From: Erythrobasidium yunnanense
Lineage: Eukaryota; Basidiomycota; Cystobasidiomycetes; Erythrobasidiales; Erythrobasidiaceae
NCBI GenBank assembly: GCA_001600175.1
Contig: BCJC01000002.1
Location: 2,391,111 to 2,455,110, forward strand
DNA: 64,000 nucleotides
Reading direction: 5' to 3'
Shown here in pieces: positions 1 through 64,000 of this stretch (position 1 is the first letter of the stretch; each line of letters opens with the position of its first letter). Made by a program: the position numbers and the translations under genes. Under the pieces are notes generated by a model, which was given only the letters and a program-made list of their open reading frames with translations, was not told the DNA's origin and searched no databases.

Positions 1-303
1 TGATATAGCAGCCTTTTATACACGGTTCTAGCTGAATCAAGCCTTATCACCCTTGCACACCTGCTTGCAACTCTGCTAGATTGTTGGACCTGAGCCTGAC
101 GTGTGAGCTGCAGAGTTCAAGAGCAGAGGCAGGTATTTAGCTGTCTCGAGAGTGCCAATATTGGGCCTTGCTGCTGGGTCTCGCCGTCACTTATATGCTA
201 ATGGTGACCCATCGGTGCGCACCATTCCCGAATGCAATGGCATTCGTTGATATACGGTGCCGCGTTGCTGTGCTGTAAACATAAGATTTTTCATTATACC
301 ACC
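1..303. other. Non-coding flank
   Basis: No reading frame on either strand looks coding here. The stretch lies downstream of the stop codon of the minus-strand exosome gene and probably holds its 3' end plus spacer. I see no repeat, tRNA or clear regulatory motif. Confidence 0.5.
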
Positions 304-1440
304 TCATGTTTGACTCTCGAGCAATGCTTGAGCGGCAACGGCATGGATCTGACTACAATTGTCTTGCAACTGCTTGAGAGCCTGTGGGATTGACCTGCGT
401 CAAGAATGGCACCTGATCAGGCTAATAAAGGCTTCTTACCTCTTTCACGGTCGCCCTATCGATAGCTCCGTGCAAGGAAAGGTTTGTAACAGTCGACATC
501 GCTGGCATGCAGGAGAGGGACAGGAAAGACTGCGCTACAGCGCTTTCCTTGTATGTAGGATCAAACACAGGGAGTAACGCTTCTTTATGCGTTGTATATG
601 CCTACAAGCTCTGTCAGTCTGGATCTTCTTTCTGTGCTAGTTATGAGACTCACTGCGCACGCCGCGACAACAAGAGCAAACATCTCGACACCAGCTTCCG
701 CTAGAGCCACGCTAGATGCGGTTATCCCGCTGTACATCTGATCATTAGATTCTTCCACAGCTACGGGGCTGCCTGATACTTACGCAGATATGTCATCGGC
801 AGGGCCATCGCACTGAAGTACAGTGATGAAGAGATCTATCGCTGACTTGGGTAGCAGGTCTAGGCGGAGAGAAGGCAATAATGCTTGCGATACTCGAGCA
901 GCAAGTGTGGACGCTTCGGTGTCCTGCAGACATGTGCAGTCAGCGAAGAGTGAGCGGGTGTAGAGTAATAGTAGACTCACCTTGCCTGGCGCTCGTCTGT
1001 GACCCTCCACTGCAAAGGGCGTGAACTTGACCTCGACGTTCAATTTAGCATGGGATGAGAAAGGAGCGTCTCGGCGCGCAGGATGTGGTCCATAGCTTGA
1101 GAGAGCAGTACATCAGTAACGAAGAGGAAGTCGTGGGAGGCCAGAGCATTCACACTGCGCAGACAATCTTGGTATTTCCAGACTCGATGTACGCAGAACC
1201 GCTAGCTTGAGGGACCAGGCCAGTCTTCAAGTCTTTATGTACAGTATATAAGCTCAGACTTTGTGTACAGGATCTTGTAGCAATCCTACATATCGGCCGT
1301 AGCTCTTCTGGCCGTCTGCCATCATTTCGCAGGCCAGTCTCTTCGTCAAGGATTTCCAGCTTTCCCTTGCCTTTGTCGAGCAAGCGTATTGAATGGCTAT
1401 CTTCTGGGCCATTGAAGCGTCGTCGGTCGGCTGCAGACAT
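304..1440 (-). CDS. MTR3: Exosome complex subunit MTR3 (RNase PH fold)
   Basis: Predicted non-catalytic ring subunit of the RNA exosome, which degrades and trims RNA 3' ends in nucleus and cytoplasm. The start MSAADRRRFNGP resembles the yeast Mtr3 opening (DRRR..GP). It is followed by the RNase PH signature NDGRRPEELRPI, SGSAYIESGNTKIVCAVYGP, and then PKSAIDLFITVLQ and SVALAEAGVEMFALVVA, all typical of the family. The coding region is split by several short introns. The last one, of 55 bases, joins a helix running DRATVKE to ALKQLQDNCSQIHAVAAQ and ends at a TGA at 304-306. A boundary around 555-660 was not resolved cleanly. MTR3 rather than RRP41 is preferred because of the N-terminus and the absence of RRP41-type motifs. 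Only 92 bases separate its start from the stop of the next minus-strand gene. Confidence 0.85.
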
Positions 1441-1532
1441 GTTCTTTGTTGATTGCGCAGTAAGGCAAGACTAGCGGCATGAATGATTGTACAGACAACA
1501 GCACAAGTAAGTGACGAGTGTCCATTGTAAAG

Positions 1533-4500
1533 CTACATCTCGCATCCGCTATCACTCTCCGCATATAATCCCGCTGCTTGTCGGCCAATTCTGACCAGTC
1601 CTTCCAGACATCTCTCTTGAGCTTCCACAAAGTGCGATTCGCTACCCGTGCCATCGAAGACATCATCTGCCAGCAACTTCCGGACCTTCAAGGCACTAGC
1701 TTGAAGAGCATCGTTCACCTTGATCGGGCCTTGCGACGATGGCGAGATGGCAGCACGAAGCCGTAGCCAAGCTATCGTGACGTACGCTAAGCACTCACTA
1801 GAGGTACTGAAAGTAGCTGGAGGGTCAGGGAAGCCGGCGCCAGTGACCATGTCGAGGTACGCTTGCACTCCCGCAGACTTTTGGCTGGATTTTGACAGCT
1901 CCACCGCAATCTGTATGACTCGCGCTTTGTCGTTGACCTCCATCGCTTGCACACCTCTGTAGAGAAGTATCAAGCTTCGATTTCGCGATGTTGCAGGTAG
2001 CAAAGCCAGCATGTCATTGAGTGCACTAGATGAGCCGGTAGTCTTGGTAATTGATGCCGTCTGCTCATTGGCAGTGCCGACAGTGTTGGTTGATAGCATC
2101 ACATGACTAAACAGATCTCGCCATGCCTCAAGCAGACTTATGTCGTATTGCCTTTCCGCAAGTTCGGAGAGGCACTTGACGTTCATACTGACGACTTCCT
2201 CGTGCTTCAACGCCAGCGCACTCTTCAGCCACGGTCTTGCAGTCTCAGTGTGTTTCTTTATCTGATCTTGAGCAATCTCCCAACGGGCACTAGCAAAAGA
2301 GAGACCTCTTGTGCCAAAGATGTTTATAGCTGCCAGGGAGAGTACAGCGTTGGCTTGTGCTGACATATCGTTTGCTGACTCTTGGGTAGGCCACTGAGGC
2401 AAGCGGAGCAGGACGTATAGATGTAGGAAGGAGGATATGCGCTGCAGGCTGGATGAAGTTGCTGAAAAGCATAGAGTCAGTCTTGGTGTCACTTTATTAT
2501 CGCTCGTATAGACTTACAGATGCTACTATCCAACTCAAGCAGTCTAATCGAAGCAGCGGCTCGCTCGATCGCCGCTGTCTCGTCGCTGGGCTCTGTTGAG
2601 GCTGAAAACGATCCAAGCGCAATGGCCTGAATGGAGAGCATTATCGCGTAGAAGATTTGAGCGAAAGAAGACTGCGGAGCATCGGCTAATATTGCTAATG
2701 CTGAGCGCTCGCTGCGTCTCTGCTTTGACGACAGTTTCGACAGTTCACGCAACGTAGCTCTCGCTCTAGCTTTAGCAGCCAGGCGATTGCTCTTGGTGAA
2801 TCGATTGTAGAAATTAGGAATGATGTAGAAAAGGACATATGCGATAATGAGACCCAAAGTGAAGGTGATCAAGCCCGACAGCAAGGCAGGCCTTCCTATC
2901 AAGAACTTCTGCATGGAGTTGAGGTGGTCTTCGTGGGAAGGTAGGACAGCTGCCGGCGATCGGCGCACTAGTCCATGTGACCAAACTCGAGCAGGATTGA
3001 CCGTGTCAGGCTGTGATGCAACGGCGCCACTGCTTGCACCATAGAGAAGATCGTACCCAGCACCTCCAATGAAGGAGATACCGCCGAAGATAGAGAGTAA
3101 GGCCTTGGGCGGACCTTGCTGTTGAGTGACTGGCTGGCCAGCCGTTGTAAGGACGGATGGTGCTGCTTTCTTAGGCCTGCCCCTGGCCTTCGGTTGCGTC
3201 TTGACTGGTAGTGCAGAGGACATTGCGAAGACTTCTTGCTCTGCCTCGTCCTCCTCACCGCTGTCATCACTGTCGTCGTCTGAGCCGTCTTTCGCATTGC
3301 GAGGACCTTTCTTGCCCGAAGAATCTCCATCCACTTTACGCTTCTTGCTACTCTCCTTGGCAGATGTACGATCTGTGTAGATCTCCTCCCTTCTAGTCAG
3401 GATCCGAGCTCGCTCAGGTGCGAACTTGCTTTCTGCCAGATCGAAGACCAGCTTGCTGTCCTCCAGGCATTCGTCCAACGTTTGCCGAAGTGTGTTCAGC
3501 TCTCCTTCGAGCTCTTCCCTCCTGCTTGCGAGGTACCGAATGTAGTCGGTCGCGGTGACCAGAATGAGCTGTTTGCTAAGTTTCTTGGGAGGAATGACTC
3601 CGTCTACGAGCTGACTTGGTGCAGCAGGTGTCGCGGCTGCTGCCAGACTAAATTGTGATGCTTTGCGCTTGCTAGGCGCTGCTCCTGGAGCAGCTCTGAG
3701 GTGTCCCAAAGCGGGTACGATCTCCCTAAGCATGATCAGAGAGTCATTAATACCTCTTCTGTACTTCTGCTCCACAGCATTGTGTCCTCCTCTATTGCCC
3801 GATTTCGGCTCTGCATCCTCGCCGCTAACGGTCTCTGACGCCTGGCTTGTGCTTCGCTGTAGGAATTGAGACAGGTCGACAGAAAGCTCCTGATCTTGTG
3901 CGTCCTCCTCTGACTTGACTTGCTGATACGACCGCTTGAGGGTAGCTTTCTTCATGTTGGGCGCGAGCGGCTGCGTCGTGCCAGATGGTAGAAGAGACAG
4001 ATGCGGCTCAGCAGCCTTGGCCTGAATTGGCTGAAGCGCTATTTTCTGTGCAGCGGGACCGTTCATCGCCGCATGACTGGAAGGATAGCTCTGGCTTGCA
4101 GCTAGATTGTGAGCGCCAGCATGCTGGACAGACATTCGGCGCGCTTGTTGCTCCGCTGCCTGAGGCTGCGACAAAGACGGCGCAGCTTGGTACTGCTGCT
4201 GCTGAGCATGCTGCTGAAGCAATTGCTGGTATTGCTGCTCGTATGGTTGCTGCTGGAACATTGGCTGCTGCTGCTGCTGAAGCGGCTGCGGCTGTTGATG
4301 CTGATACTGCATTGGCTGCTGGTAGTTCTGATGTTGAGGTTGTGTTTGCATGTTCAGCTGCGCTTGCTGTAGGAGGAGGAGCTGTAGTTGCGGACTGAGT
4401 TCGCTCTGCGGCTATACGTACGAATTCATCAGGCCTGAGTTACTCTACCCTGCTCGAAGGACTTACATTCGGCTGCGTATAGCCTTGCAGATTGATGTTT

Positions 4501-4925
4501 CCAAAGGCATTAAAGTCAAAGCTACCCCGATGTTGCTGCTGAAGCTGCGGCTGCTGCTGGAGGACCGGGCTTCCATAGATGGATGCATCGAACGGCGGCG
4601 AGTTTGACTGATTGCTGATAGCTCCCCAAGATGCTCCCGAGCTGTTACTGCCGTCGAAGCTGCTGTTGAAGCCATCATTGAAGACGAGAGACGGCGCCGG
4701 TCCACCGGGAAAGCTGAGCTGAGCAGCTTGCGGGCTGTTTGAATGACTGCTGCCGCCGAAATCACTGAATATCTTGTCCTGAGGGCTTGCGCTTGTCGAC
4801 TTGTCCGAGGATATCGAACTCAGCCCAGAATCGTCCCTCGAGCCAGCAGCTGGGCCATGATGATTGACGACAGAACCAGAGCCAAAGTCGAGATACTTGA
4901 GGAAATCGTCAAACTCAGCTTCCAT
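1533..4925 (-). CDS. SRE1: SREBP-type bHLH transcription factor with membrane anchor
   Basis: Sterol- and oxygen-responsive transcription factor precursor. It is expected to sit in the ER membrane and release its N-terminal bHLH part when sterols or oxygen fall. Three exons (4467-4925, 2518-4411, 1533-2461) give 1093 residues in a closed frame. Residues about 170-235 are rich in Gln (CAG/CTG-type codons). The bHLH lies at about 361-455 and starts GHNAVEQKYRRGINDSL. The Tyr in KYRR is the SREBP hallmark. The loop is unusually long (about 35 residues, Ala/Pro-rich). Two hydrophobic segments follow, near 588-610 (ALLSIFGGISFIGGAGYDLL) and 658-685 (LLSGLITFTLGLIIAYVLFY), forming the usual hairpin. 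An acidic Ser-rich stretch precedes them. The C-terminal domain matches the fungal Sre1 type only in general character. Confidence 0.88.
4190..4335 (-). repeat. CAG/CAA glutamine-codon repeat inside SRE1
   Basis: Imperfect trinucleotide repeat (CTGCTG on the plus strand) encoding Gln-rich sequence in the activation region of the SREBP-like gene. Such tracts commonly vary in length between strains. Confidence 0.7.
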
Positions 4926-5136
4926 ACTGTCAGATATATGGTAGATGTAGTAGGAATTGGTTCAGAAACAACCGTGTATTCATCAGCTTGAAAATCGGAC
5001 CATAGTCGACCAAGTCGAACGATTGTGAGCGAGGCCGATCAAATCAGGCCCAAAGTAGCGAAAGAGTTCTGGCTTTGCTCTGCAGTCTTCCTATGCTTTA
5101 CCTATCTAGCAACAACATTTACCTGCTACTGCACTG

Positions 5137-6981
5137 CTATCCGTACTGCAAATTTTCCTGCTCTCGCGATCGAAACAGCTGCCACGATTGATATGCTAAT
5201 TCTGCTCTGCGTTCGCGAACAACCCCATGACAGTCTCTCGAGAAGGCGGTGATCGTGTGGTCTTGGGGCGAGCAGCCGTTGGCGAGCCACTCAATAAGCG
5301 AACGGTGGCTCTGGGTGCCTTGTTGGAGGGTGAGATCTGTTGACGAAGTCAATCGACAGTTGCAAAGGAATATACACATCACTCACTTTGCCGTGACTCT
5401 CCAACTTAGGCGACTGCCGCTGTACAGGAGAACCGCCTGTTCGCGGTCCGAGACATTCAGGAAACAGGCTGTCATAATTGTCGATGGCGACCCTTAGTAC
5501 GCCTGGTAGAGTTTTTGCAACTGTTTCTGACGCGCTACCTGGCTTCCCAGCTTGCGCGCGACAGATCAGAGCATCCTCTTTGGCATCTTCTGACCGCGTG
5601 AAGACAGCTGCCATGACAATGGCCAGGTTTCCGGAGTCCATCTGGTTGACGTCTGCTAATAGAAATCAGTACTGTATACACGGCTGGAACACTCCTGAGC
5701 TTACCGCTTTGTTTACTGACTTCATGCAGAAGCTGCAAGATCATCTGCAAGAGCACGAACACAGAACGTCCATCGGGGTGAGAGGACTCCAGCCTAGGCA
5801 AGAAGGTCTCTTGGAGCCATGCACGACAGGCAGCTTCGTTCACAGGAGCCTTTCGTATATCTTCGTAGAATGTAGCTGGGATAACAGGATGTAAAAAACT
5901 CCGCAGGTAGGCCTTCAGGAGCGAGGACGCTAGGATAGTGCTATCTGTCCATTCTTCTAGCTGTATTGGCTGCCCTCGCTCGTATGCTTCTTTCACAAGC
6001 TCTAGATGTGCGACTTTCGGAACTCGCCTGAAGATACCCGGCGTGCGTGTGTTCTTTCGGATGTGGTCAAGACAGTCTTGAAATATCGTAGGCAGTCTAC
6101 GTTCGTCGTGCAATATCTGCAAAGGTATTTCGTGAGCCATGGCTAGCCCCTCTAGTATGCAGAGATTCTTACAGTTCTGCAGGCTAGTCCGAATACCGCT
6201 ACAGGCATTTGCCGCTCCGGCAGGACGATCTTTGTCTCGAGGGTATAGTTGTGCATGAGCACCGCTGGCGGAATCGATATTCTGCAGAAGCACAGTCAGA
6301 AGCATCGATGAGGGAGACTGAAACCTCCGCTTACTTTGTTATATCGACTTCTTTGGCGAGCAAGCTCAGCGTTGGAACCAGCTTGACTTTGCCCTTCTGC
6401 GCTACCTTTCCCGACACGATCGTGTTCAGGAAGAGCTTGACCGCGAGTCGCGTCAAGAGGCCCGGATGGCATATATACAGTCGCTTCACATTCCTTCTCG
6501 AATCGCTTGATAGAGCTCGGTAGTATGCTACCAGCTGCCTGACGCTTATAGTAGGACTCGGTGTCGCGAAGAGGACCATGAGGTAAGGTTCGCCGGTCAG
6601 TTCGTCGAGACGCTGGAAGAGCTGGTGAACATGATGTTCTGAAGGGGACGGAGGCAGATAGCATGCGGAGACTACGAGGAGAGGGTATTCTTGTTGAGAG
6701 TCCGGACTGTAAGCATCGCGAGCCGTTCCTGCGCAAAACAGACAGCGCTCGTCCAGGGCGCCATCATAAGATGATCCAGCATAGTTCGAAGACTTGACTG
6801 CATCTACACTGTGAGGGTATCCTTTTGATGTTCCGGCTGCTTGAGTCTTGCTTTGCAGAGCTCTGACCGTTTCGTCAAGCGCCGGCGCTGGTTTGTTCTC
6901 ATTACTCAGGACTTCCTCATCTTCGTAGCCTGTCCATCCTCGTAGAAAACCTCGTAAGGTCTTGACTGTCGCAGACGACAT
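5137..6981 (-). CDS. CRAL-TRIO-like / RhoGAP protein
   Basis: Predicted GTPase-activating protein for Rho-family GTPases, with a lipid-binding-like Sec14/BCH module in front, the layout of p50RhoGAP and yeast Ecm25. The N-terminal part (up to about residue 215) contains YPLLVVSACYLPPS and RRNVKRLYICHPGLLTRLAVK, typical of the CRAL-TRIO_2/BCH fold. The RhoGAP domain follows, with the arginine-finger segment TPGIFRRVPKV, then SSLLKAYLRSFLHPVIP, and VNQMDSGNLAIVMA in a later exon. At least four exons. The final exon is joined by an intron with donor GTGAGT near 5386, and the stop is at 5137. The start is the ATG at 6979-6981, just before MSSATVKTLRGFL. It diverges from the SET gene over a 231-base shared promoter. 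I would not choose between Rho1 and Cdc42 as target. Confidence 0.82.
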
Positions 6982-7212
6982 GCAAAAGAATAGTGTCACG
7001 TGTTGGAAGACCAGAAAGCCGGAAGATTGCAATGTATTACGAGCAGAAGAACAAGAGTACTGTGTGACTCTACGTCGTCATGTCAGTGGAGTTTGACTAT
7101 TCTCGAAAAGCTCCAAGGGTTTGGAAGCTGGAAGATTGCTGCATTTAGAGCAGGACATAGTACACGAATGCAGTTTGGGTAGCTTTACTCTTCTCTTCTG
7201 GACATTAACGAG

Positions 7213-8601
7213 ATGAAGGTGCTTGGCAAAGATATCGAAGAGCGAATCGCTAGCTTGCGACTCAAGGAGCCAACCTTGGTATGTCGTACCTTCCTGGCTT
7301 TGAGCGTGAAGGGTTGATTACCATTGCTTACAGGGCATCAAGAAGATCCTTGAGCGCCTGAGACCTTACTATCCTACCCTAACGGCCAAACAGATTCGGG
7401 TCGTGCTTCAAAACAGATGCCTGGCTGTGACGAAATCGAATACCAAAGAATCGCTGACGTGAGTGTATCTATATGGGGTATGATACTGGCTAAATGCCCT
7501 TTTTAGCCCTTCCAATGTATGCATCTCATCGATGCCATATTGGACGGAAGTCAAGCCTATCATCCTCGAAGAGTTCGCAGAACAAGTAGGGCTGGCCTAC
7601 ATCGTTGATCTTCCAGGTAGAGGAAAAGGTATGATCGCAGCAGCCGACATCTCCGCTGGCACTTTGGTGCTGTCCGAAGCTCCGCTGCTTGCTGTGACGG
7701 CCGAAGTCGAGCAGAGTGAAGGCGTGGCTGCTCAGGTAGAGAGGCTCGGCATGGAGGAGAAAGAAAGGTTCTTCAGCTTACACGACAAGGACAGCGGAAT
7801 CGGTCAGAAGAAAAACGCCGTCGGCATATGGAACGTGAGTTTGCCTTACACTGTTGAATCGGCGAAGCTGACTGGCCACACAGACAAACGTTATCGAGCT
7901 TGGGCTGACTCTTCAGGGCGGCGTCTTCTATCATTGCTCTCGCATCAACCATTCTTGTACGCCAAATCTTCACAATACTTGGCACAAAGCAGCCGGAATG
8001 ATCGAGATGCGAGCAGTCAGATATATCAGAGCTGGCGAAGAGCTGACCATCTGCTATGCGGCGGACATATTCGCATATGCTGAAGAGAGGAGGTCGTCAT
8101 TGGGAGACAGATACGCTTTCGAGTGCACTTGTGCAGCTTGCACGACTGAGGTCTTGACGAGCGACCAAAGACGAGGAACCATTTCCAAGCTTCAGGAACG
8201 CCTTCAGACAGAGGGCCTTCACGAGACGCCTTTCAAGAATCTGAAGGAGGTGAGTCCGAAGGCTAGCTAGGTCATGTTGACCCAGACTGACAATCGTCGT
8301 CCGCCAGATCCGAGAAGCTCTTGCTCTACTGGAAGTGGAAGGATTGTATGGTCTTCGACATGAGTTCTCCGATCCAGCCTATCGAATCGTTTTCAAGTTG
8401 GGCATGTTGGAGGAAGCGAGGGCTTGGGCTATTCAACTATGCGAGCATGGACGCATAAACTTCGGAGGGGACGATGAGCGGGTTATAGAGTGGAAGAAGT
8501 GGATTGAGCTGCCCGGGCAGCCAACAAACTTTCTAGAGATGGAGGCTGTCAAGGAGTTCCTTGCTAGAGCGAGTCAGCTTGGCTTGACCAACTCGAATTG
8601 A
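7213..8601 (+). CDS. SET-domain protein (putative lysine methyltransferase)
   Basis: Five exons (7213-7278, 7334-7458, 7507-7834, 7884-8249, 8308-8601) give a closed frame of 392 residues. The first ~65 residues are a helical segment (KKILERLRPYYPTLTAKQI) that I do not recognise. The SET domain follows: GRGKGMIAAADISAGTLVLSE is the S-adenosylmethionine-binding opening, INHSCTPN is the catalytic NHSCxPN motif, and GEELTICY closes the domain. A Cys cluster (FECTCAACT) fits a post-SET zinc site. The order resembles SMYD-like or SET5-like fungal proteins, but I see no MYND finger splitting the SET domain. Substrate cannot be inferred. Confidence 0.86.
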
Positions 8602-8738
8602 TTTCGACTGTTCTAAGGTGTCGAATGAGCGAGGTCCTTAGACACAGTCACACGGCCAATTTTTCCTTTGTTTACTGTGCAGCTAGGTTTTTCGCATGCG
8701 GTGAAGGAGGGTCTGTTTGATCTGTTAAGGACTGTCTG

Positions 8739-9443
8739 TTGTCTCTGCTCTGTCCGTACCTGCAAGCCCTGACATCAAGGAGTTCTTTCGACACACTAAG
8801 TCTAACCGCCATCGTTCGAGTCGAGCTCAGGCCAGGCAATCCCGACAAAGGTCATCTTCCGAGGACGAAAGACGGAATGTTGTTGCCAGGAGACGCCATC
8901 TCTTTGACGCATGCTACAAGCCCCCTGGAGCATCTGCGTGGGGCTGGGTCAGATACTGTCGTACTCCCGGCAGAGGCTGCAGCCTTAACGCACTGTAAGG
9001 TATCCTTATCTGGGAGGGCGACTCGATTGCTGACGCCAACTAACATGGGCAGCATATGTCATACCTGTAGTGAGAGCAACCAGCAAGCTGTGAGCTATGG
9101 GTCTATCAGAGACGAAAGCGCTGCGTATGACTTCGGCATTCATATGTGGCATGCGCATATCAGTTGCATCAGCAGCAAGAGCCATAGATGCCGCCAATCG
9201 TCTATGCACCGAGGACTTCTCAGCTCTCCAATCGCTACCTATGAAGACTTTTGTCAGCACTTCGGGTTACCGAGCAGCGTTACGAACATACAGATTGAAG
9301 ACGGCGCCAGCGCGACTCCTTCGCCTAACCAGTCAGGTATCTTCGATTATTAGGAGAAGTTTGTCAGCTGCCACTTCTCAGCTTCTTCGCTCTTTGTACG
9401 CAAGCATCTGTCAGAGCATAATGACATGCATCCCGATCTTTAG
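8739..9443 (+). CDS. Unrecognised small Cys/His-containing protein, 5' end unresolved
   Basis: Not recognised. Three pieces read as one protein. An exon ending near 8996 reads DIKEFFRHTKSNRHRSS, then SSSEDERRNVVARRRHLFD and GWVRYCRTPGRGCSLNA. A GTAAGG donor joins it to an acceptor near 9051 and ICHTCSESNQQAVS, then HMWHAHISC and ATYEDFCQHFGLPSS. A further intron (GTATCT...CTCAG) leads to SSLFVRKHLSEHNDMHPDL and a TAG at 9441-9443. Charged helical sequence in the first exon and CxxC, HxHxxC and RxRxxS spacing in the second suggest a small DNA- or metal-binding protein, but this is inference. No in-frame ATG is found in the first piece, so an upstream exon near 8600-8720 is likely. The opposite strand also has open frames here; the splice-consistent plus model is preferred. 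Confidence 0.5.
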
Positions 9444-9649
9444 ACGGAAGTGTCGACACTGGCTGGGTTTGGGCGCGGTATAGAATCGCCTTGTTTGCTG
9501 CTGCTCTGAGTAAAAGGTTAGCTTGAGTGCACGAGCCGACAGGCTGTTATCAGGGGGTAATTAGTAGCGTCGCACTCGCTGTAATATGCACGATCTAATC
9601 TGTTGCTTGCATAATGCGACATGACAGTTTTATGTGGTAGAATAGCCGT

Positions 9650-12505
9650 CTAGGTGATCAGAGTCTGGATCTTCGTGAGGATCGATCTGTAGAAGGAGAC
9701 GCGGGCTCAGCTGAGTTCGATCAACGCTGGAACATAAGCCATACTGAGAGTCCAAGCCTTGGAAGGGAACTATCCAAAGAAGAGAATTAGTCAAAGTTGT
9801 TGGGACGGAAGTAGAGTGGTCGAACTCACTTTGCTCGGTCAGACCACCGCATCCTTCTTTGGTCGTTCCCATTCGAGCGTATTTAGGAGTGAGATTGCGT
9901 TCGAGCAGCTGAGTACCGAGCTAGAAGCGCATTTGGTAATCAGTACACATTCGTCGTATAACCAAGGTAAGGCATGGAACCTACTCTCGAACCAAGTCCA
10001 GTCTTCTCGTTCCAGCTCTCGCAGACCAGGACAAACTTGCTGTTTCCGATCAAGTTCATAGCTTCTTCGTCGATCAAGTTGACGGAGACCTTGTTGATGA
10101 CACCGACTTTGAAGCCCTTCTCCTTTTCTGCGAGCCTATCGACGGCATCTACGACTCGATACCTAACGTTTCTCGGCATTAGCTTGTCCTAGCCTGCGAC
10201 AGGTTGAGGAAGGCTTACAGCATCTCTCCGAACGTGACTACCCATCCGACACAGGCTTTCGGGTCCGCAGCACCTCTTATGATCTCATCTTTTCCAGGAA
10301 CGAATTTGTAGTCTGAGCTTTCGAAGAAGCGTTCATTTGTACCTTCTTTGAGGATCCAAGGTACTTTTGCACGGGTCGAGAAGATGAAGCGGACACCGTG
10401 CTCGAAGAATACTTGGCTGACGACGGCTTTCATTTGCGCGGGATCGGCGGGGAAATACAGGTAGCTGTTCGTGTCGGCCAATCCGTTGTCGGCATACATG
10501 TTGTTGACGCCGAAATGGCAGGTGTTGTCGGCCATCTCGTCGACCTGTGAAGCGTATCAAATCAGCTAAAGCCCAGAGATAACAAACAGAAGACTACTCA
10601 CTCCAGAGTGACTGAAGTGGCAGAGGACATTGGCGTGATTGAGTCTAGCCATCGTAAGTTCCGAGACGATCATTTCCAAGAAAGCCGAGAAAGTCGAGAA
10701 GACACCAAATTTAGTCGAGTCGAATCCGAATCCCGCTGCAGCAGAGAAGTTTCCTCTCTCCATGATGCCCGAGGGGACGAAGACATCTGGATGTTTTTGA
10801 TGGATAGCTTTCAAGCCTGTTGAGCCTTCCAAGTCGGAATCAATGACCATGACGTCTTTCTTGCGCTCTGCGTTCTTGTCGAGCACGTCGTTGACTGCTT
10901 CGCCGAAGACTACGCGATTCGCGCCTACTTCCTTCGTAGAGCCGATATACAGGTACGGATTCGGGTGAGGTCTGATAGAGTCGAAGATTTTGGTGACGTG
11001 TCCTTCGTCGTCGTAGCCGCGCTTCTTGAGGTAGTTGAGCGCTTTGGCAACGGGGATCACATCGTGTCCGTGTGGACTACCTTCTATGCCTTCTACCCCA
11101 GGCGCCATCTTTCGTCGTGCCACAACTGCAAAAGGGCCTGGAGTGTTGACGGCTGTGCAGATGGCGGCGAACATCTCATCGAGGTTCTCTCCGTCGGCGG
11201 TGATGACCTTCAAGCCGTGGCCTTCGAGGGTCTTTTGCATGTCGTAGCCTTTCAGGTACTCCGAGGGATGTCCGGCGACTGCGATACAAGCCTCCATCAG
11301 CTTGTTCAAGCTTGTGCGCGCGCCCCGGGGGTTGTATACGCACTGGTAACATCGTTGTCATCGAAGAAGATCTGTCGAGATCCTTGATTTTAGTCTTGTG
11401 TTCTTTCAACAACAGTATACAGGCTAGCCTACCTTGACATTCAAATTTTGGGCGACGGCAAGTCTAGCAGCCTCTGCGTCGTTTCCTTCCTGGAACGATC
11501 CATCGGAGCCGAGACAGACGGAGATCTTGTCCTTGTTTGCGAGCGCAACACCGTTGACGAGGGGCCTGACAATTTACGCCTCAGCTGTGCTGTTGCGACT
11601 CTTGTCATGGGGTGTTACGCACCACATGTGGCCGAGACGGCCAGAGGAGAATTTGACTCCTGGAGTGAGCCCAAGTTCGGGGTGTCCTGCACAACATATC
11701 ATCTTTAATCCAGCCTCCCTTCTTCTCATTTTCAGTTGGAAGAGGTGTCACCCACCAGGGAGCTTCGAGTTTGCCTGTCTGTAGTAGAGCAGGTGTTCAG
11801 GAGGCAAGAATCCTTTTGCAGCCGCTAGGAAGTACTGCGTCGCGACTCTGTGTCCGGCTTCATCGAACATTGTAGGTACGAATTTGTCTTTCGTATCATC
11901 GCCTGCGAACAGCGCTTCGAGGATGCATACTTCAGGTACCTTCAGAAATATTCCTTAGCCTGTTGTACCTTCGCTTTTCAGCATAACAACTGACTGTATC
12001 ATATGGGCCTCCGGCTGCGCGTTATTCGAATTGTGTAGGCTCAGTGAGCGACAGTGTATATGTGAGAAGAGTACGTACTGTGCCCTGAAGCGCCAGAAGC
12101 TGCGCCCGTAGCAGTGAAGAGGATCTATGGATATGACGCAAATGAGCTCTTCGCTTCATAGATTGCATGGACTTGAGTGCAGCGCACAATGGAGTCCCTC
12201 ATGATCTGGATGTTGCGCTGGAGCTTTGTTCGCTGTTCGTCTGTAAGCTTCCCGCTTGAGATGTCGAGGTTGATGCCATGAGGGTTCCACTCCCATAGCG
12301 GGACAGGGAAGGTAGCTGCAGCGTCGCGATGAGCACATCATGAAAGAATGGGAGTGAGTGAATTAAGCCAGAAAAGAAGCAGCGAAAAAGGGCAGCAATG
12401 TCAGCTGGCGTTTCTTGTGTTTCGGGGATGACTTCAGCCCTTACACAGATCCCCTGTAGCTTGCGAGCCAGTCTCTGCAGTCGTCTTTTGTCCGTCACCG
12501 CGCAT
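9650..12505 (-). CDS. Transketolase-family thiamine diphosphate enzyme (non-standard type)
   Basis: Large multi-exon enzyme with the three transketolase domains. The N-terminal part reads WEWNPHGINLDISSGKLTDE, then FTATGAASGASGHTGGPYDT, then GHPELGLTPGVKFSSGRLGH. The middle carries VIDSDLEGSTGL, ERGNFSAAAGFGF and ADNTCHFGVNNMYADNGLAD, typical of the pyrimidine-binding domain. The C-terminal part carries GVINKVSVNLIDEEAMN and ends GLDSQSILTKIQTLIT. I recall this variety as annotated transketolase in some fungi and bacteria. It lacks the KSGHPGxPxG opening of the pentose-phosphate enzyme, so the true substrates may differ. The best start is an ATG at 12503-12505 in a short first exon spliced with GTAAGG. 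One early intron has a GTGCGC donor. Head-to-tail with the cupin gene 410 bases upstream. Confidence 0.8.
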
Positions 12506-12914
12506 GTTAGGTACTCTTTGTAGTTTGAGAGTGTCGAGTGAGCAAGAAGAAAGAGAGCAAAGCAAGACGCCGGGCGGAGGATTACGATAAGGAACGTTTT
12601 GATAGAGAAGAATGTCAAGCTCTTACAGGAGGTAAGTGAATAGCTGGTTGTATATACTTACTAGCTCACGATGAGATACAATTAGATTGGGGCGAATCAA
12701 TGCCGTCTGTCCCAACTACTCGACTCAGCGAGGCACGGTCAGCCCAATGAGTGTCTTTACATTCAGATTTTGATTCTGTCTTTTCATTCAGGAAGCGCCT
12801 ACCAGCTCAGTCTACTGTACAATCCTGCAGCGCGGCACACATAAAATCCAGAACTGCATTCACCTCAAGATCACCTGCAAGCCTCTGGCTCAATTTGGAA
12901 TAAGCTAAAGGGAA

Positions 12915-14180
12915 TCAGAGCGTAGCCTCGTAGACATCGTGCTTCGTTTTGTAGCCCGCAACGTATTTTCCAATCCCGAGGCCTGTACGCCCAGAGAGGG
13001 AGAGAGGGAGAGAGTCGCAAAGTCAGTGGAGAAGATTGATTGTCAGCTTGTTTACTACTGTTTTGGAGGTGAGCACGGAAATCTGGGACTGAAACGCACC
13101 TGCTACGTAGTTTGCCAACTGACCAGCTCCGAGCGGGATGTCGGCAATGATGACTGTATTCGAAAAGCGAGAAACCAAGAGTCAAAGAAGGAAGCGAAGA
13201 GTGAGTGATTGATTGAGCCAAATTAAAGCGCAAGGTCGAACAGCATAAAGAGAAGCGAGACACGCACCATCAGAATCATACATGTATGCCATGGCGTGGA
13301 AGAAGTTTGGTGTACGGCCTTGGAGGGCGTTCGAGTGTAGGAAGCCATAGAAGTTGCTGGTGCGGCCATCATTTGCGTAAGCTGGCAGTTACTTTACCGA
13401 GGAAGAGGAGGAACAGGCTTACCGGACGAAACTTCCGTCGAAGCCTGCGTCACGAGGTACAAGGCTGAGTGAGTGAGTGACAATATGTGGAGAAGCGAAG
13501 AGCTGCGCACCTGGGTTAGGCCCTCCTCGGACAGTGATCAATACTTCCATATCTTCACCGTCCTTTCCATCGCACCAGACTGCCATCGGTCTCGTTGAGT
13601 CAGTACATCCTCTTACTGTCGGGCAGAAGATCAAGGAGGATACGCACAAGTATGCGGCCTGCCAGGTGGGATCTGGACCTTCTCACCAGGCTTCAGAACA
13701 CCCTCCTTCCCGTCGAGGAGGTAGTGCATAGTTCCAGAGATGACATCGAATGTTTCCTGCAATTTAGCGGCGTCAGCTCACTGCAATTCTTCAACGCCGA
13801 TCAGATCGTTCGGCCGTACATGCTGGTAAATGTGCCACTGCGCAAGGGATCAGCTTGAGCACAAAGAAGAAGAGTGTAGAGAGAGCGTACGTGGTATGGC
13901 GGCGTTGCGATAGCCTGTCTCGAGTTTGTGAAGCGCGAAGTATGGTCGAAGATCTGTCTGCGGGTCGCTCCAGTATCAGCTGATCCTCCTCTTCCCGCAT
14001 GACTTATCAGCATACCTCGACGTGTAATGGTCTTTATCCCATTCCTGGTCCCAGGTCTAACAGAGGGTTCGCATGAATCAGTCGTAGTCGGCATTGGTTC
14101 AGAGCAGAGAGTTGAGGCACCTTGAATGCACCGCCAAAGTATGCGAGTCCACCATCTTCGCATGGTTCCAGGGGGAGCAT
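12915..14180 (-). CDS. Cupin-domain protein, ten short exons
   Basis: Small single-cupin protein, likely a metal-dependent enzyme or binding protein of unknown substrate. Spliced reading: MLPLEPCEDGGLAYFGGAFK, TWDQEWDKDHYTS, then the barrel with WHIYQHETFDVISGTMHYLL, LKPGEKVQIPPGRPHTFW and EVLITVRGGPNPGFDGSFVR. It ends after FFHAMAYMYDSD, ADIPLGAGQLANYVAG and a short tail stopping at TGA 12915-12917. The WH...QHE and PPGRPHTFW segments correspond to the two conserved cupin motifs. I count ten exons, including one of 18 bases (WHIYQH) and one of 22 bases. Four donors are GTGCGT or GTGCGC. Start ATG at 14178-14180. Resembles fungal cupins of secondary or carbohydrate metabolism only in fold. 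Confidence 0.78.
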
Positions 14181-14913
14181 CTTGACTGTGTTCGTATATC
14201 AGATTACCGGGTCAGGTCAGGTCACAGGTCATAGGCCGTGCATCCCGGGCAACTTGCGTTGTGGGAATAGGAAGCTCATGGTTGTTGAATGTTCAGAGTA
14301 ACTGATAGTCAAGTAACAGGTTGTAGGGAACGAAGCAGTCAGTCGCTCTTAACCGTCTACCGTACTCGCTTATCGTGCTCTGCGGCCGTGGAGAGACTCG
14401 GCCGGGATCTCAATCACAAGCTCGAGCTTGCTTTCAGTGCAGCAATGAGCTCCCTTCTAGCCCTTCTAGCTCTACTCATAACACATAACACCAACCGCGT
14501 AGATCCGACGCGAGGCCAGCTGCAAGCTGCAACTCAACGCGCCGTCCACCTCTCCTCTCGAAGGATGGCCTTAAATGCCAATCTGACCTTGAAACTATGG
14601 CATACGAGATATTGCGAGCAGTACAGTAATGGGCGCTGAGGCTGAGCTACGATTCAGGCCATATCAGAGCTACCGTACGTTCTGAACTCTTCGCTGTTGC
14701 AGGCTGACGTCTGTCCGTTGGGATGAGATAGGACGTCTCGCTGTCCAACCGACGACGTGCGTCTGTGCGCTGGTCGATGACGCATGCACCGTTGTGAATG
14801 CCCAGCTCTGACAGGGTTACGAGGAATTTGAAGACACTCCTTCTCTCTCTCTTCTCTTCCTTCTTCTCCCGCTCCTCCCTCCCTCCCTCACTCCCCATCC
14901 CTCCCTACCAACC
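14181..14913. promoter_or_regulatory. Divergent intergenic region with CT-rich leader
   Basis: About 730 bases between the cupin gene (minus) and the small coiled-coil gene (plus). Nothing here reads convincingly as protein. From about 14837 to 14913 the sequence is almost purely pyrimidine (CTTCTCTCTCTC, CTCCCTCCCTCC) and ends at CAACCATG. Such CT-rich leaders often precede strongly expressed fungal genes. Confidence 0.5.
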
Positions 14914-15626
14914 ATGCCCTTCTTCAACAAGGACAGACACGAGACTACAACCACCACCACTGCAGCATCAGCTCAACCAGCTACTACTCAGCCCGTCGTC
15001 GTAGAAGAGAAGAAGGGCCTCTTTGGCCGCAAGAAGACTGTTCACAGACAGTCGACAGACCTGTCTACTTCCCCTACCACTCACACTACCACTACCACAT
15101 CGTCAAAGCTCAAGTCGCCTACGTCACCTACGTCCAAGCATCATCATGGTCATGGTCATACAGCTACGCCATTGGCCGCTGGTGTAGCTGCGACTAGCGT
15201 ACTCCCAGCTGCGTGCGCATTCTCACTCTTAGTACAGTATCATATACCTACAAGCTGACATTATGTACATGAATGCAGCCGCGACAAGCTCCGACTTGCA
15301 GAAGAAGCAGAAGCGCATGCACGAACAGCACTAGAACAAGCAAGAGTAGCAGTAGAGACTGCAAAGAACCACTTGAAGGCTCTAGAAGCTGAGGCGGTCG
15401 CTCAGGTGCGATTCGTTTCCATTCAGTCTTGAGAGGGAATTGTACTGATATTTGGTCATTGGTGCGACAGGCCAAAGCTGCTGATCAGGCTGCGAGAGAA
15501 GCGAATGCAAAACTCGCTGAGCACCATGCTGTGCGTGCACATTACCTACTGCTCGAATTAGCATTCGCTGATAGAGATATCATTGCAAACAGATGTCCAA
15601 GCGCGCAGACAAGATGGTCAGAGTCT
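14914..15626 (+). CDS. Small low-complexity, coiled-coil protein
   Basis: Not recognised. The spliced protein is about 175 residues. Residues 1-85 are Thr/Ser/Pro/His-rich with a basic GLFGRKKTVHR motif and a HHHGHGH run. A GTGCGC donor in the codon after SVLPA joins to RDKLRLAEEAEAHARTALEQ. The chain continues as an Ala/Glu/Lys-rich helix (VAVETAKNHLKALEAEA, AADQAAREANAKLAEHHA) that should form a coiled coil, then a short tail MSKRADKMVRV. Four exons; three donors are GTGCG-type. Could be a membrane-periphery or stress protein, but there is no direct evidence for a role. Confidence 0.65.
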
Positions 15627-16045
15627 AGACTTGCTCTGCCGAACGATCTCATACTTGGAATATCTAGCTCGATGATATTCTGACAACGAGGGAGAGGAGT
15701 CGGGCCGAGACGCAAAGAAACGAGATGAACGAATGACCATTTTTGAACGCTGGAAAACCGGCATGAAAACGACTACGAGAAGCTGTTGTAGCTGATAGAC
15801 TATACTCTATATGCCTGCTCCCTAGCAGTAGTAATCCTGATATGCAAATTCCATTTCTCCGATTTCGAGCCCGTCGCTTGAAGAGACCTTGCTGCACTGA
15901 GGTTGTACATCGTGTCTTTGGTTACATCAACAAACATCCTGAGATAGAACAACGACAGTCTATCTACCAAGCAAGCAGAAAAAGAGAGACAGGGAGGTCC
16001 AATTACCTATATACTGAATGTATGCGCCAGTGCTCCCTGATCTCG
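15627..16045. other. Convergent intergenic stretch, no gene seen
   Basis: About 420 bases between the 3' ends of the coiled-coil gene and the MIS12 gene. No coding frame, repeat or motif stands out. Confidence 0.5.
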
Positions 16046-17264
16046 TTATGGCTGTATAAGCGTGTTGAGCGCCTGAACGAGAGACATAGTACATTAGCCA
16101 ATCATACTCTCTCGCCCCCTTCTTTCGTCGAATGCAAGCTAGACTCACCTTGATATCTCTAGCCGAGCCCTGCTGCATCAACCTTCTCGACAGGCTCTCC
16201 ATGCCCACATCTCCCTTCTCTTCTCCTGTCCCCGTTCCTCCTTCTTTCTGCGAGTCATCCAGCACCCTCTGCGTGACCCACGCTAGATACGCTTCTCGAG
16301 AGCGTTTCCATGCTGGCTGCGCGTCATCGTTGGCAGAGGGGGAAGAAGTGGAGAGGATGGAGGGAGGAGAAGTGAGTGATGGAATTAGGGATCTCAGTTG
16401 GGAAATATGGCTGGGAAGGGTGTTGGCTAGTGATTTGGACGGTGCAGAGAGCGTGTCTGCGGGAGTTCAAGGCATACATAGTCAGAACTTATGCATCTGT
16501 ATCATAGTGATGTGATGAGAGTGAATAAGCGCACCCCTTGTCCCGCCTGCACTGAGCAACTCCGACAGTGTACTCTTCATCTTTTTTAGCGCCAACACGC
16601 GGCGCGTCATTCTTTCATCCACACTATCAAGAATCGCAATCTCTTCTCTCAATCCATTCACTTTCGAAATCTCTTCTTCCAATTGTTTCATCAATGTTTG
16701 GTCATCGTTGTTGCCCTTCCCTAGAGACGAAGACGAGGACGAGGGAGGAAAGCCTTCGGGCGGATGATGGGGTAGTAAGATGTAGGGGATGAGCTCGATG
16801 GGCACTTTGAAGGTGTTTCGGATAAGCCACGTTTCAGCTTGGTCGAACCGGATGTCGACGGCCCCCATGAGGAGTGTTTCCAGTCGGTTCACGCCCTGCA
16901 TTCACATCCATAGCAATAATGTATATGCAAGTATCAGTGTCTTGCTTCCTTCTTTCAAGCGAAAGAATGTCGTTATTCTGCGCACCTTTGCAACCGCGTC
17001 TTTCCTCTCTTGATCTTGGTCGATGATCCACCGCTTGCCAACCTGTTCTTCAATCTTGTCCACTACATCGTATATCACATCATTTGCTAAATCCACGACG
17101 CGCGAAGTGAATGTCAAGGGCGCAAAGCCATACAGCTCTGTCGCGATCTCAGTCTGGATCTGGCTGACTTGGATCGAGGAAAGACTGTCGAGAGCGCTTG
17201 AGGGTAGGGGGAGGTCGTACACTTGAGAGATAGATGTTGGCCCAAACCGGTCGGGAGAATCCAT
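16046..17264 (-). CDS. MIS12: Mis12/Mtw1 kinetochore protein
   Basis: Predicted subunit of the MIND/Mis12 complex that links the inner kinetochore to microtubule-binding proteins. The N-terminal half has ELYGFAPLTFTSRVVDLAND, then DVVDKIEEQVGKRW, the conserved Mis12 head. The next exon has GVNRLETLLMGAVDIRFDQ and ETWLIRNTFKVPIELIPYI, matching the family segment with LE.LL......FD.FE.....N.F.IP. A long coiled coil follows (LMKQLEEEISKVNGLREE and onward). A third exon contains WKRSREAYLAWVTQRVLDD, and a tiny last exon encodes ALNTLIQP and stop at 16046-16048. Start at the ATG preceding MDSPDRFGPTS. One donor is GTGCGC. The coding region is short for the family but complete. Confidence 0.82.
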
Positions 17265-17434
17265 GATGAGAGAAGTCAAGAGTAAACAAAGCCCGAAAAG
17301 CACGACGATATGTCCAAAAAGCTCGAGAATACTGCATCAAAATCTTACTATGCTGTATAACATGCATCTATGGACATATCCTGTGCTATGCGCGATTTCC
17401 TACGCTCGTCCCTTGACTGTCGGAACAGCGGTAC

Positions 17435-18553
17435 CTATGCAAACACCTCCTTGTGCAGCCAATCTGCCACGTTCTGCTGCATGACTTCCTGTTTCTTGTT
17501 CAAGAATGCTTTCAGCTCCTTATCCTTATCCGTATCTCTGCGATTCTGGTTGAAACCATGTTCTACGCCCATGATTCTCTCCCATTTTATACCTCCCTTC
17601 TGCCAGCTCTCTCCTCCATCACTACTATCTGCAAACCTCTGCATCTCTCCACTCTCTCCCTCCGCCAACTTATCCGCCATATCGTTCGCTTCTCTGCATA
17701 GGAAATCGTACTGACAGCCTATGAAGTAGATCTTCTTGGGCAATTTCGACCTTTCCGCAAATATAGGAGATAGCAAAGGGTTTCTATAATCTGTCCCAGC
17801 GGGAATGTAGGCATAGTTGAACATTGGCCCTAAAGAAGTGAGTAGATCTTCTTTTTTACCAGGTGCGATGGTCGAATAACCTTGTTTAGTAGCTAGGTCG
17901 CGGCAGTAGTCCACTACGGGATAATACGCTACCACGCCTTTGATCTTGTCGTGCAAGCCGCGAAGCTGGACAGACGTCAATGACAAGTTCCCGCCAGCTG
18001 AATACCCTCCAATGGCCACTTTCGTCTTGTCGACGTATTTATCGAGAGAGGTATCGGCTAAAACCTCTTCGATGAGTGCTGCGACATCGTATACGGCTGT
18101 AGGGAATTGGTGTGAAGGTCCTTTTCGATATCCAATAGCGACTACCGCAATGCCGTGCTTCTGAGACAGGATATGATTATCGATATCATCTGTGCGCGGG
18201 TCACAGATTGTGAATCCACCACCGAAGACGTCTACACGCTCATGCATCAGCCCATTCTAAATCTGCTGAAGCGTGCTCAACCTACCTAAGAACAGCGGAG
18301 CTTTGGTACTACTTTTCCCATTCGCCTGCGCAGGTGGGATGAAGACTCTCGTCTCGATGAAAGACGCAGCAGGGTACGTCTTGGTATATGTAGGTGCATA
18401 TTTAGGCGGCAGCTTGCGTCGGTTGAGCGCGAATCTGACGAGCCATTGGAGGAGTTTCGCTTGGATGTAGAACCGGATGCGTGTAGTGAAAGGGAGTAGA
18501 GCAGCATAGTATTTCGAATCGCTTTTCTTCGCGCCGAGAGCTTGGTCCGCCAT
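17435..18553 (-). CDS. Alpha/beta hydrolase fold-3 esterase/lipase-like protein
   Basis: Two exons (18286-18553 and 17435-18231) give 354 residues in a closed frame. The oxyanion-hole region reads LDVFGGGFTICDPR, where hormone-sensitive-lipase relatives normally have HGGGF, so the His is replaced by Phe. The nucleophile elbow is GYSAGGNLSL (Ser). GTDYRNPLLSPIFAE and the late VEHGFNQ provide the probable Asp region and catalytic His. An N-terminal hydrophobic helix (AKLLQWLVRFAL) may associate with membranes. Likely a carboxylesterase or deacetylase of unknown substrate. Confidence 0.8.
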
Positions 18554-18865
18554 ATTGCAGTCTGCTAGAGCCGCTGTCAGCTTGATGAAATACCGTAGTG
18601 TCGCAGGAGGTTTGCGTACACTACTGAGTAACAGAAGTGATCTTGCGATGGTGCAAAGGAAAGGAAAGAACGCTCACTTTCAGCACGGACTGACCTCGCT
18701 AATCTACCCAGCCGGAGCTGCCGGACTTTACGGAGACTTTGCTCAGAAACTATACGCGTGAAGGTCCTAACAATGTTGCATTGCATGCATTGCAGAAGCT
18801 CTAGCACGTTAGCACGTAACTTGTGATATGAGATCTCTGACAGCTGACATCTTCCCTGCTCTATC

Positions 18866-20252
18866 TTATCGACAAATGAACGCTATTCCCCTAGACTCGC
18901 AATCCAGCTGTACCTGCCTAGCTTCTCCACTCTTGTCCGTCTGCCATTCTACTCCCATGCCCACCAGATCCAATCTCTGAATATCCAACTTCCTGTCCAT
19001 GAGAGCTGCCAACACGTCTCCAGGTGCAATCCCGCTAGGATTCGCTGCTATAGCTTCTTGCTCCGCTTTCTGTTGATGATCACTTGTAGGTCGCAGAGAG
19101 CGTAGTGGCCATGCGTTAAAGAAGCTCAGGGTGCGAAGCTGAAGGTCGGATTCTTGTATCTCCTCGAAGATATCGCTCGATACGCATAGCAGGCCACCTA
19201 GTGCTAGATGCCGTATGTTGGGTATGTACTGAATTATTTCGTTCCCTATCCTTTGTGGGATCTGAAGCATTTCGATCGGGTAGTAGAAGTCCCCATTGGC
19301 TGAAAGTGTGCCGTTGACAAAGGATGCATACAGCTCCTCACGATCTATGACTGGCTGAGGTGCGCCTGTCCCGAGTTCAAGGTGTACGAGCTCCTCTCCT
19401 CGGTCGTCTAGCAGATCATGAAGGAACTGAGCATCCAATCGCGTATCGCGGACGACCAGCTTGGTAAGATGCGTTGCTTTTCGCACGAAGTCGAAGATCT
19501 TCCCAAAGACGATTTCTGGAGAGTTGCGTATGGTAAAGGACGTGAGGTTTGGCAGGACGAGCTCTGCGGCGTCGACGTATTGCTCATTGTGGCTCGCAGC
19601 CGCGTTGACATTATCGATGAGAAGTGTCTGAAGCAGAGGTAGCTTCTCTATGAGCTGCATGACATGCATCATCGGCTCTGTGACCGTATTATAGATTGCG
19701 AGCGAGGTGACGGTCTTCGCGAAGCCTGCCAGACGGCTGATATAGGTACCAGACGGGAGTGGCTTAACCAGCCGTATCTGCTCATTCATGCTTATTCTGA
19801 GCATATAGACGTCCGGCAGAGCTGCAATCATCTGATCGATGTCTTTATCGTCCAGGCCGCCGAAGGCCTCGCCCGTCCTTTCGAAGTGCAGGTCCAGAAC
19901 GCGTATCAGACTGGAAGCTAGAGTAAGAGGTGTCTTCTTGAACTTGTTTCCACGAAGAAGAGCTGCGAGCTTTGTCCACTGTTTCGAGCATGTCAGCATC
20001 TAGACTCTTTGCTTCGCTTACGCATGTACAGCGTACCTGCGACTTGGTAGATAGTTGCACCTCACTCCAGTACACCGGCCTTGCTGCATTCCGAAATCGT
20101 TTCCCGCTTTTCATCAAAGCCAGTAGGAAGGTCGAAGTCGCATGCGATCTAGGTTCTTCAGCGATGCCAGAGTCGAAGTGAGAGACGATCTCTAGAAGGA
20201 GCTCGACAGGCAGGGTGTCCAGTAGGTCTGAAAGAGGTTTTGCTTGTGTCAT
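18866..20252 (-). CDS. F-box/leucine-rich protein, array copy 1
   Basis: First of six head-to-tail paralogues. Exon 1 begins MTQAKPLSDLLDTLPVELLL, an F-box-like start (LPxELLLxI), and ends STKSQ. A 59-base intron joins it to WTKLAALLRGNKF. The second exon has irregular leucine-rich units (LPLLQTLLIDN, LVLPNLTSFTIRNS, HLTKLVVRDTRLDAQFLHDL, IPNIRHLALGG) and closes with the family tail NPSGIAPGDVLAAL, LDIQRLDLVGM and QLDCESRGIAFICR. The frame is intact. F-box proteins usually recruit substrates to an SCF ubiquitin ligase; here that role is inferred only from the motif. Confidence 0.75.
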
Positions 20253-20492
20253 GGCCTTGCTGGGCGGTTTGGGCTGAGTTCGCAGGCGTCATTTTCAGCT
20301 AGATGACACTGCAGACTTGATGTCCTTCATACAGCTAGGAATGTCATAGCATTTGATGCGAGGTTTCGAACAAATCGGAACAAACGAACGCGCACGTCTG
20401 AGCCAAGGCAACCGTGTCCGGCGTCATTAGATGGCATTGCAATACAGCAACAGTGAAAGTCCACGACTCTGTGATCTTGTGCGATGAGTCTA

Positions 20493-22051
20493 CTACCTGC
20501 AGACAAAGACTATTCCCCTAGCCTCGCATTCCAACTTAACTTGCAACGCATCGACATTGTCCCCTTCGATGCCGTCTTCATCGACATAGTCGCCCGGATA
20601 CCACAAGCGCTGCATGTTTACGAACTCCAATCGCCGTACATTCAGCAATAGTTCGTCATCCAGAGCATCGAGAACATCCCAAGGTGCAATCCCGCTATGA
20701 TTGCATAATACATATTCATCAGCGTCCTCAGCATCTGGACCCTCAAGGCTGAAGCCATATCGTCCACCTTTCATTGTCGATGGAAAGCGCCAAGTATGAA
20801 TAAAGGCCAATGTATCGAGCTGGAGACCGCCTTCCCTTATGAGATCAAAGATCCGTGGGGTCACAGTGTTGATACCGCCAAGCATCAGGTATCGGACGTT
20901 TGGGAGGTAGCCGATAATCTCGTTGCATATCCTTTCGGACTTTGCCAGACTTCGTACAAAGTCCCGAAGCTGGAGATCGAGTTCGAGGTGTCCACTAAGT
21001 ATAGATTCCTTTATAACATGCCAGCTGTCCGCTTTTTCCCACCAATCTCCACAGTCTATCTCTAGCTCGAAGTGCGAGAGCCTGGCACCGCATCTCGCCA
21101 GAAATTCGTGGATGTAGGGGCCATCAATTTCGACTGAGCGAAGTACAAGCTTGGTGAGATTTGGTGATTGTAGGAGAAACTGGTATTTTCGGTCGAATAG
21201 TTGTCGTGAGCACGAAATACTGAAGGATCTTAGGCGGGGCATTTCGAGCGCCCAATTGTCAGGCTCTGTCGCGAGAGCATCGGAGAAAGATCTAGCATCA
21301 GACGGATATTTCGTCTGCGCATACCCAAAATTTGACAAAGCGAGCGTTTCGAGCAGCGGAAGGCTTTGCAGCAGGCTTATGACGGATTCCATGGGTTGCG
21401 TGGAAGCGGTGTTCAAAGTCAAGGAGATCAGACTCGATCCCAGACAAGTTAAGTGACCCATGTACATGTCTGCACGGACTGGATCCCGCGGAGGCCGCCA
21501 TTGCGCGTTACATTGAAGACTGCGAAGATGCGGAATAGCTTGAACCAATTGATCGATGTTGTGGCCGTCCACGGAGTCTTCCGTCCCCTTGAGGTCTAGC
21601 CAGAGAGCTTGGATCCATATGCAAGGTGATGTCGATCTGGCTTTCGCGCTGTTCAAGATTGCCAATAGCTTGATGCACTGTGCTCAAACATCAGCGACGC
21701 CGCAAATTCTTCGAGATGCGACACATACTTGATCTTTTGTAGATATGCGTACTTCTTTCCAGTACGCAGGCTGCAGAGCAGCCCGGCAGTACTTGCTGGT
21801 ATTCATCAACGCTTGGAGACATGAGGTCGCGGAAGTTCTTCGGCTGTTGCAGTTCGCCTTTGAGAAGGATACGATGTGTAATAGAAGCTCGATGGGGAGG
21901 TCGTTGAGTGAAGCGCAACGCTGTTTGTCGGGCTTGGGCTGTCCTGACATGAGACCCAGCTACAGCGGGTTCGCATTAGCAATCCAAGTAGACCTGTACA
22001 GAGAGTGAATAGAAGTCTTACAATGGTCCCTATACCCCGAAGGGTCTGCAT
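20493..22051 (-). CDS. F-box/leucine-rich protein, array copy 2
   Basis: Three exons. A short first exon MQTLRGIGTI is joined by an intron to LGLMSGQPKPDKQRCASLND and the F-box-like LPIELLLHIVSFSKA. A second intron after STKDQ leads to CIKLLAILNSAKAR. The leucine-rich part includes HLRSLQCNAQWRPPRDPV, SLPLLETLALSNFGY and NLTKLVLRSVEIDGPYIHEF. The tail HSGIAPWDVLDAL, NVRRLEFVNMQRLWYP and KLECEARGIVFVCR is complete. Most like copy 6 in the AQWRPPR and SFSISCSR segments. The start is the first ATG in the first exon. The alternative TTG 66 bases upstream is less likely. Confidence 0.72.
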
Positions 22052-22179
22052 GCCCAAGTGACGCGAACGCGATACGCGTTGAGCGAAGCAAAGGAAGGAT
22101 GCAAACGATTCTTTCAAGACAGAAGTGAGATTGTCCTATCGCTATTGTATCACAGGCTTAGAATCCGCTTATCTGACTA

Positions 22180-23708
22180 TTAAGAGCACACAAACTCGAT
22201 CCCTCTTTTCTCGCATTCCAACCTAACTTGCGTGACTGTGTGATCGCGATACGGGTTCCATGCCTTTATCATCCGCTTGAAAATCAAGCGTGAGACATGC
22301 AGCTTACCATCGATCAAAGCTCTATGAACATCCAGGGGGGAAATTCCGCTCGGTCTGTTGATTCGTGTTTCTGACTGTTCTGCAGAGCCAATGACCTTCA
22401 AGAGCAAATTGAGCTTGAAAGTTCGCACGCGTAGAATGAGAGCTTACCAAATTCTTGGGAAATGGCCATACATTGAAAAACTCCAGTGTATGAATCCTTA
22501 GGCCAGCTTTGTGGATTTCGTCAAAGACCTCCGCTGTCAGGCACTGAATTCCACCGAGGGAAAGGTGTCAGATGTTTCTGAGATATCGAATAACATCATT
22601 TCCGATCCTAGTGGACGCAGAAAGCAGCTTCAAGAGTCTAACGGCCCCGTGGGGGACTTGTCCAGGTGCGAACCCATCCACCATCGCCCTGTAAAGCTCC
22701 TCGGAACCCCCTGGACTATAGCTGTCTGGGTCCGAGCCCAGCTCGAGATGCAGAAGTTTAGCTCCGCATCTTGCCATAAAGCTATGAAGGTATTGAACAT
22801 CCAATTGTGAGGCGCGTATTACAAGCTTGGTTAGATGCTCTGCTCGGTACAGAAAGTCAAAGTGCGGAGCACAGAAGGAGTAGATGCTCCAAATTTCGAG
22901 CGATTTTAGATGGATGAGGCTGAGTGCCCCGTCCTTGTGCTGATCTGTGCCTTCATTCGAAAGTACCGCTGGCTCATCGCTTTCCTCGAGATTGCGCAGG
23001 GCAAGTGATTGAAGTAGCGGGAGATGCGGCAGCCAATCAATCATAGTTTCCAGAGGTATTTGGGCGACACAGTGTATAGAGAAAGAGGTGAGGGTCTTCC
23101 CAAAGCCAGCTGAGGAGCCGAGGTATTGGTTCCACCTTGACGTGCACAGGCTGATGTGTATGCGGGATACCTCGGGGAGCACCATGGCCATTTCCGCGAT
23201 GTCCTCATGCCTTATGTAGGCTTTGCGAGGATCGCTACTCACGTGGAGTCGCAGAGAGTGTATAGAAGTAGGCGGCAACCCGGGTGCAATGCCCGGTTCA
23301 TCACTTTGCACTAGGAGGGACAGCTGGTTCCACTACAGGTTTACATGGATCAGCTGATCCGATGGCAGACATAGACTTCAGGCTCACGCTGACTCCCTCG
23401 AATAGTTCTACCTCGTCCCAAAACATCAGCCGTAACGCGCGCCTGCATCGCTTATTACAATTCATCAGAGCCCGCAAGCTTCCGGTCTTGTCCCACGTCG
23501 ATTCGTCAGCGTGGATAGCTTTGAGATAGGCTCCGATGTGGACGAGAAGCTCGTCGGGTAGGTCATTGAGCGAAGCATGCTGTTTCTTGTCCGTAGGCTG
23601 TTTGGCGTCAAAACCAGCAATTTTGGAGGGATATCAGAGTTGTGGCTTTCAGGCAGCAGACAGACTCTTCGTACAGAATTATTTAACATCGTTGTCGAGA
23701 TTCTGCAT
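22180..23708 (-). pseudogene. F-box/leucine-rich protein, array copy 3, interrupted
   Basis: Same layout as its neighbours. The F-box exon reads QHASLNDLPDELLVHIGAYL and ALMNCNKRCRRALRLMFWDE, then an intron, then WNQLSLLVQSDEPG and the leucine-rich part. The frame meets an in-frame TGA at 22568-22570 (RYLRNI, stop, HLSLGG), where the other copies have a sense codon, here expected CGA. Beyond it the rest of the gene is well kept: HTLEFFNVWPFPKNL, a clean intron, PSGISPLDVHRAL, and RLECEKRGIEFVCS ending at 22180. Either it is a recent pseudogene, or it gives a protein shorter by about 110 residues, or the stop is read through. The first exon is uncertain (ATG at 23708 or 23689). Confidence 0.65.
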
Positions 23709-23831
23709 ATGCGTTGTCAGAGGCGCGCGTTGAGCGAAGCAAAGGCGCGATGAGGGTCGGGTTTGTAGCTAGATCCAGGACTCTGCTGCTAAGTACAACA
23801 AGCACTTTAAGAGATCATCTTGGCTTTGCTA

Positions 23832-25342
23832 TCACCGACATACGTATTCTACCCCGTGTTTCTCGCACTCCAGCTTGACTTGCATCGCTTGAGGGTTCTG
23901 TTCGGGATCCCACAGGCGTTCCATACCTACGAAAACCAGTCGATCAACACACATCTTTCCTTCGCGTATAGCCTTCAGCACATCTTCGGGCGAAATCCCG
24001 CTCGGCTCGTTGTCTCGCGATGTTAGCCTTTCCCCTGCAGTAGGGAAGTATGAGGCGAGATTTGCTGGGAAAGGCCAAGCGTTGAAGATTTCCAAGGTTT
24101 CGATTCGCGCACGTCTTTGAGATTTCATGGAAGATGCCGGCTGATATGCAGCCGCAGCCTCCAAGGGATAGGTATTGTACGCTGGGAACATACTTGATGA
24201 TCTCGTTTCCTAGCCTATCCGGACACGCTAGTGTCTGTGCCACATTATCGATATCGTATACGCCCACTCGCGTACCTGGAGAGGTAAGCGCAGTGTAGAC
24301 CTTTTCTTCGTCCCCATAGCGCTGCTCGCTTGCCTCAATCTCAAGATGTGAGAGCCTAGCTCCCCGCTTCGCCAAAAGATTGTCCAGGAAAGGCCGGACC
24401 TCCCGTGTGTCTCGAATCACGAGCTTCGTGAGAGCCTCGGCCTCGTAAAGGAATCCGAAATTCTTTTCATCGAATTCGATGACTCCTTCGAGGGTCAAAG
24501 ACTTCAGGAAGGCGAGTTTGAGAGGCTCGCCATCGTGCTGAGATGGCCCATTCTCGGAGGATGGCTGCTCGGTTGTAAGGTAGATGGAGAGGTTGTGTAG
24601 GGCGATGTTCTCAAGCAGAGGAAGCCTACGGAGGAGGGACATGACGGGCTGCATAGGACGCGGAAGACTGCCTCCAATATTCAGGGTTGTGAGGCTTTTC
24701 CCAAATCCTGCAAGGGCATCGAAGTACTTGCGCGCTGGCACAGGCAGGCTGCCGACCTGCCAATCTGCATGAAATTGTAGCCTTTGTAAATCGGGGAAGA
24801 GCGTGACCATCTCGTCGATATCTTCGGGACGCAGGATGTTCTCCTCTTCTGAGCGAACGATAACGAGACACAGGGCGCGTATCATGGTGGGAGACAGTGA
24901 TAGATGTGGAGGACTGTCTTCGGTGCCTTGCAGAGCATATGAAAGCTTCGTCCACTGTAGGGCAAACATAATTTTTAGCGAGAATACCGCGATCCTGTAA
25001 ATAGAAATGGTGAACTCACACGGGTGTGCGATGATACAAGGACTTCGTCCCAATACAGGCTCGCGAAGGCTTTTCGGTACTGTTCGCTAGTGTTCATAAA
25101 TGCTCTGAGGCCTCTCTTCGCGGAGCTGGCTTCAGCGATGTGGAATTCGTCATCTTGGTGCAGAGTTCTCAGATAACCGCCAATTCGTAGTAGAAGCTCG
25201 TTGGGAAGGTCATTGAGCGACGCGCGCTGGCCTTTGGCCTTGCACTTTTCCGACAGCAGACCAGACGAGCAAGTCCAGCGTCAGAAGACGTACGAGAACG
25301 AGTAGGGCAGGTATGAGTGATTCGTACGGATAGAATTGACAT
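23832..25342 (-). pseudogene. F-box/leucine-rich protein, array copy 4, frameshifted
   Basis: F-box exon QRASLNDLPNELLLRIGGYL and AFMNTSEQYRKAFASLYWDE, intron, then WTKLSYALQGTEDS and the leucine-rich part (PLLENIALHNLSIY, ALTKLVIRDTREVRPFLDNL, VPSVQYLSLGG). Near 24115 the frame slips: between FHEIS and ETLEIFNAWPFP there are 2 bases fewer than the paralogues require, and no splice pair rescues it. The second frame then carries an intact tail (NEPSGISPEDVLKAI, VDRLVFVGMERLWDP, LECEKHGVEYVCR) to 23832. It looks like a young pseudogene or a sequence error. The first exon is uncertain; the ATG near 25342 gives a workable splice. Confidence 0.62.
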
Positions 25343-25486
25343 TTTCAATAGCCTTCGCAGGCGTGCTTGTCAGAGGATGCATATCGAGCGGAGCAAAGCA
25401 AACGTGTTTCGGGGCCTTTGCAAATTCCAAAGCTTAATGCGACTGAGTACTATAGAAAGGCGCACACACTGCTCTGTCTCGAGATA

Positions 25487-27149
25487 TCATGTGCACACAA
25501 GAGCGATTCCTCTTTTCTTGCATTCGAGCGCAACCTGCCTAGCGTCTTCGTTCCTCTGAAAGTGCCATATATTGACCATTCCAGTAAACTCCAACCGGTC
25601 CACGTGCATCTGGCCCTTCTCCATAGCTGTCAAAACGTCTCTGGGCGTGATACCGCTTTGACAATTTTCCAAACCCTTCACACGGTCTGAAATTTCGCGA
25701 GACGATGTTAGGAGTTGACTGACCTGATGTGGACCAAGCTCCACTGTAGGGTGGCTGGAAAAGTGAAATACATTCGACGGGAACGGCCAAGTGTCGTGAA
25801 ATGACAGATGACGAAGATTGAGCCCAAATTCCCGTATCCGGTCGAAGATGCTTGCCGTTACGCAGTTGAGGCCACCAAGGACTAGATGCTGGACTTTCGG
25901 AATGTACTGGATGATCTCGTCTCCTATTCTGCCGGGGTCCGCCAACTGGCGTAGGAGGGTTGCGTACTCGATCCTCGATTGCGGATTGCCGAGCACCATG
26001 TAGCACCAGACAATGTTTCTGTCCCATAGCTCTGCATGATATGATCTCAAACTCAGATGCGAAAGGTTATCGCCCCGCTCTGCCAAGAGGCTCTTTAGAA
26101 ATGATGGTTCACAATCCATTTCGCAGATTGCAAGCTTCTTGAGACCTTCAGACTGTCGAAGGAAGTCGAAGTAGCCATCAAAGAGGCGGGGAGATTCAAA
26201 AATCTTGAAAGACTTCAAGTGAGGCAGGCTGATCGGCCAGGCGTGGTTCTCGCACGCGACGTCCGCCGGCAGAGCCTGTCCAGCCGCGAACTTCTCCTGC
26301 CTGAGTCCAAAACCGCACAGACTTAGCTCTTCGAGGAGCGGAAGACAGCAAAGGAGGGCCATAACGGGTTCCAGGGGTTGTGAAGAGGCGGTCTTCAAGA
26401 TGAGGGAGGTCAAGCTCTTCCCAAACCCCGTCAAGAAGGGTGTGTACATCGCTGCTGTCGCTGGTCCTTGAGGAGGTCGCCAGTGAGCATCGACTCGTAG
26501 AGTACATATATTCGGGAGCATCTTCACCATCTGCAAGATGTGTCTGGGATCAACGGAGTGCTCGCAGCCTGTGAGCTCTAGATGCAGAGAGCGCAGCATT
26601 CCGGTTGAAGGCGCTAGCGATTGTGTCTCTCCCTTGTCTTTCGAGAGCAAGCCTGGCAGCTCAACCCACTGCGCACTGGATGTCAGTCCAAGCGCGACTT
26701 TGTAAGCACTGCGCCCACATGAGCTCTATGGATGACGCGCAATTCAGCCCAGTAGACTCTTTGTAAAGCCAACCGGCAATGCTTGCTGGCGTTCATCAGC
26801 GCCTGAAGGTATCGATTTTGGCGATCCGGATGCTTCTGGCTAGCAGGCTTGTTGTAACTTGCAATGTGTAGGAGAACCTCGACAGGCAGATGATTGAGCG
26901 AGGCGCGTCCATTCTTCTTCGGATCCTGTGTTGTCGCCTCGAAAGTCAGCCTGATGGCCAGCGACTCGAGATGTTGCGCATCTCGTACATCCAATAAAGA
27001 GATATCTTGCAGGTCTTGGCTCAGATTGCGCGTACCGTATTCAGCTTTGGCCTGAGACTGATTCGTCTAGCGAGAGCAGTACCAGCTTCAGTCACGGCGA
27101 CGATTGAATTCAGGATACAGATCGCGCAGCGTACAGATGGACTCGACAT
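25487..27149 (-). CDS. F-box/leucine-rich protein, array copy 5
   Basis: The F-box exon reads RASLNHLPVEVLLHIASYNK and ALMNASKHCRLALQRVYWAE. An intron after VIHRAH leads to WVELPGLLSKDKGETQ. The leucine-rich part has ICTLRVDAHWRPPQGPAT, CLPLLEELSLCGFGL, LKKLAICEMDCEPSFLKSLL and IPKVQHLVLGGLNCVTASIF, with the tail QSGITPRDVLTAM, VDRLEFTGMVNIWHF and LECKKRGIALVCT, and an intact frame to 25487. No ATG precedes the F-box in its own exon. The best start is the ATG at 27147-27149 in an upstream exon spliced with a GTACGC donor; this is tentative. Confidence 0.68.
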
Positions 27150-27312
27150 GATGAGCCAGATTCAGGCGGCCGGTTTCGCGTTCGCGTGTTGGGCAAAGCA
27201 AAGAGAAAGGAGCACATGAGATCCCTCTCGGCTCGGCTGAGTAGCAGGGAAGGGCTTAGATTGTGTAAACACTCTGACACATATACAATGTGACAAGCCC
27301 GCGAATCAGATG

Positions 27313-28872
27313 TCATCGGCAGACGAAGACTATTCCTCTCTTTTCGCATTCCAGCTTAACCTGCATTGCTTGCTCGTTTCGTTTGGGCTTCCACAGGCAT
27401 TCCATGTGTACAAATTCCAATCGTTGCACGTCCAATTTGCCCTTCTCGAGTGCCCAAAGGAGGTGCTTAGGTGCGACTCCGCTCGGCTCGCATATGAGCG
27501 TTACTATATCTCCATCGTCATCGATATAAGCGACATCGTAGTCGTTCTTCGGGTTAATCAAGTGCGGCAGAGGCCATGTATGGACAAATGCCAGAGTATC
27601 AAGCTTGAGTCCGGCTTTTTCGATGTTCTCGAAGATTTGCTCTGTAAAACAGCCGAAACCCCCAAGAGAGAGATAGCGTACATTTGGAATGTACTGGATG
27701 ATTTCGTTTCCTATCCTTTCTGGGCTTGCCAGCTTGTGAAGGAGCTCCTCGAGTGCAGTGTACCCGTCGAGGGGACCATTTATGAAGGAAGATTGTATGG
27801 ATTTCCAGATGTCCGCCTGATCCCATAAATCGAGAGAGTGTGAGTCCAATTCAAAGTGCAACAGCCTAGCACCACAATGGGCCAGTAAAGTGTGCAGGTA
27901 TGGGCGATCGAAATCTGTCGAGCGTATCACAAGCTTTGTGAGGTTTTGTGCTAATCGAACGAAATCGTAGCAGCGACTGAATAGACGGCGTGAACACGAA
28001 ATACTGAAGGAGCTTAGATGGGCCAGTCTGAGGGGCGCTGGTCTAATAGGCGGGGTCGCCTGCTCCACTGTCACTAGCTTGGCGGAGCTTGCGGGCTCAG
28101 GCTCAGGGGCCTTCTGCAATTCCAATCCATAACCGCAAAGAGCGATCGACTCCAGTAGCGGGAGGCTGCGTAGTAGCCTGATGACAGGTGCTACGGGCTC
28201 ATTTGAGGTAGTGGTCAACGAGAGGGACGTGAGGGTTCTCCAGAAGCCAGCAAGGTCATCGACGTACATGTCTGGAGTCACCTCGGAGCGTGGGGGCCGC
28301 CATTGCGCATAGCATTGTAAGCTGCTGAGGTAGGGAAGAGCTTTGACTAGCTGCTGGATCTCCCGATGCTTTAGGGATTTCCTTGTCCCGGTAATATCCA
28401 TTCGAAGGGTGTGTATCATCCAGATTGGGGGCATTATTGAGTGTGTGTACGAAGGAGTCCTCCTAAGAAGGGACAATAATCGGCGGCACTACCGTACAGA
28501 TTGGCACATTGTCGAGCTTTCGGGAATGCGGGACCATACACCTACCTGGCGCTTGGTAGATATGTATACCTGATGCCAATAGCTTGATTGTAGAGCGATG
28601 CGGCAATGCTTGCTCGTGTTCATCAACGCCCTGTGACATTGGCTTTGAAAGCTCTTTCGGCTTCGATTAGCAGGCTTGTTGTATGCTATGATCAGCAACA
28701 GAATCTCGGTAGGTAGATCGTTCAGGGAAGCGTAATGCCTCTTGATGGGCTTTTCTTCGAGCGCCAGAGACAGCTCGGAGCCAGTTGAGGACGTTTCAAT
28801 ATGCAAGTCTCGTTTGCGCAGAGATAGAGCGGATTGGAACCATCTGACGAGCTTGCGTAAGGAGGTGGGCAT
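27313..28872 (-). CDS. F-box/leucine-rich protein, array copy 6
   Basis: Opens MPTSLRKLVRWFQSALS, then the F-box-like HYASLNDLPTEILLLIIAYN and ALMNTSKHCRIALQSSYWHQ. An intron after STKRQ leads to CRRLLSLLRRTPS. The leucine-rich part includes YLSSLQCYAQWRPPRSEV, SLPLLESIALCGYGLELQ, SSFSISCSRRLFSRCYDFV and IPNVRYLSLGGFGCFTEQIF. The tail is PSGVAPKHLLWAL, LDVQRLEFVHMECLWKP and LECEKRGIVFVCR. The frame is intact. It is the upstream end of the array, 115 bases from the formin stop codon, on the same strand. Confidence 0.73.
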
Positions 28873-28986
28873 CGTGAGTTGTCCGCAGAAAAGAGAGAGG
28901 CACCCAAATTTGACTTGACGCGTCTTCGTAATTTCGCGTAGGCGCTTCGCGTGACATCGAACAGCTATGTACACAATACAATGAGG

Positions 28987-31900
28987 CTATCTATGCGAGC
29001 CATCCAAGAAGATCCTCGAAAGCGGCCTGGTTGATGATGCTTCTTGACGGTGCCGCCGCAAACCTGTACCTGACCGTATATCGCGAAGCGCATTATCAAA
29101 TCCACCTCTTCCGAAAGATCTCTGGCGACCCTTCTCCGGTCCTGCTGTCTTTAGACCCTTGTTCGCCTTCCGCTCCGCTTCGAGTACTTCGTCGTCTGCA
29201 TCGTGGAGAGCAGACGCAAAAGATGCTATTGTCGTGAAGAAGTCTTCAGGTTTTGTATTTGAAGGATCTTCGCCAAAGAAGGTCAGAAGAGATGCGAGGT
29301 CTTGCTCCAGAAGCGAGGAAACGTCCGTCAAGGCCGAAATAGCTGGTTGAGCTTCGGCAATGAACGACTAAATGGAGGAAGACCGGTCAGCCCTGCGAAT
29401 GCCGCTTGAATTTTGTAACCTACCTGCATAATTGGAATGAACCTGTCGTTCGGGAAAGCTTCAGGCAGCCCTCTTATCAAGATCAATTCTGCGTCAACTT
29501 CGGCTATAGCCTTCTTAGCAGTGGAGACGGATGTTGAGAGCACGGAAGAAGATACTGCAGAGCAAATGTCAGCTTGAACCCACATAAGCAGAAAATTGGG
29601 CATACTTCGGGATGCTGCCTGAACATGCGGACTTTCACTCAGAAAGTGTATGAGCGACTCCTCATGCTTTCTGATCTGCTTGACCGTAAAGTGAAGAAGA
29701 GTTGATGTCGAGGCAGGCACGTTGGGAGCAGAGGCGCGCGTGTCCCTTAGCTGGACATGGGGTAAGCATCTACATCAAGCCAAGGAGGCCAAAACGTACC
29801 TTGAGCAAAGCGTCCAACTGGAAGCCTCTTGCATTTCCCCGGAACGTCGAAGCGTTCAAAGCATTGCCGATGTCCAGAACAAGCTGCACGATATCGGCTC
29901 AGTCAGGATTTCGAGCTGAGGATTTGTCTTGTACTCACCTTCAGTACTCTCCGGAACTTGGTTGAGTGTCGGATCTCGTCTGCCGCGTTACGCAGAATCG
30001 CCAGTTCTGGCCGCAGCTCTTCTAGATCCAGATCGAATCGCTTCCTTGTAATCATGCAATTCAACCTCTGCTCAAGTCGAGGGATGACCATGACCTGCTG
30101 AAGCATCAGGCTTTGTCGCTGTCAGAATAGGAAGCACGTACAGTCTTGAAATAGACGTCGCTTGCTACTAGATCCGAATCCGGACCTGAAAAAGCCGTCA
30201 AACCTCGCATCTGGGTTATGGCGTTAGCAGACTCTCTCGAATATCCCATCATGCCTTACCTCGTCGACTGTCGGAACACACGTCTTGAGCGCTCGAAGTC
30301 GCTCCACCGTCATCTTCCGATCATCGATCTGAAGGATCGCATCTCGAATAGCGGAGTGAGTCATTCTCATCCGCGCGAGCATGATTCCAGCATTCTGGGC
30401 TTTGGCGTGAGGAAGCAAGGAAACTCCTTTTGGCTTCTTGACGGTATTTGCTGCCGCAGGTTTGCCTTTGACTTCGGCAGTAAAGGCTGTTTCTAGTTCG
30501 GAGACGTCTATCGATACCTGAACAGTCTCGAGCGTGCTCCAAACAGTCTGAACGACTGCCGGCTGCGCCAACTTGTTCCAAAAGAAGGGCTGAATACATA
30601 TTCAGTATTCATTCGAGACTTAGGATATATCGACTCACCTTAAGCTTGCTTTTCGGACTGACTACACTGCTTGCGCTCCGATGTACTTGTATGCGGAGCG
30701 TAGCTTGGTCATCGGAGGCAAGTCGTTTCGCTCGCGGTGTCAACGGCGGAGGAGGTGGCGGGGGAGGTGCACCAGCGGTAGAAGGCGCTGTATTCGCCTT
30801 CGCAGAGGGTGGTACAGGGGGCGCCGGGGGCGCCAAAGGTCTTTTGGATACGCCGGGCGGCGGAGGCGGAGGTGCGAGGGGAACTGTGCGACTGTTGACG
30901 GCTTGCTGAGGCTGCGTAGAGGCTGTGATCGCAGGAGGCGGCGGCGGAGGCGGAGGAGGAGGAGGAGGCAAGGGAGGAGCTTGTGAGCCTGCGCCAGCTA
31001 TTGGTGCTGGCCCTGTGATTGCGCTGGCTGTCTTCGACACGACTGGCCCTTTGTTAGGCCCTTGACTGATGGCATCGACTGTAGCTCCTGGTGAAGGTGG
31101 TTTAGGTGCAGGTCGGGCTGCTCTAAAGTTCGCCGGAAAGGCCGAGTTGAGTATAGGTATGGCCTGTACGGCACTCTTACGGGCCTGAGCCAGCTCATCC
31201 TTTAAAGCCTGTATCTGCTCGTCCCGTTGTGCGATAGCCTCGATCGTACCGGCTGCCAGCACTTCGGTCTTCACCTTGGGAGGCGGCTGGTCGACAGTCT
31301 CCGATGACTGAGATGCTGTGTTTGAGACTTGGAACCTGGTATAGACACTCTCTAGGGTACGCTTCAGGTATTTGTTCTCCTTGTCGCGGGCTTCAAGGGA
31401 AGCTTCGAGTTCCGCGATTTGAGCCTTGTTCTGGGTAATTTCGTCCATCAAGTTCGCCCACTGTCTGTTTCGCTCCGCTCGATCTTTCTTGCCATCGTCG
31501 TGCTGGACAACCATCGTCAGCTCAGACCGCTCAGACTCCTAGTACTATGCCTACGATTTTCTCGCCGATCTTCTCGCCAGGTTTGGCCGCCTTGAACGCA
31601 TCCAGCTCAGCTCTCAACGCAGTCACCTGCTTCTCCTTCTCAATGAGACGGCCAATCAGACCAGACGGAGCTCCTGCATCATTCGACAGTTCGCTGGTCG
31701 GTGACGTGGGCAGCTTAAGCGACTTGAGGGTACTGTTGACAGCGGTCCGGTCATTTAAAGTAGCTTGGAGAGCGGACCGCTGACGAAATGATTACAGTCA
31801 GACTCTATGCATGTAACACTATGGCTCAGGCGTACCTCGTCTTCGAGCTGCTCTACGCGAGCTCGCAATGAGGTCAGCTCGTCTAGGAAGCTGCTTGGGA

Positions 31901-34900
31901 CATTGGCTGTATTTGCCGTTCTAGTACCGCGAAGCACTGCTTGACGGCCAACCAAGTCTTCTATGCTTGTAAGGAAGGAAGAGAAGAAAATGTCCCAGCT
32001 ACCCTCAAGATCGACGATGCCTTCCGATAGCTCCATGAACTTAAGGATAATACGGTCCAGATCGCTGCTCAAAGCGCTAGACACCAGCCTCAGCTGGCCC
32101 AACAATATCTTAGGAGATTTCCCAACGTACCCGTCAAGAGGTCTTTGCATACAAGCCGAATAGTATTCGACCAGCTTGAGTATGCTTGTATACATATTCG
32201 GATTTGCTGCCAAGAGGGCTTGCATTTCAGGATAGACTATTGGTGGCTTCTCTGACATCGGAGATTTGATTCGAGTGCGTCTGATGTGGTCGAGGTAGAT
32301 TTCTTGGTCTTCCTGCCGTTCTTCGAGATAGAGTGTGATCTGGCCAAGGAGATCTTCCGGGGGACTGATGTATTTGAGAGTCTGAGTAGCCATGTCAGCA
32401 AGCTAGATTTTCGCCATGATATATTTCTAGAACTCTTACTGTGATGATCTCGTTGAAACCTCGCCTCGCCAGCTCATCCCGTAAAGCGACACGGTCCTCC
32501 ACCCCATCAGGCAGACCAGTAAGGGTATTGATCAGTGCTATAGCTGTTCGGCGGTATTCCCACAGCCCAGGCTCATCCTCGTCTCCTAGAAGGTCATTAT
32601 CGCTAGGCTCCTTGAAAGCGATGCTTTGCAGAAGATGCTCAAAGCGAAACTCCTGCTCGTAAGCAATCTTGGCGTCTGAGAAGGCGGATAGCAAGATACT
32701 TTGCAGTGGTTGCCCTCTGTCTTTGCCTAAGAAGCATAAGCCGGCTAGCATTTCTGCCAGTTGTGATCGAAGCTTATGGGAAGTCGTATGCAAACTATAA
32801 ACCAGGTAAGTGATGATGTTGCTGGACTTGATACAGTCGAAGCCGGTCTAGTATCAAGTCTTGGTCAGTTGTCTCTCGTCTCCTCAGGCTCTGGTGCTCA
32901 CTGGAGTGTTCGCAACAACCCTCAAGCAGCGTACACACTCGATTTGGACTGACTCTTCTATATCCGCATCTGCTTCCCGTCTGTGCACAGACGCAGGCGA
33001 ATCAGCAGCGCAGGACAAGCGTACTCAGCGGCAGCTTACTTGATGGAGCCGGTATTTGTCAGCTCTTTCAAGAGATCCTGGAGACATCCAATTCCGTCCT
33101 TCTGCAGAAACTCCTCGATCCAGCTCAAACTCTCCGTAGACAGGCGAACTCGAAGCGCGATCAAGTGTTTGACTAAGTCGCGAGTCACGTTCTTCTTGCC
33201 CTTGATCTGGGTGATGTACCAGGTAGGCGTGTCTTTGGCAACAGAAGAGCTGGCAGGAGCTTTATCATTCGCATCCGTACGTTTCGCCGGTGAGCCCGCT
33301 GTGAACCAGGAAGTCCAGCCTGTGGCTGTTTGCAGCAGAGGAGCTGGCGTAAGATTGGAAGAAGAGGTGCGCGATTGCGTGGGCAAGCCTTCATCAAGAG
33401 TCGGTGAAGCAGGACTGCTTTCTTGCGGAACGGGAGAAGCCCATCTGATCAGCGATGACTTTCGATTATGAGCCTGTCCTGACTTGTTGACCGCAGGCGA
33501 AGATGACGTTGATGGTGCAACCTGCTTTACAGTATTCGTAGGGTCTGGACCGCTCCGATGAGATGCGACGGGGCGTTGATTGTGCTGAGCGATGAGCAGC
33601 CGCTTCTTAGTCAGGTCGAAGTTTCGCATGTTTGCCTTCGCGGCCTCCTTCAGACCGAGTGCATTCATGACGTTCTCCAACTGGGCGTCAAGGTCTCCTG
33701 CCTCATTGCTATCGTCGCACGTAGCCGACTTTGGCGAATCAGACGGTATCGAATCGCCAAGCACTGTCGCCGGCATGTCTAACAAGAGCATGCTCATTCT
33801 GTGATTGTCATCCAGGAGCACGGGCTCGCTGACCATTCTGGTGCGAGGTCTTGGTGTTTCGCTATCCTGAGGTGTCGATTGTGGTGATCCCCATCCAGCA
33901 AAGAGAGTAGATAGGCGAGCTGTGTTCGACACCGTATTCTTCGTTTGGTTTGATGAGGTACGTTTTCGTGCGGTAGCTTGCAGTCCTTTCAGAGTTCCTT
34001 CGCCTTCACTATCATCGTCTTGACCGTCTTCGGCCGTTGGAGACGATGCTGGAGCAGCCTTGATGCCACGAAGAGTTCCCTCATCTCCAGTATTGCTCCA
34101 CAGACTACCCCATATGCTGGCAGGCCTCCATGTGCTGGCGGATGCTGTACCGGGATTCGCTGTCGATGTAGGCGAGACCCTCGTCTGGCTTGCTTTGCTA
34201 CCGATGCTTGGCCTTTGTAAGGCCTTCGAGAAGCTTCGAGCTACAGTACCTATGCGTGCGAACCAGAGTTGCGAAATCGAGAAGTTGACAGTGTATGGCG
34301 GCCCGTCAATCGAGTTCGTTGCCAGATGCGGGATCAGGCGGGTCGCCATGGGCAGCACTGTAGGATAGAATCATCAGCTAGTAGTTTGCGGCTATATATT
34401 TGCTTGTTCACCCGTGTCTCCAAGTGCCAGCGAGTATTCGACCCGTTCCTTCTTCGCGCCTTCCGTGACGAGCTTTCTAATGCCGAGCTCGTCCAGCAAG
34501 CACTCGATGACCTCTTCAACTGTTGTATTGCCTGAGATATAGTATACCAGTTGGTAGTTCTCGGGAAATTCGGGTATGTGCGAGAAGATCACGTCGAGAG
34601 CGAATGGGATGTAGATAATTCGGATGAGAGGTATGGAAAGATGCTGTGTAAGAGCAAAGTCTGAGAATTGACGAGCAGATAGGTCGGGCCGGTCCTTTGT
34701 GCGTCCGAGACTCGTTGCGCAGGGCACGACAGTCGAGACTTGCGTCTGCCCGTCCAGTACATCTGCAGTGTAGCGCCCACATTAGCACAGTTTGTTACCT
34801 CATGACGACACTGCAACTTACGAGTGTTCTCTGGAAGGCCCAGCAACTCGTCGTCTGACCATCTTCGGTTTGGCGAGCTCATCACGATCCGCTGTATTCC

Positions 34901-35110
34901 CCATAGCTGGTGGTTTGCTGCAATATCGTCTAAGGTGAGGCCCGAGGCCTGCCCGATGTCGCATTCTACCTCGCTAGCGATGTGCCGTCCGTGCTCGTCG
35001 ATTAGCTGGCCGAGAAGCTGCTGAATTGTCGCATTCTCGATGTCGTCGATGTCGCACTGCTTGAGCGACGCATTGTAGCCGGGTAGCGAGACCTGTACGA
35101 TTTCAGGCAT
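28987..35110 (-). CDS. Formin (actin nucleator) with GBD/FH3, FH1 and FH2
   Basis: About 6.1 kb, at least ten exons. The N-terminus (MPEIVQVSLPGYNASLKQ...) precedes a ubiquitin/RA-like stretch with LVYYISGNTTVEEVIECLLD and VEYSLALGDT. A long Ser/Thr-rich region follows. The GTPase-binding/FH3 region has RDLVKHLIALRVRLSTESLS, GIGCLQDLLKEL, RRTAIALINTLTGLPDGVED and RDELARRGFNEI. A coiled coil (AQIAELEASLEARDKENKYL) leads into FH1, with runs of Pro encoded around 30740-30990. FH2 shows PFFWNKL, then VSLLPHAKAQNAGIMLARMR, then LVLDIGNALNASTFRGNARGF. It ends FGRGGFDNALRDIRSG and ...FLDGSHR. Formins build linear actin cables and rings under Rho control, so the RhoGAP protein in this window could act in the same pathway (inference). 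The FH2 is rather divergent but has the main landmarks. Confidence 0.85.
30738..30990 (-). repeat. Proline-codon repeat, formin FH1
   Basis: GGAGGC-type repeats on the plus strand encode several poly-Pro runs on the minus strand. This is the profilin-binding FH1 region of the formin. Confidence 0.8.
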
Positions 35111-35683
35111 GCCATCTAGTGGGTGGTCGCATCCGGCCTTCGTGCTGAGCTTCGCTTCGCAGGTCCGACCAGCGCGAAGCTGTCAAGCTGCATTCTTGAC
35201 TGAAGCATTTCCGAATGTTTGGGTCCCTTTATGCAGAGCTTGGACCCCCTTGGAACGGCACTCCTGGCTCGAACGGTCCAGGTACCAGCTGAGCGTCGGA
35301 GCTGGGTCGTTTGCGTGCATAGTGAGCGCCTAGGTCTCGTATGACTGCCTACGATGTCTTCACTGAGTACTGGCATAGTCGTAGGAAGCCGAGCAGTGCG
35401 GTTTTGGCTGGTCCGGCAGCGGTACTACTGGCTGTTTGCAACCTACGAAGTGCCGGACAGAAAGGGAAGCCGATTCTGGTACAGGCCTCGGCTCGCTGTC
35501 CCCCCTGGTCGCGATCCAGCACGATTTCTTTGCTTCAGAAGCCAAATCTTCCGGAAAGCCGCTTCCTGGCGGGTTTGAAGCTTCTCAGGACCGTATTCGT
35601 GTCGGAGTACAGATCTCTCGTTACATCAGCAACGTCGCAAAATCTTCACTCCCTTTTCTTTCGAATTTTACCGGACCCGCATT

Positions 35684-35692
35684 TTATCTGAT
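35684..35692 (-). promoter_or_regulatory. GATA-factor site ATCAGATAA
   Basis: TTATCTGAT on the plus strand, an exact match on the minus strand to ATCWGATAA. That is the extended site bound by fungal iron-responsive GATA repressors (Urbs1/SreA type). It lies 257 bases upstream of the transporter ATG. Confidence 0.6.
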
Positions 35693-35712
35693 TTGATCGG
35701 GAAACTGATCTA

Positions 35713-35721
35713 ATCTGATAA
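35713..35721 (+). promoter_or_regulatory. GATA-factor site ATCTGATAA
   Basis: Second exact ATCWGATAA match, on the plus strand, 20 bases after the first and about 228 bases upstream of the siderophore transporter start. Confidence 0.6.
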
Positions 35722-35948
35722 CTCAAAATAGCCTGAACCCCCTCAAAGATGAGTGATCTCTTGGCTACCCGAGCCGCTCCACATGCTGCTGATGAGAAAC
35801 GGATGGACCGCTGCGGTGTCCTGTCGGGAATCTTTTAATCTAATCAGACAAGCGAAAAACCTGTTCCTTCCTCGTCTTCCTTGTCTTTTTCATCTTCTTC
35901 CTTCTCTTCCTCCTATATACGCTTTCCAACTTTTACATTCATACACCG

Positions 35949-37913
35949 ATGCAGGCACTCAAGCTACGCTTAGCTAACAAGGCTGCTGCCCAGCACAAGG
36001 ATGCTCCCTCTCCGCCGCCGTCCGAACACGACGAGAAGCAAGCCACTACTCCGGAAGAAGATGAGAAAGATGTAGAGCTGTCGCCTGTTCCTCTAACAGC
36101 GGAGACCACCGAGGTGTCCACCGAGGATGTCCAAGAAGGTGTCAGGCGGGTCGAGGCCATCACCCAATCTTGGAGTAAAAAGGCTTTGATTACCATCTAT
36201 GCCAAGTGAGCTTTCAGGCAAGCTCCCTTTTCTGTATACGAGCTTACCGTCAGCCTGCAGCATGTGGCTCATCTACTGCACCAATGGCTTCCAGAGCTCA
36301 ATCACAGGGAATCTGACTCCTTATGTTACGTCTGGCTTCGATCAGCATTCCCTCATCCCAGTCATCTCCATCGTGGTCAGCGTAATGAGCGCTGCTGTCT
36401 ATCTGCCTGTAGCCAAAATGCTGGATCTGTGGGGTCGTCCTGAAGGCTTTACTGTCATGATGCTGTTAGCGACCGTCGGAACGATTATGATGGCAACGAC
36501 CACCAACATCACCACTTACTGTGCCGCCCAGGTGAGAATTGTCTCGGTCTTGCTAGAATCTGCATAGCTGATGGGTGATCTTTCAGGTCTTCTATTCGAT
36601 CGGATACGGAGGCATGATCTACTGTGTCGACGTTCTCACAGCGGATACTTCATCGTTGAGGAACAGAGGTCTCGCCTTTGCGTTCACATCCTCGCCCTAC
36701 TTCATCTCAGCACTCGGCGGACCCAAAGCTGCTGAAAGTTTCCTCGAGCACGTCAACTGGCGTTGGGGATTCGGAATGTTTGCGATCATTCTGCCTTGCG
36801 TTGCGGCACCTTTGATCTTCACACTGCAAAGGTATCAGCGCAAAGCCAAGAAAGCAGGACTCCTTGTCAGGCCGAGCATCCCTGCTACAGGTGTTGCACA
36901 GGTGGTGCTCTACTACTTGAAGGAGTTCGACGGTGAGTGATGGATTCAGCTGAGTCTTGTCGATCTAGCTGACGCGTACTCCAGTTCTTGGCGTCTTCCT
37001 CTTCGCTGCTGGTCTATCGCTCTTCTTGCTGCCGTTCTCCATCGCACAGTCTGCGGCCAATGGGTGGCGAAGCGCACATATCATCGCTATGATCGTCATT
37101 GGCGTAGTTCTTCTCATCACATTCGGCATCTTCGAACGATTCTTTTCGCCAAAGCCTTTCCTGAATGGACGGCTTCTCCTATCTCGAACAGTTCTCGGAA
37201 CGGTCGGCCTTGCTGCTACGTATCAGATTGCGTACTATTGCTGGTACAGCTATTTTACGTCTTTCCTGCAAGTCGTCAATAATCTTACGGTATCTCAAGC
37301 CGGCTATGTTTCTGGAGTATTCGACATGATCTCCTCAGTATGGCTCCTCTTCATCGGGTATATGATCAGAAGACTTGGATACTTCAAGTACATCCTTGTC
37401 GCCGGAGTCAGCTTGTACTTGCTGGCTATCAGTCTCATGATCCGCTTCCGTACTCCGCATACCAGCATCGGCTATATCATCATGTGCCAGGTCTTCATGG
37501 CCTTCGGAGGATCGACCATCATTTTGTGCGAGCAGGTGTCCGTCATGGCCGCTATAGACCATCAGCATATCGCAGCCGCTTTGGCTCTGCTTTCTGTGTG
37601 CGGCTGGATTGGCGGGTCTATCGGATCTGCTATCTCAGGAGCTATCTGGACAAACAGCTTCCCAGCTGCTTTAGCCCGCCTCCTGCCGCCTGAGAGTATA
37701 GACATGCTCGACAGTATCTACGGAGATCTCACAGTTCAGCTCAGCTATCCTGTCGGGGATCCCACTAGAGATGCTATCATCGCAGCTTACGGAGTAGGAC
37801 AGAAGCGAATGCTCATCGCTGGTTCTTGCTTCTCGGCGCTGGCACTTGGCTGGACCTTCCTGATTAAGAACATCAAGGTGGATAAGCAGCAGACCAAGGG
37901 AACTTTGTTCTAG
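35949..37913 (+). CDS. Siderophore-iron transporter (MFS, SIT/ARN family)
   Basis: Predicted plasma-membrane or vesicle transporter importing ferric siderophores. The N-terminal ~80 residues are hydrophilic and acidic (TTPEEDEKDVELSP). Membrane segments begin with SMWLIYCTNGFQSSITGNLT. The diagnostic SIT stretch follows: IGYGGMIYCVDVLTADTSSL, RNRGLAFAFTSSPYFISAL and GPKAAESFLEHVNWRWGFGM. The later half includes YCWYSYFTSFLQVVNNLTVS, GYVSGVFDMISSVWLLFIGY and WIGGSIGSAISGAIWTNSFP. Four exons; the stop closes after KQQTKGTLF. Two ATCWGATAA sites upstream suggest repression under iron-replete conditions by a GATA factor. The individual siderophore cannot be told. Confidence 0.88.
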
Positions 37914-38169
37914 ATAGGGAGTGTAGCTTGTAGTACGGAGCACGGCAGGCAGAAGTGTGGAAAGGGAAACAGGCGTCCAGCCAGGAAGCGGAGAAACTAC
38001 GAGTCTTCAAATAAGATCGAATAATGTTGTCGGGCGATTCAGTATAAGTAGTCGTTACAACATCACGTCTGAACAGACTGCTTCCAAAGGGCCGTGGTAT
38101 ACGGTTTGCGCCTTTTTGCGGGAAGAACGCCTCGACTGGCAATATAGCGGAAGCGAATGTCGTCGTGAC

Positions 38170-39400
38170 TCAGATGCAGCTGAGCTCGAGGGTCCAGATG
38201 CGTCGAACGTGTATCTTGGTATTGACCGTCGCACCACTCTCAGAAGGCAGCTCGACCTCGAGAGCATCCCACCAGCACTTTCGCTGCGCACGAGATCAAT
38301 GTCAGCTCTCGAGGTACGAGGACTGGTAAAGATGTGACTTACGGCAGGCTTCCTCCAGAACAACAGCAGTTTCTGAGCCGTTGCGAGTTGGGAAGAATTG
38401 ACATTCACGCCAGGTGCGCTCGGCGGAGGCTGGCCTTCGGCTATCTCAACAGCTGTCCCTTCTTCTTGAGATAACTGTGGATGCGTTATGCCCGTCTTTA
38501 GCAAGACGAGCGCAATGGACGTGATGCAGCACCGCTGCGGCTCCATCGCTCTATAGCCCCATTCGTCGTCTCGGTCGAAGCCGCTGGGCAGAAATGCCAA
38601 TTAGTCTATGTCAGGATGAGTTGGAGAGCTAAGCCAGGCCCACCTCATGCATAGCATATCTATGAGATGTTGTTCTGCGATATTATTCTCCCTATTGACG
38701 TTCCTCTGCAGAGCCGTAAAGATAGATTTCCTGCTCAGTAGATGTTTTCCACACTCGCCCTTGAGGAACATGAGCGGGCCATTCGCATTCCCATGCTCGT
38801 CCGTAGCTGGTTCCCGCTGATCTTGTCCATTGCCATACGTCGAGGATGCGGATGCAGATTTGGGGATGGCGAAGTATTCGAGCTCTTCGCGCAGAACTAT
38901 GATGGCTTGTTTGTGGAAGAGTGGGTTCTGCATAGAAGACGGCGTAGCTTGTTCTGCTAAAAGGCGCTGCTGCCGTAAAGCCGAGTTTGGCTGGCCATAG
39001 AAGTCGTCTGTGTTGGTACTAATTGTTTTAGAAACGTATTGCGAAACGATCAGCGATCTGACTTACACCGCGCCTGGTCGAATAGCCGAAGGACATGCTG
39101 CAAGCATTCCCCGTCGAAATCGACATAGTAGACCTCGTCGTCTTCCATACCTTCGCTAGGAAGGATGACTCCCTGTATACACATCGCTCAGTATTGCGGA
39201 GCCAGCATTACTCGAGAGTATGACCTACATTGGGGAACAGACATCTGATCACACGGGCACTTAGCGGGGTTGCAGTCAGTGAAATGTGAAGAGCATGCAT
39301 ACAATAAAATAGATTCAGGTAGCTCCATCAATAGATGTCGCTCCAGGTCCAGGCGCTTTCCACGCAGGTCGAGGTGTACGACGGGCCCGGCGTGATCCAT
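38170..39400 (-). CDS. WHI2-like BTB/POZ stress-response protein
   Basis: Predicted relative of yeast Whi2, which with the phosphatases Psr1/Psr2 tunes general stress response and TORC1. The start VVHLDLRGKRLDLERHLLME and ELPESILFARVIRCLFPN is the BTB (KCTD-type) opening. GVILPSEGMEDDEVYYVDFD and GECLQHVLRLFDQARYDFYG follow across short exons. Then come VLREELEYFAIP, HLIDMLCM, GFDRDDEWGYRAMEPQRCC and the closing RKCWWDALEVELPSESG typical of the family, ending at TGA 38170-38172. Five or more exons with ordinary GTAAGT or GTGGGC donors. Whi2-type identity is from remembered motifs. Confidence 0.75.
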
Positions 39401-39773
39401 GGCGGGCTATGTGCGCTGGCCAGTTCCCGTACGTTTTATAGTCAATTGATATAGCTCGTTGCTGCGCTGCTTGAAGCCTTGCAGTTTGCTCTTCCTTGCC
39501 GCACGACCGTGATCAGACGTAGGGTGGAGCAGGCTGGCTGATGCGAGCTCCAAGCGTAAGAAGTCTTGAGTCGCAGCAAGCGCAGTGCCTCCGTTCTATC
39601 TGTAATGAAGGGTATTGAGATGGCCTTTCACAGTGCGAATGCTTCAGTTGAAGTCCAAGAAACCCTTGTTTATCGACATCACAACATGACAAAACTGCCA
39701 GTTACCTAAATTATGCAAGGGACACATTCTAGAACAGAGCACTGCACTTCTACTAATCACTAATCACTAATCA
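39401..39773. other. Intergenic region with short CTAATCA direct repeats
   Basis: No gene seen. At about 39752-39775 the heptamer CTAATCA (or near copies) occurs three to four times in a row next to the stop codon of the MFS gene. The repeat is short and probably of no functional weight. Confidence 0.5.
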
Positions 39774-41585
39774 TTATGCTGCTTTTCCCTCCTGATCCCC
39801 CTCCGCCTGCACTGTCTCTTGCTGATTCGCCTTCTCGAGATCTTGTCCCTTCTTCTGCTCTTCCACCGGTTTCCGTTTCTTAATAGCCCACTCATCTTTC
39901 CTTCCCCAGCCTATCCACTTCGTATTACTTTTCAGCGGCCCTCGAGCCGCAAGGACGATCAAGCTGAAGCATACCATCCCGCATTGTAAAGCATAAAAGG
40001 GACGTGCGCCGTGTGAGAGATAGAGTCGACTGCATGCTGATGACCCAACGAGCTGCCCGATGAAAATGCTCACGATATAGATCGAGTTCAGGCGGGCGCC
40101 GGCGGAGGTGTTGGTTGCGTAGATGCGGCTTTGATTGGATACTGTGTGTCATTCTATCTGTTAGTGATGTACAAGGAGAGGTGGAAGATGTGCTCACCCT
40201 GCTGCAATTGCTGCCCGATATCCTGGAAGAGGATAGCTATCACGATGAAGGCGACGCTGACCTGACTTCCGCCCAGGAGTATGATATTCGCAATGAGCAG
40301 ATTACAGTTCCCCAATAATACTCCTACCCAGGGTACCAGCTTATCCACCAGTCTTCCGACGAAGGGCGCCGTACAGACGCCTGCTATCCCGATGAGCCCG
40401 AATAGCCCAATGACCAACGTCGAGAAACGATAAGGCTCATCACTCAAGTTGAACGTGAGCGTGACCCAGAAGGCAGAGAAGACTGCTGATCCAATGCCTC
40501 CTAAGATGCAGCCATGGACGAGGACCGGGTTTGTATAGAGGTATTTCAGCATGCTAGGGTGGATTTCCCAGTATTTGAGCTTGGGATTCTTAGGTGGGTA
40601 GTCAGGTAGTGTAAAGTAGAGAAGAATGAGAACCAATCCTTGCAGGCCGACGCTGCGCGGGATATCAGCCAGATCTTACCGTTTTCGGGCATGAGGGTGA
40701 GGGACTCACGATAGCCAATAGACATCGCGCCATGAAGTGAATTCACCGACTATACCTCCTAATACTCTTGCGACTAGAATACCGAGAAGAAGGCCAGCTA
40801 GGACGGTCGCCATGCTTTGGGCACGCTTGGCTGGAGGTGCCAGATCGGCTGCGAGAGGGATCATGATCTGTGCCTTCCAGTTAGCTGTGATACTTTGTCC
40901 TCTGCAGGGCGCATGGCCTCACCTGCGGCGTGACCGTAAGGAAGCCGACCAGGAAAGACAGAGCTTCAAAGACGACAAAGCTCTTCGTGACAGCCAATCC
41001 TATCGTCAAGAATGTCGTTCCCACAACGAGAAGAAGACAGAGCTGTCGTCGTCTGACCATGTCGCCCATAGGAGCTATGAAGAGTAGTCCCCCTGCATAT
41101 CCACCTTGAAGTAGCGCAGGGACTTCTGTCGTTTTACCATATGTGATTCCGAAGCTTTCTGAGTATTGCACAAGCAGAGGCTGGCAGTAATACCTAGGTG
41201 AAAAATAAGTCAGATCGGCGACTTTATAAGGAGAATGGTGCCTTAGCATGACAAAGAAGACTGACAAGTTGGCAACTGTAGCAATCGCAGCAAGCGCGAA
41301 GAGATAGTTTAAGGAAGGAGAGAACTTGAATGGAATATCTGGATCATAGCGTCGCCAACGAGGGATGGGCAAGAAGCCGAAGTCGACTTTTCGTAAGGGA
41401 GTCTTAGATGTAGAAGGGGGTGTAGCTGTGATGATGTCGTCTGATTGCGTTGTTGTGACTTCTGTCATGGTCTTGTCTAGCCCTTCATTCAGAGTATTCT
41501 TCGATTGTTGAGCATCCTGGGGATCATGAAGTGTCGGAGTTTGCGATGTCGCATTCTTTGCTGGATCATCGTCGAGCGCGGTCAT
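39774..41585 (-). CDS. MFS transporter of unknown substrate
   Basis: Major facilitator with a long acidic/Ser-Thr N-terminus, then LNYLFALAAIATVANLSVFF as first membrane helix and VPALLQGGYAGGLLFIAPMG followed by DMVRRR, the loop 2-3 signature (GxxxDxxxRR). The next exons read IMIPLAADLAPPAKRAQSMA, TVLAGLLLGILVARVLGGIV, GLVLILLYFTLPDYP, and the C-terminal bundle (LVIGLFGLIGIAGVCTAPFV, SIFIGQLVGSSACSR). Four or more exons. It ends in a Lys/Glu/Gln-rich tail. The layout is reminiscent of the arabinose/drug-efflux-like MFS group; substrate unknown. Divergent from SRP19 over 305 bases. Confidence 0.8.
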
Positions 41586-41638
41586 GGCATGAACGATATC
41601 CTAGATGGTATATGATGTACAGAGCAGAGTCGACCTGC

Positions 41639-41650
41639 GATAAGATAAGA
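41639..41650 (+). promoter_or_regulatory. Tandem GATAA motifs
   Basis: CGATAAGATAAG gives two overlapping core GATAA sites in the 305-base divergent promoter of the MFS transporter and SRP19 genes. These are shorter than the iron-type consensus, so a chance match is possible. Confidence 0.3.
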
Positions 41651-41890
41651 TGCGACCGCGTTACTGCGATTTTCCTCTTTAGCTAGCTTGACCTTCGGCA
41701 GGTTGTTCTGTAGAGCCGGCATTCAAGAATCCGACAGGCCCATCCATCATATAAGCTGTACACGTTGGTAGACAGAGTGTTATCGCATCTATAAGAGATG
41801 TGAAGACTCTTTAAGCAAAGTGTTACACCGTTTCAAAGCAGCTTTGAAGCTTTCAAGCTCAATCTTCTATCAACACGTCCATATCCAAGG

Positions 41891-42809
41891 ATGCCCACCA
41901 TCACGGACGTCGACAGCGACGATGATCTGCAGACAATACAGCAGTCGCAATACGACGATATCGACGACATGGACTACGAGCTGCCCCCAGTCTCAGCGCC
42001 AGCGCCAGCGCAGTCTGGATCCTCGTCGAGCAAGAGCAGCAGACAGCAGCAACAGCAACCCTTCCCATCCTCGTTAGCCAGTTCATTCGGGGAGAAGCCC
42101 AACATCATCTCAGCCGAAGAGGCCTCCCGCTTCAAGCACTACCAAGTGATTTATCCCATCTACATCGACGCCAGGTTTGCACACAAGAACGGCGAGAGAA
42201 GAGTCAGCAAAGCGAAAGCTGTGAAATATCCAAAAGCACAGGAGATAGCAGAAGTATGTGGGAGAGTACTGGGATTGGCACCTATCTTTGAGCCAGAGAA
42301 AACACACCCGAGAGATTGGCAGAATCCGGGAAGAGTCAGGATCCTGATCAAGGATAAGACATCTGGGAGATTGCTCAATTCTACAATCAAAGACAGTAGG
42401 TCTTACCTCGGTGATTACTTTCGGCTTGAGCTCACGCCAGTCTGGGCTCGCAGAATACACCCTCCTCCAGAAGTTATGCGATGGGATACGCCTACTACGG
42501 TCACACAATCCTACTGACTCATCCTCTGTACACTACAAGCTGCCCTACCACAGTCCGGCAATATCGTATGGCACCCTAGACGAGGCATTGAAGGGAGGCG
42601 GCAAGATGCAAGAGATGATGAAGGGCATGCTAGGAGGAGCTGGTATGGGCATGCCAGGCGCTGCTGGAGCTATTGGAGGTGGTGCACCATCGGGGCAGGA
42701 CGAGGCGGAGATCAAGAGGAAAGCGGACGAGAGGGAACTCGCGGAGAAACAGAAGATGGCCAAGCTGAAAGCCCTCAACAAGCAAGGGCGCAGGATGGGC
42801 AGGCGGTAG
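41891..42809 (+). CDS. SEC65: Signal recognition particle subunit SRP19/Sec65
   Basis: RNA-binding subunit of the signal recognition particle, needed for SRP RNA folding and Srp54 loading. Two exons (41891-42395, 42454-42809) give 286 residues in a closed frame. An acidic, Gln-rich N-terminus is followed by the SRP19 domain: YQVIYPIYIDARFAHKNGER, RVSKAKAVKYPKAQEIAEVC, HPRDWQNPGRVRILIKD. After the intron KYTLLQKLCDGIRLL continues the fold. The C-terminus has a Met/Gly-rich stretch (MMKGMLGGAGMGMPGAAG) and a basic end (NKQGRRMGRR). The length is close to other fungal Sec65 proteins. Confidence 0.9.
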
Positions 42810-42926
42810 TAGCATCATCACGTATCAGATGTCACTCGCGCAGACTTGCAAAGACGACGTATTACCCAGATGAAATGACAATTCAGGCTTGACTCTGTAT
42901 CTATACCCTACTCTGGAGTTGCCGCC

Positions 42927-44462
42927 ATGGACCTGTCACCGCAGGAGCGCTATGAGCTCATCACTCGCAACTTGCAGGAAGTGCTAGGCGCAGATAGCAT
43001 CATGAAGATGTGCGAAGAGAAGCGCGAACTGTCGCTCTACTGGGTCAGTCGACACTCATCAACGCCTTTGAAGAGATACGATTATTCATACAACCTCCTT
43101 GATATGTAATGTCTACAGGGAACGGCGCCTACGGGAAGACCTCACTGCGGTCAGTAGAGTCATACCAGAAAAATATAGACCTTTGGAGATTGACGTGAAA
43201 CATCACGCTGATATGGAACTACAGGCTACTTTGTCCCTCTCACCAAGATTGCAGATTTCCTGAAAGCTGGCGTCCGCGTCAAAGTCCTCTTAGCAGGTCA
43301 GTCAGTCGGGTCTGGTCCTGGCGACCTATTCCATAGCACATTCTATGTTCAAAGAGCTGATACATAGCTGGGAACAGACGTACACGCCTTTCTGGACAAC
43401 CTGAAAGCGCCCATCGAGCTCGTCAACCATCGAGTCAGCTACTATGCGTTCGTCCTCACTGCCGTCTTTCGATCTATCGGGGTTCCCTTGGACAAGCTCG
43501 AATTCGTCACTGGTTCATCGTACCAATACACACCCGACTACACACGCGATCTCTTCCGTCTCTCATCCATCACATCTGAACATGATTCCAAGAAAGCCGG
43601 CGCAGAAGTAGTGAAACAGACTGCTTCTCCTCCTCTATCTGGCTTACTCTACCCTCTCTTACAAGCGCTAGATGAAGAGTACCTAGGCGTAGATATCCAA
43701 TTCGGAGGTGTAGACCAGAGGAAAATCTTCATTTTGGCAGAAACGTCTCTGCCGAAGTTGGGGATGAAGAAGAGAGCACATCTCATGAATGGAATGGTCC
43801 CTGGTCTAGCGGGAGGCAAAATGTCATCCTCAGACCCGGATTCCAAAATCGACTTCTTGGACTCGCCAGCGGTAGTCAAGAAGAAGATCAAGGCTGCTGT
43901 CGCCGCACCTGGAGTAGTAGAAGACAACGGTCTGCTGGCTTTCATCAAAGCTGTCCTACTGCCAATCGCTACTCTTCAATTGTCGTCAGGCAAGGCAAAG
44001 AGCCCATTCGCAGCGCAGGATGTAGCGGACCTACCAGCGGGGACGCTCGTTTCGTTCGTCCGCAAAGAAGAGCATGGAGGGACTGTTCATTTCAGCGACT
44101 ATGAGTCCATTGAAGCCGCTTATGCAAAAGAAGAGCTCCACCCTGGCGACTTGAAGGCATTCGTCACGGAGTCAATCAATAGCCTACTAGCGCCTATTCA
44201 AGAGGAATTCAAGAACAACCCGCAATTCCAGGAAACCGATAAGCTAGCGTACCCCCCTCCGCCGGCACCGGAGAAGAAAGTCAAAGTCAGTAAGAAACAT
44301 AATAAGAAACCAGAGGATGCGCAGACGCAGGTGGGAGATGCGCCGGACGCGAAGAAGGAAGTGGAGAACGCGGTAGAGAACCAGACGCAGGAACAGAAGG
44401 ATGCTCAGAAGGAGAATGGAGTAGACATGGCCACGGTCAAGGATGCTCTGCCTGAGGCGTGA
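42927..44462 (+). CDS. TYS1: Cytoplasmic tyrosyl-tRNA synthetase
   Basis: Class I synthetase charging tRNA-Tyr. Exon 1 reads MDLSPQERYELITRNLQEVL. The second exon carries GTAPTGRPHCG, the HIGH-type motif, then YFVPLTKIADFLKAGVRVKV. VHAFLDNLKAPIELVNHRVS follows. Farther on are GVDIQFGGVDQRKIFILAE (tyrosine/ATP pocket) and GLAGGKMSSSDPDSKIDFLD with the KMSSS loop. The C-terminal third ends in a Lys/Glu/Gln-rich tail after KKVKVSKKHNKK. Several introns in the first 600 bases. It follows SRP19 on the same strand. Confidence 0.92.
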
Positions 44463-44643
44463 CGACATATCGACAGAGAAGAAGAGGAGGAGGGATAAAT
44501 GGTCGACAACACAAGATTCCATCGCAGTATATGCAGTATTACGTTTGTTCGCTTCCCGCTAGAGTCCTTGGTATGCGAGTAGACACTAGCCAACCTACAA
44601 CACCGAGATACGCCAAGCAGCTATATTCGTTCTGGCATAATGA

Positions 44644-46201
44644 TTATGGTCTAGCATTAACCTTGACATACTCTGAATCATCTGCCTTCTCATCCTTCTT
44701 TACGCTCAGATACACCTCTCCCAGAATGAGCAGCGCCGCTGCTCTTCTCTCCAACTGCGCCTCACTGAATCCTTTCTCATTAAGGACCCTCTCACAGACT
44801 TCCCTGATGATAGACTCTACCTCCAACTTAGCACCTTTGAACAGCGCAGCTAGTCCCTTCGTTGCAGCTTTCTCTTCCAGCTCCTTCTTCCGTTCTTCAG
44901 TTATGCCATTCGTCTCTGCCTTCTGCAGCTCTTCAAAGACGGCTTTCAGCTCCAATGCAGCTCGGACAGTGCCATACGTCTCGCCAATAACGTGGAAATT
45001 CGTCTTTGCGCCATGCCACCATCCGCCTATCCCTAGTGGTGTGTTGGATGCAGCTTGGTATTGCTTAGCTTTGGCGACGTAGGTTGCGCCGACCACGTTG
45101 AGTAGCTCGACTCCGTAAGATTCGTCCTTCAGCTCGCCAGCCTCGATAGTCCAGATAGCGCGCACTGCGAAAAAGTCTGTTGAGATCACATACTGAAGTC
45201 TGTGTATAGGCACGTACCAGACTTGGCGACTTCAGCAACATGCCCTTGCTGCGCCTGTTCCGTATAGATAGCCAATTTCCGCTTTAGCGTTGTCTCGAGC
45301 TTGGACACTCTTTCCTCCCTCGCTTTCGCACGTTCGGCACTGACTTTCCTCTCCTGCTCCTGTTTCTTTGCTTTCTGCTCCGGCGTAAGCTCCTTCTTCC
45401 GTTTCTTCGTGACAGTCGTCGTTGTCGTTTGCGCAGGTTGACCAGGCTTCGTGACTGAGCCCGTCGTGACTTGTTCTTCGTATTCCTCGTACTCATCTTC
45501 TTCCGTCTCATCCTGCATGGCAGACTTCATCTCCTGGCCAAGCGAGATCGTCCCAATGATATCGACGAACTTCTCTCCTCCGAACAGCTGAGAGAACACA
45601 GCTTCTGGATCCACAACTCCATCTTCGCCTCCTTTGCCTGCTGATGCACCGAATTCATTGTATTTATGTCGAGTCTCGGAGTCGGAAAGCGTTGCGTAGG
45701 CTGTCGCTATCTTCTTGAACCGCTCTTCAGCGAGAGGATCATTGGGATTCTTATCTGGATGGAATTTAATTGCCTGTGTACGAATGTCAGCTAGTTGTTG
45801 ACTGTCCTGGAACAGGCTACTCACCAAGCGGCGGTACGCAGTCTTAATCTCTCCATCAGTCGCTTGCGCACCTACGCCCAATATCTGCATTGTCATACAT
45901 TAGCATACTGTACACATATGCTGAGACTCCAGCTCGCCTCGTAGTATTCCAGCTCAAGCGGTTTTTCGTCAGTCCCGATAGTGCGTCCGCCCGCTTTCGC
46001 CTTTGCAGCCTTGAGTATAGGTCCATTATATGTATTGCTACATTGACAGCATTTTATCTGGAACTGCGGCTGGCCTGCTACTGCTTGCTGGTCTTGCGAA
46101 GGTCTCGGTCGTATGTACTCGATTTCAGCTTTGCAGAAGGGACACGTCGATGATACGTAGGTGCCCTTGATCCGTGAGTCTATCACGGGTAATGTAGCCA
46201 T
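44644..46201 (-). CDS. J-protein (DnaJ / DnaJ-X) with N-terminal zinc-ribbon
   Basis: Hsp70 co-chaperone of the Caj1/Djp1 type. Residues about 15-60 form a probable zinc ribbon with TCPFCKAEIEY and IKCCQCSNTYNGP. The J-domain starts right after LELEYYE: ILGVGAQATDGEIKTAYRRL, then AIKFHPDKNPNDPLAEERFK with the essential HPD. A charged linker (KKRKKELTPEQKAKKQEQE) leads to the DnaJ-X domain: FFAVRAIWTIEAGELKDESY, LNVVGATYVAKAKQYQAAS, IGGWWHGAKTNFHVIGETYG. The stop is at 44644. Four exons. Convergent with tyrosyl-tRNA synthetase. Confidence 0.87.
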
Positions 46202-47129
46202 CGTCGAGCGGGAGGGTAATTATCGAACGGATGCAATGATGAAATGCGACAGGAGCCAAGCGGTAGTAGTCGAATGTGTTTTGCGTCGACTTGGGTAATA
46301 CTACTAGATACAGAACCACTAAAAACCTACGAAGAAACCATTGGTCTGTCCTAGCTCGTCCAGACACGAGGAAGCAGCTTCAGCACGACATTCTGGAATC
46401 ACGCTGATCTCGACCTGTGCACAAGATCTCAGGGAAGGTATGTCTGGTATCAGAATACGCTCAGAGACATACTCTACCAATTGCCAATCGCCATAGGGTC
46501 TCGAGAAAAAGGCGTACGCAGGTTAGCAACGTGTGGTGTCGCGTGGTCGAGCTGATCGAGGGCGAAACCGTTGGTTGTACCGCTTCTTATGTTACGTGTA
46601 TCTGAAATAACGTCGCCCATTTCACTGACCCAGTAAGCCCTGTGTGATCTTCATAGCAAAGAGCATTTCGATGGGCCCATAAGCTTCACGCCCATGTGCT
46701 TCGCAATGCGGTACGAGGTGAGGTGGATCGTGTCTGAAGAACGTATGGCGCATAATGTGCTGCCATGAGACCCACGCTTACTTGTCTTGTTGCGACATGG
46801 GTAAACCTGCCAGCTGAAGGCTCCGCTGAGATGCCTTGCATTGCGCCTTGCTATCCAGTGAGTAATGGGGCCACAGGAAAAGGCAGTATAGAACCCTCAG
46901 TCAGAGACGCTGAGCGTCAGATGTAACGTGACGTCCAATCCTAGGGAGCTTGCAAGCAAGTAAATAAGGACAAGACTCAATATACGATGTCCCCGCAGTG
47001 GAAGGATGAGTATGTAATGGTTTCAGCACCGCTGGGCCATGACCGACTCCGTCCGATGGTCTGCCGGCTACTTGTTTCGCTTTCTTTCGCTCGTACTTGC
47101 ATCTTCTTGGCTCCTTCATCCAGCTAGCG
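46202..47129. other. Divergent intergenic region, no gene seen
   Basis: About 930 bases between the J-protein start (minus) and the aspartokinase start (plus). Short open frames exist on both strands but none has coherent protein character or linked splice sites. It presumably holds both promoters. I see no clear TGACTC-type site for general amino acid control. Confidence 0.45.
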
Positions 47130-49455
47130 ATGGTCAGTCTTGCTGCTATTGACGAGCAGCAGCAGGCGTCATCGCCGTCGTCGTCGTCGCAGCCTCAGCT
47201 GAAAAGCAACCCTCAAGATGGGCCGTGAGTTTGCAGCGCGCGACGGACGAGTCAAGAAAGCTGAAGTATGGTAGCGCGGCATAGATGGGTCGTCCAGAAG
47301 TTTGGCGGGACCAGCGTGGGCAAGTTTATCGTCAACATTGCAGAAGAAGTCGTAAAGTCAGTCATATCAATCTCGAGACAAGATGAAGCCTTGGCCCAAA
47401 TTTCCGAAATCAACAATTCTTGAGCTGACATTCGCGCGCGCTATACAGCACCTTTATCGACTCTGGTAACCGCGTTGTTCTGGTCTGCTCTGCGCGGTCT
47501 GGAAACACCAAAGACACCGGAACGACCAATCTTCTAATCCAAGCTTCACTGCAAGCATTACGGCCAGCTGCAAGTACAGCTACTGGTACCTCTTCTCCTG
47601 CTATCAGCAGAGCTGTTACACCTTCTGTAGCTAGTTCCGGCTTCAACCCTCTCTCCTTAACATCCCAAGTCTTCCAACGCTCAGGAAGCTCATCCGTCTT
47701 ACCTTCCCTCAATAATGGCTGGTCACGCAGCAACAGTCCTGGCCCTTCCAGTCCATCAAGGTATAGATCCATGTCTGGCTCCCTGTCTAGCCTGCGGGAC
47801 GAAGTCGCGGCTCCGCAACAGCAATTCGAGCTTACCGTAGAGCAGATAAGGAATGACCATCTCAAAGCTGCGAAAGCGGTTGTGCGGAATCAAGATATAC
47901 TAGAAACGCTTGAGGAGGAAATCGACTATGACTGCGACCAATTGCGAAGCTTTTTGACAGCTGCGCAGGTGAGCATTGCTAGCAGCTTCGATTTTATGAG
48001 GCCCGTAGCTGAATTAGTGGTGCCATACGTTCTCAGATACTGGAAGAGATCAGTCCGAGATCGAAAGATACCATCATAGGTGTCGGCGAGCGGTTATCGT
48101 GTCGCATAATGGCTGCCGTGCTGAGAGACAGAGTAAGCGGGTTCGCGCTGTGGTATCGACTCGTCAGTAGCTAATGTACAGCATAGGGTATCGAGTCTGA
48201 GCTAGTGTCGCTGGAGAACATTATACAGCGCGCTGGCGAGGAAGAAGGAGGATCGGATACATCTGGAACCGAAGGCTTGGGTCAATCATTCTACGACAAA
48301 GTTGCTACTCTTTTCGCCGAACGGTTACGAGAGTGCGGTGACAGAGTACCAGTCGTCACAGGTATTCTACACATGGCAGTGTTCTGACTTACTGGCTGAC
48401 CATATTATCTTTTGCAGGTTTCTTTGGCGTGGTACCGGGCTCTCTTCTTTCGCAAGTGGGACGAGGGTATACTGATTTGTGTGCAGCCCTTTGCGCTGTC
48501 GGCCTGCGAGCTAGCGAACTTCAGATCTGGAAAGAAGTGGACGGTATCTTCACTGCCGACCCTCGTAAAGTCAAGGGCGCGCGTCTTCTATCGCATATCA
48601 CGCCTGAAGAAGCTGCCGAGTTGACATACTACGGAAGCGAGGTCATTCACCCTTTCACCATGGAACAAGTCATCAATGCATCCATCCCTATCCGCATCAA
48701 AAACGTCGAGAAACCAAAAGGAGCAGGCACAGTCATCTTTCCTGACTACTCGAATTCCGAACCTGGTACACCGCCAGCTACCGCTCTTGCCGCCTTGAAG
48801 TTCGACTTGTCAGCAGAAGTAGCAAAGATCCCGACAGCTGTTACCATCAAGGACACAATTCTTGTGCTCAACGTAAGGAGTAATAGGAAGACTATCTCGC
48901 ATGGCTTCTTGGCTAGAATATTCGGGACGCTGGATCGGTACGGCATTGTCGTCGATCTTATTTCGACATCAGAGGTGCATGTCTCCATTGCGATGAACGG
49001 CAGCATGAGGAGATCACTCCTGGACAAGCTCGTCAACGAGATGAAGAAGCTCGGCGAGGTAAGCTTTGCTATGATCAATTCAAGATTTTGGCTGATGATA
49101 TCGGGCTTATTAGGTGTATGTTTTACACGAGATGGCCATTCTGTCGCTAGTCGGAAAGCAGATGAAGAACATGGTCGGTATAGCCGGAAGAATGTTCACG
49201 TAAGTTATGACCACCTACAATCGTAGCTGTCTGTGCTGACTGCTTGCGAACAGCGTGCTGGCCGAAGCGAAAGTCAACATCGAGATGATCTCTCAAGGCT
49301 CCAGCGAGATCAATGTCTCATGTGTGATAGCCCGTACAGACTCCTTGAAAGCGCTGAGAATGGTACATGGACTTTTAGAGCCAGAGCTGCGGAGGAAGCA
49401 AGAGCTGATACCGGAGGAGCTTAAGACGGACCCTACGCTGGACCCGTCTGTATAG
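47130..49455 (+). CDS. HOM3: Aspartokinase with two ACT domains
   Basis: First enzyme of the threonine/methionine branch: phosphorylates L-aspartate. After a Ser/Gln-rich leader the kinase opens with WVVQKFGGTSVGKFIVNIAE and VVLVCSARSGNTKDTGTTNL. A Ser/Pro-rich insertion of about 75 residues (coded about 47560-47790) interrupts the domain before RNDHLKAAKAVV. Conserved segments continue: PVVTGFFGVVPGSLLSQVGR, DGIFTADPRKVKGARLLSHI, AAELTYYGSEVIHPFTMEQV. The C-terminal ACT pair has FGTLDRYGIVVDLISTSEVH and AEAKVNIEMISQGSSEINVS. Six or more exons, ATG at 47130. In yeasts the enzyme is feedback-inhibited by threonine through these ACT domains. Confidence 0.92.
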
Positions 49456-49910
49456 AAGGTGCTCTTCGTTCAGTGTACAGTAAAGCTGATGGCTGAGAAG
49501 TGAAGGCCACAGCAGGATAAGGAGAATTTGTGCAGTATCTGTACTTATAGAAATGTCGCGACGCATATAGATGACGCAGGAAGCCGGTCAAGCCAGGCTT
49601 GCCAATAGATAGCGTCGACATTACTGCCTCTAACATAGCAAGCTCTCAATGTCTTGAATCCTCCATGTAAAGATGCAGAAGTCCCAAGTCACCTGGTCAG
49701 GACGAACTTGGCCCGCGCCCTCGAGCTTTCGGTACAAACCGTGCAATTCTGCGTTTTTACGCCAAACTTCGACCCTTCAAGCTGGAGCAAGCTGCGAGTC
49801 TACATTGTGATACCCGATGGTCTGGCTGCGTGAGTTGTTCTGGCGAGCTGGGAACAGAACTTCCGGTCTTCGATGGCCTACCTGGTCGCAATGCTCCAAG
49901 AACCGCCTAG
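49456..49910. other. Intergenic, no gene seen
   Basis: About 455 bases between two plus-strand genes; presumably the aspartokinase 3' end and the carrier promoter. No coding frame or motif I would support. Confidence 0.4.
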
Positions 49911-52810
49911 ATGACCCTGGAGACCTTTACTGATACTATAATATACCTTCGTTCAGCTCTGAACCGCCAGCCTTTGCGCTGCGAAGAAGCTACGCCGGCT
50001 AGAAGTGTTCCTGGGAGCTCGAGCGACAGCAGCAGGAGCGCTACAACATCGGCGGCAGCAGCTTCCACGACATCAAAGATCGCAACATCCTTGAAGAGCG
50101 TAGCCCATCCTGTTCTGCCTACAGCCGCGGCCGAATTGTCGAAATGGCAGCGTACCTTCGACCTGAACGCCAGAGTCGACCTAGAGTCTGGCGAAAAGTG
50201 CGCTTGCATAGTCAATACGCTCTGGTAAAGCACAGCTGAAGAATAGACCGATCTAGATACCTCGACCAGGAGGCCTTTGTCAGTGCAGTAGCTCCGCCTG
50301 CCGACCTTGACAAGATCAGGCGCGACCAATTCGCACTGCTTTTCAAGGTCGCAGATACTCGTCATAGCGGAAGAGTCACCTGGGATGAATTCGTAGTCTT
50401 CGAGACTATCTTGAAAAAGCCGGTACGTCACGCGTACATAGGTCTTCATGATCACTGAGCGCGCTGTATACTGCAGGATGCACCTTACGAGATTGCCTTC
50501 CGGTGGTTTGACACAGACAATAACGGTCTAGTCTCTTTTCAAGAGTTCCAGGATGTATTCAAAGCATCGATTGGGACCGACAAAATTCCCTTCAACTTCG
50601 ACAGTAACTGGGTCAGCTTGTACCTTGGGCAAAAGAATGGCGTACATGTGTTGGACTACCCGCAATTCGCGCAACTCAGTATGTTGAGTCTGAATCATGA
50701 CGGTCGTATAGGACTAATGCATGATCTCACTGCTCACAGTGAAGGGCTTGCCTGGCGAAAGGTTAAGACAGTCTTTCCACTACTTTGACAAGGACAAGAC
50801 TGGCTACATCCGTCCACATGAATTCGCTCGCATCATTCGGGAACTGGCCAGCCATAAACTCTCAGATGCTCTGCTCGCACGCTTGACAACGCTATGTACG
50901 CTGAGTGCGGGTGGAAAGATTAGCTATTCTGAAGTCATTGCTTTCCACAATGTGAGCAAGCCTTCGTCAAATCTGCAGAAGCAGAAATACTGAAACGATG
51001 CATAGATTATTATCGGAATGGACACTGTCGAAAGAGTTGTGAAAGAAGCGATCCGTCATTCGAAAGATGGAAGGATAGACCGAGCGGTAAGCTTTGATCT
51101 CCCTTGTAACGGCGATTTCACTAAGCTCTGATCGCTTGGCAGGATTTCCAAGATTCGGCGGCAAAGTACGTGGTCAGTTTGAAGCCTTCAAAATGGTAAA
51201 CTGATGTGGCTGTATAGAATCACGCGGTACAGCAACTTTACTCCGCTAGAAGCAAGCATCGTCTTTCATTTCGCAGGAATGGGCATGGGCGACTCTAGAT
51301 TGGCATGGAAAGACTTCGGGCAACTGTTCGCACCTACTTGTAAGGTTGCTTATCACGCTCGTACTGTGTTTATCGCTAACAAACCTTTGGATTAGGGGAA
51401 CGACCGGAAGACACGCAGGTTGGTACCGAGGTAGCAGCTGGCCAGAGCGCAGGGCAAGATATACTGCGAAGTGCATACAACTTCTTCCTCGGTGGTATAG
51501 CTGGTGGTATTGGTGCTACGGCTGTATACCCCATCGATCTCGTCAAGACTCGTATGCAGAATCAGCGCAGTAAAGTCGTAGGGGAGCTGCTATACAAGAA
51601 CTCGATAGACTGTGCGAAGAAGGTATACAAGAATGAAGGCTTTACTGGGTTCTATCGGGGCCTGCCGCCGCAGCTGGTGGTAAGTCTTGTAACCCCCCCC
51701 CCCCCCCCTTCTGAAGTAGCTTTTACTGAGGTGATGTTGTATCAGGGAGTCGCTCCAGAAAAGGCTATCAAGCTCACTATGAATGACCTCGTCAGAGGGA
51801 AGACGAGAGATCCTGACACTGGGAAGATCAAGTTGTACTGGGAGATCGCGGCAGGTGGTATTGCAGGAGGTTCCCAAGTAGTTTTTACGAATCCGCTGGA
51901 AAGTGGGTCGCAGGATGCTCTCACCTACAAACTACCTCGCTGAACAACTTTCCGATCTGCCTCAGTCGTCAAGATCCGACTGCAAATGCAGGGAGAGATG
52001 GCGAAATCGTCTGGAGTAGCGCCAAAATCAGCTTTACATATTATCAAGCAGCTTGGGCTGTTCGGCCTATACAAGGGTGCCTCAGCTTGGTAGGTCGCCC
52101 TCACAGCTGCAATTGGCGTACTCTGAACTAATTTCCCCGACTGATAGTCTGCTTCGAGATGTACCTTTCTCAGCCATCTATTTCACTTCTTATGCCCATC
52201 TAAAGAAGGATGTCTTCCGGGAAGGCGAGAACGGCAAGAAGCTCTCCTTTGTCGAAACCTTGACTGCAGCAGGTATCGCAGGTATGCCCGCTGCGTACCT
52301 GACAACGCCAGCAGATGTGGTCAAAACACGCATCCAATCGGTAAGTAGTGCCATTCATCAGTAACGATTAATGCTGACCATCTCGCCGCCCTCTTTACAG
52401 GAGGCGAAGAAGGGATACTCTACATATTCCGGCATCATGGATGCATTCACAAAGATCACCACCGAAGAGGGAGCACGAGCGCTGTTCAAGGGTGGTATCG
52501 CTCGTGTCGTCCGATCTTCCCCTCAATTCGGAGTGACGCTTGTCGCATACGAGACCCTCCAGACCTCCTTCCCAGTACGTCGCCTGTCTTCGCTCTCGGC
52601 GTAGTCTGCTTCTCTCGCTGACTAACCATTCTTTCCTCGCGACAGTATTCTGCGATCGGCAAGACCTCGCAACCGGCTGCGGCTACGGTATTGGACAAGC
52701 CAGAAGACATCACGCGCATACGTGCACGCAATGCATTGAAGATATTGCTAGACACGGGAGACTGGCCGTCATCAGTAAAGCCCATAGACACATCATCGGC
52801 AAGAAAATGA
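49911..52810 (+). CDS. AGC1: Calcium-binding mitochondrial aspartate/glutamate carrier
   Basis: Inner mitochondrial membrane exchanger for aspartate and glutamate (aralar/citrin type), part of the malate-aspartate shuttle. The N-terminal half has EF-hand segments: [31 protein letters not shown] and [13 protein letters not shown]. The carrier half has three repeats with the family signature: [20 protein letters not shown] (split by an intron) and [10 protein letters not shown]. Supporting stretches are [29 protein letters not shown] and [20 protein letters not shown]. It ends DTSSARK. About ten exons; one donor is GTGCGC, and one intron contains a run of 16 C. The length and layout fit fungal Agc1 with a full EF-hand domain. 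Confidence 0.9.
51693..51708 (+). repeat. C16 homopolymer in an intron
   Basis: Sixteen consecutive C residues 23 bases after the exon end of the carrier gene, inside an intron with donor GTAAGT. Likely variable in length between isolates. Confidence 0.8.
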
Positions 52811-53087
52811 AGGCTTTATCTATAGATTAAACCATATCAAACGGGCCACTGTGAATCTGTGTATACCCGCTACTACTGGTAATCATGATCTGCCGACGTC
52901 GCTCGTAGAGCGCTCGAACAGAGCCCAGGCCGTAATAGCATGGTTAGCGACTCGCAAAAAACAGCAACATGCTTGCGATAAGTCAACTGCTTGAAACCTG
53001 ACATGAGAAAGAGGGTAAAGCCAACGATAACGACCAATCTGCACTGAGAGCATGACCCAAACGACTGAATACTGGAACTCTCCATTT

Positions 53088-54560
53088 TTATCGCCTTCCA
53101 GGGCCTCGCGAGCCGACCTGAGATCCACCATACTGACTCTGAGCTGACATGGCATCGAGTTCTCCTTCCAGAGCTTTGATAGCCGAGTGCGAAGTCTCGA
53201 GATCCTTGTTGAGTCTGTCTCGCTCTGCGATGAGGTGCTGTTCCCACTGTCTGAACCTCGCTTCCTCCAACTTGACTTGCTCTGTGAACTTCTTTCGTAG
53301 GTTCTCCTCCTCTTCTTTGTATTTCGGGTTGTCGAGCTTGCGCACTTTGGCTTCGCCGTACTTGCGGGTCTCCATCTGCGTCTGGCGGTAAGACTCGTAG
53401 TGCTGCTCTTCAGTAGTGTTGATGAGATCAAGCATATGTGTGCGGATCAAGAGCGAGCGAAGCTTCTTGAAATCGCAGTGCTCCTCATTCTCGACTGCAT
53501 CCGCCGTCAATACCGCACAAAGGGGTTTGCCAGCTTGACGTACCTTCTGCGACACCCCACAAGTACTCTCTACCTTTCACTTGTCTTCCATCGGGTGTGA
53601 TCACGTCCTGCGTGGATCCGATGATAGAGAAAGGCATGGCACCCTGCAGGACTATGTTAGAGCAAGTACGGTTTCGCGGATGTGCGACTCACAATAAGGT
53701 TTCTCGCATGCTCAGCAGCCTGGGGGTCGTCATTCTCGATGGGAGGGTTGTAGATTCTGATATTGTTGGCTGAAAGCGAGTCGCGGACCTATAAGTTCGC
53801 ATTTGTCAGCCCGCGTATATATTGTATCAATATGTCTACATACTCTCTGCTTGAAGGCGAGAAGATCAGAAGGAACCATCGTGTCGGCTTTCGACACGAC
53901 AGGAATGAGATTCACGCGTGTTCCCAGACGCTTCATGATCTCTACGTCCAATGGCTTGAGGCTGCGAACGCAAAGAGTCGCGTCAGCGAGTCGGTTACAG
54001 TGATGATACATGCGAACGTACGAGTGCCCGTTGCCTCTGATGAAGTACAAGCAAGCATGTACGCGCATGTCCATCTTTTGATCACGGTCTGGCTGCTGTT
54101 CTTGTCTCATGTATGACTCATGCTGGTCATCGATGAAGTCCACAATTGGCGACCACGAGTCTTTATTGTTGACATAGTCGCCAAATCCAGGCGTGTCGAT
54201 GACGGTAAGCTTGACCTTGAACTGCTTTTCCTCGAGTTCCGCTTTCACAATATTGATCTCTGTGTACTTCTCTTGCAGTTGCTTGATATGTCTGCTGCTG
54301 TAGTCCCTGCTAGCAGCTAGCTCGGTCGAGAATAGGGTGTTTATGAGGGTCGTCTTGCCCAAGCCAGATTCGCCCACGACCATCAAGGTGAAGTGTGCAC
54401 CACGTTGCGCAACGATACGATGTCGCTGATTCGGTAGATTGGCGATACCACTGCGGTTCAAAAGGTCAGCTTCGCCAGTATGCCCTGAGCCGCGTGCTCG
54501 ACTTGCATCCCGGAGCTGACTGGCGCGGGCCTGTGCTTCATCGTCAGCATTTATGTTCAT
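53088..54560 (-). CDS. CDC11: Septin, CDC11-type
   Basis: GTP-binding filament protein of the septin ring at the bud neck or septum. After [20 protein letters not shown] comes the P-loop [17 protein letters not shown] (G1). Then [17 protein letters not shown] (G3) and [19 protein letters not shown] (G4) follow. The septin unique element is in [20 protein letters not shown] and [16 protein letters not shown]-terminal coiled coil ([20 protein letters not shown] and on) ends [10 protein letters not shown]. The NLPNQRHKIV-like opening and coiled coil favour Cdc11, with Cdc3 as the alternative. Start taken at the ATG of [15 protein letters not shown]; an upstream start is possible. Five exons. Confidence 0.85.
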
Positions 54561-55029
54561 ATCTTGACGTCGTTTCGCTGCTTCACGCACATCTTTGCTG
54601 TTTCTTCGCTCTTTCAAGACGCGGTCTGAGCGGGCACGAGGGCGACCTTAAGATGTATAGATAGGCTTAAGGCAGAGTCTTGAATGAGCTTTAAAGGTGA
54701 TGTATAAGTCTAGATTAATCAATTGGTCAATTCCCAGCTTCAAACGGTCAATCCAAGGTTAACCAGAATCCAACTCTCTGTCAAAGGGGTCCATGCCAAA
54801 TTCAAGACAATCTAAGAAGCTTTAATCGCGAAGACTAATGCTATGCATAACACATGGGTCCTACGTCTCGCATCCTGTCGACGTGCGACCTCCTCCAAAA
54901 TCCTGACTTTCTGCCAGACGTGTCTTGGCTGTGCTTTGTCGACTTTCATCTGCTGATCTGGTCTGCGGTATACGACGTCTCCTGCGACGTCTAGTCTACA
55001 AAGCTACCGAACCCGAAAGAGCCAATATC
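54561..55029. other. Divergent intergenic region, no gene seen
   Basis: About 470 AT-richer bases between the septin start and the first of the three Ser/Arg-rich genes. Probably promoters only. Confidence 0.4.
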
Positions 55030-56379
55030 ATGTCGAGAAGGGCTAGCTCAGCCAGAAGTCGTGGCAATCACGGTCGCAGCGAGGACGACTACTCCAGCGA
55101 CGAGAGATACGATAATGGACGCAAAGGACGCGGTGGCTCCCGCCTTCCAGTTGGCTACTCCTACCCTTGGAAAGAAGACGACGGCCTCGTCCATGCCCAC
55201 CTCAAGCAGCTTTCCAGGGGACGAAATGCCAGACTGATCAACAATGAGTTTGCTCGAGGTCTCAAGAACGTCCAAGTCGAGAAGCCGCACGACTTTCGGA
55301 GCTGGAGACGCTCAGCGGACGGTCGCGATGTGCCGGTAACGGAGGAAGAGTTGATGCTAGGTACCATCCAGAGCAAGCTAGAGACTCTTCTAGATGTACA
55401 ACAGGCGCAGCAGTATATGCTGGCAGAGCGAAGGGGACTTCGACAGGCGGAGATCGCTGCTCATCGAGGCAAAGGCAAGTTCCCGATCGCTCGCGAGCGA
55501 AGAGAAACAGCGCCTCTTCCGCACCATCTGCGAGGCTCGGGACGTATCAACAGCGAAGATGAAGCTTTACGCCAAGCTGAGCTTGGGGAGGTTCAGCACA
55601 TTAGGGCGCTCATAAAGGATCTCAAAGCGCTCGATGATGGCAAAGAAGAGGTTTACCGAAAACAATTGAATAGCGGGCGACCCCCTGAGCTACCCGAGAT
55701 CGAAGTCGAGCAGCTTCTGAAGCTTGTCAAATTCAGGATTGCGGCGCTCCCGAACCCAGACCCACGTCTGATGAGGGAATATCGAGCAGCAAAGGAAGTC
55801 GCACAGTTGAGGGAACGTATCCAATGGCTACATAACGACCTCAAGCCAGGCGGACTGCTGGAACGACAGAAACGCTTAGCTGCCGCAAAAGGCGAAGATC
55901 CGCAACTGATCAAGCGACATGCTCTAGGGCGAGGAGTCCAACAGAGTGGCCTAGCGTATGATCCTCAAGTGGCTATACGCCTTTGCGAAGATTTATTGCG
56001 AGCAGCCTTAAAAGGTATCCTCACATCGTCTGAGTATAACGATCTTAATGCCAAACTTACGACCAAGCTTAAAGATCCACGATACAATGTCATCACCTCA
56101 CCACCTCTCACTCGTCTACGCCCACCTGAACTGGAGCCTGGCCATCGACCCGTCTTGGGTGGACGAGGCGTCGTCGTTCCGGAGAGGAGGCTGCCACGAC
56201 CCATTGCTATGGTTAAAGATGCAAAAACAGACACACAACGACAATGCCATGTCTTCCTACCTGCGTATGGCCTGGCCAGGAAGTTTCAACATGATGTTTT
56301 CGTGGAAGGTCGCTCCCTGGTGTGCGTTCCAAGAGGCCGTGACAGGCCGTCTCATGGCCGTGCGAATGCTAGACGCTGA
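55030..56379 (+). CDS. Orphan Ser/Arg-rich protein A (tandem trio)
   Basis: Not recognised. A 449-residue protein in a single exon. The N-terminus is Ser/Arg/Asp-rich (MSRRASSARSRGNHGRSEDD, then YSSDERYDNGRKGRGG). The middle is charged and helical (RLINNEFARGLKNVQVEKPH, RALIKDLKALDDGKEEVYRK, AKEVAQLRERIQWLHNDLK). Near the C-terminus is the module shared with the next two genes: AYDPQVAIRLCEDLLRAALK then SSEYNDLNAKL, followed by CHVFLPAYGLARKFQHDVFV and GRSLVCVPRGRD. No signal peptide or membrane helix. Absence of introns is unusual in this window. Function unknown; a nuclear or RNA-related role could be guessed from the RS-like start, but that is weak. Confidence 0.7.
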   Translation: MSRRASSARSRGNHGRSEDDYSSDERYDNGRKGRGGSRLPVGYSYPWKEDDGLVHAHLKQLSRGRNARLINNEFARGLKNVQVEKPHDFRSWRRSADGRDVPVTEEELMLGTIQSKLETLLDVQQAQQYMLAERRGLRQAEIAAHRGKGKFPIARERRETAPLPHHLRGSGRINSEDEALRQAELGEVQHIRALIKDLKALDDGKEEVYRKQLNSGRPPELPEIEVEQLLKLVKFRIAALPNPDPRLMREYRAAKEVAQLRERIQWLHNDLKPGGLLERQKRLAAAKGEDPQLIKRHALGRGVQQSGLAYDPQVAIRLCEDLLRAALKGILTSSEYNDLNAKLTTKLKDPRYNVITSPPLTRLRPPELEPGHRPVLGGRGVVVPERRLPRPIAMVKDAKTDTQRQCHVFLPAYGLARKFQHDVFVEGRSLVCVPRGRDRPSHGRANARR

Positions 56380-56656
56380 GTTATGATATCAGCCTGCTTC
56401 TTGTCAAAGCAACTCTGCAAACCGAATATCCAGCTTCCATGGAACAGACCGCCTCGCACATTTCCTTACGCTTCTGAGATAGCAGCTATTCTTCCGAATG
56501 CCTTGCTCTCCATTCTACTGACTCAACCTTCTGTATTATGTCTGACTCCGGCACAGCCATCGCGTGCAACAGTCCGTAAGAATCCTCACTTCAGGCTAAA
56601 GCTGTTGCTACACGACGCACAAGTACACGCTCTCTATCTTTGATCAAGCCAACATC

Positions 56657-57910
56657 ATGCCGTCACACTCACGGCGGCACCGTCGGCGCGACTCACCCAG
56701 CGATCCTGAGTCAGATCAATACTCTTACGACTCGAATGAAGATTCGTTTAAACGGACCCATAAGCGTACTTCTACGCACACAGACGATTGGAGGCGCTCT
56801 ACTCAGCGTATGCGGCAGTCAAGCTCGTCGAGCGATCGAAGCGATGGGAGCACTTCAAGCGAGTCCGATCGCAGTGGCAGCAGAGCCAAAGACAGGCATG
56901 CCAAGGGTGTACACAGCCATACACGCTCGAAGAGATCATCTCACAGTACGCGAAATCCACGACTATCTGCTTCGGCGCTCGAAAAGCTGGCAATGGCAAA
57001 TATGATGCAAGAAGAGCAAAGTCGGGCTAAATGGATTCAAAGTCGCAACTTACTCAAAGAGGCCCAGATAGCAGCTATTCGCAACCAACGTCAACCTCGC
57101 AAAGACCCTCTGCTCAGTCGACCAGCCTTGGGTGCTGCTGAAGAAGCAGCTGCGGTCTCACGCGCAGGCGCAGCCATCACCCAACAGCTCCAGTCTCTTG
57201 TCCAAGATATCGCTAGCTTCCGAGCTGGCAAGCTTACTGCGAAGATTATACTACAGTCTGAGCTTCGCGAAACGGGAAGAGCGAGGAACATTGACCAGTA
57301 CGTTGCAGAACAGCTTGCAGAGATGGGCATCGAGACTGGACCTGCGAAAGAGGATGTTGCAGGCGAGAGTGATATACGCAGAATGTTTGCGTACTACAGA
57401 CTTCGATTGAACTCCTTATTGGCCGGCCAATCGCCTCAGCTGGTCGAACAATACATGAGCCACCTCAAGAAGGCTTATAGAGTAGCCAAGCTGCGTGAAA
57501 AGATATCGGCTCTAGAACAATCGATACGTGCACCACCTGCAGAGGCCAAAACGAGGCGAGGTCTCGACTTCGATCCTGGCCTTGCGATCGATCTATGCCA
57601 GCGCCTACTTCAGTCTGTTCAAGAGGCTGTAGTCACTCCGACCGAATATACGGAACTCAATGTCAGGATCACGAACACACTGCAGCTTGTTGGGGCTATT
57701 CAGACATCCCGCGCCGAAGGAGAGCTGGTCGAAGGAAGGTTTCCCTGGCTCCTCAGGCCAGCCTTCGCCTACTACGAGCGCCCAAGCTCAGTAGCGCTAG
57801 TGGAAGGCCGGCTGGGCCGCGCTCTTCTACCGAGCTTTCGAGAGGCTAAGAAGCAGAAGTACGATATTCAGCTTCGGGGCAGGTTTCTGGCGTGTGTTCT
57901 AATAAGCTAG
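56657..57910 (+). CDS. Orphan Ser/Arg-rich protein B (tandem trio)
   Basis: Not recognised. 417 residues, one exon, same strand as gene A and 277 bases after it. It starts MPSHSRRHRRRDSPSDPESD and continues Ser/Arg/Asp-rich for about 110 residues (RQSSSSSDRSDGSTSSESDR). The helical middle includes SRAKWIQSRNLLKEAQIAAI and AKLREKISALEQSIRAPPAE. The shared module is FDPGLAIDLCQRLLQSVQEA, TPTEYTELNVRITNTLQ, then GRALLPSFREAKKQKYDIQL and RGRFLACVLIS at the very end. Clearly paralogous to A in order and spacing of blocks, although identity is low. Intronless. Confidence 0.68.
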   Translation: MPSHSRRHRRRDSPSDPESDQYSYDSNEDSFKRTHKRTSTHTDDWRRSTQRMRQSSSSSDRSDGSTSSESDRSGSRAKDRHAKGVHSHTRSKRSSHSTRNPRLSASALEKLAMANMMQEEQSRAKWIQSRNLLKEAQIAAIRNQRQPRKDPLLSRPALGAAEEAAAVSRAGAAITQQLQSLVQDIASFRAGKLTAKIILQSELRETGRARNIDQYVAEQLAEMGIETGPAKEDVAGESDIRRMFAYYRLRLNSLLAGQSPQLVEQYMSHLKKAYRVAKLREKISALEQSIRAPPAEAKTRRGLDFDPGLAIDLCQRLLQSVQEAVVTPTEYTELNVRITNTLQLVGAIQTSRAEGELVEGRFPWLLRPAFAYYERPSSVALVEGRLGRALLPSFREAKKQKYDIQLRGRFLACVLIS

Positions 57911-58129
57911 TTTCACTGGCTGTCTTCCGCTTGACTCTTCAATCAAAGTCATTAAGTTCACTATTCTGGCCATAATCGCAACTGCCCATCATGTAGATTC
58001 GGAGGCGGTGCTTTCGTATCGCACTGTGCTAACACATGTTTTACCTGCTCCAAGGATTTTCTTCGTGCATTTTTATACGAGCCAGCGGTTTGCGACTCTT
58101 GTGCTTTCGTCTAAAACCTTCGCAGAAAC

Positions 58130-58849
58130 ATGGGTGACCGTGATCGTCGCGCTTCCAATGCCCGAGCATATTCACCCCGTAGGCACTCTCGAAGCTCTTC
58201 CAGTGGCTCAAATGGCTCCAGCGCTTCAAGCTTGTCGGCGTCTAGCTACTCTGGCAGATCAGAGCGAAGCTCTTATAGCTCCGGATCTGGGGCTAGCTCA
58301 GCAACAAGTCAGTCCAGTTTCGAGGAGAACTCTGGCCAGGGGGCGCCCTTCTTCAACTCGTTAAGCCAGAAAAGGATTGATGTCAGAGCACTGCGAGAGT
58401 CTATCGCTCGACTGCCAACCGATTTGAACGCCGATCCCAAGATTGCAGACCCACGAAGCGCGCTGGACAGAGCTGTCATTCTATGCAGAGATTTGACGAT
58501 TGCTGCGGCTGCTGGTCGTCGATCTGGAATGGACGATCGACTCTACGATGAGCTGAATCTCAGCTTGTCCGAGACTCTGCTTCGACAGGGAATAGCAGCC
58601 TACGTCGATACCGTCCAGGCCGGACAAGTGCCTTTGCAAAACATCGGCAAGCGCTTCTTCCTGCCGGACTATGCTCTGATTAAGGACATGCTTCCCGGCT
58701 CAATCGTTGAGGTCCATTTGGCTGCCCCTCTCCGGCATCCGAGGCTGAAACCAATGACTGGAGGTCCAGAGAAATTAGTATGGTCGCTCGTCAACCGCGG
58801 ACATGAGAGGATTGGAAGGAATGCAGAGGGAAAGATGTTTCGCGCATGA
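58130..58849 (+). CDS. Orphan Ser/Arg-rich protein C (tandem trio)
   Basis: Not recognised. 239 residues, one exon, 220 bases after gene B on the same strand. It starts MGDRDRRASNARAYSPRRHS and is Ser-rich for about 80 residues (SSSSGSNGSSASSLSASSYS). It lacks the long helical middle of A and B but retains the C-terminal module: DPRSALDRAVILCRDLTIAA, DDRLYDELNLSLSETLL, then RFFLPDYALIKDMLPGSIVE and VHLAAPLRHP. Seen as a shortened paralogue. Intronless. Confidence 0.65.
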   Translation: MGDRDRRASNARAYSPRRHSRSSSSGSNGSSASSLSASSYSGRSERSSYSSGSGASSATSQSSFEENSGQGAPFFNSLSQKRIDVRALRESIARLPTDLNADPKIADPRSALDRAVILCRDLTIAAAAGRRSGMDDRLYDELNLSLSETLLRQGIAAYVDTVQAGQVPLQNIGKRFFLPDYALIKDMLPGSIVEVHLAAPLRHPRLKPMTGGPEKLVWSLVNRGHERIGRNAEGKMFRA

Positions 58850-58933
58850 GTGAGCACCGAAGCTGGGTGAACGGTTTGGCATCGAACGCTCGTTTTATCG
58901 GACTTGTCTGCTACTTGCAATATAACCCCTTTC

Positions 58934-59559
58934 CTACGATGCTGCTTTCTCTATGTGCCAACCAGCTTGACTAAGAGCGCTAGCGGCCTGATCGAGGCTT
59001 TCCGGAGCGACCATGACAAGATCGGTGTGATGAGTAGATATAACGAAGAGCGATACGCCAGCCTTCTTGAGAACTCCCGAAAGATCCGCCATTACGCCTG
59101 AGCTGTCGTCAGCAAGTGAAGCATGGAAACTTTGCTGTAGCACATACCTATCATGGATAGCTCGAGAGGTCCTCTAACGCGAAGTACACTCCAGTGACTG
59201 GGCTTTGCAATCGTCTCATTGTCTTTGAAAGCCTGCTGCCATTGTGAAGCAGAGTCTTGGGTCATGATCACGTTGAGCTCTCCGCTTCTTCGGACAATGC
59301 AGAAGAATGGGTCTTCATGTAAAGACTTCGCCAGCAACTCTCCAGGTAGCTTAACGTCTCCGAGGGGCGTAAGAAGCACCAATTGGAACGGTTCTACCAG
59401 GATATGGAAAGCCGGATGTGACAGATCAAGACTGCCAGAAGAGGAGGAAGAAGTGCGGCTTCCTGCAGCGCCGGCTGCTTGGCCATCATCGTTGGAAGAT
59501 TCTTGTGCTTTGATATGCAAAACAATATCGCCTCTGCGGTCAGAGGATTGGGCAGCCAT
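58934..59559 (-). CDS. ACT-domain protein (CASTOR-like)
   Basis: Small protein of two exons with a tandem regulatory ACT-like fold. The first exon, after a Ser/Gly-rich spacer, has FHILVEPFQLVLLTPLGDV, then LHEDPFFCIVRRSGELNVIM and HWSVLRVRGPLELSMIG. The intron (GTATGT...CTCAG) leads to VMADLSGVLKKAGVSLFVIS, then THHTDLVMVAPESLDQAASA and LSQAGWHIEKAAS. VLRVRGPLELSMIGVMADLS and VSLFVISTHHTDLVMV resemble the amino-acid-binding half of CASTOR/ACT_7 proteins, suggesting a small-molecule sensor. No enzyme domain is attached. Confidence 0.75.
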
Positions 59560-59779
59560 GGTCGTCCACTGATGAAGCTGGGAGAGCTGACACCCAGCGA
59601 AGTTGATAGCAAGTCCTGATCTCCGCGTCAGGATCTAAACGTCAAGACGAGAAGCAAGTGTTGTTATGAACCAAACGAACGCGACGCCTCGACGGTCGAC
59701 TCGCGGTCCGAGCTGCAATGCGCCGTAGCAAGGACTCTCCTTTCTACAGTCCTCCATCCTGCTCCTCCATCCTATTCGC

Positions 59780-60589
59780 ATGAGTACTCTGCCTCTTCCT
59801 ACGCAAGTCGCAGTCGCATGCCTGCTTTCTGCGCCTCGTCTCGCTGACAGCTTACCGCAATTTCGTCAATGTTTTGTTCGACAGGTTTTCAGGCAGACTC
59901 AACGACGATTTTCATGTATGGATCGCCAAACTCAGCAGCTGGCTTAGAATGTCAATCCTGCGATGCGACTCCGCGCCTTCGCCCTGCTGAGTACTCGCAA
60001 AATTCTGCTTCCACAGTCACGATGTTCCGGAGGAAGAAGATGACAAACGGCTGGACATGGTGATTCTGGCACTCGAGAAGGGCAGCTGCGCGGAAAGATG
60101 GCTCCTCCAACAGCCCGAGGAATATCGATCTACTTCGCGGCACTGTCTTGGACTGCTTCAAGCGAAGTATGGCAGCGCGTTGCGGTTACAATTGGTAGGT
60201 GAAGCTATCGAGCAGATCTCTACATGCGCTTAGGAATCCACGTACAGGCCAGGCAAGCGGCTCTCAACAACCTCGCTTCCCGGACGTTCAGGGATGAGCT
60301 CCATCGCGGTGAAACAGTCGCGGATCTCATCAACGATTTCGAGTACATGATAGGCATAGCGCGCTGTGAGGGCGAAATGGAGCGGAAAGATCACTTCGTC
60401 AGGTAAATTACGCCTAGCATACGATATTCAAAGGTTGACGCTTCTTCGGCGCAATTTAGAATATTTCGCAAGTTTCCAGCTGCCAGTCGGATGCTGCAAC
60501 GAACCACAACCCTTGACAGTGCATTCCACGAGGCCTTGCGATGGGAGAAAATGCTCTTCAAGGAGTCTTCCGACACCAGCAGCTTATAA
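59780..60589 (+). CDS. Unrecognised multi-exon protein, 5' exons uncertain
   Basis: Not recognised. The later exons are clear: HDVPEEEDDKRLDMVILALE, KGSCAERWLLQQPEEYRSTS and SRHCLGLLQAKYGSALRLQL are followed by an intron (GTAGGT...CTTAG). Then GIHVQARQAALNNLASRTFR and ETVADLINDFEYMIGIARCE, another intron (GTAAAT...TTTAG), and IFRKFPAASRMLQRTTTLDS, AFHEALRWEKMLFKESSDTS, stopping at TAA 60587-60589. Upstream, a frame reading YRNFVNVLFDRFSGRLNDDF and HVWIAKLSSWLR looks coding. Its joins to the start (ATG at 59780, possibly an almost minimal first exon) and to the next exon use weak donors. Mostly helical, no membrane segment. The gene is convergent with NOP4. Confidence 0.55.
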
Positions 60590-60679
60590 GTCAACACGTA
60601 ATCTTGTCACATAGCAAGCAGCATTCACAAAATCCCTACCTAATATCACAGCATACATCTTGAGGATATCATGACTGCA

Positions 60680-63600
60680 CTACTTGCCCTTTTTCGCTTT
60701 AGCCAAGCGTCTTTTCTTGCCTATCATGGACCCAAGCGGATTGTGCTCTTGCTTCTTTGCCTTGTCTGCCTTCTGCTCGATCTTCTTCTCTGGCTGCTTC
60801 GTCTCAACCTCTGTTTCGTCAATGTCTCGCTTTCGCTTCTTGCTCTTCTCCCGGACGCGGTCCACCTTCTCGTCTCTCCTCTTCACTGTAACAGCGTTCT
60901 CGATACTGAATTCGATGATCAAAGTCTTGCCTTGTCTGGCGATACTCTTCTCGTCTTCGCCCTCCAATTCCTTCAATTTCTCTTGCATTCGCTTGATGCG
61001 AACCTCCTTCTCGGTGTCAGATATTTCCTTCCTGCCTGTGTCGCCCTGCAAGCGCTCGATCTGGAACTTGAGATCTTCCATCCACCAGCTGTGGAAGAGC
61101 TTGTGCACAGCTGAATTCGCGTTTGCCCACCGAATGACTCGAAGCGCATCCGCATGCGAATGCATCTCCAAGAAACCGTACCCTTTGCTTCTCTTCAGAC
61201 CCGTGAGCGGATCGAGCCTATCATCCTGCCGCAGAATCTTGGACTGCTTGACTTTCGAAGGACCTTTGCCAAACTTCTTATCCTTTGCCGCTTTCTTCTC
61301 GTTCTCCTCTCCGTCAACAGCCATGGGCACTTCGGCTGCTGCCTCGGATGCCCCAGATTTTGCGCCAAGCGCATTGACAGCCTCTCTCAGTTCGTCCAGA
61401 GTCAGCGGACTGCGCCGGCCTCGCTTGACATCGCTTTCGAAGGCTTTGCAACTCCACCCAGCCAGGCGTTTGAGCATGCCTTCTGTTACAAACAGTGGGA
61501 TTTGTCTGATAGCAAGACGAGTGCGAGAAATGTACAGAGCCGGATTCGTTCGCAGCAGTGCGCGACGAGCTTCGAAAGAGCTCTCACGCGCCTGGAGATC
61601 CGAGGTAGGTATCCCGCTTGCGAGAGGACTATCCGGCAGAATGACTAATATTTGACATACTTAGCGATGGAAGCATTGTTTGTAGAGCTGGACTGCAAAC
61701 TTACCACCTTCATGCATAAGATACAGATTCCTTCGATCTTTGTTGTCGCCCTTTCGATCTCTTTCCTCCCTCAGCTTATCAGCTTTGCCCTTGCTAACAG
61801 CTTCGCTGACACCTAGCACACGACCGTGCAGCGTCAGACGAGCTGCACTAGCAGATGACGGATCTGCAGTGAGCAAGGACTGATGCGTTGCATTCAGACC
61901 TGCCTTGTCTTTGCCCTTGACAGATCCTGCTGGAGCAGAAGAGCCGGTTTGCGAAGCTAATCTTTCAGACTCTCCAAGGCATGTAAGTGCATCTTCAGCT
62001 TTGTAGAAGTTGACAAAGCCGGTTCCTCGGGATCGTTTCGTGTTGGGGTCCATTACGATACGGGCATACTTGACACCGCCAAACGATTTGAAGCTTTAAA
62101 GATAGGTTAGCCTTTCGTCTTCGCCGGAAGCGATACCTGACTTACAGATTGTAGAGCTCATCTTCGGTCGCTTCAAACTGGATATTGCGAACGAAAAGGG
62201 TGGTGCCCTCATCCGCGACTTTCGCTTTGCTCGCTTCGCCACCTTTCTCTGCATCTTCGTCCGACAATTCGGCGTCACTAGGAGGCTCCAGCTCAGTCAT
62301 ATCGATGGGCTCAGGTGTTAGGTCATCTTCTTCGTCTTCGTCCTCATCCTCGTCGCTATCCTCTTCTTCATCTTCGTCTGAGTCCGAAGCGTCCGGATCT
62401 TGCTCCATGCCATTCTTTGACTCCTTAGCCTCTTCTGGCACTGAGGTAGCCTTGTTCGCTTCCGCTTCCAGCTTCATGTACTGCTCTTTTCCAATGGCCC
62501 AATCCACAGCACACATCCGCCCCTTGACGCCCACGATCTTGCCCTTCTCCTTCTTTCTCTTTATGCTCGACAGCTCGTGGCTCGCGGCTTCTGTTATGCG
62601 ATCTTTCTCCATTCCAGCGTAGATTCGCTTGTTGTTCATGCCTTCCAAGGCCGCTTGAGCAGATGCCTTGGTGATGAATGTTATGAAGGCATAGCCTTTG
62701 AGTAGTCGTATTGTTTGTATGGAGCCAAAACCAGCAAAGGCAGATGCAATATCAGGCAGAGTGACCTGTGGATTGGATATCCAAAGTCAGCAGATGTTTT
62801 GCATAATGCTAATATATATTGAAACTCACGTCAAAAGCCAGATTTCTGACGATCAAACGGCCACCGCGCTGGTCTGTCACGCCTTTGCGGCTGAGAGTAT
62901 CGTCTTCCCACTTGTTCTTGGCTCGAACGAGACATCCTTTGGTTACAGTATCGTGAAGCTTCCTCTCCAGCTGTTTGGCGACTTGCGACGACGGGCACTC
63001 AAGCAGGACAAGCGGCTCGATTGTCGTGATTGGCGTGGCATCTTCGTTATTCGACGTGATTACACGATGCGTTGATGGTGTGATATAGATTTGCGAAGAG
63101 TCTAAAGCGCCTGATCCAGTATTAATGCTGTAGCAGATCTTCTTCAGTTTCTTCTGCAGGGCTTTCTTGGTCGCTTGGTCATTGACATCGAGACCTCCTT
63201 CTAGAACGATGGTGCGACTGTCTTTCGCATTATCGATTCCTGACTCCGCTCCATTCTGCTTCTCGCCATCTGCCTGTCCACCTTGCCTTGCAGCTCGCTT
63301 GGCTTCTCTTCGTACAGCATACGCGTTCCGCACATTGGTATTCTCCGCTAACGGCACGAAGGAGGCATTGCTCTGCATTGGATCTTCCACATCGCTGTCC
63401 TCGTCTGCTGCTGCACCGTTCTTGCCTGGAGCACCTCGCTGCCTTCGCTGTGCCCATTTCACACTGATTTTCTTCCCATCTATGATTGTCCCATCGAGCT
63501 CCTTGATAGCTTTCTCCGCATCATCTTTCAATACGAATTTGGCGAACCCATAGCCTTTGCCTTGACCAGGGCTAGTCTGCGAAGTGACAATAAATGCAGT

Positions 63601-63810
63601 TCGTATGGGACCAATTGCGGAAAGCAAAGCAGAAAGGGACTGGGAAGTGTATGCGGAAGGTAGGGAAGATACGAGAAGGGTTGTGATGGATTGCGATTGG
63701 GATTTCGAGCTGTATACGAAACTGCGTCAGAAACTACTTGCTTGCCGGGCAGGATTTTCAGCGCACGTCGACGCAGCTGATGAAGCTGCCGTATTGGATG
63801 TTGTAGCCAT
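60680..63810 (-). CDS. NOP4: Nucleolar RNA-binding protein NOP4/RBM28-like (several RRMs)
   Basis: Predicted 60S ribosome-assembly factor. A first short exon (MATTSNTAASSAAS) with a GTGCGC donor leads to RRM1: SITTLLVSSLPSAYTSQSLS, then GKGYGFAKFVLKDDAEKAIK. RRM2 begins GGRLIVRNLAFDVSF. A very acidic linker (DSDEDEEEDSDEDEDE) follows. RRM3 has EGTTLFVRNIQFEATEDELY and KRSRGTGFVNFYKAEDALTC. The last RRM-like unit has GLKRSKGYGFLEMHSHADAL and RVIRWANANS, the SRGYGFxEFxxHxxAL form typical of Nop4/RBM28. It ends HNPLGSMIGKKRRLAKAKKG K. Six or more exons. Start ATG at 63808-63810; stop at 60680. Confidence 0.87.
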
Positions 63811-64000
63811 GGTGTGAATGTTGGCTAGATCTTCACGTCTAGCTTTCCAATGGTTTCAAACGCCGAAGCCTTCCTCAAGAACCGGATGCTTGATTGTGTA
63901 ACGTTCGCCTGTACCAGGCCTTAAGCTTTGATGTATACCTTGCAAAGGTCGTGTAAACCTTTGGTAACACTTCTTTGAATCGCTGTAAAGTCGACCTTCC
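63811..64000. other. Upstream flank of NOP4
   Basis: Probable promoter of the NOP4-like gene running off the window. No gene supported. Confidence 0.4.

Follow-up and report, generated by a model that had tools for sequence, protein, structure and literature searches.

An old head-to-tail array of six divergent genes, remotely of the F-box/LRR type, in Erythrobasidium yunnanense, and other F-box clusters of the same genome

Proteins of the FBXL type, such as Skp2, FBXL2, FBXL17 and yeast Dia2, consist of an N-terminal F-box followed by an irregular leucine-rich repeat (LRR) solenoid, and this order of parts appears to be common to them and to the six paralogous genes from Erythrobasidium yunnanense that are described in this study. 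The resemblance is distant, as the structural-alignment identity is just 10-13% with low TM-scores (model of copy c6) and, unlike the FBXL-type proteins, the array is without a match reaching the cut-off of curated F-box or LRR models. With regard to genomic organization, the lineage-specific F-box genes of plants, as far as they are covered in the available part of PMC3030570, share tandem growth and interrupted copies with the array, whereas the array differs in the age of its copies and in a constraint that has remained strong. In basidiomycetes, 16 F-box proteins have been given for Ustilago maydis and 17 for Puccinia graminis, of which one and none, respectively, were listed with LRRs (available part of PMC7991009). 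Among the matches listed in a literature search at title and abstract level, for the most part outside subscription papers, none described fungal arrays of tandem F-box/LRR genes.

In the window, which is the whole stretch of 64,000 nt that was analysed, six paralogous genes (c1 to c6), all on the minus strand and arranged head to tail, fill positions 18866-28872 according to the gene models (Table 1). The stop-to-start gaps of neighbouring copies are 145, 128, 142, 144 and 163 nt (n=5), leaving no room for another gene between them, and a direct-repeat family of six copies with a spacing of 1627-1826 nt was found without use of the gene models. The description in the initial annotation of six one-strand paralogues without any intervening gene is thus borne out. 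Whole-genome searches (20.9 Mb) with the last exon of c6 (E <= 0.001) and that of c1 (E <= 10) returned eight matches each, all of them within the array, and no further family member was found outside it by these sequence searches. The last exon of c6 had no match among plasmids and no confirmed relative among viral contigs, and a single chance-level match (E 0.2) came from NCBIfam when it was searched with the last exons of c1, c5 and c6. On the low side the array is flanked by an Abhydrolase_3 (alpha/beta hydrolase) gene, and on the high side by ORF pieces with Drf_GBD above the cut-off and FH2 below it (E 0.0021), which we take as one putative formin gene. Among the 10 flanking ORFs scanned, there was no known recognition or mating-type gene.

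Table 1. Positions of the six array genes and of the sites of the upstream element in the window
Feature	Position	Strand	Product or match	Exons	Basis
c6	28872-27313	-	500 aa, intact	28872-28546, 28488-27313	gene model, structure prediction
c5	27149-25487	-	467 aa, intact	27149-27135 (5' exon, putative), 26925-26719, 26668-25487	gene model
c4	25342-23832	-	interrupted, frame changes near 24110	25342-25328 (putative), 25244-25020, 24954-23832	
c3	23689-22180	-	interrupted, in-frame TGA 22570-22568	23689-23675 (putative), 23597-23388, 23332-22448, 22374-22180 (last two separated by a probable extra intron)	
c2	22051-20493	-	474 aa, intact	22051-22022 (putative), 21938-21729, 21677-20493	gene model
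c1	20347-18866	-	454 aa, intact	20347-20333 (putative), 20273-20037, 19978-18866	gene model
Shared upstream element CTTTGCTTCGCTCAAC before c2	22078..22093	-			shared-element search
CTTTGCTTCGCTCAAC, identical copy before c3	23729-23744		16/16 to c2 site		
CTTTGCTTCGCTCAAC-related site before c4	25383-25398		3 mismatches/16		
CTTTGCTTCGCTCAAC-related site before c5	27188-27203		2 mismatches/16		

All six copies have an intron of 50-65 nt before the W/CxxL motif. The common position of this intron, as annotated initially, therefore stands, and only the count of one intron is probably too low, since splice signals and homology suggest that copies 1-5 possess a second, 5' intron (59, 83, 77, 83 and 209 nt, respectively) behind a first exon that spans 5-10 codons. 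The 209-nt intron of c5 is the least sure among these, and c3 probably has a third intron at 22447-22375. Similarly, the ASLNDLP block that was said to be shared is exact in four of the six copies, c5 reading ASLNHLP and c1 SDLLDTLP. The C-terminal ending resembling xLECExRGIxFVCR was recovered in all six, and the AQWRPPR and FSISCSR blocks are indeed common to c2 and c6. Four copies (c1, c2, c5 and c6) are intact, with lengths of 454-500 aa.

PF12937 matched four of the six copies at E 0.0091-0.083 and 13.1-16.2 bits, below the Pfam cut-off of 24.3 bits; c1 and c4 gave no match at all to the Pfam F-box model, and no curated F-box model scored above the Pfam cut-off in any of the six. A profile search against curated F-box models, proposed earlier as a check, consequently fails at that cut-off in the whole array. 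We also used an F-box HMM derived from the genome itself, made of 31 segments of other genes and drawn from 84 PF12937 matches, all flagged over the cut-off, although four of them only with their neighbours counted (L004 and L007 were omitted, as the L020 segments already covered their genes). This HMM matched the N-terminal segment of all six copies with 7.8-20.8 bits, and each copy scored higher than its own 200 shuffles; the largest shuffle score was 7.6 bits, for c2, whose real score is 19.4. When the N-terminal profile of the six copies was compared with the genome F-box profile by hhalign, the probability was 96.7%. Within the F-box exon, 11 positions do not vary among the six copies, and the L, P and E of the LPxE core belong to them. 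When this exon of c1 was folded by itself, the model was of low confidence (pLDDT 67, pTM 0.42) and Foldseek returned nothing for it below E 3.9.

As for the LRR part, no copy had a curated LRR model above the Pfam cut-off, and sub-threshold matches were noticed in two of the six: c2 matched PF24758 (E 0.0032) and PF12799 (E 0.11), and c3 matched PF24758 (E 0.16). A profile search of the PDB yielded 17 matches, chiefly designed LRR proteins, with a best E of 0.052. Copy c6, the only one folded whole, was modelled with AlphaFold2 from a 12-row alignment, with 19 intron-derived residues included, at a mean pLDDT of 72.9 and a pTM of 0.71. The model displays three helices over the F-box stretch, where ten-residue blocks reach only pLDDT 54-75, and strand-helix repeats C-terminal to it. 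Foldseek returned 27 matches at E <= 0.001, and by our own sorting 15 of these are F-box/LRR ligase entries, with FBXL17, FBXL2, Skp2, D3, MAX2 and Dia2 among the titles and with 4i6j, which we take to be FBXL3. The other 12 are not F-box ligase entries, NLRC4 ranking first, and presumably all are LRR proteins. The TM-scores by query are low (0.22-0.40), and the LRR alone may be what drives these matches. Together, the remote profile match of all six copies and the Foldseek matches of c6 support the F-box/LRR identity given to the genes at the outset, as a remote family that lies outside what curated models recognise.

The six copies have a pairwise identity of 29-49%. In all 15 pairs, pS is 0.71-0.78 and pN 0.34-0.48; dN ranges from 0.45 to 0.76, while dS is infinite in nine pairs and 2.27-3.83 in six, for which dN/dS is 0.16-0.32. 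Because the copies are strongly diverged and their synonymous sites are saturated, the array is old, and a recent expansion is rejected. The tree places c2 with c6 (support 85), joined by c5 (98), and c3 with c4 (90), thereby supporting the several rounds of tandem duplication that had been proposed; the grouping of c2 and c6 fits the two blocks that they have in common. The most conserved 25-column windows are found at the C-terminus (mean column identity 0.63) and then at the F-box (0.50), and the least conserved are three stretches at 0.07, 0.12 and 0.18. In the final 58-60 aligned codons, which lie past the lesions of c3 and c4, pN/pS is 0.29-0.63 in the nine pairs with c3 or c4 and 0.33-0.55 in the six intact pairs. 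Since these C-terminal tails are under as much constraint in c3 and c4 as in the intact copies, the lesions would be either recent or assembly errors, and the view of c3 and c4 as long-dead pseudogenes is rejected, as judged on these 58-60 codons only.

The distribution of F-box genes in the rest of the genome bears on how special the array is. At least 84 segments of the 20.9-Mb genome match PF12937, none of them being one of the six copies, and at least 32 match PF00646, which may be set beside the 3-43 that a table row of PMC4469406, taken without its column headings, gives over ten columns. The 84 matches look high against the 16 and 17 F-box proteins of U. maydis and P. graminis, a comparison that is only suggestive as the counting methods differ. 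With clusters defined as F-box matches with gaps of <= 6 kb, 38 of the 84 PF12937 matches sit in 14 clusters, 13 of which are on one strand. Under random placement (2000 trials, with the genome taken as one line and the matches taken as independent), the mean was 3.9 clustered matches and the maximum 16. A blastp comparison of 37 proteins, i.e. 31 open frames of at least 300 aa from eight fetched regions plus the six copies, placed 36 of them in six families and left one singleton; the six copies form a family of their own, and the eight other regions hold five further tandem F-box families, with identities of 22-52% within a family that overlap the 28-47% of the array in this comparison. With 14 F-box clusters and five other tandem families of similar divergence, a unique status of the array is rejected. 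The initial annotation had regarded it as the strongest candidate in the window for a lineage-specific system, a claim weakened by the age of the copies and by these five families. By itself the array is ordinary in kind, and its interest comes from the genome-wide pattern of F-box clusters, which, if it holds, would make this fungus a tractable system for studying the purpose of large F-box repertoires.

Profile-profile comparison, for which the same full-length six-row alignment of the copies served in both runs, gave links between the array and two of the other five families (probability 95.8% and 90.5%), with only 5.2, 4.8 and 12.4% for the remaining three; the common F-box may be the driver of the two links. 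The families at C1 3.28-3.31 Mb and C5 0.98-1.01 Mb consist, like the array, of tandem F-box genes, and their profile alignment to it extends over about 230-250 columns including the F-box, but blastp connects neither of them with the six copies at E < 1e-5. They also differ in that the F-box and the downstream part mostly form one open frame, whereas in the array an intron lies between them. When the genome was searched with a single member of either family, 13 of the 17 and 10 of the 15 matches were local and the rest (4/17 and 5/15) were dispersed relatives, which were not found for the array family.

We consider it likely that the six genes encode F-box/LRR substrate receptors of SCF ubiquitin ligases and that they are old tandem duplicates kept by birth-and-death under purifying selection. 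This reading draws on the homology and common intron position of the genes, their remote F-box match, their constraint and the LRR-type fold predicted for c6, and matches to the Skp1 family and to cullins exist in this genome. It is predicted that the N-terminal F-box docks on Skp1 and that the LRR solenoid holds a substrate, which would then be ubiquitylated by the SCF ligase, so that Skp1 binding, ligase function and distinct substrates would be expected of the array proteins and the paralogues would serve as alternative receptors. The array would have grown long ago by several rounds of tandem duplication, after which the copies diverged under purifying selection, and c3 and c4 would have lost their reading frames recently, unless assembly errors are responsible. 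A largely dispensable array, left by random tandem duplication with copies turning into pseudogenes (genomic drift), as has been proposed for many F-box genes of plants, seems unlikely to us. The two interrupted copies and the generality of the clustering (38 matches against 3.9 expected) would agree with drift, as would the tandem birth and many pseudogenes of plant F-box genes in the available part of PMC3030570; according to the same part, however, drifting plant copies have relaxed Ka/Ks, while here pN is much lower than pS, both in each of the 15 pairs and in the tails past the lesions, a persisting constraint that argues against pure drift. The odds attached to these readings are not mutually exclusive, as drift concerns why the array exists and not what its proteins bind.

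With respect to binding, F-box/LRR proteins that act with Skp1 outside SCF, or LRR scaffolds that have lost Skp1 binding, would be consistent with the weak F-box match to Pfam and with structural matches of c6 that the LRR may drive; the invariant F-box core residues and the rank of the F-box as the second most conserved window make this improbable. Plant S-locus F-box clusters have a layout comparable to that of the array if it is read, along with the other F-box arrays, as a changing receptor repertoire that recognises proteins of nonself or pathogen origin in incompatibility, defence or host contact. The tandem layout, the many separate F-box clusters and the three very variable stretches beside the conserved F-box and C-terminus speak for such recognition. 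Against it, variable stretches are expected even without selection, the synonymous sites on which a signal of positive selection would depend are saturated, and the 10 flanking ORFs scanned held no known recognition or mating-type gene. We regard this reading as very improbable, although the data speak neither for nor decisively against any of these three roles. More speculative still would be an adjustable system of distributed tandem F-box/LRR arrays, each a separate old family, in which foreign or selfish proteins are tagged for degradation; the array would be one such family, its strongly conserved C-terminal unit serving as the docking face shared by all and its variable stretches conferring specificity. 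The reading as SCF substrate receptors is the one that we prefer.

Upstream of several copies, a shared element was detected whose score, at all three widths tried, was above that of every one of 12 shuffles. Its 16-mer, allowing <=3 mismatches, has five matches in the window against 0.95 expected, four of which are the upstream sites of c2 to c5. Across the genome there are 17 occurrences of the sequence CTTTGCTTYGCYC, compared with four of the reversed control, and three of the 17 are within the array. As nine of the 14 sites outside it lie, on one strand, inside an open frame of at least 120 codons, and as the ATGs that follow open mostly short frames, a general promoter role for CTTTGCTTYGCYC is not established, nor is co-regulation of the array through the element. 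Among the copies, c4 and c5 keep 15/20 and 16/20 of the upstream 20 nt, at 62 and 55 nt from the ATG, and the best sites of c1 and c6 are poor (12/20 and 13/20). The 20 nt are identical before c2 and c3, where the distance from their start to the ATG is 43 and 56 nt, respectively, and these two copies belong to different clades.

Blastp sorted additional tandem F-box genes of the genome (listed below) into five families. By profile comparison, the six-copy array was tied to the families at C1:3.28-3.31 Mb and C5:0.98-1.01 Mb, the genes of which, as judged by eye, are leucine-rich in appearance. The upstream element shared before copies 2 and 3, CTTTGCTTYGCYC, was detected at 17 loci genome-wide (L029-L045), compared with four for the reversed control, and 14 of these 17 sites, which may be promoters, lie outside the array. 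Copy 3 seems to carry an intron within its last exon (window 22447-22375), which the other copies seem to lack.

Tandem F-box genes outside the array (loci L019-L026) and Ser/Arg-rich ORFs
Feature	Position	Strand
Tandem F-box genes	C1:3.28-3.31 Mb	
Tandem F-box genes	C5:0.98-1.01 Mb	
Tandem F-box genes	C1:1.31 Mb	
Tandem F-box genes	C2:2.17 Mb	
Tandem F-box genes	C1:2.62 Mb	
Three neighbouring Ser/Arg-rich ORFs	window 54925-58846	+

The three Ser/Arg-rich ORFs possibly constitute a second small tandem family. Pfam gave no matches to them at E <= 0.01; in blastp, the first and second were relatives (E 2e-13) and the third showed weak similarity (E 0.002). When the genome was searched with the middle ORF, only itself and the first ORF were matched.
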